Assembly (NCBI GenBank): GCA_028875855.1
Contig: JAGWVA010000012.1
Coordinates: 1 to 64,000, forward strand
Length of the DNA: 64,000 bases
Source of the DNA: Paracoccaceae bacterium
GTDB lineage: Bacteria; Pseudomonadota; Alphaproteobacteria; Rhodobacterales; Rhodobacteraceae
Reading direction: 5' to 3'
The position numbers and the translations under genes are program-made. How positions within the stretch are numbered: the first letter of the stretch is position 1; each line of letters opens with the position of its first letter. Positions 1 through 64,000 of this stretch are shown in pieces. The notes under the pieces were generated by a model. The model did not search any database. It was given only the letters and a program-made list of their open reading frames with translations, and was not told the origin of the DNA.

Positions 1-288
1 GCGGCGGCGAATGCGGACCTCTGCATCGTCACGGACGACAATCCGCGCAGCGAAGACCCCGCCACGATCCGTGCGGCCATCCTCGCTGCCTGCCCCGGCG
101 CGCAGGAGGTGGGCGACCGGGCCGAAGCGATCCTGCGCGGCGTGGCGGCGCTTGGCCCGGGCGATGCGCTGCTGATCGCGGGCAAGGGGCATGAAAGCGG
201 GCAGACCGTTGCGGGCGTCGTCTATCCGTTCGACGACGTCGAACAGGCGAGCCTCGCGGTCGCCGCGCTGGATGGAGGACGGGCATGA
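1..288 (+). CDS. murE: UDP-N-acetylmuramyl-tripeptide synthetase MurE, C-terminal end (5' truncated by window)
   Basis: Only the last 95 residues are present; the frame is open from base 1. MurE is the cytoplasmic ligase that adds the third residue (meso-diaminopimelate in Gram-negatives) to UDP-MurNAc-L-Ala-D-Glu. The fragment carries the DAP-recognition motif DNPRSEDP near fragment residues 14-21 and the conserved AGKGHE stretch near residues 60-65. The stop TGA (286-288) overlaps the murF start in an ATGA junction, typical of translationally coupled dcw genes. The identification is firm; the N-terminal and ATP-binding domains lie upstream of the window. Confidence 0.96.
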
Positions 289-1733
289 CCGCGCTATGGA
301 CATCCGAAGACGCCGTCGCGGCCACGGGCGGCCGCGCGACCAAGGCCTTTTCGGCCACGGGCGTTTCCATCGACACGCGCACGCTGCAACCGGGCGATCT
401 GTTCGTGGCGCTGAAAGACGTGCGGGACGGGCACGATTTCGTGGCGCAGGCGCTGGCGAAGGGGGCGGCCGCCGCGCTTGTGTCCCGCGTGCCGGAGGGG
501 GTGGATGACGGGGCGCCGCTGCTGATCGTGCCCGACGTCCTCGACGCGCTTGGCCGTCTGGGCGCCGCTGCGCGGGCCCGGACCAAGGCGAAGGTCGTCG
601 GGGTGACCGGCTCGGTCGGCAAGACCTCGACCAAGGAGATGCTGCGGGCCGTCCTTGGCGGACAGGGGCGCGTCCATGCGGCGGAAGCAAGCTACAACAA
701 CCATTGGGGCGTGCCGCTGACGCTCGCGCGGATGCCCGCCGGGACCGACTTTGCCGTGATCGAGATCGGCATGAACCATCCCGGCGAGATCGCCCCGCTC
801 GCGCGGCTCGCGCGGCTGGACGTGGCCATGGTCACCACCGTGGGCATGGCGCATCTGGAAGCCTTCGGCAGCATCGAGGGGATCGCGGTCGAGAAGGCAT
901 CCATCGTCGAGGGGCTGGAGCCGGGCGGGGTCGCGGTGCTCAATGGCGATCTGCCGGTGACGTCGATCCTGACGGCGGCGGCGGACAAGGTGGGCGCGCG
1001 CATCGTCACCTTCGGCGAGACGGCGCAGGCGAACTTCCGCATGACGGACGCTCAGGTTGCGCGCGACACGACGGTCGTGCGCGCGCTGGCGAAGGGGCAG
1101 CCGCTTTTGTTCAAGGTCCGCTCTGCCGGGCGCCATTTCGCCTTGAACGCGGTGGGGGTGCTGGCGGTCTGCGACGCCCTTGGCTGCGACCTCGTGCTTG
1201 CCGCGACCGACCTTGGCCACTGGGAGCCGCCGCAGGGCCGAGGCGCGCGCGAACGCATCGAGCTGGACGCGGTGGCCGAGGGCATGGCCTTCGACCTGAT
1301 CGACGATGCCTTCAACGCGAATCCGGATTCGGTCGCCGCAGCGCTCGAGGTGCTGGGCGGGGCGGACCCCGTCCACGGGGTCGGCCGCGTGGCCGAGGGA
1401 CGGCGGATCGCGATCCTTGGCGACATGCTGGAACTCGGCGCGGATGAACTCGCGCTGCATCGGGCCATCGCCGATCATCCCGCGCTTTCGAAAGTCGCGC
1501 AAATCCATTGCGTTGGCCCCCGCATGCGGGCGCTGTGGGAGGTGCTGCCGCGCCGCCAGCGGGGCCTCTGGCGTGAAACCGCCGCCGAGATGGAGGGCGA
1601 GGCGCGTCACCTTGTTGACGCCGGCGATGTCGTGTTGGTGAAGGGCTCCAAGGGGTCGAAGGTCAGCCTCGTGGTTGACGCGCTGAGGAAATTGGGGCAA
1701 TCGGCCGCACTTCAGGGCCGGAGGGCGACATAG
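285..1733 (+). CDS. murF: UDP-N-acetylmuramoyl-tripeptide--D-alanyl-D-alanine ligase MurF
   Basis: 482 aa, normal family length. MurF adds D-Ala-D-Ala to complete the UDP-MurNAc-pentapeptide in the cytoplasm. The Mur-ligase P-loop [13 protein letters not shown] lies at residues 106-118, followed by [10 protein letters not shown] and the catalytic-domain [10 protein letters not shown] motif; [10 protein letters not shown] marks the C-terminal part. The start overlaps the murE stop (ATGA), and the stop TAG at 1731-1733 abuts the mraY ATG with no gap, so murE-murF-mraY are very likely one operon. Confidence 0.97.
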
Positions 1734-2816
1734 ATGCTGTATTGGCTGAGCCAGTTCTCGCACGGCGGGGGGGTGCTGAACCTTTTCCGCTACATCACCT
1801 TCCGGGCTGGCGGGGCCTTCTTCACGGCGCTGATCTTCGGGTTCATCTTCGGCCGGCCGCTGATCAATTTCCTGCGGATGCGCCAGAAGAAGGGACAGCC
1901 GATCCGCGACGACGGGCCGCAGACCCATTTCGCCAAGGCCGGAACGCCGACCATGGGCGGGATGCTGATCCTTGGGGCGCTGACGGTGGCGACGCTTCTC
2001 TGGGCGCGTCTCGACAATGTCTGGGTCTGGCTCACGCTCGGGGTGACGCTCGGCTTCGGCGCGATCGGTTTCGCCGACGACTGGAAGAAGGTGACCAAGC
2101 AGAACACCAAGGGCGTCTCGAGCCGGGTGCGCTTTCTTCTCGGCCTTCTGATCGCCGCGGTGGCGAGCTACGTCGCAACGCAGGCGCAGCCCATGGCGCT
2201 GACCAACACGCTGGCGGTGCCCTTCTTCAAGAACGTGCTGATCCACCTGGGGCTTTTCTTCATCCCCTTCGCGATGGTCGTGATCGTGGGCGCGGCCAAT
2301 GCCGTGAACCTGACCGACGGCCTTGATGGGCTGGCGATCATGCCGGTGATGATCGCCGCGGCCACCCTGGGGATCATCTCCTACGTCGTCGGCAACTATA
2401 ACTATGCCGGCTACCTCGACCTGCATTTCGTGCCCGGAACGGGGGAATTGCTGATCTTCGTCGCGGCGCTGATCGGTGGAGGGCTTGGTTTCCTGTGGTA
2501 CAACGCCCCGCCCGCGGCGGTGTTCATGGGCGACACCGGCTCGCTCGCGCTGGGTGGCGCGCTGGGCATGATCGCCGTGGTCATCAAGCACGAGATCGTG
2601 CTGGCCATCGTCGGCGGCCTCTTCGTGGTCGAGGCGCTGAGCGTGATCATCCAGGTCGCCTATTTCAAGCGCACCGGCAAACGCGTCTTCCTGATGGCGC
2701 CGATCCACCACCATTTCGAGAAGAAGGGCTGGGCCGAGCCGCAGATCGTGATCCGCTTCTGGATCATCTCACTGGTTCTGGCGCTGATCGGGCTTGCCAC
2801 GCTGAAGGTGCGCTGA
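1734..2816 (+). CDS. mraY: Phospho-N-acetylmuramoyl-pentapeptide-transferase MraY
   Basis: 360 aa polytopic inner-membrane protein making lipid I from UDP-MurNAc-pentapeptide and undecaprenyl phosphate. Seen in sequence: the Asp-Asp pair of the polyprenyl-phosphate/Mg site (FADDWKK, D115-D116), NLTDGLDG at 192-199, and the cytoplasmic HHH motif at about 325-327 ([10 protein letters not shown]). About ten hydrophobic segments alternate along the chain. It starts directly after the murF stop. A G/C hairpin with a conserved tail (see repeat at 2828) begins 12 nt after the stop and may terminate the transcript. Confidence 0.97.
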
Positions 2817-2827
2817 GGCGGCCGGCG

Positions 2828-2876
2828 CCGGGGGCTGTGTGCCCCCGGACCCCCCAGGATATTTGTGCCAAAGTGA
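2828..2876 (+). repeat. Intergenic hairpin repeat, copy A
   Basis: An 8-bp stem CCGGGGGC/GCCCCCGG (2828-2835 with 2841-2848) encloses the loop TGTGT, followed by a C-run and the tail AGGATATTTGTGCCAAAGTGAA. The same arrangement recurs at 35702 and 40162 in the same orientation. Sitting 12 nt after the mraY stop, it could act as a terminator or mRNA 3'-end element, although the hairpin is not followed by a T-tract. Confidence 0.75.
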
Positions 2877-2960
2877 ATGAGGGCCACGGTGCCGCGGGAA
2901 GCGCTGGACTTTCCGCGGGCCGCGGCTCACCCTTGGGGTCTGAACCTGAGGAGCGGCATC

Positions 2961-3374
2961 TTGGCGGAGATCGTCGGACAGTGCCTGTGTGGCGCGGTGC
3001 ACTATCGCATCGATGCGACGCCTGTCTTTGCCGCCGCCTGCCATTGCCGGGATTGCCAGTATGTGTCGGGAGGCGCGGAGTCGAACGTGCTGATCGTGCC
3101 GGCCGCCGCGCTGCGGGTCGAAGGGCAGGTGCGGCGGTATGAGAGCCTTGCCGACAGCGGGGCGCGGGTCTGGCGCAGCTTCTGCCCGGACTGCGGGACG
3201 CCGCTTTTTGCGGGCAACGCCGATCACGGAGAGGTCGTGGCGGTGAAGGCGGGCAGCCTTGCCGATCCCGCGACGTTCCGCCGGCAGGCCCATATCTGGA
3301 CCGGCTCCGCCCCGCCGTGGCACCTCATGGAAGAGGACCTGCCCCGGTTTCCCGCCAATCCGCCGCTGGGCTGA
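2961..3374 (+). CDS. GFA/CENP-V-type zinc protein (Mss4-like fold)
   Basis: 137 aa from a TTG start at 2961, chosen because GAGGAG lies just upstream (2948-2953) and translation then begins at MAEIVGQCLCGAVHY, the family N-terminus; an upstream ATG at 2877 would start inside the intergenic repeat. Cysteine pairs match the glutathione-dependent formaldehyde-activating (GFA) family: CLCGAVHY near residue 8, CHCRDCQ near 28-34 and CPDCGTPLF near 75-83, expected to bind zinc. The substrate is unknown; most bacterial members lack a demonstrated activity. It interrupts the mraY-murD order and is probably a local insertion into the dcw cluster. Confidence 0.85.
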   Translation: MAEIVGQCLCGAVHYRIDATPVFAAACHCRDCQYVSGGAESNVLIVPAAALRVEGQVRRYESLADSGARVWRSFCPDCGTPLFAGNADHGEVVAVKAGSLADPATFRRQAHIWTGSAPPWHLMEEDLPRFPANPPLG

Positions 3375-3437
3375 GGCGCCGCTTGCGGTTTGCCCGCGCG
3401 CCGGGGCATTGTGCCGCCGCTGACGAAGGGGGCTTTC

Positions 3438-4838
3438 ATGATTCCGGTGCGCGGATACGAAGGGCGGAAGGTTGCGGTTCTGGGGCTCGGCCGGTCGGGG
3501 CTTGCCACGGTGCGCGCGCTGCTGGCCGGGGGCGCTGAGACGCTTGCTTGGGACGACAGCCCCGAGGCGCGCGAGAAGGCCGAGGCCGCGGGGCTGACGC
3601 TGACCGATCTCACGCGCGAGCGGGCCTTCGAGGGGGTGGCCGGGCTGATCGTGTCGCCCGGCATTCCGCATCTTTACCCGGCGCCGCACAGGATCATCGC
3701 CCGCGCGCTGGAACTGGGCGTGCCGGTGGACAACGACATCGGCCTGTTCTTCCGGTCCTTCGCGACGCCGGACTGGGACCATTTCGACCAGATGCCGAAG
3801 GTCGTCGCGGTGACGGGGTCGAATGGCAAGTCCACCACCACGGCGCTGATCCACCACATCCTTCGGGAGGCGGGGCGGCCAACGCAGATGGCGGGCAACA
3901 TCGGCCGTGGCGTGCTTGACCTCGATCCCGCGCGGGAGGGAGAGGTCGTGGTGCTGGAACTGTCCTCTTACCAGAGCGAGCTGGCCCGCGCGCTGACGCC
4001 CGATGTGGCGGTGTTCACCAACCTCTCGCCCGATCATCTCGACCGGCACGGGGGTATGGGGGGGTATTTCGCGGCCAAGCGGCGGCTGTTCTCCGAAGGG
4101 GGGCCCGACCGCGCGGTGGTCGGCGTGGACGAGGTCGAGGGGCGCTTTCTGGCGAACCAGTTGGGCGAAGGGGCCGAGGACGACCGGGTGATCCGCATCT
4201 CGTCGGGCCAGAAGCTCGACCGGCACGGCTGGGCGGTCTTTGCGCGCAAGGGGTATCTGGCCGAATGGCGGCGGGGCAAGCAGGTCGCGTCGATCGATCT
4301 GCGCGCGGTGGGCGGGCTGCCGGGGGCGCATAACCACCAGAACGCCTGCGCGGCCTATGCGGCCGTGCGAACGCTGGGCCTTGCGCCCCGCCAGATCGAG
4401 GAGGCCTTCCACAGCTTCGAAGGTCTGCCGCACCGCAGCCAACTGGTGGGAGAGCGGGGCGGGGTGCGTTTTGTCAACGACTCCAAGGCCACCAACGTGG
4501 ACAGTGCCGCCAAGGCGTTGCAGGCCTTTCCGCGCATCCGCTGGATCGCGGGGGGGTTGGGAAAGGATGGCGGGCTGCACGGGATCGAGCCGCACCTGAC
4601 CGCGGTCGTGAAGGCCTACCTGATCGGCCATTCGGCGCGCGACTTCGCGTTGCAGATCGGCGAGACGCCGCATGAAATCTGCGAGACGATGGAGCGCGCG
4701 GTGGCGCAGGCGGCGGCCGAGGCGGAACCGGGCGACACGGTGCTGCTGGCCCCGGCCGCGGCGAGTTTCGACCAGTATCCGAACTTCGAGAAGCGTGGCG
4801 AGGATTTCACGGCAAGAGTGCGGGCATTGATCGGCTGA
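3438..4838 (+). CDS. murD: UDP-N-acetylmuramoylalanine--D-glutamate ligase MurD
   Basis: 466 aa. Cytoplasmic ligase adding D-Glu to UDP-MurNAc-L-Ala. The ATG at 3438 has GAAGGGGG just upstream and gives [21 protein letters not shown], with the nucleotide-binding GLGRSG of domain 1 at 16-21; an in-frame extension to 3390 has no better signal. P-loop GSNGKSTT at 127-134; [11 protein letters not shown] and the C-terminal domain NDSKATN motif are present. It is separated from mraY by the GFA gene and from ftsW by asd on the other strand. An 11-bp hairpin at 4987-5013 lies between its stop and the convergent asd gene. Confidence 0.97.
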
Positions 4839-4986
4839 GCCCTGCGGCCCGGCGCGCGGGGGCTGGGCCAAACCGAGATTGGCGTGAGATGCCGCGCCGG
4901 GACACCCTTGGCCCGCCGATACCGGCGCGGGTGGGTCGAGCGCATGCCGCCGTGTCGTTCCGCCCGCCTCTGGCCGTCGGGGTCAA

Positions 4987-5013
4987 GCGCGGCGGTGGGT
5001 TGCACCGCCGCGC
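4987..5013. terminator. Bidirectional terminator hairpin between murD and asd
   Basis: Perfect 11-bp inverted repeat GCGCGGCGGTG/CACCGCCGCGC with loop GGTTG, 17 bp beyond the asd stop and about 150 bp beyond the murD stop in a convergent intergenic region. There is no T-tract on either side, so Rho-independence is not assured. The rest of 4839-5029 shows no gene. Confidence 0.65.
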
Positions 5014-5029
5014 CGGGGCCGGTCCTGTC

Positions 5030-6088
5030 TTAACCGTGCAGCAGCGCCTCGGCGATCTGCACGGCGTTCAACGCGGCCCCCTTCAGAAGCTGGTCGCCCG
5101 CCACGAACAGCGCCAGCGTCCGCCCCGACGGGTCGCCCAGATCGCGGCGCAGGCGGCCCACTAGCACCTCATCGCGGCCCGAGGCCTCGGACGGCATGGG
5201 GAAGTGGTTGGCGGCGCGGTCATCGACCAGCGTGATCCCGGGGGCGGCAGCCAGCAGGGCGCGGGCGTCCTCAACCGCCACGGGGCTGTCGAATTCCACG
5301 CTGGCGGCGATGGCATGCGCGCGCATGACGGGCACGCGGATGCAGGTGATCCCGATCGGCAGGTCGGGCGTGCCAAGGATGCGGCGGGTTTCCGCGATCA
5401 CCTTGGTTTCCTCGCCGTTGTAGCCGGTCTCGGGGTCCATCGCGGCGTTGTGGCTGAACAGGTTGAACGCATAGGGATGCGGCAGCACCTTCGGCGTGAA
5501 GCTCTCGCCCGCCAGCGCCGCGGCGGTGGCCTGACGCAGCTCTTCCATCGCCGCGGCGCCCGCGCCCGAGGCGGCCTGATAGGTGGCGGCCTGGATGCGG
5601 CGGATGGGGTGGGCGCGATGCAGCGGGGCCAGCGCCACCGTCAGGATCGCCGCCACGCAGTTCGGGTTGGCGATGATGCCGCCATGCCGGGCGAGGGCGG
5701 GGGCGTTCACCTCGGGCACCACCAAGGGCACGGTCTCGTCCATCCGGAAGGCCGATGAGTTGTCGATCACCGTCGCGCCCGCGGCCACCGCCAGCGGCGC
5801 GAACTGCCGCGAGACCGAGGCGCCCGCGGAAAACAGCGCGAAATCGACGCCGCGGAAGCTTGCCGGGCTGAGCGGCGCGATCTCGATCTCCTGGCCGCGG
5901 AAGGGCAGGCGGCGCCCGGCCGAGCGCGGCGAGGCCAGCAGGCGCAGATCGCCCACGGGGAAGCCGCGGCGCTCGAGGCAGCCGATCAGTTCCACCCCCA
6001 CAGCGCCGGTGGCGCCGACGATGGCAACGGTGGGCTGCGCCGGGTGACGGTCGCGGGCGGGGCGGGACAGGGCAAGGGTATCGGACAT
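5030..6088 (-). CDS. asd: Aspartate-semialdehyde dehydrogenase
   Basis: 352 aa. It reduces beta-aspartyl phosphate to aspartate semialdehyde with NADPH, the branch point to threonine/methionine and to lysine/diaminopimelate, and so supplies the DAP that MurE uses. NADP loop GATGAVG at 25-31; catalytic cysteine in NPNC (C144); SGAG motif after TYQAA. There is an N-terminal extension of about 18 residues before the Rossmann strand. The gene sits inside the dcw cluster on the opposite strand between murD and ftsW. The start is the ATG at 6086-6088, with a weak purine-rich site (GCAGAGAG) upstream. It has its own leader peptide and candidate attenuator at 6138-6253. Confidence 0.95.
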   Translation of the reverse strand: MSDTLALSRPARDRHPAQPTVAIVGATGAVGVELIGCLERRGFPVGDLRLLASPRSAGRRLPFRGQEIEIAPLSPASFRGVDFALFSAGASVSRQFAPLAVAAGATVIDNSSAFRMDETVPLVVPEVNAPALARHGGIIANPNCVAAILTVALAPLHRAHPIRRIQAATYQAASGAGAAAMEELRQATAAALAGESFTPKVLPHPYAFNLFSHNAAMDPETGYNGEETKVIAETRRILGTPDLPIGITCIRVPVMRAHAIAASVEFDSPVAVEDARALLAAAPGITLVDDRAANHFPMPSEASGRDEVLVGRLRRDLGDPSGRTLALFVAGDQLLKGAALNAVQIAEALLHG

Positions 6089-6137
6089 GGTTGCTCTCTG
6101 CTGGTTTGGGGAGAGAGCGGGGGGGTGTTCACCTGAT

Positions 6138-6218
6138 GGCCCCGTCCCTCTCGGGGGGGCCTCGGGGTCTGCCCGCTTCTACCGCGCGCGCCCGACAACC
6201 CCCGCCGAAGCGGTGGTT
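6138..6218 (-). promoter_or_regulatory. Candidate threonine attenuator hairpins upstream of asd
   Basis: Reading the minus strand, hairpin 1:2 pairs 6218-6210 with 6205-6197 around a UUCG tetraloop (8 of 9 pairs); its 5' arm contains the last two Thr codons of the leader peptide. Hairpin 3:4 pairs GGCCCC (6161-6156) with GGGGCC (6143-6138), extended by CCC/GGG around GAGA. The G-rich arm 2 (6203-6197) can instead pair with GACCCC at 6169-6164 or with the C-run of arm 3. This is the layout of a ribosome-stalling attenuator. The 3:4 hairpin is not followed by a U-run, so the termination mechanism is uncertain. Confidence 0.6.
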
Positions 6219-6253
6219 TTCGTCGTGCGTTTCGTGGTCGCGATCCGGGTCAT
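6179..6253 (-). CDS. Threonine-rich leader peptide of asd (24 aa)
   Basis: ATG at 6253-6251, stop TAG at 6181-6179, 24 codons. Thr occupies positions 2, 6, 7, 10, 11, 13 and 14 (7 of 24), with Ile4 and Val19-20; the pattern resembles the thr operon leader peptide of enterobacteria. No Shine-Dalgarno precedes it, and the -10 element ends only 6 nt before the ATG, so translation is probably leaderless, as known for trpL of Sinorhizobium. The stop is 90 nt before the asd start, and attenuator-like hairpins lie in and after the reading frame. Inferred role: sensing charged tRNA-Thr to control asd. Too short for usual gene callers. Confidence 0.7.
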   Translation of the reverse strand: MTRIATTKRTTKTTASAGVVGRAR

Positions 6254-6259
6254 GAGGCG

Positions 6260-6288
6260 GCGCTAGCTGGGCCGCACGGTCGCGTCAA
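6260..6288 (-). promoter_or_regulatory. asd leader promoter
   Basis: Minus strand: -35 TTGACG (6288-6283), 17-bp spacer, -10 TAGCGC (6265-6260). The predicted transcription start coincides with the A of the leader-peptide ATG (6253), giving a leaderless mRNA. The -35 is near consensus; the -10 is weak, as often in high-GC alphaproteobacteria. Confidence 0.55.
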
Positions 6289-6340
6289 GTCCCCGGCCGC
6301 CCCGTGCATGTCCTTGCGGGGGGGATTGACGCCAAAGTGC

Positions 6341-6361
6341 CACAACCGGGGCCGGATTGTG
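6341..6361. promoter_or_regulatory. Dyad upstream of ftsW
   Basis: CACAA-CCGG-GG-CCGG-A-TTGTG, an almost perfect palindrome with one unpaired base, lies 77 bp before the ftsW ATG and beside the asd promoter. It could be an operator for either gene or an mRNA hairpin. A TTGACG at 6326-6331 lies just upstream, but I see no convincing -10 at normal spacing. I see no gene in 6254-6437. Confidence 0.35.
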
Positions 6362-6437
6362 CTGGCCATGCTGCGGGGCTTGGGCTAGAGTTTGCAGGAG
6401 ATCCGGATAACCGGGCAGACAGGCAGAGCGATATCCG

Positions 6438-7601
6438 ATGACAGAGATGGTGTATGGCACCGTGCCCGTGCGTGCGGGCGAGCCGGTCCTTTCCCGCTGG
6501 TGGCGGACGGTTGACCGATGGTCGCTGGCCTGCGTGCTTCTGCTGTTCGGTCTGGGGCTTCTGCTGGGCCTTGCCGCCTCGGTCCCGCTCGCCTCGCGCA
6601 ACGGGCTTCCGCCGTTCCATTATGTCGATCGGCAGGCGTTCTTCGGCATCTTCTCGATGGCGGCGATGTTCCTGACCTCGCTCGTCTCGCCCGACCGGGT
6701 CCGGCGTATCGGCGTGGTCGGGTTTCTGCTGACCTTCGTTGCGCTCGCGCTGCTGCCCGTTTTCGGGTCGAGCTTCGGCAAGGGGGCGATCCGGTGGTAT
6801 TCGCTGGGCTTCACCTCGGTCCAGCCGTCCGAATTCGTCAAGCCCTGCTTCGTCGTGCTGTGCGGCTGGCTCATGGCCGCCAGCCAGGAGATCAACGGCC
6901 CGCCCGGCAAGCTTGCGTCCTTCGGGGTGACCATCGTCGTCGTGGGCTTTCTTGCGATGCAGCCGGATTTCGGCCAGTCGGCGCTGGTCTTGTTTGCCTG
7001 GGGCGTGATGTATTTCGTGGCGGGCGCCCCGATCGTGCTGCTGGCGGGCGTTGCCATGCTGGTCGGTGGCGGGTCGGTGCTGGCCTATAACTTCTCGGAC
7101 CACTTTGCCAAGCGGATCAACATGTTCATGTCCGCCGACCTCGATCCGCGCACGCAGGTGGGCTATGCCATCAACGCGATCCAGGAGGGCGGGTTCTTCG
7201 GGACCGGCGTGGGGCAGGGGCAGGTCAAGTGGCAGTTGCCCGATGCCCATACCGACTTCATCATCGCGGTGGCCGCCGAGGAATACGGAACCCTCATGGT
7301 GGTCTTCATCCTTGGGCTTTACACGACCATCCTCGTGCGGTCGCTGACCCGGCTGATGCGCGAACGCGATCCCTTCGTGCGCATCGCGGGCACCGGGCTT
7401 GCGTGCATCTTCGCGGTGCAGGCGCTGGTCAACATGTCGGTTGCCGTGCGCCTTCTGCCGGCAAAGGGCATGACGCTGCCCTTCATCAGCTACGGCGGGT
7501 CGTCGCTCATCGCGGCGGGGATCACGGTCGGGATGCTGCTTGCCCTCACGCGGACCCGGCCGCAGGGTGACATCGGCGAAATCTTCAAGCGGGGCCGGTA
7601 A
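6438..7601 (+). CDS. ftsW: Lipid II polymerase / cell-division SEDS protein FtsW
   Basis: 387 aa. Inner-membrane SEDS glycosyltransferase of the divisome that polymerises septal peptidoglycan with its partner FtsI. A cytoplasmic N-terminus of about 35 residues is followed by about ten membrane segments. SEDS hallmarks: [17 protein letters not shown] in the middle and [17 protein letters not shown] near the C-terminus. It is the first gene of the second dcw block; its stop TAA overlaps the murG ATG by one base. RodA has a similar fold, but the dcw context supports FtsW. Confidence 0.95.
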
Positions 7602-8716
7602 TGGCGGGCAGGGCGAAACAGGGCCGTCTGCTGCTGATCGCGGCCGGCGGGACCGGTGGGCATATGTTCCCCGCCCAGGCGCTGGCCGAGGCGATGGTGC
7701 GCCGCGGCTGGCGCGTGAAGCTTTCGACGGACGCCCGCGGCGCGCGCTACACCGGCGGCTTTCCCCATGTCGTGGCGGTCGAGCAGGTCGCCTCTGCCAC
7801 CTTCGCGCGGGGCGGGCTGCTGGCCAAGCTGGCGGCGCCGTTCCGCATCGCGGGGGGCGTGATCGGGGCGATCCTCGCCATGCTGCGCGACCGGCCGGCG
7901 GTCGTCGTGGGCTTTGGCGGCTATCCGACGATCCCGGCGCTGTCGGCGGCAACCGTCCTTGGCCTGCCGCGCATGATTCACGAACAGAACGGCGTGCTTG
8001 GCCGGGTCAACACCGCCTTTGCCCGGCGCGTCGATGCGATTGCCTGCGGCACCTGGCCCACGGCGCTGCCGCAGGGCGCCAAGGGCACGCATACCGGCAA
8101 TCCCGTCCGCGCCGCCGTTCTGGACCGGGCGGGCGCGGCCTATATCGCGCCGGGCGACTATCCGATGAGCTTGCTGGTCTTCGGCGGGAGCCAGGGCGCG
8201 CGCATCTTGTCCGACGTGGTGCCCGCGGCCGTCGCGGCACTTCCCGCAGGCCTGCGCCAGCATCTGCGCGTCGCCCAGCAGGCGCGCGAAGAAGACGTCG
8301 CGCGGGTCCGCGCGGCCTATGACGCCGCCGGCATCCGCGCCGAGGTGCAGCCCTTCTTCACCGACATTCCCCGCCGCCTGAGCGAGGCGCAGCTTGTCGT
8401 CTCGCGCGCGGGGGCATCGTCGGTCGCCGATATCAGCGTGATCGGCCGCCCGTCGATCCTTGTCCCCTTCGCCGCCGCGACGGGCGATCACCAGACCGCG
8501 AATGCCCGCGGGCTTGTCGATGCCGGTGCGGCGATCCTTATCCCCGAATCCGCGCTTGACCCCGCGAGCCTTGCCAAGCAGATCGAGACGGTGCTCAGCC
8601 AGCCCGTCGGAGCGAACCGCATGGCCGCCGCCGCGCTGAACTTCGGTCGCCCCGATGCGACCGAGCGGCTGGTCGAGATGGTCGAGCGCCTTGCAGAGAA
8701 AGACGCCGGAAAATGA
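7601..8716 (+). CDS. murG: UDP-GlcNAc:lipid I N-acetylglucosaminyltransferase MurG
   Basis: 371 aa GT28 glycosyltransferase on the cytoplasmic face of the inner membrane; it converts lipid I to lipid II. The GGTGGH motif of the N-terminal Rossmann domain is at residues 16-21, [11 protein letters not shown] follows, and GGSQGAR opens the C-terminal UDP-GlcNAc domain. The start shares its A with the ftsW stop (TAATG), and the end overlaps the murC start by four bases, indicating coupled translation. Confidence 0.97.
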
Positions 8717-10122
8717 ACGCAGTCACGAAACTCCCCGGGGAACTGGGCCCCATCCACTTCGTCGGCATCGGTGGCATCGGCATGTCCGGCATCGCCGAGG
8801 TGCTGATGACGCTGGGCTACACCGTGCAAGGGTCGGACGCGCGCGCCTCGAAGATCACCGAGCGGCTGGTCGCTCTCGGGGCCACCTTCTTCGAAGGCCA
8901 GAAGGCCGAGAACATCGGAGATGCGGCGGTCGTCGTGATCTCGTCGGCGATCAAGAAGGGCAATCCCGAGCTCGAGGAAGCCCGCCGCCGCAAGCTGCCG
9001 GTGGTGCGCCGCGCCGAGATGCTGGCCGAACTGATGCGGATGAAGTCCAACATCGCCATCGCCGGCACGCACGGGAAGACCACGACGACGACGATGGTGG
9101 CGACGCTGCTCGACAAGGGCGGGTTCGATCCGACCGTCATCAACGGCGGGATCATCCATGCCTACGGGTCGAATGCGCGCGCAGGCGCGGGCGAATGGAT
9201 GGTGGTCGAGGCCGATGAAAGCGACGGGTCGTTCAACCGCCTGCCCGCAACCATCGCGGTCGTCACCAACATCGACCCCGAACACATGGAGCACTGGGGC
9301 AGCTTCGACGCGCTGCGGCAGGGCTTTACCGATTTCGTGTCGAACATCCCCTTCTACGGGCTTGCCGTCTGCTGCACCGACCATCCCGAGGTGCAGGCGC
9401 TGGTGGGCCGCGTCACGGACCGGCGCATCGTGACCTTCGGGTTCAACGCTCAGGCCGACGTTCGGGGCCTCAACCTGACGTTTTCGGGCGGCGTGGCGCG
9501 CTTCGATGTGGCGCTGCGCAACGAGGACGCGGTGATCGAGGGGTGCAGCCTCCCAATGCCAGGCGTCCATAACGTCTCGAACGCGCTAGGCGCCATCGCG
9601 GTCGCCCGCCACCTGGGCATGAAGCGCGAGGAGATCCGCGAGGCGCTGGCGAATTTCGCAGGCGTCAACCGCCGCTTCACCAAGGTGGCCGAGGTGAACG
9701 GCGTCACCATCATCGACGATTACGGCCACCACCCGGTCGAGATCGCCGCCGTCCTGAAGGCGGCGCGTCAGGCGGTGTCGGAACATGCCGGCGCGCGGGT
9801 GATCGCCGTGCACCAGCCCCACCGCTACACGCGCCTTCACGCGCTGTTCGAGGATTTCTGCACCTGCTTCAACGAGGCCGACGTGGTCGCCATCGCCGAG
9901 GTCTATGCCGCAGGCGAGGACCCGATCCCCGGCGCCTCGCGCGACGATCTTGTGGCGGGCCTGATTGCCCACGGCCATCGCCATGCCCGCGCGATCCTCG
10001 ATGAGGCCGACCTTGCCCGACTGGTGAAAGAGCAGGCCCGGCCCGGCGACATCGTCGTCTGCCTCGGGGCGGGCACGATCTCCACCTGGGCCCACGGCCT
10101 GCCGGAGCGGATGAAGGCATGA
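8713..10122 (+). CDS. murC: UDP-N-acetylmuramate--L-alanine ligase MurC
   Basis: 469 aa cytoplasmic ligase adding the first L-Ala to UDP-MurNAc. The nucleotide-sugar loop GIGGIGMSG begins near residue 18; P-loop GTHGKTTT at 118-125; [11 protein letters not shown] and [10 protein letters not shown] follow in canonical order. ATGA overlaps join it to murG upstream and to the DUF2484 gene downstream. Confidence 0.97.
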
Positions 10123-10379
10123 CGTCGTCGCTGATCCTTGCAAGCCTCTGGGCGGTGGCCGCATCGCTGGTGGCGCTTGGTCCGCATCGCTGGCATTGGC
10201 CGGCCGCCTATGCGCTGATCGCGGTCGGCATTCCGGTGCTGGGCTATGTGACGCTGCAAAACGGCCCGGTGATCGGTTTCATGGTCCTTGCGGGCGGCGT
10301 GTCGATCCTGCGCTGGCCGATGCGGTTCCTCGGGCGGTGGATGGTGCGGCAGGTGCGCGGGCCTGCGCCGAAAGGCTGA
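10119..10379 (+). CDS. DUF2484 small membrane protein
   Basis: 86 aa. Two or three hydrophobic segments (about residues 4-22, 28-45 and 48-62) and a basic C-terminus. I recognise it as the DUF2484 family, which sits between murC and murB in Rhodobacterales; no function is established. Its ATG overlaps the murC stop (ATGA), so it should be co-translated with murC. A role at the membrane in envelope synthesis is an inference from position only. Confidence 0.85.
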
Positions 10380-10449
10380 ACCCGGCCTTGCCGCGACCTG
10401 CGCTGCGGGCCTAGAAGGGGTCACGCCGACGACCCAACGGGACATTGCC

Positions 10450-11403
10450 ATGCCGACCCTTCCGCCCGTCCGCGGCACCCTTACGCCGAACCGCCCGCTG
10501 GCCGACCTGACCTGGCTGCGCGTGGGCGGCCCCGCGGACTGGCTGTTCCAGCCTGCCGACGTTGACGATCTGCAACAGTTCCTCGCCGCGCTCGATCCTG
10601 CGGTGCCGGTCTTTCCGATGGGGGTCGGCTCGAACCTGATCGTGCGAGATGGTGGCATCCGCGCTGTCGTGATCCGCCTTGGTCGCGGCTTCAACGGGAT
10701 CGAGATCGCGGACGGGATCGTCACCGCCGGTGCGGCGGCGCTGGACGCCCATGTGGCCCGCCGCGCGGCAGAGGCGGGGCTGGACCTGACCTTCCTGCGC
10801 ACCATTCCCGGCGCGATCGGGGGCGCGGTGCGGATGAATGCGGGCTGCTACGGGTCCTATGTCGCCGATCACTGCACCGAGGTGATCGCCGTGAACCGCC
10901 AGGGCGCGCTGGTCACGCTGACGCGGGACCGGATCGGCTTTGCCTACCGCCAGTCCACCTTGCCCGAAGGATGGACCGTGATCGCCGCCCGCTTCGCGCC
11001 GCCCGAGGGCGATCCGGCGGACCTGACGGCCCGGATGGACGAGCAGATCGCCCGCCGCGACGCGAGCCAGCCCACCAAGGATCGCTCGGCCGGGTCCACC
11101 TTTCGCAATCCCGCCGGCTATTCCTCGACCGGGCGGGCCGACGATACGCATGAGCTGAAGGCCTGGGCGCTGATCGACCGCGCCGGCCTGCGTGGCGCGC
11201 GGCTGGGCGGGGCGCAGATGTCGGAGAAACACCCCAACTTCCTGATCAACGCAGGCGGCGCGACGGCCGCCGATCTCGAAAGGCTAGGGGAGGAGGTCCG
11301 AAAAAGGGTCTTCCAAGACTCCGGTCTCCTGTTAGAATGGGAAATCATGAGGGTCGGCGAACCGGCCCCTGATTTTGACGTCACAGGCAAAACGGACCCC
11401 TGA
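10450..11403 (+). CDS. murB: UDP-N-acetylenolpyruvoylglucosamine reductase MurB
   Basis: 317 aa FAD enzyme reducing UDP-GlcNAc-enolpyruvate to UDP-MurNAc. The ATG at 10450 gives [27 protein letters not shown]; the longer in-frame opening back to 10288 runs through the preceding gene and is rejected. FAD-binding motifs [12 protein letters not shown] and [17 protein letters not shown] are present, and [12 protein letters not shown] contains the catalytic serine region. The 70-bp gap to DUF2484 has no strong promoter. Confidence 0.95.
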
Positions 11404-11444
11404 GGTCCGATCCATAACGGGGCCGAAACGGTCCGGGAAAGCAG

Positions 11445-12368
11445 ATGGCAGGCATGTCGAGCAGGGCAGCCTCCAGGGTCGCAGTGCTGATGGGTGGACC
11501 TTCCGCGGAGCGCGAGGTCTCTCTTTCGTCCGGGCGCGAATGCGCCGCTGCCCTCACGGAGGCCGGATACGAGGTCACCGCGCTTGACGCGGGGCCCGAC
11601 CTCTGCGCGCGCCTGCAGCAGATTGCCCCCGATGTGGTCTTCAACGCCCTGCACGGCCGCTGGGGCGAGGACGGCTGCGTTCAGGGCCTGCTGGAATGGA
11701 TGCGCCTTCCCTACACGCATTCGGGGGTGCTGGCATCGGCCCTTGCGATGGACAAGACCCGCAGCAAGGCCGCGTTCAAGGCGGCCGGCCTGCCGGTCGT
11801 GGAAAGCATCATCGCCCCGGCCGAAGAGGTGCGCCGCCGTCACGTGATGGACCCGCCCTATGTCGTGAAGCCGAATGCCGAAGGCTCGTCGGTGGGCGTC
11901 TATCTTGTGCCGGACCGCGCCAATGCGCCGCCCGCGCTGGCGGCGACGATGCCCGCCGAGGTGATGGTCGAGACCTACGTGCCCGGGCGGGAGTTGACCG
12001 TGACGGTCATGGGCGGCAAGGCGCTGACGGTCACCGATATTCTGACCACGGGCTGGTATGACTATGACGCCAAGTATCGTCCGGGCGGGTCGCGCCACGT
12101 CGTTCCCGCCGACCTGCCCGCCGAGATTTTCGCCGCATGCCTCGATTATGCCGAGCGCGCGCATGCCTGCCTTGGCTGTCGTGGCCTCAGCCGCAGCGAC
12201 TTCCGCTGGGACGAGGCGCGCGGCCTTGACGGGCTGATCCTCCTGGAAACCAACACGCAGCCGGGAATGACGCCGACGTCGCTGGCCCCCGAACAGGCGG
12301 CCCACGCGGGGATCGATTTTCCCGCCCTGTGCCGCTGGATGGTGGAGGACGCCTCGTGCAACCGATGA
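11445..12368 (+). CDS. ddl: D-alanine--D-alanine ligase
   Basis: 307 aa ATP-grasp enzyme joining two D-Ala for MurF. N-terminal [28 protein letters not shown] and [16 protein letters not shown] in the central domain; [13 protein letters not shown] and the metal-binding [11 protein letters not shown] region near the C-terminus. A second in-frame ATG at 11454 is possible. The stop overlaps the ftsQ start (ATGA). Confidence 0.96.
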
Positions 12369-13240
12369 CCGTGCATCGCCGCGATCCCGCCCCCAGCCGT
12401 TTTTCCTACCGCATGCAGCGGCTCTGGCTCACGCCGACGTTCCGCTTCCTCGTCCGCCGCGGCTTGCCGGTCCTGTTCGTGCTGCTGGTCCTGGCCGTGG
12501 TCTTCGGCTCGGCGGCGCGGCGGCAGGCGCTGCTGGCCCAATACAACGCGGTCCGCACGCAGATCGAGCACCGGCCCGAATTCATGCTCTCGATGCTTTC
12601 GATCGAGGGCGCGAGCCCGACCCTTGCCGATGCTGTCCGCAAGATGCTGGACATCCCGTTTCCGGTCAGCTCCTTCGATCTCGATCTCAAGAAACTTCGG
12701 GCGCAGATCGAGGCGCTGGACGCTGTCGCCTCGGCCAACGTGGCCGTGGGGCCGGACGGCGTGCTGCAGGTGACGATCACCGAGCGTCAGCCCGTCGCTG
12801 TCTGGCGCACCGCCGACGGCCTGACGCTGGTGGACGGCACCGGCCACCGGGTCGCCAGCCTGACCAAGCGCGATGCGCGGGCGGACCTGCCGCTGGTCGT
12901 GGGGCTTGGCGCGGATCAGGCCATTCCGCAGGCCATGGCCCTGCTGGCGGCTGCCGGTCCGATCGCGCCGCGCGTCCGCGCGCTGGTGCGCGTGGGCGAA
13001 CGCCGCTGGGACATGGTGCTGGACCGCCACCAGCGGGTCCTGCTGCCCGAAGCCGATCCGGTCGCGGCGCTTGAACGCGTGATTGCCCTCGATCAGGCGC
13101 GCCACCTTTTCGACCGTGACATTCTTTCGGTGGACATGCGTCTGCCAGACCGCCCCGCCGTGCAACTTTCCCCCGCAGCCTTCGCGGCGCGGCAGAAGGC
13201 CTTGGGCCTTGAAGCGAAGACAGGAGCCGCCAAGAAATGA
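12365..13240 (+). CDS. ftsQ: Cell-division protein FtsQ
   Basis: 291 aa bitopic inner-membrane divisome protein. The ATG at 12365 overlaps the ddl stop. A basic cytoplasmic stretch of about 38 residues precedes one transmembrane helix (about 36-53, rich in V/L/F), then a periplasmic POTRA domain ([17 protein letters not shown] to the [18 protein letters not shown] region) and the FtsQ beta domain with [14 protein letters not shown]. It recruits FtsB/FtsL to the division site. The end overlaps ftsA by four bases. Confidence 0.93.
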
Positions 13241-14571
13241 TGGACCTTTACCAGTCTCAGCGCACCATGCGCAGCATGCGCCGCGCCGCCATGCAGCGGG
13301 GCGTGATCGCCATTCTGGACGTCGGCACCTTCAAGATCTCATGCCTCGTCCTGCGCTTCGACGGACCTGACGACGCGATGGAGCGTGAAGGCGTCGGGCC
13401 GATGGCAGGCCAATCCACCTTCCGCGTCATCGGTGCCGCGACAACGCGGTCGCGTGGGGTGCGCTTTGGCGAGATCGCGGCGATGCCCGAAACCGAGCGC
13501 GCCGTGCGCACCGCGGTGCAGGCCGCGCAGAAGATGGCCAATGTGCGCGTCGATCACGTCATCGCCTGTTTCTCGGGCGCGCGTCCGAGGTCCTATGGCC
13601 TTGCCGGCGAATGGCAGTTGCGCGAGCGCATCGTCACCGAGAACGACGTGGCGAACGTTCTGGCGAACTGCGACCTGCCCGACCTCGGCGACAATCGCGA
13701 GGTGATCCATGCCCAGCCGGTGAACTTCGCCATCGACCATCGCACGGGCCTGAGCGATCCGCGCGGGCAGGCCGGCAACCGGCTGGCCTGCGACATGCAC
13801 CTTCTGTCCGTCGATGCGCTGGCGGTGCAGACGCTGCTGAACTGCATCAACCGCTGCGATCTCGAGGTCGCGGGCATCGCCTCGTCGGCCTATGTCTCGG
13901 GCATCTCGACGCTGGTCGAGGACGAGCAGGAGCTGGGCGCAGCCTGCGTCGATATGGGCGGCGGGGCGACCGGCCTGTCGATCTTCATGAAGAAACACAT
14001 GATCTACGCGGATTCCGTCCGACTTGGCGGGGATCACGTCTCGATCGACATCTCGAAGGGGCTGGAAATCCCGCTGGCCACGGCCGAGAAGATCAAGACC
14101 CTGCACGGCGGCGTTCAGGCCACCGGCGTGGACGACCGCGACATGATCGAGATCGGCAGCGATTCGGGCGATTGGGACAAGGATCGCCGTCAGGTCAGCA
14201 GGGCCGAACTGATCGGCATCATGCGCCCGCGGGTGGAAGAGATCCTTGAGGAGGTGCGCGCCCGGCTGGACGCGGCGGGTTTCGATCACCTTCCCAGCCA
14301 GCAGATCGTCCTGACGGGCGGCGGCAGCCAGATCCCCGGCCTTGACGGGCTCGCGGCAAAGATCCTCGGCCAGCGCGTCCGCCTCGGGCGGCCGCTGCGC
14401 GTTCAGGGCTTGCCACAAGCCGCGACGGGGCCTGCATTTTCTTCGGCCGTGGGCCTTTGCCTCTTTGCCGCGCATCCGCAGGACGAATGGTGGGACTTCG
14501 AAGTGCCCGCCGATCGCTATCCGGCGCGTTCGCTCAAACGGGCGGTCAAATGGTTCAAGGACAACTGGTGA
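13237..14571 (+). CDS. ftsA: Cell-division actin-like protein FtsA
   Basis: 444 aa actin-fold ATPase that anchors FtsZ filaments to the inner membrane. AILDVGTFKISCLV is the phosphate-1 motif; CVDMGGGATGLSIF is phosphate-2; VLTGGGSQIPGL is the adenosine motif. The C-terminus RSLKRAVKWFKDNW is a basic amphipathic membrane-targeting helix as in FtsA proteins. It overlaps ftsQ (ATGA). A 173-bp gap with three hairpins separates it from ftsZ. Confidence 0.96.
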   Translation: MMDLYQSQRTMRSMRRAAMQRGVIAILDVGTFKISCLVLRFDGPDDAMEREGVGPMAGQSTFRVIGAATTRSRGVRFGEIAAMPETERAVRTAVQAAQKMANVRVDHVIACFSGARPRSYGLAGEWQLRERIVTENDVANVLANCDLPDLGDNREVIHAQPVNFAIDHRTGLSDPRGQAGNRLACDMHLLSVDALAVQTLLNCINRCDLEVAGIASSAYVSGISTLVEDEQELGAACVDMGGGATGLSIFMKKHMIYADSVRLGGDHVSIDISKGLEIPLATAEKIKTLHGGVQATGVDDRDMIEIGSDSGDWDKDRRQVSRAELIGIMRPRVEEILEEVRARLDAAGFDHLPSQQIVLTGGGSQIPGLDGLAAKILGQRVRLGRPLRVQGLPQAATGPAFSSAVGLCLFAAHPQDEWWDFEVPADRYPARSLKRAVKWFKDNW

Positions 14572-14620
14572 CCACTACAGGATGAGGTAATGGCGAAATC
14601 CCGCTGGTTTGCGCCGCCTG

Positions 14621-14698
14621 AAGCCCATATTTTGTGGGCTTGGGTCACATTTTGCGTGACCTCTATTCCCGCAGGGTCTACACTTTCCGAAATGCGGG
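14621..14698 (+). promoter_or_regulatory. ftsZ upstream region: tandem hairpins and candidate promoter
   Basis: Three inverted repeats follow each other: AAGCCCA/TGGGCTT (14621-14627 with 14635-14641, loop TATTTTG), GGTCAC/GTGACC (14643-14648 with 14656-14661, loop ATTTTGC), and CCCGCA/TGCGGG (14668-14673 with 14693-14698). A promoter candidate GTGACC-N17-TACACT (14656-14661, 14679-14684) uses the right arm of hairpin 2 as -35. The two A/T-rich loops share ATTTTG. These may be operators or 3'-end hairpins of ftsA; no CtrA-type TTAA-N7-TTAA motif is seen. Confidence 0.5.
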
Positions 14699-14744
14699 GA
14701 CCAAAGGCGCAAAGCGCCAACAATGTGGGCAGGCGGATAGCGAA

Positions 14745-16421
14745 ATGACTCTGAACCTCACGATGAACGACCACGAAGAGCTGAAGCCGCGCATCACTGT
14801 ATTCGGTGTCGGTGGTGCAGGGGGCAACGCGGTCAACAACATGATCGACAAGCAGCTGGAGGGGGTGGAGTTCGTTGCCGCGAACACCGACGCTCAGGCG
14901 CTTGCGCAGAACAAGGCTTCCGCGAAGATCCAGATGGGCCTGAAGGCGACCGAGGGTCTGGGCGCGGGCGGTAAACCCTCGATGGGCGCCATGTCGGCCG
15001 AAGAAACGATCGAAGAGATCGTGGACCACCTCGCCGGGGCGCACATGTGCTTCATTACCGCAGGCATGGGCGGCGGCACCGGCACCGGCGCCGCGCCGAT
15101 CATCGCACAGGCCGCGCGCGAGCTGGGCGTTCTGACCGTCGGCGTCGTGACCAAGCCGTTCCAGTTCGAAGGCGCCAAGCGGATGCGCCAGGCCGAAGAC
15201 GGCGTCGAAGCGCTGCAAAAGGTGGTCGATACCCTCATCATCATCCCGAACCAGAACCTGTTCCGGCTCGCCAACGAAAAGACGACCTTCACCGAAGCCT
15301 TCGCGATGGCGGACGACGTTCTCTATCAGGGCGTCAAGGGCGTGACCGACCTCATGGTGCGGCCGGGCCTCATCAACCTCGACTTCGCCGACGTGCGGTC
15401 GGTGATGGACGAGATGGGCAAGGCCATGATGGGCACGGGCGAAGCCACGGGCGAAGACCGCGCCGTTCAGGCCGCCGAAAAGGCGATCGCCAACCCGCTG
15501 CTGGACGAAATCAGCCTGAATGGCGCCAAGGGCGTGCTGATCAACATCACCGGCGGCTACGACCTGACCCTGTTCGAACTGGACGAGGCGGCGAACATCA
15601 TCCGCGAGAAAGTCGATCCGGACGCCAACATCATCGTGGGCTCCACGCTCGATACGTCGATGGAAGGCATGATCCGCGTCTCGGTCGTGGCGACCGGGAT
15701 CGATGCCGGGGCAAGCCGTGCGGAAACGCCGATGCCGCGGCGCCGGATGGCCGAGCCGCAGGCCTACGCGCCGGCCCAGGCCCCGGCTCCGGCTCAGGCA
15801 CCCGCTCCGGCCCCGCAGCCGGCGATCGCCTACGCGCCGCAACCGGCCGCAGCCTACGCGCCGCAGCACGAGGAAGAACCTTCGCTCTTCAGTTCCGAGC
15901 CGTCCGAGCCGCCGGCCTTCGTGCCGCCCGCGGCCGAGGACGATCTGCCGCCCCCGGCCTACCGGCCGCAGGCGCAGCCCCAGCAACCCGTGGCGCGCGC
16001 GCCGCAGCCGCAACCCTCCGCGCAGCGCGCAACGGGCATGTCGAGCCATGACGACGACGCGTCCGGCTTTGTTGCCCCGCGTCCCCGCGCCGCCGGCACC
16101 CCGTCCCCCGAGGCGCTGGCACGGCTCTCGGCGGCGGTGAACCGCGCGCCTGCCGGGCGCCCCGCCGCGCCCCAGCAGTCCGCGCCCAACCGGGTCGAAG
16201 CGCCCGAGCCGCCGCGCGCCGCCGAAAAGCCGCGCTTCGGGATCAACTCGCTCATCAACCGCATGACCGGCGCCTCCGGCCACGCGGCCCCCGAGCCCGC
16301 GCCCCAGCGTCAGGAGCCTCGCGTGCAGGAAAGCCGCGGTGCCTACCGGGAAGAACCGGAACCCGATCCGGAGCAGGAGCGGATCGAGATCCCGGCCTTC
16401 CTGCGCCGTCAGGCGAACTGA
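14745..16421 (+). CDS. ftsZ: Cell-division GTPase FtsZ with long Pro/Ala-rich tail
   Basis: 558 aa, longer than the typical 380-400 because of a linker of about 220 residues. Start ATG at 14745 ([21 protein letters not shown]); an open extension to 14634 covers the hairpin region and is rejected. GTP-binding [10 protein letters not shown] at 21-30 and the tubulin signature GGGTGTGA at 109-116. After about residue 325 the sequence becomes Pro/Ala/Gln-rich and disordered, with many APA repeats, ending in the conserved C-terminal peptide [12 protein letters not shown] that binds FtsA. Long linkers are usual in alphaproteobacteria. A strong terminator follows. Confidence 0.97.
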
Positions 16422-16452
16422 GCCGATCACATCGCGCCTTGCGACGCGATTG

Positions 16453-16479
16453 AAGGGCCGGGTTCCTCCGGCCCTTTTT
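16453..16479 (+). terminator. Rho-independent terminator of ftsZ
   Basis: 9-bp stem AAGGGCCGG/CCGGCCCTT (16453-16461 with 16468-16476), loop GTTCCT, followed by TTTC. It lies 31 nt after the ftsZ stop and is the clearest intrinsic terminator in the window. It separates the dcw transcript from lpxC. Confidence 0.9.
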
Positions 16480-16523
16480 CTTTCGGGATCAAGCGATTGG
16501 CAGAACGGACCCGACGATTGGCA

Positions 16524-16542
16524 CATTTCGGCCTGCGAAATG
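16524..16542. promoter_or_regulatory. Perfect dyad upstream of lpxC
   Basis: CATTTCG-gcctg-CGAAATG, a 7-bp perfect inverted repeat, about 100 bp before lpxC. It could be an operator or a 5'-UTR hairpin. I see no second gene in 16480-16643. Confidence 0.4.
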
Positions 16543-16643
16543 GGTCAGTGTTACAGACCGTTGCAAAGAGTGAATTGTAGTCCCCGCCGCGTCTCACTAA
16601 TTCGATGATGCGGCAAGGGTTTGCTGCAGTCTGGGTGGGCAAG

Positions 16644-17564
16644 GTGCAAAACGCGATCAAATCTGCTGTCACATTCACGGGTGTCGGTTTGCATACCGGC
16701 GCCCCCGTGCGCATGACGGTTTGCCCTGCTTCGGCTGACTACGGCATCTGGTTCAAGCGGACCGATATCCGGGGCAGGGACGCGATGATCCCGGCGATCT
16801 GGTCGGCCGTCGTTCCGTCACGCCTGTGCACGCTTGTGGCGAATGCCTCGGGCGTCAGCGTCTCGACCATCGAACACATCATGGCTGCGCTGGCCGGTTG
16901 CGGCATTCACAATGCCCTGATCGAGATCGACGGGCCCGAGGTTCCGATCCTGGACGGCTCCGCCATGCCCTTTGTCGAGGGAATTCTTTCGCGCGGGACG
17001 CGGGCGCTCAGCCAGCCGCTGCGCGCCTTCCGCGTTCTGCAACCGGTCGAGGTTCAGGACGGTCTGGCCGTCGCCCGGCTGGAACCCGCCCCGACGCTGG
17101 AAATCGACTTCCGCATCGACTTCGCCGACGGCGCGATCGGTCGGCAGCAGAAGGCGCTCAACATGGCGAACGGCGCCTTCGTGCGCGAGCTGTGCGACAG
17201 CCGCACCTTCTGCCGCCAGTCGGACGTCGAGGCGATGCGCGCCAACGGTCTTGCCCTGGGCGGCACCTACGAGAATGCCGTGGTCGTCGATGGCGACACG
17301 ATCCTCAGCCCGGGCGGCCTGCGCCACAGCGACGAGGCGGTCCGCCACAAGATGCTTGACGCGCTCGGCGATCTGGCGCTGGCCGGGGCGCCGATCCTTG
17401 GCCGCTACATCGGCAACCGGGCGGGGCACTCGCTGACCAACAAGTTGCTGCGCGCGCTCTTCGGCAATCCGGATGCCTACCGCCTGACCGAAGTGGGCCC
17501 GCTGGAGCGCGCGCGCCTGCCCGGCGTCGGTGTTCATCGCGCCGAAATTCCCGCCGTCGCCTGA
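16644..17564 (+). CDS. lpxC: UDP-3-O-acyl-N-acetylglucosamine deacetylase LpxC
   Basis: 306 aa Zn hydrolase catalysing the committed step of lipid A synthesis. I prefer the GTG at 16644, which gives MQNAIKSAVTFTGVGLHTG, the usual LpxC N-terminus and length, with a G-rich site (GGGTGGGC) upstream; an ATG at 16605 would add 13 unconserved residues. Zinc ligands: H78 in STIEHIMAALAG and the HKMLDALGD motif (His and Asp ligands); the active-site Glu is in the same N-terminal part. Its own promoter is likely because a terminator precedes it. It lies next to dcw, as in many Gram-negatives. Confidence 0.95.
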   Translation: MQNAIKSAVTFTGVGLHTGAPVRMTVCPASADYGIWFKRTDIRGRDAMIPAIWSAVVPSRLCTLVANASGVSVSTIEHIMAALAGCGIHNALIEIDGPEVPILDGSAMPFVEGILSRGTRALSQPLRAFRVLQPVEVQDGLAVARLEPAPTLEIDFRIDFADGAIGRQQKALNMANGAFVRELCDSRTFCRQSDVEAMRANGLALGGTYENAVVVDGDTILSPGGLRHSDEAVRHKMLDALGDLALAGAPILGRYIGNRAGHSLTNKLLRALFGNPDAYRLTEVGPLERARLPGVGVHRAEIPAVA

Positions 17565-17676
17565 GCCGATTTTCGGCCAAACGCGTTTTGCGCCCGGAAT
17601 TTTTCTATGCTACGAAGCAGCCAAAGGCGGGCGGCGTTCGGCTGTGTTCCGCTGAGAAAAGTGGGATAGGCACATC

Positions 17677-18519
17677 ATGGCAGTCATGAAGTCTCGGGCG
17701 GTGCGTGGCGGCATTTTCGCGCTCGTGACCTTCCTCGCCGGATGTGGCGCGGCCTCCCAGAAACAGACCCCGGCCGAGGACATGACGGCGGCGGACATCT
17801 ACAAGCGCGCCGAATATTCGATGGAAGTGCAGCACAACTACAAGTCCGCCGCGAAGGACTTCGGCGATGTGCAGCGGCTCTATCCCTATTCGGAATGGGC
17901 CAAGCGCGCGATGATCATGGAAGCCTATGCCGATCATCAGGCCAAGAAATACGAGGAAAGCCGCGCCGCCGCGCAGCGTTACCTCGACTTCTACTCCGCC
18001 GATGCCGATGCGCCCTATGCGCAATACCTGATCGCGCTGTCCTATTACGACCAGATCGACAAGATCGGCCGCGATCAGGGCCTGACCTTCCAGGCGCTGA
18101 AGGCGCTCAGGGACGTGATCCAGAACTATCCCGACAGCCGTTATGCGCGCTCGGCCATGCTCAAGTTCGACCTCGCCTTCGACCACCTCGCGGCGAAGGA
18201 GATGGAGATCGGCCGCTACTACCTCAAGCGCGGCGACTACACGGCGGCGATCAATCGGTTCCGCGCGGTGGTGGAGCAGTATCAGACGACTTCCTACACG
18301 CCCGAGGCGCTGGAGCGTCTGGTCGAGGCCTACCTAGCCCTTGGCCTGACGGAAGATGCGCAGACCGCGGGGGCGATCCTTGGCCATAACTTCCAGTCGA
18401 GCCCCTTCTATGAGGACGCCTTCGTGCGCCTGAAGAACAAGGGGCTTGCGCCGGAGGCAAAGGGCAAGGGCTGGCTTCGCGCGCTGTTTGACCGCGGCCT
18501 CAAGAAGGCCAAGGGCTGA
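17677..18519 (+). CDS. bamD: Outer-membrane assembly lipoprotein BamD
   Basis: 280 aa. Signal peptide with lipobox LAGC (lipidated C23), then TPR-like repeats: DIYKRAEYSMEVQHNYKSAAKDFGDVQRLYPYSEWAKRA-type helices recur about every 35-40 residues. BamD (ComL/YfiO) is the essential lipoprotein of the BAM complex that inserts beta-barrel proteins into the outer membrane. A -10-like TATGCT lies about 70 bp upstream. The bamD-recN neighbourhood downstream of ftsZ-lpxC is common in alphaproteobacteria. Confidence 0.93.
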   Translation: MAVMKSRAVRGGIFALVTFLAGCGAASQKQTPAEDMTAADIYKRAEYSMEVQHNYKSAAKDFGDVQRLYPYSEWAKRAMIMEAYADHQAKKYEESRAAAQRYLDFYSADADAPYAQYLIALSYYDQIDKIGRDQGLTFQALKALRDVIQNYPDSRYARSAMLKFDLAFDHLAAKEMEIGRYYLKRGDYTAAINRFRAVVEQYQTTSYTPEALERLVEAYLALGLTEDAQTAGAILGHNFQSSPFYEDAFVRLKNKGLAPEAKGKGWLRALFDRGLKKAKG

Positions 18520-18534
18520 TCCCCGGCGCCGCCC

Positions 18535-20184
18535 ATGCTGCGCACCCTCGATATCCGCGACCTTCTGCTGATCGACCGGCTGGAGCTTCGGTTCCAGCCG
18601 GGGCTGAACGTCCTGACCGGCGAGACTGGCGCGGGCAAGTCGATCCTGCTGGATGCCCTTGGCTTCGTTCTGGGCTGGCGGGGGCGGGCGGAACTGGTGC
18701 GGGCAGGCGCCCAGCAGGGCGAGGTGACGGCGATCTTCGACCTTGCCGCCGGTCATCCCGCGCGCGACGTGCTGGCCGAGGCGGGCCTGCCGGTGGATGA
18801 CGAACTGATCCTGCGGCGGGCCAATACGGCGGACGGGCGCAAGACCGCTTGGGTGAACGACCGGCGCACCTCGGGCGAGGTGCTGCGGGCGTTGTCCGAC
18901 ACTCTGGTCGAACTTCACGGCCAGCAGGACGACCGGGGGCTTCTGAACCCGCGCGGGCACCGCGACATCCTTGACGCTTTCGCCGGGGCAGGGCCGCTGA
19001 TCGCGGCGACGCGCGCGCGTTGGCGCGATCTTTCCACCGCCCGCGCGACCCTGCAACAGGCCGAGTCCGCGCTGGACGCGGTGCGGGCGGAAGAGGACTT
19101 CTTGCGTCATTCGGTGGTCGAACTCGACCGGCTCGACCCCAAGCCGGGGGAAGAGGCCGACCTCGACGCCCGCCGTCGCCTGATGCAGGGCGCGGCGCGC
19201 ATCCGTGAAGACATCGCCCGCGCACTCGAGGCCCTGTCGCCGCAGGGGGCCGAGGGCATGGTGACCGACGCGACCCGCTGGCTGGACGCGGTGGCCGACA
19301 AGGCGGAAGGGCGGCTGGACGCGCCGCTGGCCGCGCTGGAACGGCTGTCGATCGAACTGGGCGAGGCGCAGCAGGGGATCGAGGATTGCCTTCAGGCGCT
19401 CGACTTCAACCCCGCCGAGCTTGAGGCGACGGAGGAGCGGTTGTTCGCGATCCGCGCGCTTGCGCGCAAGCACGCGGTTCTGCCGGACGATCTGGCGGCC
19501 CATGCAGATGTGCTGCGCGCGCGGCTCGAGGCGCTTGACGGCGGGGCGCAGAACCTTGCCCGCCTGCGCGAAGCCGTGGTCGCGGCCGAAGCGGCGCATG
19601 GCGCGGCCTGCGCCGAATTGACCAAGGCGCGGGCAAAGGCCGCGACAGAGCTGGACGCCGCGATGGCCCATGAACTGCCGCCCCTGAAGATGGAACGCGC
19701 GCGGTTCGAGACCCGCGTGACGCCCGCCGACCCGGGGCCGGAGGGCGCGGATCAGGTGGCCTTCACGGTGGCCACCAACCCCGGCGCGCCGCCGGGCCCG
19801 CTGGACCGTATCGCCTCGGGCGGGGAGCTTTCGCGCTTCCTGCTGGCGCTGAAGGTCTGCCTGACGCGGGGCGAGGTGCCGGTGACGATGATCTTCGACG
19901 AGATCGACCGCGGCGTGGGGGGGGCGACCGCCGATGCCGTTGGCCGCCGCCTTGCCGCGCTCTCGACCGAGGCGCAGGTTCTGGTCGTCACGCACTCGCC
20001 GCAGGTCGCAGCGCTTGGCGCGCACCACTGGCGCGTGGAAAAGCGCGTGGCGGACGGGGTGACCACCTCGCATGTGACGCCGCTTGACGTGGAAGACCGC
20101 GTGGACGAGATCGCGCGGATGCTGGCCGGCGACACGATCACCGATGCGGCGCGGGCCGCCGCGCGGGCGTTGCTGAACGGGTAG
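18535..20184 (+). CDS. recN: DNA repair ATPase RecN
   Basis: 549 aa SMC-like ATPase for double-strand break repair. Walker A GETGAGKSI at 29-37; ELHGQQDDRGLL is the typical RecN linker of the N-terminal lobe; a central coiled-coil section runs from about 160 to 370; the ABC signature SGGELSRFLLALK and Walker B MIFDEIDRGVGG lie in the C-terminal lobe, followed by VVTHSPQVAALG. It starts 15 bp after bamD and is probably co-transcribed. I see no LexA-type box in the short gap. It converges with the next gene 13 bp downstream. Confidence 0.96.
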   Translation: MLRTLDIRDLLLIDRLELRFQPGLNVLTGETGAGKSILLDALGFVLGWRGRAELVRAGAQQGEVTAIFDLAAGHPARDVLAEAGLPVDDELILRRANTADGRKTAWVNDRRTSGEVLRALSDTLVELHGQQDDRGLLNPRGHRDILDAFAGAGPLIAATRARWRDLSTARATLQQAESALDAVRAEEDFLRHSVVELDRLDPKPGEEADLDARRRLMQGAARIREDIARALEALSPQGAEGMVTDATRWLDAVADKAEGRLDAPLAALERLSIELGEAQQGIEDCLQALDFNPAELEATEERLFAIRALARKHAVLPDDLAAHADVLRARLEALDGGAQNLARLREAVVAAEAAHGAACAELTKARAKAATELDAAMAHELPPLKMERARFETRVTPADPGPEGADQVAFTVATNPGAPPGPLDRIASGGELSRFLLALKVCLTRGEVPVTMIFDEIDRGVGGATADAVGRRLAALSTEAQVLVVTHSPQVAALGAHHWRVEKRVADGVTTSHVTPLDVEDRVDEIARMLAGDTITDAARAAARALLNG

Positions 20185-20197
20185 GCGGGGCCGCCCG

Positions 20198-20593
20198 TCA
20201 GCCCCCTTCGGCCGCGAATTGCGCCGAGACCGCGACCCAGCCCGTCGGCTGTTCAGCCAGCACGGCGATCAGCACGGTCCCGATCCGCCCCGCGTCGCTG
20301 CCGTCTTCGTTGCGCACACCGCTCAGGACAAAGCGCTGATGCACAACCGCCAGCCCCGGCCCGAGCGCGCGCAGCTTCGCGCGCCCCGTCACCAGCCGCG
20401 CACGGGCAAAGGCACCCTTCAACTCGGCCTTCAGCACGCGTTCCACGGCAGGCCGCCCTTCGGCCCAGGCGCCGGTGAGGCTGAGGAAGTCGCCATCCTC
20501 GGCGAAATGGGCGGCCAGCGCCGTCGCATCCTGTGCCAGCCAGGCTTGAGCGAAGCTGCGGGCAAAGCCCTCTGCGCTTTCGGATGCCATCAT
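20198..20593 (-). CDS. SnoaL/SgcJ-like (NTF2-fold) protein
   Basis: 131 aa. ESAEGFARSFAQAWLAQDATALAAHFAEDGDFLSLTGAWAEG matches the start of the SgcJ/EcaC, NTF2-like superfamily (cone-shaped alpha+beta pocket), with a central VVHQRFVLSG strand. Many members bind small hydrophobic ligands; the function here is unknown. It overlaps the end of the FAD-linked oxidase gene (20590-20593), so both are probably translated from one mRNA, and a role in handling that enzyme's product is conceivable. Confidence 0.75.
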   Translation of the reverse strand: MMASESAEGFARSFAQAWLAQDATALAAHFAEDGDFLSLTGAWAEGRPAVERVLKAELKGAFARARLVTGRAKLRALGPGLAVVHQRFVLSGVRNEDGSDAGRIGTVLIAVLAEQPTGWVAVSAQFAAEGG

Positions 20594-21966
20594 GCCCCCC
20601 GCACCATCTTTCCGGGGTTGAGACGCCCCGCCGGGTCCAGCGCCCGCTTGATCTGCCCCATCACGTCCCAGCCTTCCCCGTGTTCGCGCGCCATGTAGTC
20701 AAGCTTGCCCATGCCGATCCCGTGTTCGCCCGTCACCGTCCCGCCCAGCCGCAGCGCGCGGTCCGCCATCCGCGCGGCAAGCCGCTTGGCCTCGGTCGCC
20801 TCGGCCTCGTCGCCGGGCGTGACCAGCAGGATCGCGTGAAAGTTTCCGTCGCCCACATGCCCGAGGATCGGCCCCGGAATCGACGAGGCGGCGATGTCGG
20901 CCCGGGTCTCCTCGACCGCCTCGGCAAGCCGAGAGATCGGCACGCAGACATCCGTCACCCAGGCCTGACAGCCGGGTTTCAGCGCAAGGCAGGCGTAATA
21001 GGCATTGTGCCGCATCCGCCAAAGCGCGGCGCGCTCTTCGGCCTTCGCAGCCCAGCGGAAGTCGGCCCCGCCTGCCTCGGCCACGATCTCGCCGAACCGT
21101 TCGGCCTGTTCGGCCACGGCGGCGAGCGAGCCGTGGAATTCGACCAACAGATGCGGCTGTTCCGGCATCCCGGCCCCGTCGCGCAGGTTGAACGCGGCCA
21201 CGGTGGCGGCATCGACGAATTCGATCCGCGCCATCGGGATGCCGGACTGGATCGTGGCGATCACCGCCTCGACCGCCGGGCCCATGGCGTCGAAGGCGCA
21301 GATGGCGGCCGAGACCGCCTCGGGCTGGCCATGCAGCCGCAGCGTCAGTTCCGTGATCAGGCCCAGCGTCCCCTCCGCCCCCACGAAGAGCGCCGTCAGA
21401 TCATAGCCGGCCGAGGATTTGCGCGCCGCCGTGCCGGTGCGGATCACGCGGCCATCGGCCAGCACGACCTCGAGCCCCAGCACATTGTCGCGCATCGTGC
21501 CATAGCGCACCGCCGTGGTGCCCGAAGCGCGCGTGGAGGCCATGCCGCCCAGCGAGGCATTGGCCCCCGGATCGACCGGGAAGAACAGGCCCGTCGCCCG
21601 CAGTTCGGTGTTCAGCGCCTCGCGCGTGATGCCGGGCTGGATGCGGGCGACCATGTCTTCGGGCCGCACCTCAAGCACCTTCGCCATGCGCGAGAAATCC
21701 ACCGTGACGCCGCCCCGTGCCGCCAGCGCATGGCCCTCGAGCGAGGTGCCCGCGCCCCAGCCCTGCACCGCCAGCCCGTGGTCGGCGCAGACGCGCATCA
21801 GGGCCGCGACCTCGTCCGTCGTCTCGGGATAGGCTACGGCATCGGGCGGCAGGTGGGGAAAATGCGTCTCGTTCCGGCCATGCAGATCGCGGTCGGCGGC
21901 CGAGGTCACCAACCGGTCTGCGAGACAGGCGCGCAGGGCTGCCTCAGCGGCTTCGGTAAGGGGCAT
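20590..21966 (-). CDS. FAD-binding 2-hydroxyacid oxidoreductase (D-lactate dehydrogenase/GlcD-like)
   Basis: 458 aa flavoprotein. The N-terminal PCMH-type FAD domain contains VQGWGAGTSLEGH and PGANASLGGMASTRASGTTAVRYG; the C-terminal domain contains GHVGDGNFH and TGEHGIGMGK, whose histidines belong to the FAD-linked oxidase catalytic site. The pattern is closest to cytochrome-linked D-lactate dehydrogenases (Dld1/LDHD) and GlcD. No partner GlcE/GlcF genes are adjacent, which favours a stand-alone D-2-hydroxyacid dehydrogenase. The exact substrate cannot be read from sequence. Confidence 0.85.
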   Translation of the reverse strand: MPLTEAAEAALRACLADRLVTSAADRDLHGRNETHFPHLPPDAVAYPETTDEVAALMRVCADHGLAVQGWGAGTSLEGHALAARGGVTVDFSRMAKVLEVRPEDMVARIQPGITREALNTELRATGLFFPVDPGANASLGGMASTRASGTTAVRYGTMRDNVLGLEVVLADGRVIRTGTAARKSSAGYDLTALFVGAEGTLGLITELTLRLHGQPEAVSAAICAFDAMGPAVEAVIATIQSGIPMARIEFVDAATVAAFNLRDGAGMPEQPHLLVEFHGSLAAVAEQAERFGEIVAEAGGADFRWAAKAEERAALWRMRHNAYYACLALKPGCQAWVTDVCVPISRLAEAVEETRADIAASSIPGPILGHVGDGNFHAILLVTPGDEAEATEAKRLAARMADRALRLGGTVTGEHGIGMGKLDYMAREHGEGWDVMGQIKRALDPAGRLNPGKMVRGA

Positions 21967-22065
21967 CGCAACCTCCGGCTTGCCAGAACGGCTTGCCTGT
22001 CATGGCAAAAGCGGCCCCTGCGCGCAAGGACCGGTGGCCCCGGGACGGGGCTTTCCGCCGCCCCG

Positions 22066-22407
22066 TCAGATCCGTTCCAGCGTGACCTTGCTGGGATAGA
22101 AGGCGATGTAGCTGGCAATGCGCGCGGCGTCGTCCTTCGGGGTCTCGTAGCTCCAGGCGGCATCCTCGATCCGGCCGCTTTTCGTGACGATCGAGAAATA
22201 GCGCGCCTCGCCCTTGAACGGGCAAGTGGTGCGCGTTTCCGTCGGTTCAAGGAAGGCCATCCCGATGTCGTCGCGCGGGATGTAGATGACCGGAGGCAGG
22301 CTTCCCTCGATCAGTTCCAGCGCATTGCGGCTTTCGGCCAGCACTGCGCCGCCAGCGCGCACGACCCAGATGCCCTCGGCCTTGATGATGCGGATACGAT
22401 CCGGCAT
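22066..22407 (-). CDS. DUF427 domain protein
   Basis: 113 aa. DUF427 features: VRAGGAVLAESRNALEL at the N-terminus, PPVIYIPRDDI, and TCPFKGEARYFSI in the middle. A family of small beta-rich proteins of unknown function, common in actinobacteria and alphaproteobacteria. It lies between the FAD oxidase (about 100 bp) and the aminopeptidase P gene (36 bp), same strand. No catalytic assignment is justified. Confidence 0.85.
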   Translation of the reverse strand: MPDRIRIIKAEGIWVVRAGGAVLAESRNALELIEGSLPPVIYIPRDDIGMAFLEPTETRTTCPFKGEARYFSIVTKSGRIEDAAWSYETPKDDAARIASYIAFYPSKVTLERI

Positions 22408-22443
22408 GGCAGTCTCCTTCTCGGGTTCGTGCGTCCCGCACGG

Positions 22444-24249
22444 TCAGATCGGCGCCGTCGCCCCGTCAAGCCAGGCCCGCGCCGCATCGCTGACGCGCGG
22501 GCCGATCTTGGCGCGCACCTCGGCGTGGTAGGCATCAAGCCAGTCGCGTTCGGCCTGCGACAGGATCGTCCTGTCCACCAGCCGCCGGTCGATCGGCACC
22601 CAGGTCAGGTTTTCAAAGGCAAGCATGGCGCGGTGTTCGTCGCCTCCGGGCGGGGTCGCGGCCTCGATCACGGCGATGAGGTTCTCGAGGCGGATGCCAA
22701 AGGCGCCTTCGCGGTAATAGCCCGGTTCGTTCGACAGGATCATGCCGGTCTCGAACGGAACCTCGTTGATGCGGCTCAGACGCTGGGGCCCCTCGTGGAC
22801 CGATAGATAGGCGCCAACGCCGTGCCCGGTGCCATGGTCGAAGTCCTGCCCCGCCAGCCACAGGTGATAGCGGGCAAAGCCGTCCAGATCGCGGCCCGAC
22901 AGACCCTTGGGCCAGCGCACCCGGGAAATCGCGATCATCCCCTGCAGCACGCGGGTGAAGGCGGCGCGCGCCTCGTCCGCCACGGCGCCAAGCGCCACGG
23001 TGCGGGTGATGTCGGTCGTGCCGTCCGGATACTGGCCGCCGGAATCGACCACCAGCAGCTCGCCGGGATTGAGCCTGCGGTTGGTTTCCTCGGTCACGCG
23101 GTAATGCATGATCGCGCCATTGGGCCCCGATCCGCAGATCGTCTCGAAGCTGATCTCGCGCAGCGAATTGGTCGCGCGGCGGTAGCCTTCGAGCGCGGTC
23201 ACCACGTCGATCTCGGTCAGATCGCCGGGGGCATTGGCGTCAAGCCAGCAGAGGAATTCCACCATCGCCGCCCCGTCGCGCAGATGCGCCTCGCGCATGC
23301 CCTGAAGCTCGGCCGCGTTCTTCCTCGCTTTCGGCAGCAGGCAGGGGTCCTGTCCCGGGGATGTGGCGATCCCGGCCGCGTCGAGGATATGCCAGACCGC
23401 CAGAGGCGCCATGCCGCGATCGACGCGCACCGGACCGGTGAGCGTTTTCAGCGCCGCGGCGAAGGCATCGGGCCGGGCAAGCGCGACGTCGGCGCCGATA
23501 TGGGCGCGCACTTCGTCGTCAAGCTTCGCCGGGTCGATGAACAGCGTCACCGCGCCGTCGGCCTTGAGGATCGCGAAGCCGTGGACGACCGGGTTGCGCG
23601 CCACGTCGCTGCCCCGGATGTTGAACAGCCAAGAGATCGAATCCGGCAGGGTGATGACGGCGGCGGCCTGTCCGGCGTCGCGCAGCCCGGCCGCAAGGCG
23701 GGCGCGCTTGTCGGCAGAGCTTTCGCCCGCAACATCCAGCGGATGGACGATGACCCTGCCGCAGGGCGGCGGCGGCTGATCGGGCCAGATCGCGTCCACC
23801 TGATTGGCCACCGGTTTGAGCGCGATGCCCGTGCCCTCAAGCGCGGCCTCGATCTTGGCGATCTCGTCGGCGGTGTGCAGCCAGGGGTCGAAGCCCACGA
23901 CGCCGCCGCCGATGAGCTTGTCCTTCAGCCAGGCCCCGGGCGTGACCTCGGGCCAGGGCACGGGTGTGAAATGGCTCAGCGCGACCTGCGCCTTGACCTG
24001 CACGCGGTAGCGCCCGTCGATGAAGACCCCCGCCGCATCCGGCAGCACGATGCAGAAGCCGGCGGACCCCGTGAAGCCCGTGAGCCAGGCCAGCCGCTCG
24101 TCATGCGGGGCGACGTATTCGCCCTGATGCACATCCGCGCGCGGCACGATGAAGCCGGTCAGCCCCTCGGCCAGCAGTTGGGCGCGCAGCGCGGACAGCC
24201 GGGGCGGGCCCTGCTCGGGCCGGGACTTCACCTCGAAAGACTGGAACAT
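22444..24249 (-). CDS. pepP: M24 family aminopeptidase P (Xaa-Pro aminopeptidase)
   Basis: 601 aa, the long three-domain form: two creatinase-like N-terminal domains (GFIVPRADVHQGEYVAPHDERLAWLTGFTGSAG opens the first) and a C-terminal pita-bread metallopeptidase domain. Metal ligands are visible in VVDSGGQYPDGTTDIT (two Asp), HGTGHGVG (His), ILSNEPGYY (Glu) and IRLENL (Glu). It removes an N-terminal residue before proline in the cytosol. Its ATG overlaps the cobT stop (ATGA), so it is probably expressed with cobS-cobT although unrelated in function. Confidence 0.92.
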   Translation of the reverse strand: MFQSFEVKSRPEQGPPRLSALRAQLLAEGLTGFIVPRADVHQGEYVAPHDERLAWLTGFTGSAGFCIVLPDAAGVFIDGRYRVQVKAQVALSHFTPVPWPEVTPGAWLKDKLIGGGVVGFDPWLHTADEIAKIEAALEGTGIALKPVANQVDAIWPDQPPPPCGRVIVHPLDVAGESSADKRARLAAGLRDAGQAAAVITLPDSISWLFNIRGSDVARNPVVHGFAILKADGAVTLFIDPAKLDDEVRAHIGADVALARPDAFAAALKTLTGPVRVDRGMAPLAVWHILDAAGIATSPGQDPCLLPKARKNAAELQGMREAHLRDGAAMVEFLCWLDANAPGDLTEIDVVTALEGYRRATNSLREISFETICGSGPNGAIMHYRVTEETNRRLNPGELLVVDSGGQYPDGTTDITRTVALGAVADEARAAFTRVLQGMIAISRVRWPKGLSGRDLDGFARYHLWLAGQDFDHGTGHGVGAYLSVHEGPQRLSRINEVPFETGMILSNEPGYYREGAFGIRLENLIAVIEAATPPGGDEHRAMLAFENLTWVPIDRRLVDRTILSQAERDWLDAYHAEVRAKIGPRVSDAARAWLDGATAPI

Positions 24250-26126
24250 CAGCGCATTCCCCCTGCCATGCGCCCCATGGCGCGGGCGCGCGCCTTGGGA
24301 TCGGATTCAAACAGCGCGGCCAGTTGTTCGGTCATCGCGCCTGCCAGTTGCTCGACATCCGTGATCGTCACCGCGCGCTGGTAGTAGCGGGTCACGTCGT
24401 GGCCGATGCCGATGGCGATCAGCTCCACCAGCCGCTTGCGTTCAACCATCGCGATCACGTCGCGCAGGTGCTTTTCGAGATAGTTCGCCGGGTTGACCGA
24501 CAGCGTGGAATCGTCCACCGGCGCCCCGTCCGAGATCACCATCAGGATCTTGCGCGCCTCGGGCCGGCCCATCATCCGGCGATGCGCCCATTCCAGCGCC
24601 TCGCCGTCGATGTTTTCCTTCAGAAGGCCTTCCTTCATCATCAGGCCAAGGTTCGGCCGCGCCCGCCGCCAGGGGGCGTCGGCGCCCTTGTAGATGATGT
24701 GGCGCAGGTCGTTCAGGCGGCCGGGCTGCTGCGGGCGGCCATCGGCCAGCCATTTCTCGCGGCTCTGCCCGCCTTTCCAGGCGCGCGTGGTGAAGCCGAG
24801 AATTTCCACCTTGACCTGGCAGCGTTCCAGCGTGCGCGCCAGCACATCCGCGCAGATCGCCGCGATCGAGATCGGCCGGCCCCGCATGGAGCCCGAATTG
24901 TCCAGCAGGAGCGTCACCACCGTGTCACGGAACTCGGTGTCCTTTTCCTGCTTGAACGACAGGGGCGTGGTCGGGTTCGCCACCACACGGGCAAGGCGGC
25001 CCGCGTCCAGTGTCCCCTCTTCGAGATCGAAGAGCCACGACCGGTTCTGCTGCGCCTGAAGCCTCCGCTGAAGACGGTTCGCCAGACGGCTGACCGCCCC
25101 CTTGAGCGGGTCGAGCTGCTGGTCGAGGTAAGCGCGCAGCCGTTCCAGTTCGGCCGGCTCGGCCAGATCCTCGGCGCGGACCTCTTCGTCGAATTCCACC
25201 GTATAGGCGGTGTAGTTCGGGTCGGCCTCGGAATGCGGCGCGGGGGGAGGGGGCTCGAGGGGCGCGTCGCCCTCGGGCAATTCCGCCTCGTCCGACATGT
25301 CGGCGTCCGGCGCTTCCTCCATCGAGACCTGCGCCTGGCTCTGGTCCTGGGTCTGCTCCTGGCTTTCCTCGGGGGCGGCGTCGGCTTCCTCGGAGTCGTC
25401 CTGATCGTCCTCGCCGGTCGACTCCGGGTTGTCCTCGTCGTCCTGCGCCTCGTCCTCGCCGTCGTCCTGCTGCTCGTCCGGGTCGTCGCCCAGCTGGTCG
25501 CCGTAGCCGAGGTCCGAAATCACCTGCCGGGCAAGGCGGGCAAAGGCGGCCTGATCCTTCAGCGCATCGGCCAAGCCTTCCAGCGTGCCGCCGGCCTGCT
25601 GATCGACGAAGCCGCGCCAGAGGTTGGCGACGTTCTCCGCGCCCTTGGGCAGCGGTCGGCCGGTGGCAAGCTGGCGCACGATGTAGCCCGCTGCCGTCGC
25701 AAGCGGGGCATCCTCGCGCCGGGTGATCTGGGAATAGCCCTTGCGATCCGCCTCGAAGCCGATCTTGGCGTCGATGTTCGACGCGGTGCCGGGCATTTCT
25801 TCTGCGCCGACCGCCTCGCAGCGTGCGGTTTCCAGCGCCTCGTAAAGCTCGCGCGCCATCTGGCCCTGCGGGGCGTATTTGGAATGCGTCTTGGCGTCGT
25901 GGTAGCGGTGGCGCAGCGCGAAGGCATCGGCCGTGCCGCGCGCAAGAAGCACCTCGTCGCGCGTCATGCGGCGGCTGACCTGCGGCAGGCGCACGGTGTC
26001 GGCGGTCATCCCCGGCGGATCGACCGAGTAGCTGACGGTCAGCTCGGAATCATGGGCGAGAGTCTTCGTCGTCTCGGCCAGAGCCTTCTTGAACGGGTCG
26101 GCGGGGTTGTCGGTCGGTTTCGTCAT
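24249..26126 (-). CDS. cobT: Aerobic cobaltochelatase subunit CobT
   Basis: 625 aa. Start ATG at 26126 ([18 protein letters not shown]) with GGGAAAG upstream; an open extension to 26186 is rejected. The middle third (about 195-300) is extremely acidic (runs of Asp/Glu/Gln/Ser), and the C-terminal third is a von Willebrand A domain with the MIDAS motif [13 protein letters not shown]. With CobS it forms the ATPase ring that drives CobN insertion of cobalt into hydrogenobyrinate a,c-diamide, the aerobic B12 route. cobN is not in the window. BchE and AerR here both depend on cobalamin. Confidence 0.95.
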
Positions 26127-26224
26127 CTTTCCCAGTCCGCGTTCTGAAAGGCGACCCGAAGGGAATCCGGGTCGGCCGCCTTGCACCTGTCACCTTGCCG
26201 GGCCGGTCGCCCCCGGCCCCGCCC

Positions 26225-27211
26225 TTACCGCATCGCCGTCGAGGCGGCGCTTTCGGGCAATTCCTCGTTGAAGCAGCGCTGGTAGAACTCGGCCACCGTC
26301 TGGCGTTCAAGCTCGTCGCATTTGTTCAGGAAGGTCAGGCGGAACGCATAGCCGACGTTGCGGAAGATCTCGGCGTTCTGCGCCCAGGCGATCACGGTCC
26401 GCGGCGACATCACGGTGGACAGGTCGCCCGCCATGAAGGCGGTGCGCGTCATGTCCGCGACGGTCACCATCTGGGCGATCTGCTTGCGGCCCTTGTCGGT
26501 GTTGTAATGCGGGTTCTTGGCCAGCACGATCGCGGTTTCCGCGTCGTGGCTGAGGTAGTTCAGCGTCGCCACCAGCGACCAGCGGTCCATCTGGCCCTGG
26601 TTGATCTGCTGGGTGCCGTGATAAAGGCCGGTGGTGTCGCCAAGGCCCACGGTGTTGGCTGTCGCGAACAGCCGGAAATAGGGGTTCGGCGTGATGACCT
26701 CGTTCTGGTCCAGAAGCGTGAGCTTCCCGTCGGCTTCCAGAACGCGCTGGATCACGAACATCACGTCGGCGCGGCCCGCATCGTATTCGTCGAAGACGAT
26801 GGCGGTGGGGTTGCGCAGCGCCCAGGGCAGGATGCCTTCCTGAAACTGGGTGACCTGACGGCCGTCCACCAGCTTGATCGCATCCTTGCCGATCAGGTCG
26901 ATCCGGCTGATGTGGCTGTCGAGGTTCACGCGAACGCAGGGCCAGTTCAGGCGGCTGGCGACCTGTTCGATATGGGTCGATTTCCCGGTGCCGTGGTAGC
27001 CCTGGATCATGACGCGGCGGTTGTAGGCAAAGCCTGCGAGGATCGCGAGCGTCGTGTCGGGGTCGAATTTGTAGGTGGTATCCTCGGTCGGCACGCGGTC
27101 GGTGCGTTCGGCAAAGCCCTTCACCTTCATGTCGGTGTCGATGCCGAAGACTTCCCGGACCGAGATTTCCTCGGTCGGTTTCGCGTTCACGTCGAGCATC
27201 CCTTCGGCCAT
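26225..27211 (-). CDS. cobS: Aerobic cobaltochelatase AAA+ subunit CobS
   Basis: 328 aa. Start ATG at 27211 with GGAGGGG upstream, giving [23 protein letters not shown]. Walker [10 protein letters not shown] at 71-79; Walker [12 protein letters not shown]; sensor-type FATANTVG follows. AAA+ ATPase partner of CobT in cobalt chelation. A 98-bp gap precedes cobT, and the dnaJ-like gene lies upstream on the same strand; dnaJ-cobS-cobT next to bolA is a conserved alphaproteobacterial neighbourhood. Confidence 0.96.
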
Positions 27212-27339
27212 TTTCGTCCCCTCCGGGCGCAGCCCGCGCCCGCCTTGAAAAACAATCCCCGGAGTGATGGAACATAACGCGGGGGGGTGCAAGGGGAAGG
27301 GCGACGCAAGCAGTTCCGTCAGCGTCACGCGGGCAAGCG

Positions 27340-27972
27340 TCAGTTCTTGAAGAACCGGCTGTCCTTGATCTGGTCCCAGGCCCAGACGACCTCTTGCAGG
27401 CGATCCTCATCGGCGCGGTTGCCGCCGTTCATGTCGGGATGCAGGTCCTTCACCAGCGCCTTGTATTGCTTGCGGATCTCGACCTTGGTCCAGGTGTCGC
27501 GGGCGTCGAGGATCTCAAGCGCCTTGCGTTCCGTCGGTGGCAGCTTCCGCGTCGCCCCCGATGAAGGCGCGCGGCGGGGCGACGCATTGTCGCCCAGGAT
27601 CTCCAGCGGGTCCTCGACCCCCAGCCGGGCCCAGGCGCGCTGTTCCTCGCCGGCCTTCCCGAAGGGCTTGGTGTCGCGGTTCCAGACCCGGTCGCTGTCC
27701 ACCTGCTTGAGGTATTCCTCTTCCGTCTGACCCGAGAAGAAGTTCCACTTGAGGTTATACTCGCGCACGTGATCGCGGCAGAACCAGAAATACTCGTCCA
27801 GATGGTCGGGCGATTTCGGCGCGCGATACTGGCCCGCCTCTTCGCAGCCGGGATGTTCGCACACCCGGTTCGAGCTTTCGAACGCGCCCGACATGCCGCG
27901 CTTTGTCTTCGTCCGGCGCTTCTTGTCCGCGGACACGCGCATGTCGAAATCGAAGGGGGAACGTTGGGTCAT
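27340..27972 (-). CDS. J-domain protein
   Basis: 210 aa. ATG at 27972 ([20 protein letters not shown]). The N-terminal half has [31 protein letters not shown], with three cysteines and histidines that may bind zinc; the C-terminal 65 residues form a J-domain with the HPD tripeptide in [11 protein letters not shown]-domains stimulate DnaK. The reversed order (J-domain last) and adjacency to cobS are typical of an alphaproteobacterial family. A specific client, possibly the cobaltochelatase, is only inferred from neighbourhood. Confidence 0.88.
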
Positions 27973-28046
27973 TGGCCTGCCTTTCCGACTCGGACGCAAG
28001 AGTTTAGGGTTTTTCGCCAGAGGTTGAAGAGGGCAGAGCCGATAAA

Positions 28047-28304
28047 ATGACCATGAGTGCCGAGATCGAGACACGGCTTCGCGCCGCTTTCGCACCGCGC
28101 GAGCTGATCGTCGAGAACGAAAGCCACCGCCATGCCGGACATGCCGGCGATGACGGCAGCGGAGAAAGCCATTTCCGCGTGATGATCCGGTCTGACGCCC
28201 TTGGCGCGCTGAGCCGCGTGAACCGGCACCGGGCCATTCACAAGGCGCTTGGACCCGAGATCACCGGGCGCATTCACGCGCTTGCGATCGACGCGGGCGG
28301 CTGA
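28047..28304 (+). CDS. bolA: BolA family protein
   Basis: 85 aa. NESHRHAGHAGDDGSGESHFRVMI is the BolA signature, with the conserved HxGH-type loop, SHF(R/K)V strand and RHRAIHKAL helix. BolA proteins act with monothiol glutaredoxins in Fe-S cluster handling and as transcription factors. The gene is divergent from the J-domain gene with 74 bp between them. A second Met codon at position 3 is an alternative start. Confidence 0.93.
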   Translation: MTMSAEIETRLRAAFAPRELIVENESHRHAGHAGDDGSGESHFRVMIRSDALGALSRVNRHRAIHKALGPEITGRIHALAIDAGG

Positions 28305-28321
28305 CGCGCGCCGGGCGGGCC

Positions 28322-28855
28322 TCAGTCGCGCTGCGGCCCCTTGCCGTCGTCGGCGCGCAGCACCGGCGCATCGGGCGCGCGCGGGCTGCCCATCGCAGGC
28401 CCGACCGAGGGGGCAGGCCCCGTCTCCGGCGCGGTCGCCACGAGTCGCGGCCCCATCAGCCGACTGGCGCCCGCCCCGCGCAAGCGTTCGAACCGGCTTG
28501 CGGCGGCTTCGGCAAGAGGGTCTTCGGGCAGTTGCCGGCCCGCCGGCGCGGCTGGCGTCGTCTCGGGGGCACGGGCCGGGGTCCGGCTGGCGTCCGGGGG
28601 GGCCGCGCTGGTCTGCACCTCGACGGCCCGCCGGAAGACCAGCATGTTCTGGGTCGTCACGGTGGTGCGCCCGGCCAGACCGTGGCGTTCCTCGCAGGGC
28701 AGGGTATCGGCGCGCTGGTATTCCCAGCCTTCCGCCCCGAGCGCGTTCATCAGGTTGGTCAGCGCGAGGGCAAAGCGATCCTCGGTCGCCTTGACACCCC
28801 GCATCTTGTCTCCGCGCTTGGGTGCCGGCACCACTTTATACTCATATCGCGTCAT
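28322..28855 (-). CDS. DUF4177 domain protein with low-complexity tail
   Basis: 177 aa. ATG at 28855, chosen over an open extension to 28945 that overlaps the gatB terminator. N-terminal 80 residues (TRYEYKVVPAPKRG, LTNLMNALGAEGWEYQRADTLPCEER, QNMLVFRR) match DUF4177; the remaining 100 residues are Ala/Pro/Arg-rich and probably disordered. Function unknown. It converges with bolA, with 17 bp between the stops. Confidence 0.8.
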   Translation of the reverse strand: MTRYEYKVVPAPKRGDKMRGVKATEDRFALALTNLMNALGAEGWEYQRADTLPCEERHGLAGRTTVTTQNMLVFRRAVEVQTSAAPPDASRTPARAPETTPAAPAGRQLPEDPLAEAAASRFERLRGAGASRLMGPRLVATAPETGPAPSVGPAMGSPRAPDAPVLRADDGKGPQRD

Positions 28856-28939
28856 CGCCTTGCCCGCTGCTTTAACCGTGTCGAGGCAGGACGTTACCCG
28901 CAAGCGGGCGCCGAGTCCAAGGTTCGATTGGCATGCGAA

Positions 28940-28961
28940 AGGCACCCCAGATGGGGTGCCT
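28940..28961 (-). terminator. Terminator of gatB
   Basis: Perfect 9-bp stem AGGCACCCC/GGGGTGCCT with 4-nt loop, 61 nt past the gatB stop. In the gatB direction it is followed by TTTCGC, a short T-run. It also isolates the DUF4177 gene downstream. Confidence 0.8.
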
Positions 28962-29022
28962 GTTCAATTTTCCGCCACAAATGCTGGCCGGATCGGCCAA
29001 AGATCGCGCAGGCCCGAGGGAA

Positions 29023-30534
29023 TCAGAGGCCGAGCTTCTGCGCCACCATCTGGTTGACCACCGCCGGATTGGCCGTGCCGCCGGTCGCCTTCAGCACCTG
29101 TCCGGTGAACCAGCCCGCGAGCTTGGCGTTCACCTTGGCCTTTTCGACCTGCGCGGGGTTCGCGGCGATCAGATCGTCCAGAACCTTCTCGATCGCGCCG
29201 GTGTCGGTGACCTGCTTCATGCCGCGCGCGGCGGCGATCTCGGCGGGGATGCCGCCTTCGGTCCAGACGATCTCGAACAGGTCCTTGGCCATCTTGGTCG
29301 AGATCTCGCCCGAGGCGATCAGGTCCAGCACGCCGCCGAGCTGAGCGGCCGAGACGGGGCTGTCCACGATGGTCAGGCCCTGCTTGTTCAGCCGCCCGAA
29401 CAACTCGTTGATGACCCAGTTCGCGGCCATCTTGCCGTCGCGGCCCCGCGCCACCTCTTCGAAGAAGGCAGCGGCGTCGAGTTCGGCGGTCAGCACGTTG
29501 GCGTCGTAATCCGTCAGGCCGAAGTCGCCCATGAAGCGGGCCTTCTTGGCGTCCGGCAGTTCCGGCATCCGCGCGGCGATGTCATCGACCCAGGCCTGCT
29601 CGATTTCCAGCGGTAGCAGGTCGGGGCAGGGGAAGTAGCGGTAGTCATGCGCCTCTTCCTTGGACCGCATCGACCGCGTCTCGCCCTTGTCGGGATCGTA
29701 GAGCCGGGTTTCCTGCTCGACCTTGCCGCCGTCCTCGACGATGGCGATCTGGCGGCGCGCCTCGTATTCGATGGCGGCCTGGATGAAGCGCATGGAGTTC
29801 ATGTTCTTGATCTCGCAGCGCGTGCCCAGATGGCTGAAGTCCTGCGTTTCCTGATACCGCTCGTAGGCGCCGGGCCGGCAGACCGAGACGTTGACGTCCG
29901 CCCGCAGGTTGCCGTTCTGCATGTTGCCGTCGCAGGTGCCGAGGTAGCGCAGGATCTGGCGCAGCTTTGCCACGTAGGCCGCCGCCTCTTCGGGGCCGCG
30001 GATGTCGGGGCGGCTCACGATCTCCATCAGCGCGACGCCCGTGCGGTTGAGGTCCACGAAGGACATGTTGGGGTCCATGTCGTGGATCGACTTGCCCGCG
30101 TCCTGTTCAAGGTGGATGCGCTCGATGCGCACGCGCCGCGCGACTCCGGGGGCCATCTCCACGATCACCTCGCCCTCGCCCACGATGGGGTGGTAAAGCT
30201 GGCTGATCTGGTAGCCCTGCGGCAGGTCGGGGTAGAAGTAGTTCTTGCGGTCGAAGGCCGAGAAAAGGTTGATCTGCGCCTTCAGGCCAAGCCCCGTGCG
30301 CACCGCCTGTTCCACGCAGAATTCGTTGATGACCGGCAGCATCCCCGGCATCGCCGCATCCACGAAGGACACGTTGGAGTTGGGCTCGGCCCCGAACAGC
30401 GTCGAGGCGCCCGAGAACAGCTTGGCGTTGGACGAGACCTGGGCGTGGATTTCCATCCCGATCACCAGTTCCCATTCGGATTTGGCGCCCTGGATCACCT
30501 TGGGCTTGGGGGCTTCATACGTCAGATCGAGCAT
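29023..30534 (-). CDS. gatB: Aspartyl/glutamyl-tRNA amidotransferase subunit B
   Basis: 503 aa. ATG at 30534 ([16 protein letters not shown]) with GAAGGA about 9 nt upstream; a second ATG 15 nt earlier lacks this spacing. GatB is the kinase subunit of GatCAB, which converts Glu-tRNA-Gln (and Asp-tRNA-Asn) to the amide. Signatures: [25 protein letters not shown], and [14 protein letters not shown]. The C-terminal YqeY-like tRNA-binding domain ends the protein. gatC/gatA are not adjacent. Confidence 0.96.
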
Positions 30535-30602
30535 GGCTGGTCCTTCCATCGGTCGGCCTAATTAGGCCAGCCTTGGGGGAAGGGGCAAGGGGAAGCCGCG
30601 CG

Positions 30603-31484
30603 TCAGGCGCGGGTCGGTGCGCGGCGGGCAAGCGCGACGGGGCGGCGGCTCGCTTCTATCAGGCTGACGGCAGGGGCCTCGGGCCCGCCAAGGGCCAGGG
30701 TCGCCTCGCGCAGAAGCGCGATGCCGTCCTCGCTGCGGGCCGGCAGGCGCGCGGGCGGGATCGGTCGGCCCAGCGTCAGCCGGAAGGGCTGGCGGGCCTT
30801 GTTCAGCACCTCGTGGAACAGCGTGATGTCGCGCAGCGTGGGGTGGATCAGGTCGAAAAGATAGAACAGCGCCGAGTTCCGCGCGCGGATATTGAGCGGA
30901 ATGACCTCGAGGTCGAATTTCCGGGCGATCATCGCCGCCGAGGCCATCCAGGGCCGTTCGTGCAGCCGCAGGCCGCGCCGCTTGGCAAGGCGACCCGACG
31001 GGAAGATCACGCCCATCCGACCGGCTTCGATCGCCTGCCGCGTCGCCTCCATCGTCGCGCGCGTCTTGGCATGGCTGCGCTTTTCGATCCGCCATTCGAC
31101 CGGCACGACGATCTCGGCCATCTGCGGCAGGACGCGCAGGATGTCTCCGTTGGCATAGATGAAGAGGTCGGGCCTAAGCGCGGACAGCGCCCGCCACAGC
31201 ACGATCCCGTCCGCGATCCCCGTGGGGTGGTTCGCCACGATCAGCGCGGGGCCGTTGCGCGGCAGGTGTTCAAGGCCCGACACCTCGACCTCGCGCGCGA
31301 TCGACGCGGCCATCCGGTCCATGATCGCGGCGGGCGGCAGGTCGCGCAAGGCGCCCGCCAGCCGCAGCGTTTCATCATACCCCAGAAGCCCCATCAGCGC
31401 CCGATGCGCCAGCCTGTCCCGCGCCCGGCCCGAGAAAAGCCAGGGCGCGCGTTCCGCGATCAGGGGGTCGAGTCGATCCTTCAT
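30603..31484 (-). CDS. PlsC-like glycerolipid acyltransferase family protein
   Basis: 293 aa. VSGLEHLPRNGPALIVANHPTGIADG (H86...D92) and IFPSGRLAKRRGLRLHERPW match the acyltransferase blocks I and III of lysophospholipid acyltransferases. The block I spacing is HX5D rather than the textbook HX4D, as in the subfamily with HPxGxxD. No clear transmembrane helix. It could acylate lysophosphatidate or another lipid; the substrate is not readable. It lies 69 bp after the gatB start on the same strand and just downstream of pepN. Confidence 0.8.
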   Translation of the reverse strand: MKDRLDPLIAERAPWLFSGRARDRLAHRALMGLLGYDETLRLAGALRDLPPAAIMDRMAASIAREVEVSGLEHLPRNGPALIVANHPTGIADGIVLWRALSALRPDLFIYANGDILRVLPQMAEIVVPVEWRIEKRSHAKTRATMEATRQAIEAGRMGVIFPSGRLAKRRGLRLHERPWMASAAMIARKFDLEVIPLNIRARNSALFYLFDLIHPTLRDITLFHEVLNKARQPFRLTLGRPIPPARLPARSEDGIALLREATLALGGPEAPAVSLIEASRRPVALARRAPTRA

Positions 31485-31527
31485 CCCGCCAGCAAAGCAC
31501 GACTGGATGAAACCGGTGTGACGGGGA

Positions 31528-34089
31528 TCACGCCCCCAGCATGCGGGCCGTCATCTCGGCAAGATCCCGCGACAGGCCGGGGGTCGCCCGGATGCGCGCC
31601 AGTTCCGCCCGGATCATCCCCTGCCGGTCCGCGTCGTAGCGCCGCCAGGTCTCGAAGGCCGTGGACATCCGCGCCGCGGTCTGCGGGTTCACCGGGTCAA
31701 GCCGGATGAGCCAGTCCGCCACGAAGCGGTAGCCCGCGCCCGAGCGGTGATGGAACCCCGCCGCATTGGCAGAGAGCGCGCCGATGACCGCGCGGAAGCG
31801 GTTGGGGTTCTTCCAGTCGAAGGCCGGATGCGCCGTGAGCCGTTCCGCCGTGTCGGCGGCCCGGTCCGGCTCGGCCAGCATCACCTGGAGCCCGAACCAC
31901 TTGTCCAGCACCAGCCGGTCGGCCTGCCAGCGGTCGTGGAAGGCCGCCAGCTCGGCCGCGCCTTCCCCGATCTCCAGCAGGCTCGCAAGCGCGCCGATCT
32001 GGTCGGTCATGTTGTCGGCGGCGGCGAACTGCGCCCGGGCGCGCGCCCCGCCGTCGATCCGCCCCAGATAGCCGAGTGCAGCAAGCCGCAGCGCGCGGCG
32101 TCCCGCCGCGCCCGCCTCGGCCGAATAGGGGCCGGGCGTCAGCATCGCGTCGTAAAGCCCGGTCAGCGTGTCCCCAAGCCGCTCGGCAATCGCGCGAGCC
32201 AAGGCGCTGCGGGCGTTGTTGATGCAGTCGGGGTCCGGCGTCTGGCCGGCCTCGAACAGGGTCTGGGCCATGTCGTCTTCGCCGGGCAACCGCATCGCCA
32301 GCGCCCGAAACGCCGGGTCGAGGCTGTCGTCGCGCAGCATCGCATCAAGCGCGGCAAGGTAATCCGGGGCGGGGGCGCCGCCCTCGGTCACCATGCGCGC
32401 CAGCACCTCCTTGGCAAGGCTCCGCCCCGCCTCCCATTTGTTGAACGGGTCGGTGTCATGGGCAAGCAGGAAGGCGCGTTCGGCCGCCGTGGTGGCACGA
32501 TTGAGCACGACGGGCGCCGAGAAGCCGCGCAGGATCGAGGCGACGGGGCGCGATCCAAGCCCGTCGAAGCTGAAGCTTTGCCGCGCCTCGGTCATTTCCA
32601 GCACCCGCGTCGGCACCACCTCGTCGCCGTTGGGGTTCAGCAGACCCACGGCAATCGGGATGACGCGCGGCGGCTTTTCCGGCTGGCCGGGCGTCGGCGG
32701 GGTTTCCTGCGTGAAATGAAGGGTATAGCGGCCATCGATCCAGTCCTCCTCCACGCTCAGGCGCGGGGTGCCGGCATCCGTATACCAGCGCTTGAACTGC
32801 GTGAGGTCGCGGCCGGTCGTATCCTCGAACACCTTCAGCCAGTCCTCGATCGTCGCGGCGTCCCCGTCGTGCCGGTCGAAGTAAAGGTCGAGCGCGCGGC
32901 GGTAGTCGTCATCGCCCACCAGCCGTTTCAGCATCCCGATCACCTCGGCGCCCTTTTCATAGACGGTCGCGGTGTAGAAGTTGTTGATTTCCTGATAATG
33001 ATCGGGACGCACCGGGTGGGCGAGCGGGCCGCCATCCTCGCGGAACTGGCGCGCGCGGAGCGTCAGCACATCCTCGATCCGCTTCACCGCGTGGCTACGC
33101 ATGTCGCCCGAAAAGCCCTGATCCCGGAAGACCGTCAGCCCCTCTTTCAGGCAGAGCTGGAACCAGTCGCGGCAGGTGATGCGGTTGCCGGTCCAGTTGT
33201 GGAAATACTCATGCGCAATGATCGCCTCGATCCGGGCGAAATCGTCGTCGGTCGCGGTCTCGGGCAGGGCCAGGACGTATTTGGAGTTGAAGATGTTCAA
33301 CCCCTTGTTTTCCATCGCGCCCATGTTGAAGTCATCGACCGCGACGATGTTGAAGATGTCGAGGTCGTATTCGCGGCCATAGGTGTCTTCGTCCCATTTC
33401 ATCGCGCGTTTGAGCGAGTCCATGGCGTAGTCGCATTTCCCCTCGTCGCCCGGGCGGACCCAGATGTTGAGTTCGACCTGCTGGCCCGACCGGGTGCGGA
33501 AGAAGTCGCTGTGCGACACCAGATCGCCCGCAACCAGCGCGAAAAGATAGGACGGCTTGGGCCAGGGATCGTGCCATTCCGCCCAACCCGGCCCGGCCCC
33601 GACCGGGTCGCCGTTCGACAGAAGGACCGGCAGGTCGCTTTCGATCCGCACATGGAAGGGCGCCATGACATCGGGCCGGTCGGGGTAGAAGGTGATCTTG
33701 CGGAAGCCTTCGGCCTCGCACTGGGTGCAATAGAGGCCGTTCGACATGTAGAGCCCTTCGAGCGCGGTATTGGTCGCGGGCGAAATCTCTACCTCGCAGG
33801 CGAAGGCAAAGGCGCCATCGGGGAGGGATGCGGCCGGGATCGTCAGGCCCCGCGCGTCGGGTGTGACGGCGATCTCTGTCCCGTCCACCGCCGCCGAAAT
33901 CAGCCGCAGGGATTCGCCATCCAGCCGCAGGTCGCGCTTGCCCGAGAGCGCGGGATTCGGGGTGAAGCGGATGTCGGACAGCACACGGGTCTGCGTCGGA
34001 TGCAGCCGGAAGGTCAGGCCCACCGACTCGATCAGGTAGGCAGGCGGCTGATACTCGGCCAGGTAAACCGTTTCGGCGTCTTGATCCAT
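31528..34089 (-). CDS. pepN: Aminopeptidase N (M1 family)
   Basis: 853 aa, full length for proteobacterial PepN. GAMENKGLNIFN is the exopeptidase motif; HEYFHNWTGNR with a downstream Glu (LKEGLTVFRDQ) gives the HEXXHX18E zinc site. Domains: N-terminal beta sandwich, thermolysin-like catalytic domain, small beta domain, C-terminal helical domain ending at LARIRATPGLSRDLAEMTARMLGA. Broad-specificity cytosolic aminopeptidase. Divergent from the photolyase gene with 99 bp between. Confidence 0.96.
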   Translation of the reverse strand: MDQDAETVYLAEYQPPAYLIESVGLTFRLHPTQTRVLSDIRFTPNPALSGKRDLRLDGESLRLISAAVDGTEIAVTPDARGLTIPAASLPDGAFAFACEVEISPATNTALEGLYMSNGLYCTQCEAEGFRKITFYPDRPDVMAPFHVRIESDLPVLLSNGDPVGAGPGWAEWHDPWPKPSYLFALVAGDLVSHSDFFRTRSGQQVELNIWVRPGDEGKCDYAMDSLKRAMKWDEDTYGREYDLDIFNIVAVDDFNMGAMENKGLNIFNSKYVLALPETATDDDFARIEAIIAHEYFHNWTGNRITCRDWFQLCLKEGLTVFRDQGFSGDMRSHAVKRIEDVLTLRARQFREDGGPLAHPVRPDHYQEINNFYTATVYEKGAEVIGMLKRLVGDDDYRRALDLYFDRHDGDAATIEDWLKVFEDTTGRDLTQFKRWYTDAGTPRLSVEEDWIDGRYTLHFTQETPPTPGQPEKPPRVIPIAVGLLNPNGDEVVPTRVLEMTEARQSFSFDGLGSRPVASILRGFSAPVVLNRATTAAERAFLLAHDTDPFNKWEAGRSLAKEVLARMVTEGGAPAPDYLAALDAMLRDDSLDPAFRALAMRLPGEDDMAQTLFEAGQTPDPDCINNARSALARAIAERLGDTLTGLYDAMLTPGPYSAEAGAAGRRALRLAALGYLGRIDGGARARAQFAAADNMTDQIGALASLLEIGEGAAELAAFHDRWQADRLVLDKWFGLQVMLAEPDRAADTAERLTAHPAFDWKNPNRFRAVIGALSANAAGFHHRSGAGYRFVADWLIRLDPVNPQTAARMSTAFETWRRYDADRQGMIRAELARIRATPGLSRDLAEMTARMLGA

Positions 34090-34188
34090 CGTCGCATTCT
34101 CCGTCGTTTCGCAGAAGGTGTAGCCCTTGGGTCCGGGGACGCAAGGCGGGGCTTTACCGTGGTGCTGGATGCGCTACATCTATGTTCC

Positions 34189-35688
34189 ATGAATGTTCTC
34201 GTCTGGTTCAAGCGTGACCTGCGGGTGGAGGATCACCCCGCGCTTCGCCTTGCGGCGGAGATGGGACCCGTGCTGCCCGTCTATATCGTGGAGCCGGAGC
34301 TGTGGCGGCAGCCGGATGCCTCGGCCCGGCAATGGGCCTTCATCTCGGAAAGCCTTGTCGAGTTGCGCGAGGCTCTGGGCGCGCTTGGGGCGCCGCTGTC
34401 CGTTCGGGTGGGGGAGGCGGTGGCGGTGCTGGACAAGCTCTGCCGCCTGCACGACATCGGCCAGATCGTCTCGCATGAAGAGACGGGGACGCTCTGGACC
34501 TTTGCGCGCGACAGGGCGGTGGCGGATTGGGCGCGGCGGACCGGCGTCAAATGGACCGAACTGCCGCAGCAGGGCGTCGTGCGGCGGTTGCCCGCGCGCG
34601 GCGAATGGGGCAGGCGGCGGGATGCTTTCCTTGCGCTCGGTCCGCAGCCTGCGCCGGCGGACTTGACCCCCGTGCCCGGGGTCGAGCCGGGGGCGATCCC
34701 CACGGCCCGGGCGCTGCGGCTGACCGAGGATCGCTGCCCCCATCGCCAATTGGGCGGCCGCGCGCGCGGGCTTGAGCTGGTGGACAGCTTCCTGACCCTG
34801 CGCGGCAGGCCCTATCGTGCCGCGATGTCGTCGCCCGTCAGCGGCGAGCGCGCCTGTTCGCGCCTCTCGCCCCACCTCGCCTGGGGCACGCTGTCGGGCC
34901 GCGAGGTGGCGACCGCCCTTGACGCGCGGATGGCGGAACGTCCTGGGCCGGGCTGGGGCGCGTCGCTGTCGTCCTTCCGCTCTCGCCTCGCGTGGCGCGA
35001 TCACTTCATCCAGAAGCTCGAAGACCGCCCGGACATGGAGGCCGCGTGCCTGCATCCCGCCTATGAAGGGCTGCGCCCGCGCACACCGGATGCATCGCGC
35101 CTTGCGGCCTGGGAGGCGGGCGAGACCGGTCTGCCCTTTGTCGATGCCTGCATGCGCTATCTGCGGGCGACCGGCTGGCTGAACTTCCGCATGCGCTCGA
35201 TGGTGGTGTCGATCGCGACGCAGCACCTCTGGCTTGACTGGCGGGAGATCGGCGGGCCGCTCGCGCGGCTGTTCACCGATTACGAACCCGGCATCCACTG
35301 GCCGCAGGTGCAGATGCAGGCGGGTGTCACGGGCATGAACACGATCCGCATCTACAACCCGGTGAAGCAGGGACAGGATCAGGACCCGACGGGTGCCTTT
35401 ACCCGTCGCTGGGTCCCGGAACTGGCCGATGTGCCGGACGCCTTCCTGCAGGACCCCTGGCGCTGGAGCGGGGCCGGGACGCTGCTGGGGCGACGCTATC
35501 CCGAGCCGGTCGTCGATCCCGTCGCCTCGGCCCGCGCGGCGCGCGAGGCGGTTCATGCCGTGCGCCGGACCGAAGGCTTCCGCGACGAGGCGAAACGGCT
35601 GGTGGTGCGGATGTCGTCGGGCAACGGCGCGCGGCCGCGCGGGCGCAAGGCGCGGGCCCTGCCGGGGCAGATGGACCTTGGGCTGTAG
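34189..35688 (+). CDS. Cryptochrome/photolyase family flavoprotein
   Basis: 499 aa. The start is the ATG at 34189 (MNVLVWFKRDLRVEDHPAL); the reading frame is open far upstream opposite pepN, but that part has no homology. The N-terminal alpha/beta antenna domain is followed by the FAD domain with LSPHLAWGTLSGREV, FRSRLAWRDHFIQKL, TGWLNFRMRSMVVS and MNTIRIYNPVKQGQDQDPTGAF. Class I-like photolyases repair pyrimidine dimers with blue light; the GIHWPQVQMQAGVTG variant differs from the classic NNGGWQW motif, so a cryptochrome role or a different lesion cannot be excluded. A DUF2256 mini-gene follows, a recurrent partner of photolyase genes. Confidence 0.9.
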   Translation: MNVLVWFKRDLRVEDHPALRLAAEMGPVLPVYIVEPELWRQPDASARQWAFISESLVELREALGALGAPLSVRVGEAVAVLDKLCRLHDIGQIVSHEETGTLWTFARDRAVADWARRTGVKWTELPQQGVVRRLPARGEWGRRRDAFLALGPQPAPADLTPVPGVEPGAIPTARALRLTEDRCPHRQLGGRARGLELVDSFLTLRGRPYRAAMSSPVSGERACSRLSPHLAWGTLSGREVATALDARMAERPGPGWGASLSSFRSRLAWRDHFIQKLEDRPDMEAACLHPAYEGLRPRTPDASRLAAWEAGETGLPFVDACMRYLRATGWLNFRMRSMVVSIATQHLWLDWREIGGPLARLFTDYEPGIHWPQVQMQAGVTGMNTIRIYNPVKQGQDQDPTGAFTRRWVPELADVPDAFLQDPWRWSGAGTLLGRRYPEPVVDPVASARAAREAVHAVRRTEGFRDEAKRLVVRMSSGNGARPRGRKARALPGQMDLGL

Positions 35689-35701
35689 CGGGGAGCCAGA
35701 C

Positions 35702-35753
35702 CGGGGGGCTGTCTGCCCCCCGCACCCCCCGAGGATATTTTCGCCAAAGTGAA
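35702..35753 (+). repeat. Intergenic hairpin repeat, copy B
   Basis: 8-bp stem CGGGGGGC/GCCCCCCG (35702-35709 with 35715-35722), loop TGTCT, then CACCCCCC and GAGGATATTTTCGCCAAAGTGAA. Same orientation and order as copies at 2828 and 40162. It lies 13 bp after the photolyase stop and 14 bp before the DUF2256 start. Confidence 0.8.
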
Positions 35754-35767
35754 AGGCAGTCGAATCG

Positions 35768-35941
35768 ATGAAGATGCGCCGCAAGGGCGACCTGCCCTCG
35801 AAGATCTGTGCGACCTGCGGGCGGCCCTTTGCCTGGCGCAAGAAATGGGCGCGCGACTGGGAGAGCGTGCGCCATTGCTCGGACCGCTGCCGGGGCGAGG
35901 CGCGGCGCAAGGGGCGGGAGGGGCAGGACGCTCGGCCATGA
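35768..35941 (+). CDS. DUF2256 zinc-ribbon-like mini-protein (57 aa)
   Basis: 57 codons plus TGA. Basic N-terminus, then [19 protein letters not shown] and CSDRC: four cysteines (C14, C17, C38, C42) in CX2C...CX3C arrangement, with the FxWRKKW signature of DUF2256. Function unknown; the family is repeatedly found beside photolyase/cryptochrome genes, as here. Below normal length cut-offs, so easily missed. The intervening repeat may separate its transcript from the photolyase. Confidence 0.85.
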
Positions 35942-35981
35942 CCGGCATTGTTCGGCGCTCCCGAAAGGAGTTCACGGCAAA

Positions 35982-35997
35982 ATTGGTCAATCCACTT
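35982..35997 (+). promoter_or_regulatory. ATTGGTCAA motif upstream of malate synthase (possible GntR/FCD operator)
   Basis: ATTGGTCAATCCACTT contains TGG-N5-CCA dyad symmetry, reminiscent of GlcC/LldR/PdhR-type GntR operators (TTGGT...ACCAA). The same 9-mer ATTGGTCAA occurs upstream of lldD at 42685. It lies about 80 bp before the malate synthase start. Single-site evidence only. Confidence 0.3.
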
Positions 35998-36070
35998 TAC
36001 CGCAGCTTGTTGCCTATCGGAAACTTTTTCCCTAATGGTGTCCCGTGGCATACCGAAAGGGGGCAATGGC

Positions 36071-38212
36071 ATGGTCGAACGGGTCGAAAAACACGGGTTG
36101 CAGGTCGATCGGCGGCTCGCCGATTTCATCGAGGGGCGGGCGTTGCCCGGGACCGGTGTGACGGCAGAGGCCTTCTGGGCCGGATTGTCGGGGCTTGTGC
36201 ACGATCTGGGCCCGAAGAACCGCGCGCTTCTGGCGCGGCGCGAGGAATTGCAGGCCGAGATCGACGCCTGGCACCGCGCACGCCGGGGCAAGCCCTTCGA
36301 TCAGGACGCCTACGAGGCCTTCCTGCGCGAGATCGGCTACCTTGTGCCCGAGGGGCCCGATTTCCAAATCGAGACCGCCGGCACCGACCCTGAATTCGCC
36401 GCCATCCCGGGGCCGCAGCTTGTCGTTCCGGTGATGAACGCGCGCTACGCGCTCAATGCCGCGAATGCGCGCTGGGGCTCGCTCTACGACGCGCTCTACG
36501 GGACGGATGCGCTGGGCGATCTGCCGCCCAAGGGGGGCTTTGATGCCGCGCGCGGTGCCCGGGTGATCGACTGGGGCCGCAAGTTCCTTGACGATGTCGT
36601 GCCGCTGGCCCAAGGCAGCCATGCCGATGTGACGCGCTACTGCGTGACCGCCGGCGCCCTTGTTCCGGCGCTGAAGGAGCCCGCGCAGTTCGTGGCCTAT
36701 GCCGGTGCGCCGGAAGCGCCGACCTCGATCGTCCTGAAGCAGAACCACCTTCACATCGTCATCGACATCGACGCCGCCCATCCGATCGGCCGGACCGACC
36801 GCGCCCATGTGTCGGATATCCGTCTTGAGGCGGCCGTCTCCTCGATCATGGATTGCGAGGATTCGGTTGCGGCCGTCGATGCCGAGGACAAGGTGCTGGC
36901 CTATGGCAACTGGCTTGGCCTGATGAAGGGCGACCTGAGCGAGAAATTCGTCAAGGGCGGGACGGAAATGACCCGCGCCCTGCAGTCCGACCTGACCTTC
37001 ACCGCCGCGGCGGGGGGCGAGATCACGCTCAAGGGCCGCGCGCTGATGCTGGTGCGCAACGTGGGCCACCTGATGACCAACCCTGCGATCCTCGACCGCG
37101 ACGGGCACGAGGTGGGCGAGGGGCTCATGGATGCCTTCTGCACAGTCCTGTGCGCGATGCACGATCTGCAAAAGGCCGAGGGCCTGCGCAACTCGGTCAC
37201 CGGCTCGGTCTATATCGTGAAGCCGAAGATGCACGGCCCCGAGGAAGTGGCCTTTGCCGACGAGATCTTCACCCGGGTCGAGGCCGCCCTTGGCCTGCCG
37301 CAATACACCGTGAAGCTTGGCATCATGGACGAGGAACGCCGCACTTCGGCCAACCTCAAGGAATGCATCCGCGCGGCCAAGCACCGGGTGGCGTTCATCA
37401 ACACGGGGTTCCTCGACCGGACGGGCGACGAGATCCACACCTCGATGGAAGCGGGGCCGATGGTGCGCAAGGGCGACATGAAGGCCCAGCCCTGGATCAA
37501 GTCCTACGAGGATCGCAACGTCGATATCGGGCTGGCCTGCGGTCTGTCCGGGGTCGCGCAGATCGGCAAGGGGATGTGGGCCGCGCCCGACCTCATGGCC
37601 GCGATGCTCAAGGACAAGATCGGCCACCCGATGGCGGGCGCGAACACGGCCTGGGTGCCCTCGCCCACGGCGGCGACGCTGCATGCCACGCATTACCACC
37701 GCGTCGATGTCTTTGCCCGGCAGGCCGAGATCGCCAAGGCCGGCCCGCGCGGCAAGCTGCGCGACCTGCTGACGATCCCGCTTGCGACCGGCGTGAACTG
37801 GAGCGAGGCCGAGATCGCGGCCGAGATTGAGAACAACGCGCAGGGCATTCTGGGCTACGTGGTCCGCTGGGTCGATCAGGGCGTGGGCTGTTCGAAGGTG
37901 CCGGATATCCATGACGTCGGCCTGATGGAAGACCGCGCGACCTGCCGCATCTCCAGCCAGGCGCTGGCGAACTGGCTGCATCACGGCGTGATGAGCGAGG
38001 CGCAGGTCATGGCGGCGATGAAGAAGATGGCCGCCGTGGTCGACCGGCAGAACGCGGGCGATCCGGCTTACCGGCCGATGGCGCCCGCATTCGACGGTCA
38101 GGCTTTCCTTGCGGCCTGCGATCTGGTCTTCAAGGGGCGGGTGCAGCCTTCGGGCTATACCGAACCGGTCCTGCATGCCCGCCGTCTGGCGCTCAAGGCC
38201 CAGGCGGCCTGA
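36071..38212 (+). CDS. glcB: Malate synthase G
   Basis: 713 aa, typical of the long G isoform. ATG at 36071 ([22 protein letters not shown]) with GGGGGCAA upstream; the open extension to 35948 is rejected. It condenses glyoxylate with acetyl-CoA to malate. Recognisable stretches: [50 protein letters not shown], and GLNY-equivalent catalytic region near [26 protein letters not shown] glcG-like gene follows 11 bp later, matching a glycolate-utilisation context. Confidence 0.96.
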
Positions 38213-38223
38213 AAGGGGGAAAG

Positions 38224-38646
38224 ATGATCACGCTGAAGAAAGCCCGTTCCATCATCAAGGCGGCGCTTGCCAAGGGCGAAGAGCTTGGCCTGCAACCCCT
38301 GTCCGTCGCCGTGCTGGACGCAGGCGGCCACCTGATCGCCTTCGAGCGGTCGGATGGCGCAAGCGTCGGCCGGTTCGAGATTGCCCGCGGCAAAGCCTAT
38401 GGCTGCCTGATGTTGGGCATGGGGGGCAAGGCACTTCTGGGGCGCAGCCAGACGACGCCGGGCTTCACCAATGCCCTGAGCGGGGTCTATGACGGCAAGT
38501 TCGTCCCCGTCCCCGGCGGCGTGCTGGTGCGCGACAAGAAGGGCACGATCCTGGGCGCGGTGGGCGTGACCGGGGACACCTCGGACAACGACGCGGTCGC
38601 CGCCGTGGCGGGGATCGAGGCGACGGGCCTTACGGCCGAGCCCTGA
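38224..38646 (+). CDS. glcG: GlcG/HbpS family protein
   Basis: 140 aa. ITLKKARSIIKAALAKGEELGLQPLSVAVLDAGGHLIAFERSDGA is the DUF336 (GlcG/HbpS) signature, ending with GVTGDTSDNDAVAAVAGI. Some members bind haem; GlcG is encoded in glycolate operons without a defined role. It is 11 bp after malate synthase G, with AAAGGGGGAAAG as ribosome site, so the two are one operon ending at the hairpin at 38720. Confidence 0.88.
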   Translation: MITLKKARSIIKAALAKGEELGLQPLSVAVLDAGGHLIAFERSDGASVGRFEIARGKAYGCLMLGMGGKALLGRSQTTPGFTNALSGVYDGKFVPVPGGVLVRDKKGTILGAVGVTGDTSDNDAVAAVAGIEATGLTAEP

Positions 38647-38719
38647 TCGCGGCCAGCGGGGCCCTGACGCGCACAAATTTGCGACAGGGACGGTCTGCAC
38701 ATCGTTTGCGCATCGCTGA

Positions 38720-38744
38720 CCCCTCGACCAAGCCGGTCGGGGGG
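38720..38744 (+). terminator. Terminator of glcB-glcG
   Basis: 10-bp stem CCCCTCGACC/GGTCGGGGGG with one G-T pair, loop AAGCC, followed by CTTATTCTTG. It lies 73 nt after the glcG stop and 32 nt before the next gene. Confidence 0.65.
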
Positions 38745-38776
38745 CTTATTCTTGTCCGAAAGGGCAGGGAAAGACC

Positions 38777-39556
38777 ATGACACGACCCGTCGTCGGTATC
38801 ATCGGCAACATGTCGGTTCTCAACGAAACCTATCACGTCCATGCGGGCGGCGTGATGAACACCGAGGCCGTGTCCAAGGTGGCCGGCTGCATCCCGCTGA
38901 TCATTCCGCCCGATCCGCATTACGTCTCGGTTGCCGAACTGCTGGAGGTCTGCGACGGCTTTCTGCTGACTGGCGGGCGGCCGAATGTGCACCCGTCGGA
39001 ATACGGCGAGGAAGAGACCGCAGCCCATGGCGCCTTCGACCGCTGCCGCGATGCGATCACCCTGCCGCTGGTGCGCGCCTGCGTCGAGCGCGGGCAGCCG
39101 TTCTTCGGTGTCTGCCGCGGCTTTCAGGAGGTCAACGTGGCGATGGGCGGCTCGCTTTATCCCGAGATCCGCGACCTGCCGGGCCGCATGAACCACCGGA
39201 TGCCGCCCGACGGCACGCTGGAGGAGAAATTCGCCCTGCGCCACAAGGTGACCTTCACCCCCGGGGGCGTCTTTTCCCGCCTGCTCGGCGCGGACGAGGT
39301 GATGACGAACACGCTGCACGGGCAGGGCATCAAGGTGCCGGGCGCGCGGATCGTGATCGAGGGCTACGCGCCCGATGGCACGCCCGAGGCGATCCATGTC
39401 AAGGACGCGCCGGGCTTCACGCTGTCGGTCCAGTGGCACCCGGAATACCGCGCGAGCGAGGACCCGGTGTCGCGGCCGCTGTTCCGGGCCTTTGGCGATG
39501 CGGTGCGCGCCTGGGCCGAGGGGCGGGCGGTGACGCCGGCGCGAAAGACCGCCTGA
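38777..39556 (+). CDS. Class I glutamine amidotransferase-like hydrolase (peptidase C26, PuuD-like)
   Basis: 259 aa. Nucleophile C113 in FFGVCRGFQEVNVAMGGSLYPE; catalytic His and Glu in VQWHPEY near 222. The family includes gamma-glutamyl-GABA hydrolase of putrescine breakdown. LTGGRPNVHPSEYG matches the PuuD oxyanion region. The substrate is inferred from family only; no other putrescine genes are near. GAAAGGGCAGGGAAAG precedes the ATG. Confidence 0.85.
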   Translation: MTRPVVGIIGNMSVLNETYHVHAGGVMNTEAVSKVAGCIPLIIPPDPHYVSVAELLEVCDGFLLTGGRPNVHPSEYGEEETAAHGAFDRCRDAITLPLVRACVERGQPFFGVCRGFQEVNVAMGGSLYPEIRDLPGRMNHRMPPDGTLEEKFALRHKVTFTPGGVFSRLLGADEVMTNTLHGQGIKVPGARIVIEGYAPDGTPEAIHVKDAPGFTLSVQWHPEYRASEDPVSRPLFRAFGDAVRAWAEGRAVTPARKTA

Positions 39557-39630
39557 GGCGCCCGTCTTGCGCCCGCGCAATGCGGGCGGGGCGGATTTGC
39601 GCGAGCCTTCCGCAAACGACGGAGGGCGCC

Positions 39631-40203
39631 ATGAAAATCCTGATCGCATACGGCACGACCGAGGGGCAGACGCGCAAGATCGCGCGCTTTTGTGCCGACC
39701 GGCTGATCGAGGCCGGGCACAGCGTCGAGCTGATGCGCGCCGCCGATGCCGAGGGGCTGGATGTCGGGCGTTTCGATGGCGCGATCCTCGCGGGCTCTGT
39801 CCATATCGGCCAATACCAGGACGATCTGATCCGCTTTGCGCGCGGCGCGGCCGAAACGCTGCGGCTTCGGCCGACCCTGTTCCTGTCGGTCTCGCTGGCC
39901 GCCGCGGGCGACGAGCCCGACGACTGGAAGGGCCTGCAAGACTGCGTCGCGCGGTTTTGCGAGGCGACGGGATGGACCCCGGGGCGGGTCGAGCACATTG
40001 CGGGCGCCTTCCGGTTCAGCCAATACGACTTCTTCCGCACCTGGGCCATGCGCTGGATCGCGGCGCGCAAGGGCCAGCGGGTCGTGCCGGGCGAGGATCG
40101 GGAATACACCGACTGGGAGGCGCTGCGCCGCCTGATGAAGGACTGGGCGGAGAGTGCGGGACGGGGGCTGTCTGCCCCCGCCGTCACGGCCCGGGGGCCG
40201 TGA
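39631..40203 (+). CDS. Flavodoxin-domain protein, HemG-like protoporphyrinogen oxidase family
   Basis: 190 aa. MKILIAYGTTEGQTRKIARFCADRL is a flavodoxin FMN phosphate loop; VHIGQYQDDLIRFAR and FSQYDFFRTWAMRWIAARKG follow as in HemG-like menaquinone-dependent protoporphyrinogen dehydrogenases. Such an enzyme would serve haem/bacteriochlorophyll synthesis, though proof is lacking. GGAGGGCG precedes the ATG. The last 14 codons (GRGLSAPAVTARGP) lie inside intergenic repeat copy C, so the repeat has supplied the C-terminus and stop codon. Confidence 0.78.
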   Translation: MKILIAYGTTEGQTRKIARFCADRLIEAGHSVELMRAADAEGLDVGRFDGAILAGSVHIGQYQDDLIRFARGAAETLRLRPTLFLSVSLAAAGDEPDDWKGLQDCVARFCEATGWTPGRVEHIAGAFRFSQYDFFRTWAMRWIAARKGQRVVPGEDREYTDWEALRRLMKDWAESAGRGLSAPAVTARGP

Positions 40204-40233
40204 CGCCCCCGAGGATACTTGTGCCAAAGTGAA
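40162..40233 (+). repeat. Intergenic hairpin repeat, copy C, with extra internal hairpin
   Basis: Stem CGGGGGC/GCCCCCG (40162-40168 with 40174-40180), loop TGTCT, then a second 11-bp palindrome CGTCACGGCCC/GGGCCGTGACG inserted before the CCCCCGAGGATACTTGTGCCAAAGTGAA tail. Copies A and B lack the second hairpin. It overlaps the 3' end of the flavodoxin gene and separates it from convergent kynU. Confidence 0.75.
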
Positions 40234-40239
40234 AGCGGA

Positions 40240-41433
40240 TCAGGTCACGCGGGCGCGGGCCTTGAACTCGGGCCGGTCCCAGAGCGCCTTGTCCATGATC
40301 TCGGCCAGGATGCGCGCGGCGCCCTCGACCTCGTCGGGGCCGATGTAGAGCGGGGTGAAGCCGAAGCGCAGGATGTCGGGGGCGCGGAAGTCGCCGATCA
40401 CTCCGCGGGCGATGAGCGCCTGCATGATCGCGTAGCCCTCGGGGTGACGGAAGCTGACCTGGCTGCCGCGCAGTTCGGGATCGCGGGGCGAGGCGAGGGT
40501 AAGGGCGGGGCAGCTGGCCTCGACCCGCGCGATGAAAAGCTGGGTCAATTCGATCGACCGGGCGCGGACCTCTTCGATGGTGGTCATGTCCCAGACGTCC
40601 ATGGCCGCGTCGAGGGCCGCGAGTTGCAGGATCGGCGGGGTGCCGACGCGCATCCGCTCGATCCCGCGGCCGGGGCGGTAGTCGAGGTCGAAGGCAAAGG
40701 GGGCTTCGTGGCCGAGCCAGCCTGAAAGGGCGGGGCGGGCGGTTTCGGCATGACGGGGGGCAACGTAGATGAAGGCCGGGCCGCCGGGGCCGGAATTGAG
40801 GTATTTGTAGCTGCAACCCACCGCGAAATCCGCCCCCGCCTCGGCAAGGCGGACGGGAATGGCGCCGGCCGAATGCGCAAGATCCCAGACCGCGAGCGCG
40901 CCCATCGCATGGGCCTTTTCGGTCAGGCGCTTCATGTCGTGCTTGCGGCCGGTGCGGTAATCGACCTCGGTCAGCATGGTGACGGCAACGGTCTCGTCGA
41001 TCGCGTTCTCGACCTCTTCGGGGGCGACGGTGCGCAGCTCGTAGCCGTCGCCCAGCGTCCGCACCAGCCCGTCGGCGATGTAGAGGTCCGAAGGGAAGTT
41101 GCCGGTGTCCGACAGGATCACGCGGCGCGCGGGGTTCATCTCCAGCGCCGAGGCGATGGCCTGATAGACCTTGATCGACAGCGTATCGCCCATCACGACC
41201 GTGCCCGGCTCCGCCCCGATCAGCCGCGCCACGCGGTCGCCCACGCGGGCCGGCATCTCCATCCAGTGCGCGCGGTTCCACGCGGTGATGAGCATGTCGC
41301 CCCATTCCTGCGTGATCGTCCGCGCGACGCGGGCGGCGGCGGCCCTGGGCAGCGGCCCGAGCGAGTTGCCGTCGAGGTAGATCACCCCTTCGGGCAGGTG
41401 GAACATGGCCTTGGTGGCGGTGAAATCGGTCAT
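40240..41433 (-). CDS. kynU: Kynureninase
   Basis: 397 aa PLP enzyme cleaving kynurenine to anthranilate and alanine. ATG at 41433 (MTDFTATKAMFHLPEGVIYLDGNSLGPLP) with GGAGAG upstream; the extension to 41481 is rejected. PLP lysine in CSYKYLNSGPGGPAF; DLAHSAGAIP carries the PLP-binding Asp region. Its tryptophan-catabolic partners are not adjacent. Convergent with the flavodoxin gene, 63 bp downstream of the lldD stop on the same strand. Confidence 0.95.
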   Translation of the reverse strand: MTDFTATKAMFHLPEGVIYLDGNSLGPLPRAAAARVARTITQEWGDMLITAWNRAHWMEMPARVGDRVARLIGAEPGTVVMGDTLSIKVYQAIASALEMNPARRVILSDTGNFPSDLYIADGLVRTLGDGYELRTVAPEEVENAIDETVAVTMLTEVDYRTGRKHDMKRLTEKAHAMGALAVWDLAHSAGAIPVRLAEAGADFAVGCSYKYLNSGPGGPAFIYVAPRHAETARPALSGWLGHEAPFAFDLDYRPGRGIERMRVGTPPILQLAALDAAMDVWDMTTIEEVRARSIELTQLFIARVEASCPALTLASPRDPELRGSQVSFRHPEGYAIMQALIARGVIGDFRAPDILRFGFTPLYIGPDEVEGAARILAEIMDKALWDRPEFKARARVT

Positions 41434-41496
41434 CTTGCTCTCCTTCGCGGGTAGAAGCGCGCGCGAGGTCCGCCGTGTCAAGCGTCGGGTCCGCCG

Positions 41497-42663
41497 TCAG
41501 GGGGCCCAGTGCCCTTCGAAATCCTCGGGGATCAGCAGGTTCTCGCGCCGGAGCGCCGTCACGTCCTTTTCGCCGCAGAGCGCCATGGAGATGTCGAGTT
41601 CCTTGCGGATCACCTCGAGCGCGGTGCTGACGCCCTTTTCGCCCATCGCGCCAAGCCCGTAAACGAAGCTGCGCCCGATGTAGGTCGCATGCGCCCCGAG
41701 CGCCAGCGCCTTGAGCACGTCCTGACCCGAGCGGATGCCCGAATCCATGTGCACCTCGACCTGATCGCCGACCGCGCGGACGATCGACGGCAGCATCCGG
41801 ATCGCCGAGAGCGCGCCGTCAAGCTGCCGTCCGCCGTGGTTTGACACGACGATCGCATCGGCCCCGAAATCGGCGGCGCGTCTGGCATCTTCGGTGTCGA
41901 GGATGCCCTTGAGGATGATCTTGCCGCCCCACATCTCGCGGATGCGCTGGATCTTGGACCAGTCGAGCTGCGGGTCGAACTGTTCGCTGGTCCAGGACGA
42001 CAGCGACGAGGCATCGCCCACGCCCTTGGCATGGCCCACGATATTGCCGAAAAAGCGCCGCTTGGTCTGCAGCATCTCGATCCCCCAGCCCCATTTGGTG
42101 GCAAGGTTCAGCATGGTCGGGATGGTCAGCTTCGGCGGCGCGGACAGGCCGTTCTTGAGGTCCTTGTGCCGCTGGCCGAGGATCTGGAGGTCGAGCGTCA
42201 GCACCATGGCCGAACACTTCGCGGCCTTGGCGCGGTTGATGATGTTCTCGACGAAGTCCCAGTCCTTCATCACGTAAAGCTGGAACCAGAAGGGTTTCGT
42301 CGTATGGGCCGCGACATCCTCGATCGAGCAGATCGACATCGTGGACAGGGTGAAGGGCACGCCGAACTTCTCGGCGGCGCGGGCGGCGAGGATCTCGCCG
42401 TCGGCATGCTGCATCCCCGTCAGGCCCACGGGCGCAAGGGCGACCGGCATCGTCACGGGCTGCCCGATCATGGTCGAGGCCGTCGAGCGGCCGGACATGT
42501 CCACCGCAACCTTCTGGCGCAGCCTCAGCCGCTGGAAGTCGGTGGTGTTGTCGCGGAAGGTCTGTTCCGTGTAGCTCCCCGACTCCGCATAGTCGTAAAA
42601 CATCTTCGGCACGCGGCGGCGGTAGATCTTCTTCAGGTCGTCGATGCAGGTGATCACGGGCAT
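41497..42663 (-). CDS. lldD: FMN-dependent L-lactate dehydrogenase (LldD-type alpha-hydroxyacid dehydrogenase)
   Basis: 388 aa. ATG at 42663 (MPVITCIDDLKKIYRRRVPKMFYDYAESG); an earlier ATG at 42693 adds ten unconserved residues. TIM-barrel FMN enzyme: catalytic His276 in VSNHGGRQLDG, plus PVALAPVGLTGMQHADGE and FWFQLYVMKDWDF. It oxidises L-lactate to pyruvate with electrons to the respiratory chain. Upstream lie an ATTGGT/ACCAAT dyad and an FNR-type box, suggesting metabolite and oxygen control. Other 2-hydroxyacids remain possible substrates. Confidence 0.9.
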   Translation of the reverse strand: MPVITCIDDLKKIYRRRVPKMFYDYAESGSYTEQTFRDNTTDFQRLRLRQKVAVDMSGRSTASTMIGQPVTMPVALAPVGLTGMQHADGEILAARAAEKFGVPFTLSTMSICSIEDVAAHTTKPFWFQLYVMKDWDFVENIINRAKAAKCSAMVLTLDLQILGQRHKDLKNGLSAPPKLTIPTMLNLATKWGWGIEMLQTKRRFFGNIVGHAKGVGDASSLSSWTSEQFDPQLDWSKIQRIREMWGGKIILKGILDTEDARRAADFGADAIVVSNHGGRQLDGALSAIRMLPSIVRAVGDQVEVHMDSGIRSGQDVLKALALGAHATYIGRSFVYGLGAMGEKGVSTALEVIRKELDISMALCGEKDVTALRRENLLIPEDFEGHWAP

Positions 42664-42684
42664 GGCGGCGTTCCGATCTGGGCT

Positions 42685-42746
42685 ATTGGTCAAAGGCCAT
42701 TACCAATTGGCACGGGGGCGATCAACCGGGCTTTGATGCACGTCAA
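42685..42746 (-). promoter_or_regulatory. lldD upstream operators: ATTGGT dyad and FNR-type box
   Basis: ATTGGT (42685-42690) and ACCAAT (42702-42707) form a 6-bp perfect inverted repeat with 11-bp spacer, GntR/FCD-like. Further upstream TTGAT-GCAC-GTCAA (42733-42746) fits the FNR/FnrL consensus TTGAT-N4-ATCAA with one mismatch; it overlaps the stop codon of the TMEM175-like gene. Boxes found by eye. Confidence 0.4.
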
Positions 42747-43327
42747 TCCTCGCGCGTGGCGGCGGGCGCGGCGAAGCGTCTGTCGGGCACGATCCACATG
42801 AGCGCGACAGCGACCACCCCCGCCAGCGCGAGCCAGTTGCTGACAAAGGCCATGGGCAGGGCTGCGCCATAGACCACCACCGACACCCGGTCCTTCCACG
42901 AGGCGCCAAGCGCGCGGGCAAAGTCCGACTGCGCGCCGTGCTGGGCGATCAGCGCCCGTTCCAGCAGGTAATAGGCCAGCCCGCACAGCAGAAGGTCGCT
43001 GACGTAAACCGCGACCGGCACCGTGGCGAAGTCGTTTTCGCCCACGAAGGCGGTCGCGAAGGGCATGAGCGACAGCCAGAACAGGAAGTGCAGGTTGGCC
43101 CAGAGCACCCAGCCGCCGACATGGCGCACGGCGTGGAACATGTGGTGATGGTTCGCCCAGTAGATGCCGACATTGGCAAAGGACAGCACATAGGACAGGA
43201 ACACCGGGATGAGCGGGGTCAGCGCCGACAGGTCGTGCCCGTGCGGCACTTTCAGTTCCAGAACCATGATGGTGATGATGATGGCGATCACGCCATCGGA
43301 AAACGCCTCGATCCGGCCCTTGGTCAT
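42743..43327 (-). CDS. TMEM175 family potassium-channel-like protein
   Basis: 194 aa with about six hydrophobic segments. RIEAFSDGVIAIIITIMVLELKVP is the FSDGV signature of helix 1 in TMEM175 (DUF1211) proteins, which form tetrameric K+ channels in bacteria; NHHHMFHAV follows helix 2. Physiological role in bacteria is unclear. It lies 59 bp after trpA on the same strand and may be read from the trpA transcript. Confidence 0.88.
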   Translation of the reverse strand: MTKGRIEAFSDGVIAIIITIMVLELKVPHGHDLSALTPLIPVFLSYVLSFANVGIYWANHHHMFHAVRHVGGWVLWANLHFLFWLSLMPFATAFVGENDFATVPVAVYVSDLLLCGLAYYLLERALIAQHGAQSDFARALGASWKDRVSVVVYGAALPMAFVSNWLALAGVVAVALMWIVPDRRFAAPAATRED

Positions 43328-43386
43328 GCGCCTTGCCCCCCGTTCGGGGCAAGGCTAGACCGGCGCGTGTGGTCTGACAACGCCCC

Positions 43387-44178
43387 TCAGGCGCTGTGGG
43401 CGCCGTCGGCCAGTCCCTTGACGAAGGCTGCCACCTCGTCGGGGCTGCGGCCGGCGGCGATCTCTTTCACGATGGCCGACCCCACGACGCAGCCATCTGC
43501 GACCGAGGCGATGGCGCGGGCGCTTTCGGGCGTGGTGATGCCGAAGCCGACGATGACGGGCAGGTCGGTCGCGGCCTTGATCCGCGCAACCTCGGGGCCG
43601 ACGTCCGTCGCCTGCGCGGCGGCCGCGCCCGTGATCCCGGTGATCGAGACGTAATAGACGAAGCCCGAGGTGTTCTGCAGCACCTTGGGCAGGCGGCGCG
43701 CGTCGGTCGTGGGGGTCGCGAGGCGGATGAAGTTGATGCCCGCCGCCTGCGCCGGGATGCAGAGCTCGTCATCCTCTTCCGGCGGCAGGTCCACCACGAT
43801 CAGCCCATCGACCCCGGCGGCCTTGGCATCGGCAAGGAAGCGATCCACCCCGCGCGAGAAGATCGGGTTGTAATAGCCCATCATCACGATCGGCGTCGCG
43901 TCGTCGTGCTTGCGGAAGGCCGCGACCATGTCGAGCGTCTTTTGCAACGTCTGCCCGCCCGCCAGCGCGCGCTGCCCGGCAAGCTGGATCGTGGTCCCGT
44001 CGGCCATCGGATCGGTGAAGGGCATCCCCAGCTCGATCACGTCCACACCGGCGGCCGGCAGCTTCGCCATGATCGCGGCCGAGGTCGCAAGATCGGGATC
44101 GCCCGCCATCATGTAGGCCACGAAAGCCTTGCGGCCCTCGGATTTCAGCGCAGCGAATTTCCGTTCGATCCGGGTCAT
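43387..44178 (-). CDS. trpA: Tryptophan synthase alpha subunit
   Basis: 263 aa TIM barrel cleaving indole-3-glycerol phosphate to indole and glyceraldehyde 3-phosphate. Catalytic E49 and D60 fall exactly at the canonical numbers in [15 protein letters not shown]; phosphate loops GFGITTPE and GSAIVKEI are present. ATG at 44178. trpB is not adjacent, so trpA stands apart from its partner here. No trp leader peptide is apparent upstream. Confidence 0.96.
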
Positions 44179-44317
44179 GGGCAGTCCTTTTGGGGCGGTC
44201 CTTTGGGGCACGCCCCGATGTGCCGGAAAGGGATCGGGAAATCAAGGCGGCGCGTCATGAAGCACGCGACGCCGGACCGCGCCCGATGGCGGCGCAAGAC
44301 CGGCCGGTTGCGGGAGA

Positions 44318-44339
44318 GCGGCGGCAGGTTCGCCGCCGC
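44318..44339 (-). terminator. Hairpin after the 69-aa membrane-protein gene
   Basis: 8-bp perfect stem GCGGCGGC/GCCGCCGC, loop of 6 nt, beginning 14 nt past the stop of the minus-strand gene at 44354. No T-tract. It would separate that transcript from trpA. Confidence 0.5.
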
Positions 44340-44353
44340 CGTTCCGTCGCGCG

Positions 44354-44563
44354 TTACATCGTGAAGGCCCAGAAGAAGCCCACCGGGATCGTGAAGGCGC
44401 AGAAGATGCAGAAAAGTTGCGCGGCATGCGCCCAACGCGTCAGCGGTTCCTGGCCGGAGATCTCGCCATAGGCTTCCGTCGCCACCGCGATGGCAAGGCT
44501 GGGCGACATGCGCTCGATCTCGATCTTGCGGCGCAGCGCCGCCACGGGGTCCATGGGGTCCAT
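44354..44563 (-). CDS. Uncharacterised 69-aa single-pass membrane protein, divergent from bchE
   Basis: 69 aa, ATG at 44563 with GGAGA 10 nt upstream. The N-terminal 45 residues are soluble and amphipathic (DPMDPVAALRRKIEIERMSPSLAIAVATEAYGEISGQ begins this part), and the C-terminal 25 form one hydrophobic helix ending FFWAFTM. I do not recognise the family. The gene lies divergent from bchE, and the minus strand has a PpsR-type box whose 3' half is a perfect TTGACA (-35) at 44725-44720, the same design as the bchF and aerR promoters. I infer a photosynthesis-associated membrane protein; the long GC-rich 5' region holds two hairpins (44620-44637, 44645-44667). Confidence 0.6.
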   Translation of the reverse strand: MDPMDPVAALRRKIEIERMSPSLAIAVATEAYGEISGQEPLTRWAHAAQLFCIFCAFTIPVGFFWAFTM

Positions 44564-44711
44564 TCTCGATCTGTCTCCGTTCCCTGATACGAACTCTGCC
44601 AGAGGTGGTTCGGATTGCCGGCGGGTCAAGTCCCGCCGCCGCGCCCGGGAACCGGTCCCGTTCCCGGCGGTCGGACCATCGGCCATCCACGGCGCGGCAT
44701 CCTTGCCCAGT

Positions 44712-44762
44712 TTGATCTCTGTCAATTTAAGAAGACAAAAGTAACGTCATTATTAATTTACA
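44712..44762. promoter_or_regulatory. bchE regulatory region: FNR-type box and tandem PpsR/CrtJ boxes
   Basis: TTGAT-CTCT-GTCAA (44712-44725; one mismatch to the FNR consensus), TGT-N12-ACA (44720-44737; exact PpsR/CrtJ motif) and CGT-N12-ACA (44745-44762; one mismatch), the two PpsR boxes 25 bp apart centre to centre. If CATTAT (44748-44753) is the bchE -10, transcription starts near 44760 and the FNR box is centred at -41.5, the class II activator position. On the minus strand box 1 ends in TTGACA, a -35 for the divergent small gene. bchE control by FnrL and PpsR/CrtJ is established in Rhodobacter. Confidence 0.7.
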
Positions 44763-44776
44763 TCAGGGAGGTGCCG

Positions 44777-46441
44777 ATGCGGATCTTGTTCATCCATCCG
44801 AATTACCACTCCGGCGGGGCGGAGATCGCAGGGAACTGGCCGCCCGCCTGGGTTGCCTATCTTTCGGGGGCGCTGAAGGCGGCGGGCTTCGACGACATCC
44901 ATTTCCTTGACGCGATGACCAACCACCTGGACGAGCCGGCGATGCGCGCGAAGCTGGCCGAGATCCGGCCCGACGTGGTGGGCGTGACCGCCATCACGCC
45001 CTCGATCTACGTGGCCGAGGCGATCCTGAAGACCGCGGAGGAGGTCGTGCCCGACGCGCTTCGCTTGCTCGGGGGCGTGCATGCCACCTTCATGTACAAG
45101 CAGGTGCTGACCGAGGCGCCATGGGTCGATGTGATCGTGCGCGGCGAGGGCGAAGAGATCGTCGTGGCCCTCATGCGCGCGCTGGTCGAGGGGCGCTGGC
45201 CCGAGAGCCGCGCGCAGATCAAGGGTCTTGCCTGGCGCGAAGGCGACGCGATCGTGGCCAGCCCCGCTGCCCCCACGGTGAAGGATTTCGATGCCGTCGT
45301 CCCCGACTGGTCGATCCTCGAATGGGCGAAATACATCTATGTGCCGCTCGGCGTGCGCGTCGCCATCCCCAACATGGCCCGCGGCTGCCCCTTCACCTGT
45401 TCCTTTTGCAGCCAGTGGAAATTCTGGCGCGACTACCGCATCCGCGACCCGAAGAAGGTGGTGGACGAGATCGAGGCACTGGTGCGCGACCATCAGGTGG
45501 GCTTCTTCATCCTTGCCGACGAGGAACCCACGATCAACCGCAAGGCCTTCGTCGCCTTCTGCGAGGAACTGATCGCTCGCGGCCTGCCCGACAAGGTGAA
45601 ATGGGGCATCAACACCCGGGTGACCGACATCATGCGCGACAAGGACCTGCTGCCGCTTTACCGCAAGGCGGGCCTTGTGCACGTGAGCCTTGGCACCGAG
45701 GCCGCGGCGCAGCTGAAGCTCGACCTGTTCAACAAGGAGACCACCGTCGCCCAGAACAAGGAGGCGATCCGCCTGCTGCGGCAGGCCGACATCTTCACCG
45801 AGGCGCAGTTCATCGTGGGGCTCGACAACGAGACGCCCGAGACGCTGGAAGAAACCTACCGCATGGCCTGGGACTGGCAGCCCGACCTTGCCAACTGGTC
45901 GATGTATACGCCTTGGCCCTATACGCCGCTCTATGACGAGTTGAAGGACAAGGTAGAGGTCTTCGACTTCTCGCGTTACAACTTCGTCACGCCGATCATG
46001 AAGCCCGCCGCGATGGAGCGGGGCGAGCTTCTGGACCGCGTGATGGCGAATTATCGCCGCTTCTACATGAAGAAGGCGTTGTTCCATTATCCGTGGCGCG
46101 GAACCGGCTTCCGGCGGCGGTATCTGCTGGGCTGCCTCAAGGCCTTCCTCAAGGCCGGGGTGCAGCGCACCTTCTACGATCTGGGCAAGGTGGGCTACTG
46201 GGGGCCGCAGACGAAGGACCGGCTGGCCTTCGACTTCGCCGCTGTCGATGCGCCCGTGGCTGCCGATCCGCGCGACTGGGAAGCGGCGGCGGAACGCGCG
46301 GCGCGCAAGCGCGAACGGCAGGCGGCGCTCAGGGCGCAGGGCAAGGCGCGCGGTGCGGCCCGGCTCGCCATGGCGGATGCGCCTGCCGCCGGCGGTGCCC
46401 GGCAGATGGCCGAAGGGGCGGCGCCGCCGCGGCTGCGCTGA
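44777..46441 (+). CDS. bchE: Anaerobic Mg-protoporphyrin IX monomethyl ester cyclase BchE
   Basis: 554 aa. ATG at 44777 with AGGGAGG upstream. The N-terminal B12-binding domain ([23 protein letters not shown] to about residue 140) precedes a radical-SAM domain with C204, C208 and C211 (CPFTCSFC). It forms the isocyclic ring of bacteriochlorophyll with water-derived oxygen, cobalamin and SAM. The C-terminal 60 residues are Ala/Arg-rich. It shares its stop base with bchJ. The window also encodes the O2-dependent isozyme AcsF, so the cyclase step is covered under both conditions. Confidence 0.96.
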
Positions 46442-47064
46442 TGGACGGCGGGCATCGCCACGATGTGCCGGGGCGCGCGGGGCAGGGCGGGGGCCTGATC
46501 GGGCCGAACGCGCTCTTGCAGCTTGCCCCGGTCCTCGATGCGGCGCTTGGGTCGGATGCGCGCAGACGGATCTTTGCCGTGGGCGGCTACGACGGGCTGC
46601 CCGCCGCCTTCGGCATGATCCCCGAGGCGGGCGTGGCCGCGATCCACCAAGCCGTGCGCGGCCTTCCGCAGGCCAGGACGCTGCTGGCCGCCGCTGGGGG
46701 GCTCACGGGTGATTACATCCTTGCGCATCGTATCCCGCCCGTGGCGCAACGCATCCTCAGGGCCCTGCCTGCGCGGATTGCGGTTCCGCTGCTGACCCGC
46801 GCGATCGCGCGGCATTCCTGGACCTTCGCGGGAAGCGGCCGGTTCCGTGTCGTCTCGCGCTGGCCCGCGGTCGTCGAGATCGCCGACAATCCCTTGACGC
46901 GCTCAGAGGAAAGCGTCGCCCCCCTCTGCATCTGGCATGCGGCGGTGTTCCGGCGCCTTTATGCCGCCCTCGCGCTGCAAGGCGCGCGGGTGACCGAGGT
47001 CGCCTGCTGCGCCTGCGGCGACCCAGCCTGCCGGTTCGAGATCACGCGCGGCGCCCGCGCGTGA
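46441..47064 (+). CDS. bchJ: Bacteriochlorophyll biosynthesis protein BchJ (4-vinyl reductase-type domain)
   Basis: 207 aa. ATG at 46441 overlaps the bchE TGA (TGATG), so translation is coupled. The C-terminal V4R domain is visible: SEESVAPLCIWHAAVFRRLY and VTEVACCACGDPACRFEI, with the conserved cysteine pattern and CRF motif. BchJ was proposed as 8-vinyl reductase, later shown to be auxiliary, probably a porphyrin-binding chaperone. Convergent with cycA, 11 bp apart. Confidence 0.9.
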   Translation: MDGGHRHDVPGRAGQGGGLIGPNALLQLAPVLDAALGSDARRRIFAVGGYDGLPAAFGMIPEAGVAAIHQAVRGLPQARTLLAAAGGLTGDYILAHRIPPVAQRILRALPARIAVPLLTRAIARHSWTFAGSGRFRVVSRWPAVVEIADNPLTRSEESVAPLCIWHAAVFRRLYAALALQGARVTEVACCACGDPACRFEITRGARA

Positions 47065-47075
47065 TCCGGCCCATG

Positions 47076-47501
47076 TCAGTTCTTCGGGCCGACGCTCTGG
47101 AGATAGGCCCAGACGTCTTCGGCATTATGCGTCAGATGGAACATCATCTTGGCATGGGCCGTCGGGTCTTTCGTGTAATCCTTGAGGAAAGCCTCGGGAT
47201 TGGCGACGTATTTCACGAAATCCGCCTCGTTCCAGTGCAGGCCCTTCTGGCCCGCTTCCTTCATGGCGTTCGAATAGTTGAACTTGGGGTAGGTGCCCGC
47301 CTGACGGCCGACCACGCCATAGAGGTTCGGGCCGATCATGCCGCCCTTGTTGATCGGCGTGCCGTCGCTGCCGATGATGCTGTGGCAGGCTTTGCACTGG
47401 TTGAAGATCATCTTGCCTTTGGCCGGGTCACCCGCGGCCTGGGCGATCGCCGGCAGCGCGGCGAGCGCGGCGGCTGCGAACAGGGCAGTTGCAGTTCTCA
47501 T
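47076..47501 (-). CDS. cycA: Soluble cytochrome c2
   Basis: 141 aa. ATG at 47501 with GGAGGA upstream; Sec signal peptide ending AIAQA-A (about residue 22). Haem site CKACH (C36, C39, H40), GPNLYGVVGRQAG and the distal axial methionine at M119 or M120 (AKMMFHL). In phototrophic Rhodobacterales cytochrome c2 carries electrons from the bc1 complex to the reaction centre in the periplasm. It follows hemA by 104 bp; a hairpin and a TTGACT element in the gap suggest a separate or additional promoter. Confidence 0.92.
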   Translation of the reverse strand: MRTATALFAAAALAALPAIAQAAGDPAKGKMIFNQCKACHSIIGSDGTPINKGGMIGPNLYGVVGRQAGTYPKFNYSNAMKEAGQKGLHWNEADFVKYVANPEAFLKDYTKDPTAHAKMMFHLTHNAEDVWAYLQSVGPKN

Positions 47502-47562
47502 GTCTTCCTCCACTTGAAACGATCACGGGCCTTCACTTAATCTTGAATCGCGCCAGTCAAGC

Positions 47563-47594
47563 CGCGCCGGTTCACACTCCTGTCATCCGGCGCG
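47563..47594. terminator. Hairpin between hemA and cycA
   Basis: 8-bp perfect stem CGCGCCGG/CCGGCGCG with 16-nt loop, starting 12 nt past the hemA stop. No T-tract. It could attenuate read-through from the photosynthesis operon into cycA or stabilise the hemA 3' end. Confidence 0.5.
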
Positions 47595-47605
47595 CCTGCC
47601 CCCGG

Positions 47606-48820
47606 TCACGCGACGGCCCGCGAAAGCGCGCAGCGCCGCCACAGCGTGCCAAGCGCCTCGGCAAGCCGGTCGATATCCGCGTCGCTGTGCAGCGGCGAGG
47701 GCGTGAAGCGCAGCCGCTCGGTGCCTTTGGGGACGGTGGGATAATTGATCGGCTGCACGTAGATCCCGAAATCATCCATCAGGATGTCCGCGATCTGGCG
47801 GCATTTCACCGGGTCCTTGATCATCACCGGAACGATGTGGCTGGGGTTGTCCAGATGGGGAATGCCCAGCCGGTCAAGCGCCGCGCGCAGCCGGGCGACC
47901 TGGCGGCGCTGGCTCTGGCGTTCGTGGTCGCTTTCCTTCAGGTGCCGGATCGCGGCCCGGGCGCCGGCGGCAAGGGCCGGAGGCAGGGCGGTGGTGAAGA
48001 TGAAACCGCTCGCGAAGGACCGGATGAAGTCGCACAGCGCGGCCGATCCGGCGATGTAGCCGCCCATCACGCCGTAAGCCTTGCCCAGCGTCCCCTCGAT
48101 CAGCGTGATCCGGTGGGCGAGGCCCTCGCGCTCCGAGATGCCGCCGCCGCGCGGGCCGTAAAGCCCCACCGCGTGCACCTCGTCGAGATAGGTCATCGCG
48201 CCGTGGCGTTCGGCCACCTCGACGATCTCGGCCATCGGGCAGATGTCGCCGTCCATCGAATAGACGCTTTCGAACGCGACGATCTTCGGGCGGGCGGGGT
48301 CGATCGCGGCCAGCTTGCGGTCGAGGTCTTCGGGGTCGTTGTGGCGCCAGATCACCTTGTCGGCCCGGCTGTGGCGGATGCCCTCGATCATGCTGGCATG
48401 GTTGAGCGCATCCGACAGGATCACCGCGCCGGGCAGCCGGGCGCCGAGCGTGCCGAGCGCGGCCCAGTTCGACACGTAGCCCGAGGTGAACAGAAGCGCC
48501 TCGTCCTTGCCGTGCAGATCGGCCAGCTCGCGTTCCAGCAGCCGGTGGTGATGGGTGTTGCCCGAGATGTTGCGCGTCCCGCCCGCGCCCGCACCGCAGG
48601 CGGCGATCGCGGCGGTCATCGCCTCGATCACCTTGGGATGCTGGCCCATGCCCAAATAGTCGTTCGAGCACCAGACCGTGACGTCATCCTGTCCGTCTGG
48701 CCCGTGGTTCTTCGCCCGCGGGAAGGCACCGCAGGCCCGTTCCAGTTCGGCGAAGACACGGTAGTTGCCTTCACGCTTCAGGCCGTCCAGTTGCGACTGG
48801 AAAAGGGTGTCGTAATCCAT
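47606..48820 (-). CDS. hemA: 5-aminolevulinate synthase
   Basis: 404 aa PLP enzyme condensing glycine and succinyl-CoA (Shemin pathway), the first step to haem, B12 and bacteriochlorophyll. ATG at 48820 with GAAAGGA upstream. PLP lysine K247 in [39 protein letters not shown]. Located at the end of the puh/acsF run, 22 bp after puhE, so pigment precursor supply is transcriptionally tied to the photosynthetic apparatus. A second ALA synthase may exist elsewhere in the genome. Confidence 0.96.
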
Positions 48821-48842
48821 GGGGGTCCTTTCGTTCATCGTA

Positions 48843-49646
48843 TCAAGAGGCTCCGGGCGTCGCAGGCGGGCGCCTGTCGGCCGGTTTCGGAAGCATCCAG
48901 CGCCACAGCCGCTCGTCGGGCAGCGGCAGCACCATCAGCCAGTGTTCCAGAAGCGCCAGCGCGGTGATCGCGGCCAGCAGGGCAAAGCCCACCTGCTCGG
49001 CGGGGCTGCGCGCGGCGGCCAGCCGTTCGAGCCAGCAGCCAAGCGCCAGCGTGATGAGCGTGACCGAGACGGCAAAGGCCCATGTCATCTGCCGAATGCG
49101 GAAATGGCTGGGCAGGTGGCTCAGCGGGCGGGGCAGGAACTCGGTATGGATCTTGCGCACGCCGAAGAAGAGGTTGAGCTTGGCGCTGACGCGGGCGAAA
49201 AACAGCACGATGAAGGTCCAGAGGCCAAAGCCATGTTCGGCCTCGACCGCCGCCAGGCCCGCAGCAATTGCGCAGGCGATCAACAGCATCTCGTGATAGG
49301 CGATCGTGCCCCAGGCGCGCAGGAAGCGTTCCCATTCCGGCGCGGCCGGCGGACAGAAGCGGCGGTTGGGGCCGGTGATGACACCGGACAGGAACGCCAT
49401 CTCGATCCAGCCCCAGACCGCCAGCGCGGCGGCAAAGCCCGCATAGGCCGCCGGCACCGTCGTCTGATGCTGCGTGACGAAAAGCCCCCAGAGGCCCGCC
49501 GCCAGAAGCGGCAGGCCAAGGGCCACCGTCAGCCGATGCGCCGCCGGCCCCAGCCGGTCGGCATGGCGCACCACCACGAGGATCGCCCCGGTGGAGAACC
49601 ACCAGGCAAAAAGCGCAACAAGGGCCGCGATCCAGGGGCTTGCCAT
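48843..49646 (-). CDS. puhE: Putative photosynthetic complex assembly protein PuhE
   Basis: 267 aa polytopic membrane protein with about seven hydrophobic segments. Position between acsF and hemA, plus motifs such as [28 protein letters not shown] and [23 protein letters not shown], identify it as PuhE. In Rhodobacter capsulatus PuhE modulates bacteriochlorophyll supply and reaction-centre assembly; the mechanism is not known. It starts one base after the acsF stop codon. Confidence 0.9.
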
Positions 49647-49647
49647 G

Positions 49648-50742
49648 TCAGTAGGCCGGCTGCAGGCGCGGGTTCGCGGGCACGCGGTTTTCCTTGACCG
49701 GGATCAGGTAAAGCCCGGCAAAGGCCCGCGCCGCGCGCGCCCCCGACCAGGCCCGGCCGATCATGCCCGACACGCCGCCGCGCGCCCGCGCCTTCGCCCC
49801 GTCCGCCATCGCGCGGCGCAGCCGCAGGATGTTGCGGCTCCAGCGCGGATTGTCGATGTCGAGCGTGAGCGGGAAGACCTGCCGCGAGATCTCGGAGGTC
49901 TTGCGCAGCACTTCGTGGTCATACCAGTCGATGTCGATGCCAAGCGCCTTGTGGAAGGCGGGGCGCATGTGATCGCGCACGCACATCACCGAAAAGACCG
50001 CGACAAGGAAGAAGCGGATCCAGAGCCGGTTCACCCCCGAGGTCAGTTTGGGATCGGTCTTCATCAGCAGGGCAAAGGCCTCTCCGTGGCGGAACTCGTC
50101 GTTGCACCATTGTTCGAACCACTTGAAGATCGGGTGAATGCGATGCTCGGGATGCGCTTCCAGATGACGGAAGATCGTGATGTAGCGCGCGTAGCCGATC
50201 TTCTCGCTGAGGTAGGTGGCGTAATAGATGAACTTCGGCCGGAAATAGGTGTATTTCTTGGCCTTGGTCAGAAAGCCCAGGTTCACCCCGATCCCCGCTT
50301 CGCGCAGCGCGTCGTTGATGAAGCCCGCATGGCGCGCCTCGTCGCGGGCCATGTATTGGAACAGCCGGCAGATTTCGGCATTGTTGCCGCGCCGCTTCAT
50401 CTCCTTGTAAAGCACGCAGCCCGAGAATTCGGCGGTGAGCGAGGAGACCAGGAAATCGGTCAGCTCCGCGCGCAGTTGCGGCTCCATCGCGTCCCAGTCG
50501 ATGGCGTCCCATTCGTCGGTCTTGCGGAAATGGGTCCGGTTGGGATCGCTGTCCATCTCGGCCAGAAGCGCGTCCCATTCGCGGCGCACGGAACTGACGT
50601 CGATGCGGTCCATCTCGTCGAAATCGGTGGTGTAGAAGCGCGGGTCCAGCAGCGTGGTCTGCACCGCGCGTTCGGTCGTGGCGTTCAGGTCGGCGGGCAG
50701 CACGCCCTCGGCGCTCTGCATGTCGGGGCGATGGAGGGTCAC
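49648..50742 (-). CDS. acsF: Aerobic Mg-protoporphyrin IX monomethyl ester (oxidative) cyclase AcsF
   Basis: 364 aa diiron enzyme. I choose the GTG at 50742, which overlaps the preceding stop (GTGA), giving [14 protein letters not shown]; an ATG at 50721 is the alternative. Diiron ligands: Glu in [21 protein letters not shown] (ExxH) and [11 protein letters not shown] (ExxH). It makes the isocyclic ring using O2. The BciE/Ycf54 partner needed by some AcsF types is not seen here. Part of the puh operon. Confidence 0.95.
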
Positions 50743-51035
50743 TGCAGCACCTCCTCGGTGAAGGAGAATTCGCACAGGTCCATGACGCCGGTGTCCCCCG
50801 TCAGGCGGGTCCAGACGCGTTCGACCGCGCTGGCGCGGTTGATCGTGGCGGTGCGGTCTTCGATCACCAGCTCGCCGAAGGCGGCCTGGACCGGCGCGCC
50901 ATGCACCAGCACCTCATCGCCGGGATGGACCACGGCGCCGTTGTTGAACCGGACATGTGCGTGAAGGCTTTCGAAACGGTGGCTGACTTCGACGGTGCAG
51001 GGCACGGTCTCGGTCGATCTTGCAAACAGTCCCAT
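50739..51035 (-). CDS. Conserved 98-aa protein between puhC and acsF
   Basis: 98 aa, no transmembrane helix. [45 protein letters not shown] looks like a small beta-barrel or OB-like domain. It occupies the place of the hypothetical gene between puhC and acsF in phototrophic Rhodobacterales clusters; no function is assigned. The GTGA overlap with acsF suggests coupled synthesis, so a role with the cyclase is a reasonable guess. Confidence 0.85.
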
Positions 51036-51052
51036 CGGGTTCCCTTTCTCGA

Positions 51053-51520
51053 TCAGTCGAGGAGCCTGGCGAAGACCCTCGTGTTATCCGGGCCGAAGCC
51101 GATCAGATCGGCATGCCACCCGGTCGTATCGTCGAGGATCGCAAGGCGACCGTCGGCGTATTTCACAAGACGGACGGGCGCCTGTTCCGACGCCCCGTCC
51201 ACCAGCCGCTCGCGCGAGACCGCGCGGGCAATGCCCGCGACAAAGCCGCCGTGCGCGCTGTCATAAGTCGCGATGACCGTGCCGTCGGGGCCCGTGACGC
51301 GGGCCGAGCCGTCGGTCTTGCCCGAGATGACGATCTGGCGCTGTCCCACGACGGCCACGTTCGCGGGTGCATCCTCGACCGGCAGGTGGGCGAGGCGCGC
51401 GTAGATCACGAGCGCCGAGCTTGCCAGCACGAGCGCCAGCATGCCGCGCAAAAGGACGCGCGGGATCATCTCCTTGTCGGGCTGTTGCGGGCGGGCGAGG
51501 CTGGCGGTGTAGCGTGTCAT
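51053..51520 (-). CDS. puhC: Photosynthetic complex assembly protein PuhC
   Basis: 155 aa. ATG at 51520 (MTRYTASLARPQQPDKEMIPRVLLRG); the open extension into puhB is rejected. One transmembrane helix near residues 24-42 (LLRGMLALVLASSALVIYARL), then a periplasmic beta-rich domain ending DNTRVFARLLD. PuhC is needed for normal levels of reaction centre and LH1 in Rhodobacter. It starts four bases after the puhB stop codon. Confidence 0.88.
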   Translation of the reverse strand: MTRYTASLARPQQPDKEMIPRVLLRGMLALVLASSALVIYARLAHLPVEDAPANVAVVGQRQIVISGKTDGSARVTGPDGTVIATYDSAHGGFVAGIARAVSRERLVDGASEQAPVRLVKYADGRLAILDDTTGWHADLIGFGPDNTRVFARLLD

Positions 51521-51524
51521 CGGA

Positions 51525-52163
51525 TCACTCCGCGGCAAGGGTGACGGGGGCGACGGGGGAATGGCGTCCAACCTCGGGCGTGTTGACGCGGCAGTCGGCG
51601 GCCTCGGCCAGCAGGGCCGCGACGCGGGCCGCGTCGGGGATGCAGCGCAAGGCGGGCTCGGTGCGCCGCATCCGCCACGGCCGCACATGCGGCCAGCAGA
51701 CGAGGTAGGACAGCTTCGTCTCGCCGATCAGGTCAAGCGCGATGGTGCCGGTCCCGTCGCGCCGCAGGTCCAGCCCGGCGCGCGCGATGGCGCGGTAGGG
51801 CAGGTTCAGCGTCACGGTCAGCGCCGCACCGATCCGCATGGCGACCCGGCGGGTGGTGATCGTATAGACGGTCGTGCGCGCAAGGATGTAGGCGATCAGG
51901 CAGAAAAGCGCGATCACGCCGCCGCCCAGCACAAGGAAGGGCAGCGCCGCGATCATGGCCGCGCCGAGCGGCCGGGTCTCGGCCACGAAGCTCATGCGCC
52001 AGAGCGCCAGCACGACGAAATAGGCCGCGATCCAGTTCAGCCCCATCGAGGCACGCGCCAGCGCCCACCAGTTCGGCGCCCCCTGCCAGAGGATGCGTTC
52101 CCCCTCTGGCGGAAGCTCCGGCAGGCCCCGGATCGGTTCGAATGCGAAATCGTCGTGCGACAC
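51525..52163 (-). CDS. puhB: Reaction-centre assembly protein PuhB
   Basis: 212 aa. GTG start at 52163 with GGAGGAC upstream (MSHDDFAFEPIRGLPELPPEGERILWQG). Two or three transmembrane helices near residues 45-105 and a PH-like (bPH) domain with ARTTVYTITTRRVAMRIGAALTVTLNLPYRAI. PuhB dimerises and assists reaction-centre assembly. The gene starts 13 bp after puhA. Confidence 0.9.
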   Translation of the reverse strand: MSHDDFAFEPIRGLPELPPEGERILWQGAPNWWALARASMGLNWIAAYFVVLALWRMSFVAETRPLGAAMIAALPFLVLGGGVIALFCLIAYILARTTVYTITTRRVAMRIGAALTVTLNLPYRAIARAGLDLRRDGTGTIALDLIGETKLSYLVCWPHVRPWRMRRTEPALRCIPDAARVAALLAEAADCRVNTPEVGRHSPVAPVTLAAE

Positions 52164-52176
52164 GGCCCGTCCTCCT

Positions 52177-52938
52177 TCAGAGTTGCGGATCCTGGCGTTC
52201 GCGGCTGGCATAGAGGGTGCCGCCCGCGAAGTAGCCGCAGATCTTGTCTTCCTCGAGCAGGGTCACCTCGGTGGCAGAGCGCGTTTCGGGAACGCCCGCG
52301 AACTGCGCGCCGAAGAGCGAGCGGACCTTCACCCGGTCAGAGCGGATGCGCGCCATCTGCATCGGCACGAGCCGCTTGCCGCGCCCCTCGGTCAGCGTGA
52401 TCTCGAGGTAGCGCACCAGCTGTTCGGGCCGGTCCACCCACATGTCGGAGATCACCCCCACCACCGTGTCGTCGCCCGCCTGGACGGGCAGTCCGCGCGG
52501 GTCGCGCCCGGCCGAGACCGCGAAATCCGCTAGGCTCGACATCGGCACGATCTTGGCATGGCCATGGCCGTCCAGCTCGGGCGCGTCGCGCCGCATCGCG
52601 TAGGAGGCCGGCCCAAGGCCCAGCGTCATCGGATCGCCGTCGGGCTCGAACGGAAAGCCGGTGGACGGGCTGTCGCGATGCATCGCGATCGGGCGCCGTT
52701 CGCCGTCCGCGTTGGGAAAGCTGACCGAGCCCCGGCCGTGGGGCAGCTTGAAGGTCTTGGGCTCGGGCAGCGGGAACAGGCCCTGGTTCGGGGCCGCGCC
52801 GCCGTTCTCGCTTTCCAGCGGGAAGCCTTCGCGCATGTTCTCGGTCTGCAGGTAGTAGATCAGCAGCGCGAAGAAGATCCAGAACATCCAGAGCGTGAGC
52901 GAGACGAGGTCGAAGTTGCCGAATATGTTTGCATGCAT
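52177..52938 (-). CDS. puhA: Photosynthetic reaction centre H subunit
   Basis: 253 aa. Short periplasmic N-terminus, one transmembrane helix (about 12-31), then the cytoplasmic beta domain with VVGVISDMWVDRPEQLVRYLEI and the conserved acidic residues lining the QB proton path. L and M subunits (puf operon) are not in the window. It lies 21 bp after lhaA and belongs to the bchFNBHLM-lhaA-puhABC superoperon. Confidence 0.97.
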   Translation of the reverse strand: MHANIFGNFDLVSLTLWMFWIFFALLIYYLQTENMREGFPLESENGGAAPNQGLFPLPEPKTFKLPHGRGSVSFPNADGERRPIAMHRDSPSTGFPFEPDGDPMTLGLGPASYAMRRDAPELDGHGHAKIVPMSSLADFAVSAGRDPRGLPVQAGDDTVVGVISDMWVDRPEQLVRYLEITLTEGRGKRLVPMQMARIRSDRVKVRSLFGAQFAGVPETRSATEVTLLEEDKICGYFAGGTLYASRERQDPQL

Positions 52939-52959
52939 GGGAAGTCTCCCGGGGTGAGT

Positions 52960-54414
52960 TCAGGTCGGAAAATCCGCGAGCCCGATACGCGAGCCCGTGG
53001 CGGTCTTGGTCGAGAAGTCGAGGCGGCGGACCAGCGGGCGCACCGCGACGAGCGTCGCGGCCAGCAGGCCGATCTCAAGAAGGTAAACAGCGTCGTAACC
53101 GGTGGCGATGTGCGCCAGCCGCGGCCCGAGCCGGCCAGCCAGCGCCAGCCCGTTCAGCCCGTCGCGGACGATGCCGCCGATCACGATCGACACGCCCATG
53201 GCGGTGGCCTGCGCGGCCCCCCATGCGCCAAGCGCAAGGCCGCGCCCGGCCTGACCCTGCACGGGCAGGCTCATGGCCGTCGTCAGCGTGGCGACCGAGA
53301 AAAGCCCCCCGCCAAGGCCGATCAGCGCGGTGCCGAAGTAGATCAGGAAGATCGAGCCTGCCGGATGGGACAGGATGATGCAGGCAAAGGCCGCGAAGCC
53401 GACGATCAGCCCGCGCGCGCCCATGCGGAACGGCGCCGTGCCGCGTGCAAGCCAGCGTGCGGCCAGGGCAAAGCCCGTCAGCGCGCCCGCGGCCTGGCTC
53501 GCCGTCAGAAGCGTGGTGGCCGAGACCGACAGGCCCATGACCTGCCCGCCGTAGGGTTCCAGCAGCACGTCCTGCATGTTGAAGCCCATCGTGCCAAGCG
53601 CCACGACCAGCAAGAGCCGCCCCGCGGCACCTCCGGCGGCGAAGTCGGCCCAGGCGGCCGAGAATTTCGGCCGCGGCTGGTCGCGTTCGGCGCGCGACAT
53701 GGGGCGCACCTTCTCCTGCTTCCAGAGTGCGATCACGTTCAGCACGATCGTGACGACCGCGCAGCCCTGCACGACCTGGATCAGACGCAGGGGCGTGAAG
53801 TCGCGCAGCAGCGAGCCGACCGCGATGGCCGAGACGCCCGAGCCGATCAGGAACATCACGTAGAGCAGCGCCACCACGCGCGGCCGCGTCTCGTCCGAGG
53901 CGCGATCGGCGGCCAGCGACAGGCCCGCTGTCTGGGTCATGTGCATGCCGACCCCGGTCATCAGGAAGGCGGCGCCGGCCAGCACCTGCCCGGCCCACCA
54001 CGGCCCGTAGGTCTGCTGGCCCGACAGCACCAGAAGGCAGGCGGGCATGATTGCAAGCCCGCCGAACTGCCAGAGCGTTCCGAACCACAGATAGGGCACG
54101 CGCTTCCAGCCGATGGCGGAACGGTAGGTGTCCGACCGAAAGCCCAAGAGCGCGCGGAAGGGCGCGCTGACGATGGGCAGCGCGATCATCAGCGACACGA
54201 CCAGGGCGGGGACGCCCAGTTCGACGATCATCACCCGGTTCAACGTGCCCATCAGCAGGATCGTCGCCATGCCGACCGAAACCTGAAACAGCGACAGCCG
54301 CAGCAGCTCGCCCAGCGGCAAGCCTTCCGAGCTGGCGTCGGCGAAGGGCAGCACCTTCGTCAGCACCATGGTGATCTTGCCGGGCATCGGGCGGGCGCGA
54401 AGGGGCGTGGTCAT
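52960..54414 (-). CDS. lhaA: Light-harvesting 1 assembly factor LhaA (PucC/BCH1 family)
   Basis: 484 aa major-facilitator-like protein with about twelve membrane segments. LRLSLFQVSVGMATILLMGTLNRVMIVELGVPALVV and YRSAIGWKRVPYLWFGTLWQFGG are typical of the PucC/LhaA family, which delivers bacteriochlorophyll or inserts LH1 polypeptides. The location between bchM and puhA makes it LhaA (ORF1696) rather than PucC. ATGA overlap with bchM. Confidence 0.93.
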   Translation of the reverse strand: MTTPLRARPMPGKITMVLTKVLPFADASSEGLPLGELLRLSLFQVSVGMATILLMGTLNRVMIVELGVPALVVSLMIALPIVSAPFRALLGFRSDTYRSAIGWKRVPYLWFGTLWQFGGLAIMPACLLVLSGQQTYGPWWAGQVLAGAAFLMTGVGMHMTQTAGLSLAADRASDETRPRVVALLYVMFLIGSGVSAIAVGSLLRDFTPLRLIQVVQGCAVVTIVLNVIALWKQEKVRPMSRAERDQPRPKFSAAWADFAAGGAAGRLLLVVALGTMGFNMQDVLLEPYGGQVMGLSVSATTLLTASQAAGALTGFALAARWLARGTAPFRMGARGLIVGFAAFACIILSHPAGSIFLIYFGTALIGLGGGLFSVATLTTAMSLPVQGQAGRGLALGAWGAAQATAMGVSIVIGGIVRDGLNGLALAGRLGPRLAHIATGYDAVYLLEIGLLAATLVAVRPLVRRLDFSTKTATGSRIGLADFPT

Positions 54415-55093
54415 GGCCGAAGCTCCATCGCCTGCGAGATGTAGAAACCGCAGGCCACCCGGCCCACGGGCGCCAGCGCCCAGTCCGGGGCGCGCGGCGC
54501 AAGGGCCGCCGCGATCGCCTCGGCCCGGTGCGGGACGATGGCGGGAGAGCGGTTGGCGCGCGGAAACGCCTTGCCGGTCAGATGCATGAGCCGCAGAAGC
54601 GGCGTGCGCGGGGCCAGCGTGAAGACGATGGCGCCCGAGGTCCGGTGCCCAAGCCGCAGCAGGGCATCCGCGATGTCGGGCGCGCGGTAATGGATCAGGC
54701 TGTCCATCGCGATCACGTAGTCGAACCGGCCCAGACCCTCGTCCAGCATGTCGCCCGGCCGGAACGTGATCCGGGGCGCCAGCGCGGCCGGCGTGCGCCG
54801 CGCTGCCACTTCAAGCAGGTTCGGCGCGATATCGACCGCGACCACCTCGGCCCCGCGGGCAGCGAGTTCCACAGAGGTCTGGCCCGCGCCGCAACCCGCA
54901 TCCAGCACGCGCGCCCCGTTGAGGTCGGCGGGCAGGCGCGACAGCATCAGCGCGCGCATCCGGTCGCGCCCCTCGCGCACGGTCTGGCGGATGCGGCTGA
55001 CCGGCGCGTCCGAGGTCAGCCGTTCCCAAGTCTGGGTGGCGGTCTGGTCGAAATAGGCCTCGAGCCGGTCGCGGGTGCTGGAATAGGTGGTCA

Positions 55094-55094
<1 letters not shown>
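54411..55094 (-). CDS. bchM: Mg-protoporphyrin IX methyltransferase BchM
   Basis: 227 aa SAM-dependent methyltransferase; methylates the C13 propionate of Mg-protoporphyrin IX after BchHID. SAM motif VLDAGCGAGQTSVEL; AVDIAPNLLEVA; FDYVIAMDSLIHY. The ATG shares one base with the bchL stop (TGATG), and the 3' end overlaps lhaA. Confidence 0.95.
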
Positions 55095-62956
<7,862 letters not shown>

Positions 62957-63014
62957 CAACCGCGGCTTACACCCTTTCAGGCGCAGGCCAGACTTTCGCC
63001 CAAAGATTTCTCAC

Positions 63015-63040
63015 AACATACTGTTTTTAAAACATACTGT
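63015..63040. repeat. 16-bp-spaced direct repeat AACATACTGT in the bchF-aerR intergenic region
   Basis: AACATACTGT occurs at 63015-63024 and 63031-63040; the junction also reads as the palindrome TGTTTT-T-AAAACA. It is strikingly A/T-rich compared with its surroundings and lies between the two divergent promoters. It could bind a third regulator; I do not recognise the motif. No gene is seen in 62883-63128. Confidence 0.55.
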
Positions 63041-63080
63041 CGGAATACTCGCCGGTTAGGCCCGATAGGTGTGTATTTGG

Positions 63081-63121
63081 TGTCAGTTTTCTTTGACATT
63101 ATGGCGGTCGAGGATCACAAT
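63081..63121 (+). promoter_or_regulatory. aerR promoter with overlapping PpsR/CrtJ box
   Basis: TGTCA-N8-TGACA (63081-63098) is an exact TGT-N12-ACA box. Its 3' end TTGACA (63093-63098) is a perfect -35, followed after 17 bp by CACAAT (63116-63121), 4/6 to the -10 consensus. The predicted start is near 63128, at or next to a GTG codon at 63129. The regulator gene would thus be repressed by PpsR/CrtJ itself. Confidence 0.7.
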
Positions 63122-63146
63122 GGGGTGAGTGTATCTGTGCGCCGTC

Positions 63147-63968
63147 ATGGCTTTGCGCTTGAACCGTATCCTCGTCGCCCAATCCGTGCCGAGGGCGATG
63201 GATCTGGGGGATGTTCCCATGCTGGAAGAGAGCGAGCCAAAGGGCGCGCTTTTTCGCGCTCCGCCAGACATGGTGGAAAACATCGTTCGCGATGTTCTTC
63301 CAGAGGTTGCGCGCCGCGTTGCCGTTCGGCCGGTCGCGCGGCTGTCCGATGACCTTGTCGATCACATCTGCAATCTTGCCGGAACGCCGGGCGACGGCGC
63401 GCTGGATGCGGTCGGCCGTGTCCTTCGGGGCGCGGGTTTCGGCACCACCGAGATTTGCGACTCCGTGATCCCCGCCGCCGCGCGGCGCTTCGGCGACCGC
63501 TGGCTTGACGACACGCTGTCCTTTGCCGGCGTCACGATCGGCGTGTCTCGATTGCAGGTGATGTTGCGCGAACTCGAGACAGAGCTTGCCGAAGCCCCGG
63601 ACCCGAATGCGCGCCATGTCGCCGTCGTCGTGCCGCAGGGCTGCCAGCATACGTTGGGGGCGCTGGCGCTGTCGGGTGCCCTGCGTCGTCAGGGCCAGAT
63701 CGTGCGCCTATTGCTGTGCGAGCCGAACGAGGAGGTCGTTCGGCAGGCTGCGCAATTCCGCCCCGATGTGGTGATGATTTCAGCGGGATCGAGCAGCATT
63801 CTCAACCTCGCTTCCGAAACGATCTCTTGTCTGAGAAAAAACCTTGCCCGTGCGACCCCCATCGTTATAGGAGGCCCGGCAGTCGTGCGACACCCCGACC
63901 TCGCTCGGGACGTCGGCGCGGACCTGGCGACCGACCTCGTTGCAGAGGCGCTCGCCCTGGCTGATTAG
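63147..63968 (+). CDS. aerR: B12-binding antirepressor AerR/PpaA
   Basis: 273 aa from the ATG at 63147. Other starts: GTG 63129 (next to the predicted transcription start, possibly leaderless) and ATG 63219 with GGGGGA upstream. The N-terminal helical bundle includes RRFGDRWLDDTLSFAGVTIG; the C-terminal Rossmann-type B12 domain contains VVVPQGCQHTLGALALSGALRRQGQ, with H168 the likely cobalt ligand. AerR/PpaA binds cobalamin and antagonises the repressor PpsR/CrtJ, in a light- and redox-dependent way. Divergent from bchF; ppsR/crtJ would be expected just beyond the window. Confidence 0.92.
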   Translation: MALRLNRILVAQSVPRAMDLGDVPMLEESEPKGALFRAPPDMVENIVRDVLPEVARRVAVRPVARLSDDLVDHICNLAGTPGDGALDAVGRVLRGAGFGTTEICDSVIPAAARRFGDRWLDDTLSFAGVTIGVSRLQVMLRELETELAEAPDPNARHVAVVVPQGCQHTLGALALSGALRRQGQIVRLLLCEPNEEVVRQAAQFRPDVVMISAGSSSILNLASETISCLRKNLARATPIVIGGPAVVRHPDLARDVGADLATDLVAEALALAD

Positions 63969-64000
63969 GTTGCCTCGTTTCTGTCGGACGCGACGCATGC

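Follow-up and report, generated by a model that had tools for sequence, protein, structure and literature searches.

The accessory aspartate-semialdehyde dehydrogenase gene (asd) on the minus strand of the window (the whole 64,000-nt stretch of DNA that was analysed) is probably controlled by a ribosome-mediated attenuator, in which a leader peptide senses threonyl-tRNA, perhaps along with Lys (and Met or Ile in certain relatives), and governs the translation of asd through alternative RNA pairings. Comparison with related genomes establishes, at the level of sequence, the conservation of the Thr codons, the position of the promoter, the lack of a Shine-Dalgarno (SD) sequence before the leader, and five cognate pairings between RNA arms. 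If the reading is true, a leader-peptide sensor would be switched from transcription to translation control by two added RNA arms, which keep the arm number even, in GC-rich bacteria with a hairpin lacking a U-tract; in addition, a Thr-responsive regulon (asd, short thrS) would be added to the Alphaproteobacteria.

Leader reading frame and promoter

The gene, the leader, and its promoter have the following positions.

5030..6088, minus strand: asd, aspartate-semialdehyde dehydrogenase, 352 aa, accessory paralogue (TIGR01296, NF011456)
6179..6253, minus strand: leader open reading frame (ORF) MTRIATTKRTTKTTASAGVVGRAR, without a preceding SD sequence (ORF translation and conservation)
6260..6288, minus strand: promoter TTGACG-N17-TAGCGC, the best -35/-10 pair within 45 nt upstream

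The 24-codon frame with 7 Thr codons described in the earlier note was found at 6253..6179 on the minus strand in the ORF translation of the window, its stop lying 90 nt from the ATG of a gene identified as asd by TIGR01296. The TTGACG-N17-TAGCGC promoter is likewise present, its 3' end 6 nt 5' of the leader ATG, and transcription is predicted to start at the leader AUG or a few nucleotides away. Both hairpins recognized earlier, a UUCG-capped hairpin whose 5' arm includes the last two Thr codons, and a second G/C hairpin, appear in the predicted fold of the window.

By itself, the leader of the window is unconvincing, because Thr-rich ORFs arise by chance, the fold is ordinary, and the promoter scan was empty. 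Four of the 367 ATG-started ORFs of 15 to 40 codons in the window (a count that includes nested starts) have at least six Thr and at least 25% Thr; the 172-nt whole fold has a z of -1.36 against shuffles, with 22 of 200 shuffles folding at least equally well; and the leader promoter is absent from the output of a generic consensus promoter scan. Thr richness alone was dropped as evidence in view of the other Thr-rich short ORFs, and the folding energy of the whole element against shuffles was uninformative. The leader rises above chance because leader, promoter spacing, and arms are all found again in relatives.

An accessory asd paralogue with patchy distribution

The asd product scores 379 bits against TIGR01296 (cut-off, 324.2) and also matches NF011456. 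The source genome has two asd genes, the other copy being only 42% identical to that of the window. A close orthologue occurs in five of seven genus genomes, the source included (apparently split over contigs in one), and the other two carry only the other asd type; in the six copies of that type read in the genus, no leader of this kind was found. A 21-codon ORF with 5 Thr does lie upstream of two other-type copies (L089 and L090). Close matches were found in 18 of 394 family genomes (E <= 1e-100) and 28 of 385 class genomes (E <= 1e-95), and by this sequence comparison the window asd is a patchy accessory paralogue. Flanked by murD and ftsW, both of which run the other way, and with murG and murC farther out (window positions 3435-10122), it interrupts a cell-wall and division gene cluster, in which ftsW and murG score slightly under their curated cut-offs.

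The asd tree has 80 rows and was midpoint rooted for drawing only, with long branches elsewhere in the tree; the first relatives search comprised the best 80 matches of a longer list, so no frequencies were drawn from it. One clade of 31 rows (support, 98/95) contains the window asd together with genes from the family of the window, Inquilinus, Acidisphaera, a metagenome-assembled genome (MAG) labelled Rhizobium, and others, and this taxonomic mixture suggests that the accessory asd moved horizontally. The leader was found in all 31 rows, in one of them (L001) as a partial copy because the contig begins inside it. Near the Litoreibacter asd locus, a SAM/SAH riboswitch match was also seen (L006, 3826-3876; RF01727, 45.5 bits against a gathering score of 40).

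Conservation of the leader

The leader is present in all five genus members that carry the gene, and in 17/17 family orthologues with readable upstream DNA (18 genomes in total; the 18th orthologue, L100, begins at a contig end and stands outside the count). Reading by eye across the class gave a leader of this kind in 19 of 28 genomes, weak ones (L108, L112, and L122) included, and the remaining nine have no such leader or a cut contig (L127). In the family of G328, asd was matched in 19 of 79 genomes; eight of these 19 have the leader (L107, L109, L139-L142, L144, and L145), and it is absent in ten (L146-L155), L143 being outside this reading. Six new leaders from that family were kept out of the leader counts, and the family of G353 gave nothing new for the leader set. 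The element, proposed earlier as an asd attenuator of Rhodobacterales, is thus found there, as well as beyond that order, and the asd concerned is an accessory paralogue.

In 52 leaders (55 rows less three duplicates), 25.9% of the in-frame residues are Thr, whereas the two other reading frames give 1.4% and 1.7%; 48 of the leaders have at least four Thr, and L112 has only two. Lys accounts for 9.9% and internal Met for 4.4% of residues. The Thr codons comprise 207 ACC, 96 ACG, 11 ACA, and 10 ACT, so that they vary synonymously while Thr itself is kept. When the best -35/-10 pair was sought within 45 nt upstream of each leader, it ended 6-10 nt 5' of the leader ATG in 52/52, with a mean match of 7.7 of 12 positions, compared with 5.7 in shuffled sequence, and an SD-like sequence precedes the leader ORF in only 1/52. 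Leaderless initiation is therefore predicted throughout the leader set, and the leaderless Thr leader claimed for the window gains support from this comparison, as a prediction. In one Caulobacteraceae MAG (L014, 1284-1414), the peptide before asd reads TKRIAIAIRL, with Ile codons in place of Thr and one Thr left, which suggests that the sensed amino acid has changed there.

Six RNA arms and their pairing

Downstream of the promoter, six arms were defined from alignment columns, because automatic picking of the 3:4 hairpin often gave the 4:5 helix instead; they were drawn after looking at the data.

6209..6223, minus strand: arm 1, codons 11-15 with Thr codons 11, 13, and 14; partner, arm 2 (1:2 z -5.1, 33 leaders)
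6182..6207, minus strand: arm 2, 3' part of the leader ORF; partner, arm 1 or 3 (2:3 z -7.4)
6153..6172, minus strand: arm 3; partner, arm 2 or arm 4 (co-variation test)
6138..6152, minus strand: arm 4, 3' half of the second G/C hairpin; partner, arm 3 or 5 (4:5 z -5.7)
6106..6128, minus strand: arm 5, containing CCCCGCUCUCUC; pairs with arm 4 or hides arm 6 (co-variation test)
6089..6105, minus strand: arm 6, purine-rich AGAGAG, the presumed asd SD region (5:6 z -5.8)

The span of 6138-6288 first assigned to the element covers the leader and the hairpins; the element itself reaches on to the asd start codon, where the AGAGAG of the window is a weak SD. In the window, the 2:3, 4:5, and 5:6 duplexes have energies of -27.0, -21.9, and -12.0 kcal/mol, respectively.

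Pairing was assessed in an alignment-free way: for each arm pair, duplex energies within species were compared with those between species in 20,000 permutations. The SD-hairpin set comprised 40 of 55 leaders, leaving out 11 U-type rows, the duplicates L097 and L138, and the unclear L015 and L106, the last two being excluded from all arm-pair and SD-opening tests. In 33 leaders under 70% identical, all neighbouring pairs were better within species (1:2, z -5.1; 2:3, -7.4; 3:4, -9.8; 4:5, -5.7; 5:6, -5.8), each with a p of 5e-5, the minimum attainable with this number of permutations. Among the ten non-neighbouring pairs, eight had z values between -1.1 and +1.0 and no co-variation, 1:3 was weakly better within species (z -2.0, p 0.02), and 3:6 was worse than expected (z +2.5). 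The alternative hairpins upstream of asd described in the earlier note are supported by this comparison.

The pairing picture was the same in all 40 SD-hairpin leaders, with seven non-neighbouring pairs compared, and in the clade of the window alone (24 leaders, again with seven non-neighbouring pairs), in which the neighbouring pairs had z values of -4.6 to -7.8; L092, whose sequence was too short for the tree, was assigned to this clade because it comes from a genus member. Outside the clade, in 11 leaders used without thinning for similarity, 1:2, 2:3, and 3:4 hold, support is marginal for 4:5 (p 0.025) and for 5:6 (p 0.044), and 4:6 comes close to these two (p 0.052).

Alignment A2, a MAFFT alignment not fitted to 4:5, gave 16 double-changed cells for 1:2 plus 3:4 against 3.4 in shuffles (0/500 as high) and 12 against 6.1 for 2:3 plus 4:5 (0/500). 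Versions of the latter slid by -2 and +1 gave 18 and 15 such cells, above the 12 of the structure itself, and paired fewer cells (48% and 65% versus 74%); on A2, no more than 65% of cells are paired in the 4:5 helix. Support from A2 is thus strong for 1:2 plus 3:4 and weaker for 2:3 plus 4:5. A compensatory change can be seen by eye in L130, where arm 4 reads GGUCGGGG for GGACGGGG and arm 5 reads CCCGACC for CCCGUCC. Together, the co-variation and the A2 counts support mutually exclusive hairpins, the first of which overlaps the control codons.

Proposed mechanism

In the proposed mechanism, the mRNA would start at the leader AUG or nearby, and the six arms would form a chain that begins at the Thr codons in arm 1 and ends with arm 6 at the asd ribosome-binding site. 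When charged tRNA-Thr is ample, the ribosome would reach the leader stop and cover arm 2, because the stop codon lies 3' of this arm; 3:4 and then 5:6 would form, hiding the asd ribosome-binding site, and the switch would be off. When tRNA-Thr is scarce, the ribosome would stall at the Thr codons and cover arm 1; 2:3 and then 4:5 would form, leaving arm 6 free, and asd would be translated. An untranslated leader would fold into 1:2, 3:4, and 5:6 and would also be off.

We infer leader translation, the starvation response, and the order of folding from the arrangement of codons and arms. In a folding model in which the ribosome edge was assumed to be 12 nt away from where the A-site codon starts, the 4:5 pairing was predicted to form ahead of the synthesis of arm 6 in a mean fraction of 0.79. 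With arm 3 taken, a fraction of 0.54 of the SD region was predicted to be unpaired in the 40 leaders, versus 0.38 otherwise, and in the window the two values were 0.56 and 0.35; this opening exceeded 0.05 in 31/40 leaders and was at most 0.05 in 9/40, and the SD shift from equilibrium folding is only moderate. A putative SD-hiding hairpin with an alternative partner that would free the SD, the feature of a translational attenuator, is found in these leaders. Output is inferred to lie at translation rather than Rho-dependent termination, since hairpin 3:4 in the window is without a U-tract.

Alternative readings and the terminator version

A broader reading, possible if somewhat doubtful and compatible with the Thr relay, is that the leader responds to several members of the aspartate family of amino acids (Thr, Lys, Met, and Ile) rather than to Thr alone. 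The shares of Lys and internal Met given above (9.9% and 4.4%) fit this reading, as do the Lys codon kept directly before the last Thr pair in 34/40 leaders, the MTKTMTTKTTA-like leaders of L099, L130, L131, and L136 in the family of the window, and the IAIAI of one Caulobacteraceae leader. However, Thr is by far the top leader residue (25.9%) and fills most arm 1 positions, and the AAA/AAG codons may persist for other reasons.

Attenuation at transcription, with an intrinsic or Rho-dependent stop at 3:4 under ample Thr and a minor part for arms 5 and 6, appears unlikely for the window, yet a terminator form is real in one clade. This U-type clade (11 tree rows, Bradyrhizobium included; support, 100/99) has 8-9 T within 10 nt after the hairpin in 10/10 leaders listed; its arm pairing was read from folds, and around the asd start, four leaders have no hairpin and three a long palindrome. 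In addition, 5-7 T follow the hairpin in 10/40 SD-hairpin leaders, and Rho-dependent uORF attenuation has been proposed for a Sinorhizobium meliloti DUF1127 gene in the accessible part of PMC12218461. In the window, by contrast, only 2 T occur in the 10 nt after the second G/C hairpin, which has no U-tract, and a consensus scan of the window found no minus-strand terminator; moreover, a terminator alone leaves the co-variation of 4:5 and 5:6 unexplained. The earlier suggestion of an amino-acid attenuator stands as to kind, and a terminator-type output is not supported for this locus on the present evidence. A U-rich stretch and an SD hairpin do occur together in several leaders (e.g., L105, L113, L132, and L136), so that the output may be mixed. 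In the 80-row tree, the U-type clade is nested within the SD-hairpin forms, beside homologues that have no leader, so that the terminator version may be the derived one. Relay and terminator would be sister designs on related genes, which makes attenuator evolution directly testable.

An action in trans like that of trpL in S. meliloti, by the leader peptide or by leader RNA set free, is improbable: the predicted leaderless start and the conserved TTKTTA core do recall the trpL case (rnTrpL and peTrpL), but no terminator for release of a small RNA (sRNA) was found in the window, and the Thr codons vary synonymously while the RNA pairing is kept. A chance ORF with functionless G/C-rich hairpins, to which the 4/367 Thr-rich short ORFs and the whole-fold z of -1.36 might point, can be dismissed almost entirely in view of the leader in 17/17 readable family orthologues, the promoter position in 52/52, and the five co-varying arm pairs.

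Relation to known systems

In gammaproteobacteria, thrL encodes a short Thr-rich leader peptide with alternative hairpins, and thrABC lies downstream. The threonyl-tRNA relay proposed here resembles thrL in its Thr-codon leader peptide, its alternative RNA hairpins, and an aspartate-family gene downstream. Unlike thrL, the asd leader is predicted to be leaderless, would control asd rather than thrABC, would have SD access through two extra arms as its output, and has no Rfam match. No Rfam match at the gathering score was found in the window; a permissive search returned five matches at 6000-6400, all far under the gathering score, and 11 relatives gave no match with E <= 1 inside the leader. 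In L010 (1420-1464), a sub-threshold Rfam match lies between the hairpin and asd.

T-boxes sense tRNA directly. In Actinobacteria, ileS T-boxes and leuA LEU elements hide the SD under amino-acid control, the Leu codon run of the LEU element pairing directly with the SD (PMC1262725, available text). The asd leader would be like these in placing the SD under amino-acid control by means of a hairpin or stem that covers it, whereas a six-arm chain is not described for them in the accessible part of that article.

Another comparable case is SEP5 of S. meliloti, a small ORF that contains six Thr codons and three Lys codons and lies in the 5'-UTR of a gene named 'aspartate dehydrogenase' (PMC10117765, 2023). 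According to the portion of the article at hand, its translation was detected by Ribo-seq and Western blotting, its conservation was reported in Sinorhizobium only, and its authors propose that regulation is post-transcriptional and that SEP5 may be a leader peptide; SEP5 and the asd leader can be likened by description, and this portion gives no RNA structure or relay for SEP5. In S. meliloti, trpL/rnTrpL is described as a leaderless leader ORF subject to transcription attenuation that yields an sRNA. The predicted likeness is a leaderless leader ORF in an alphaproteobacterial attenuator; unlike the asd leader, trpL belongs to a Trp gene, with transcription attenuation and an sRNA product. 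The uORFC-8-2 motif, a Cys-codon leader upstream of cysS in Rhodobacterales, is another candidate for ribosome-mediated attenuation in the same bacterial order, with codons that fit the gene (PMC8632094, available text); it differs in its Cys codons, in cysS, and in being described with transcriptional read-through. For S. meliloti, the accessible part of PMC12218461 describes attenuation by a uORF at a DUF1127 gene.

A Thr relay on asd seems little described so far. The literature covered, in which subscription journals are thinly represented and absence is thus unproven, held no Thr leader relay on alphaproteobacterial asd or thrS beyond the SEP5 remark, and the available portions of PMC2965389, PMC3766115, and PMC4842269 contain nothing on asd.

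A wider family of leaders

A covariance model built from 20 leaders (R1) gave 61 matches in 50/385 class genomes (E <= 1e-3), the window among them, under strict search filters with which weak matches are lost. The downstream genes were inspected at 35 matched loci, two of which (L170 and L185) are cut, with the gene partly read. At 10/35 loci (L166, L171, L178, L183, L184, and L187-L191), a short threonyl-tRNA synthetase-like ORF follows a leader with hairpins in the same style, most of these leaders carrying a Thr run, e.g., MHRVAHLCTTTTTTTRFGGPDGVVMR. The four short threonyl-tRNA synthetases tested all reached the TIGR00418 cut-off, and the three scanned against Pfam have catalytic and anticodon-binding domains only, the N-terminal domains being missing. 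Further asd types follow at L168, L172 (HMM-tested), L179, L193, and L194 (a weak leader). Before dapA-like genes (L197, HMM-tested; L200, L202, and L204, by eye), the hairpin chassis recurs and the leaders have Lys codons near the control position, with KK in 2/4. Small DUF1127-like genes lie after four leaders on this chassis that contain MTR (L177, L186, L192, and L196), with L192 just below the Pfam cut-off for DUF1127 and the other three assigned by eye; the published DUF1127 uORF attenuator of S. meliloti may be related to these leaders.

We put forward tentatively, as a reading that falls somewhat short of probable, that Alphaproteobacteria share a modular six-arm chassis, in which a stall in a leaderless leader would be relayed to the gene start, the codon run would be swapped per gene (Thr for asd and short thrS, Lys for dapA), and the whole would travel with accessory genes between families; the Bradyrhizobium-like terminator version would be a shortened derivative. 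Three R1 matches (L198, L199, and L201) look like chance and were set aside. Three others (L195, L203, and L205) are leaders that, by eye, stand before a GNAT-like gene and ABC transporter genes.
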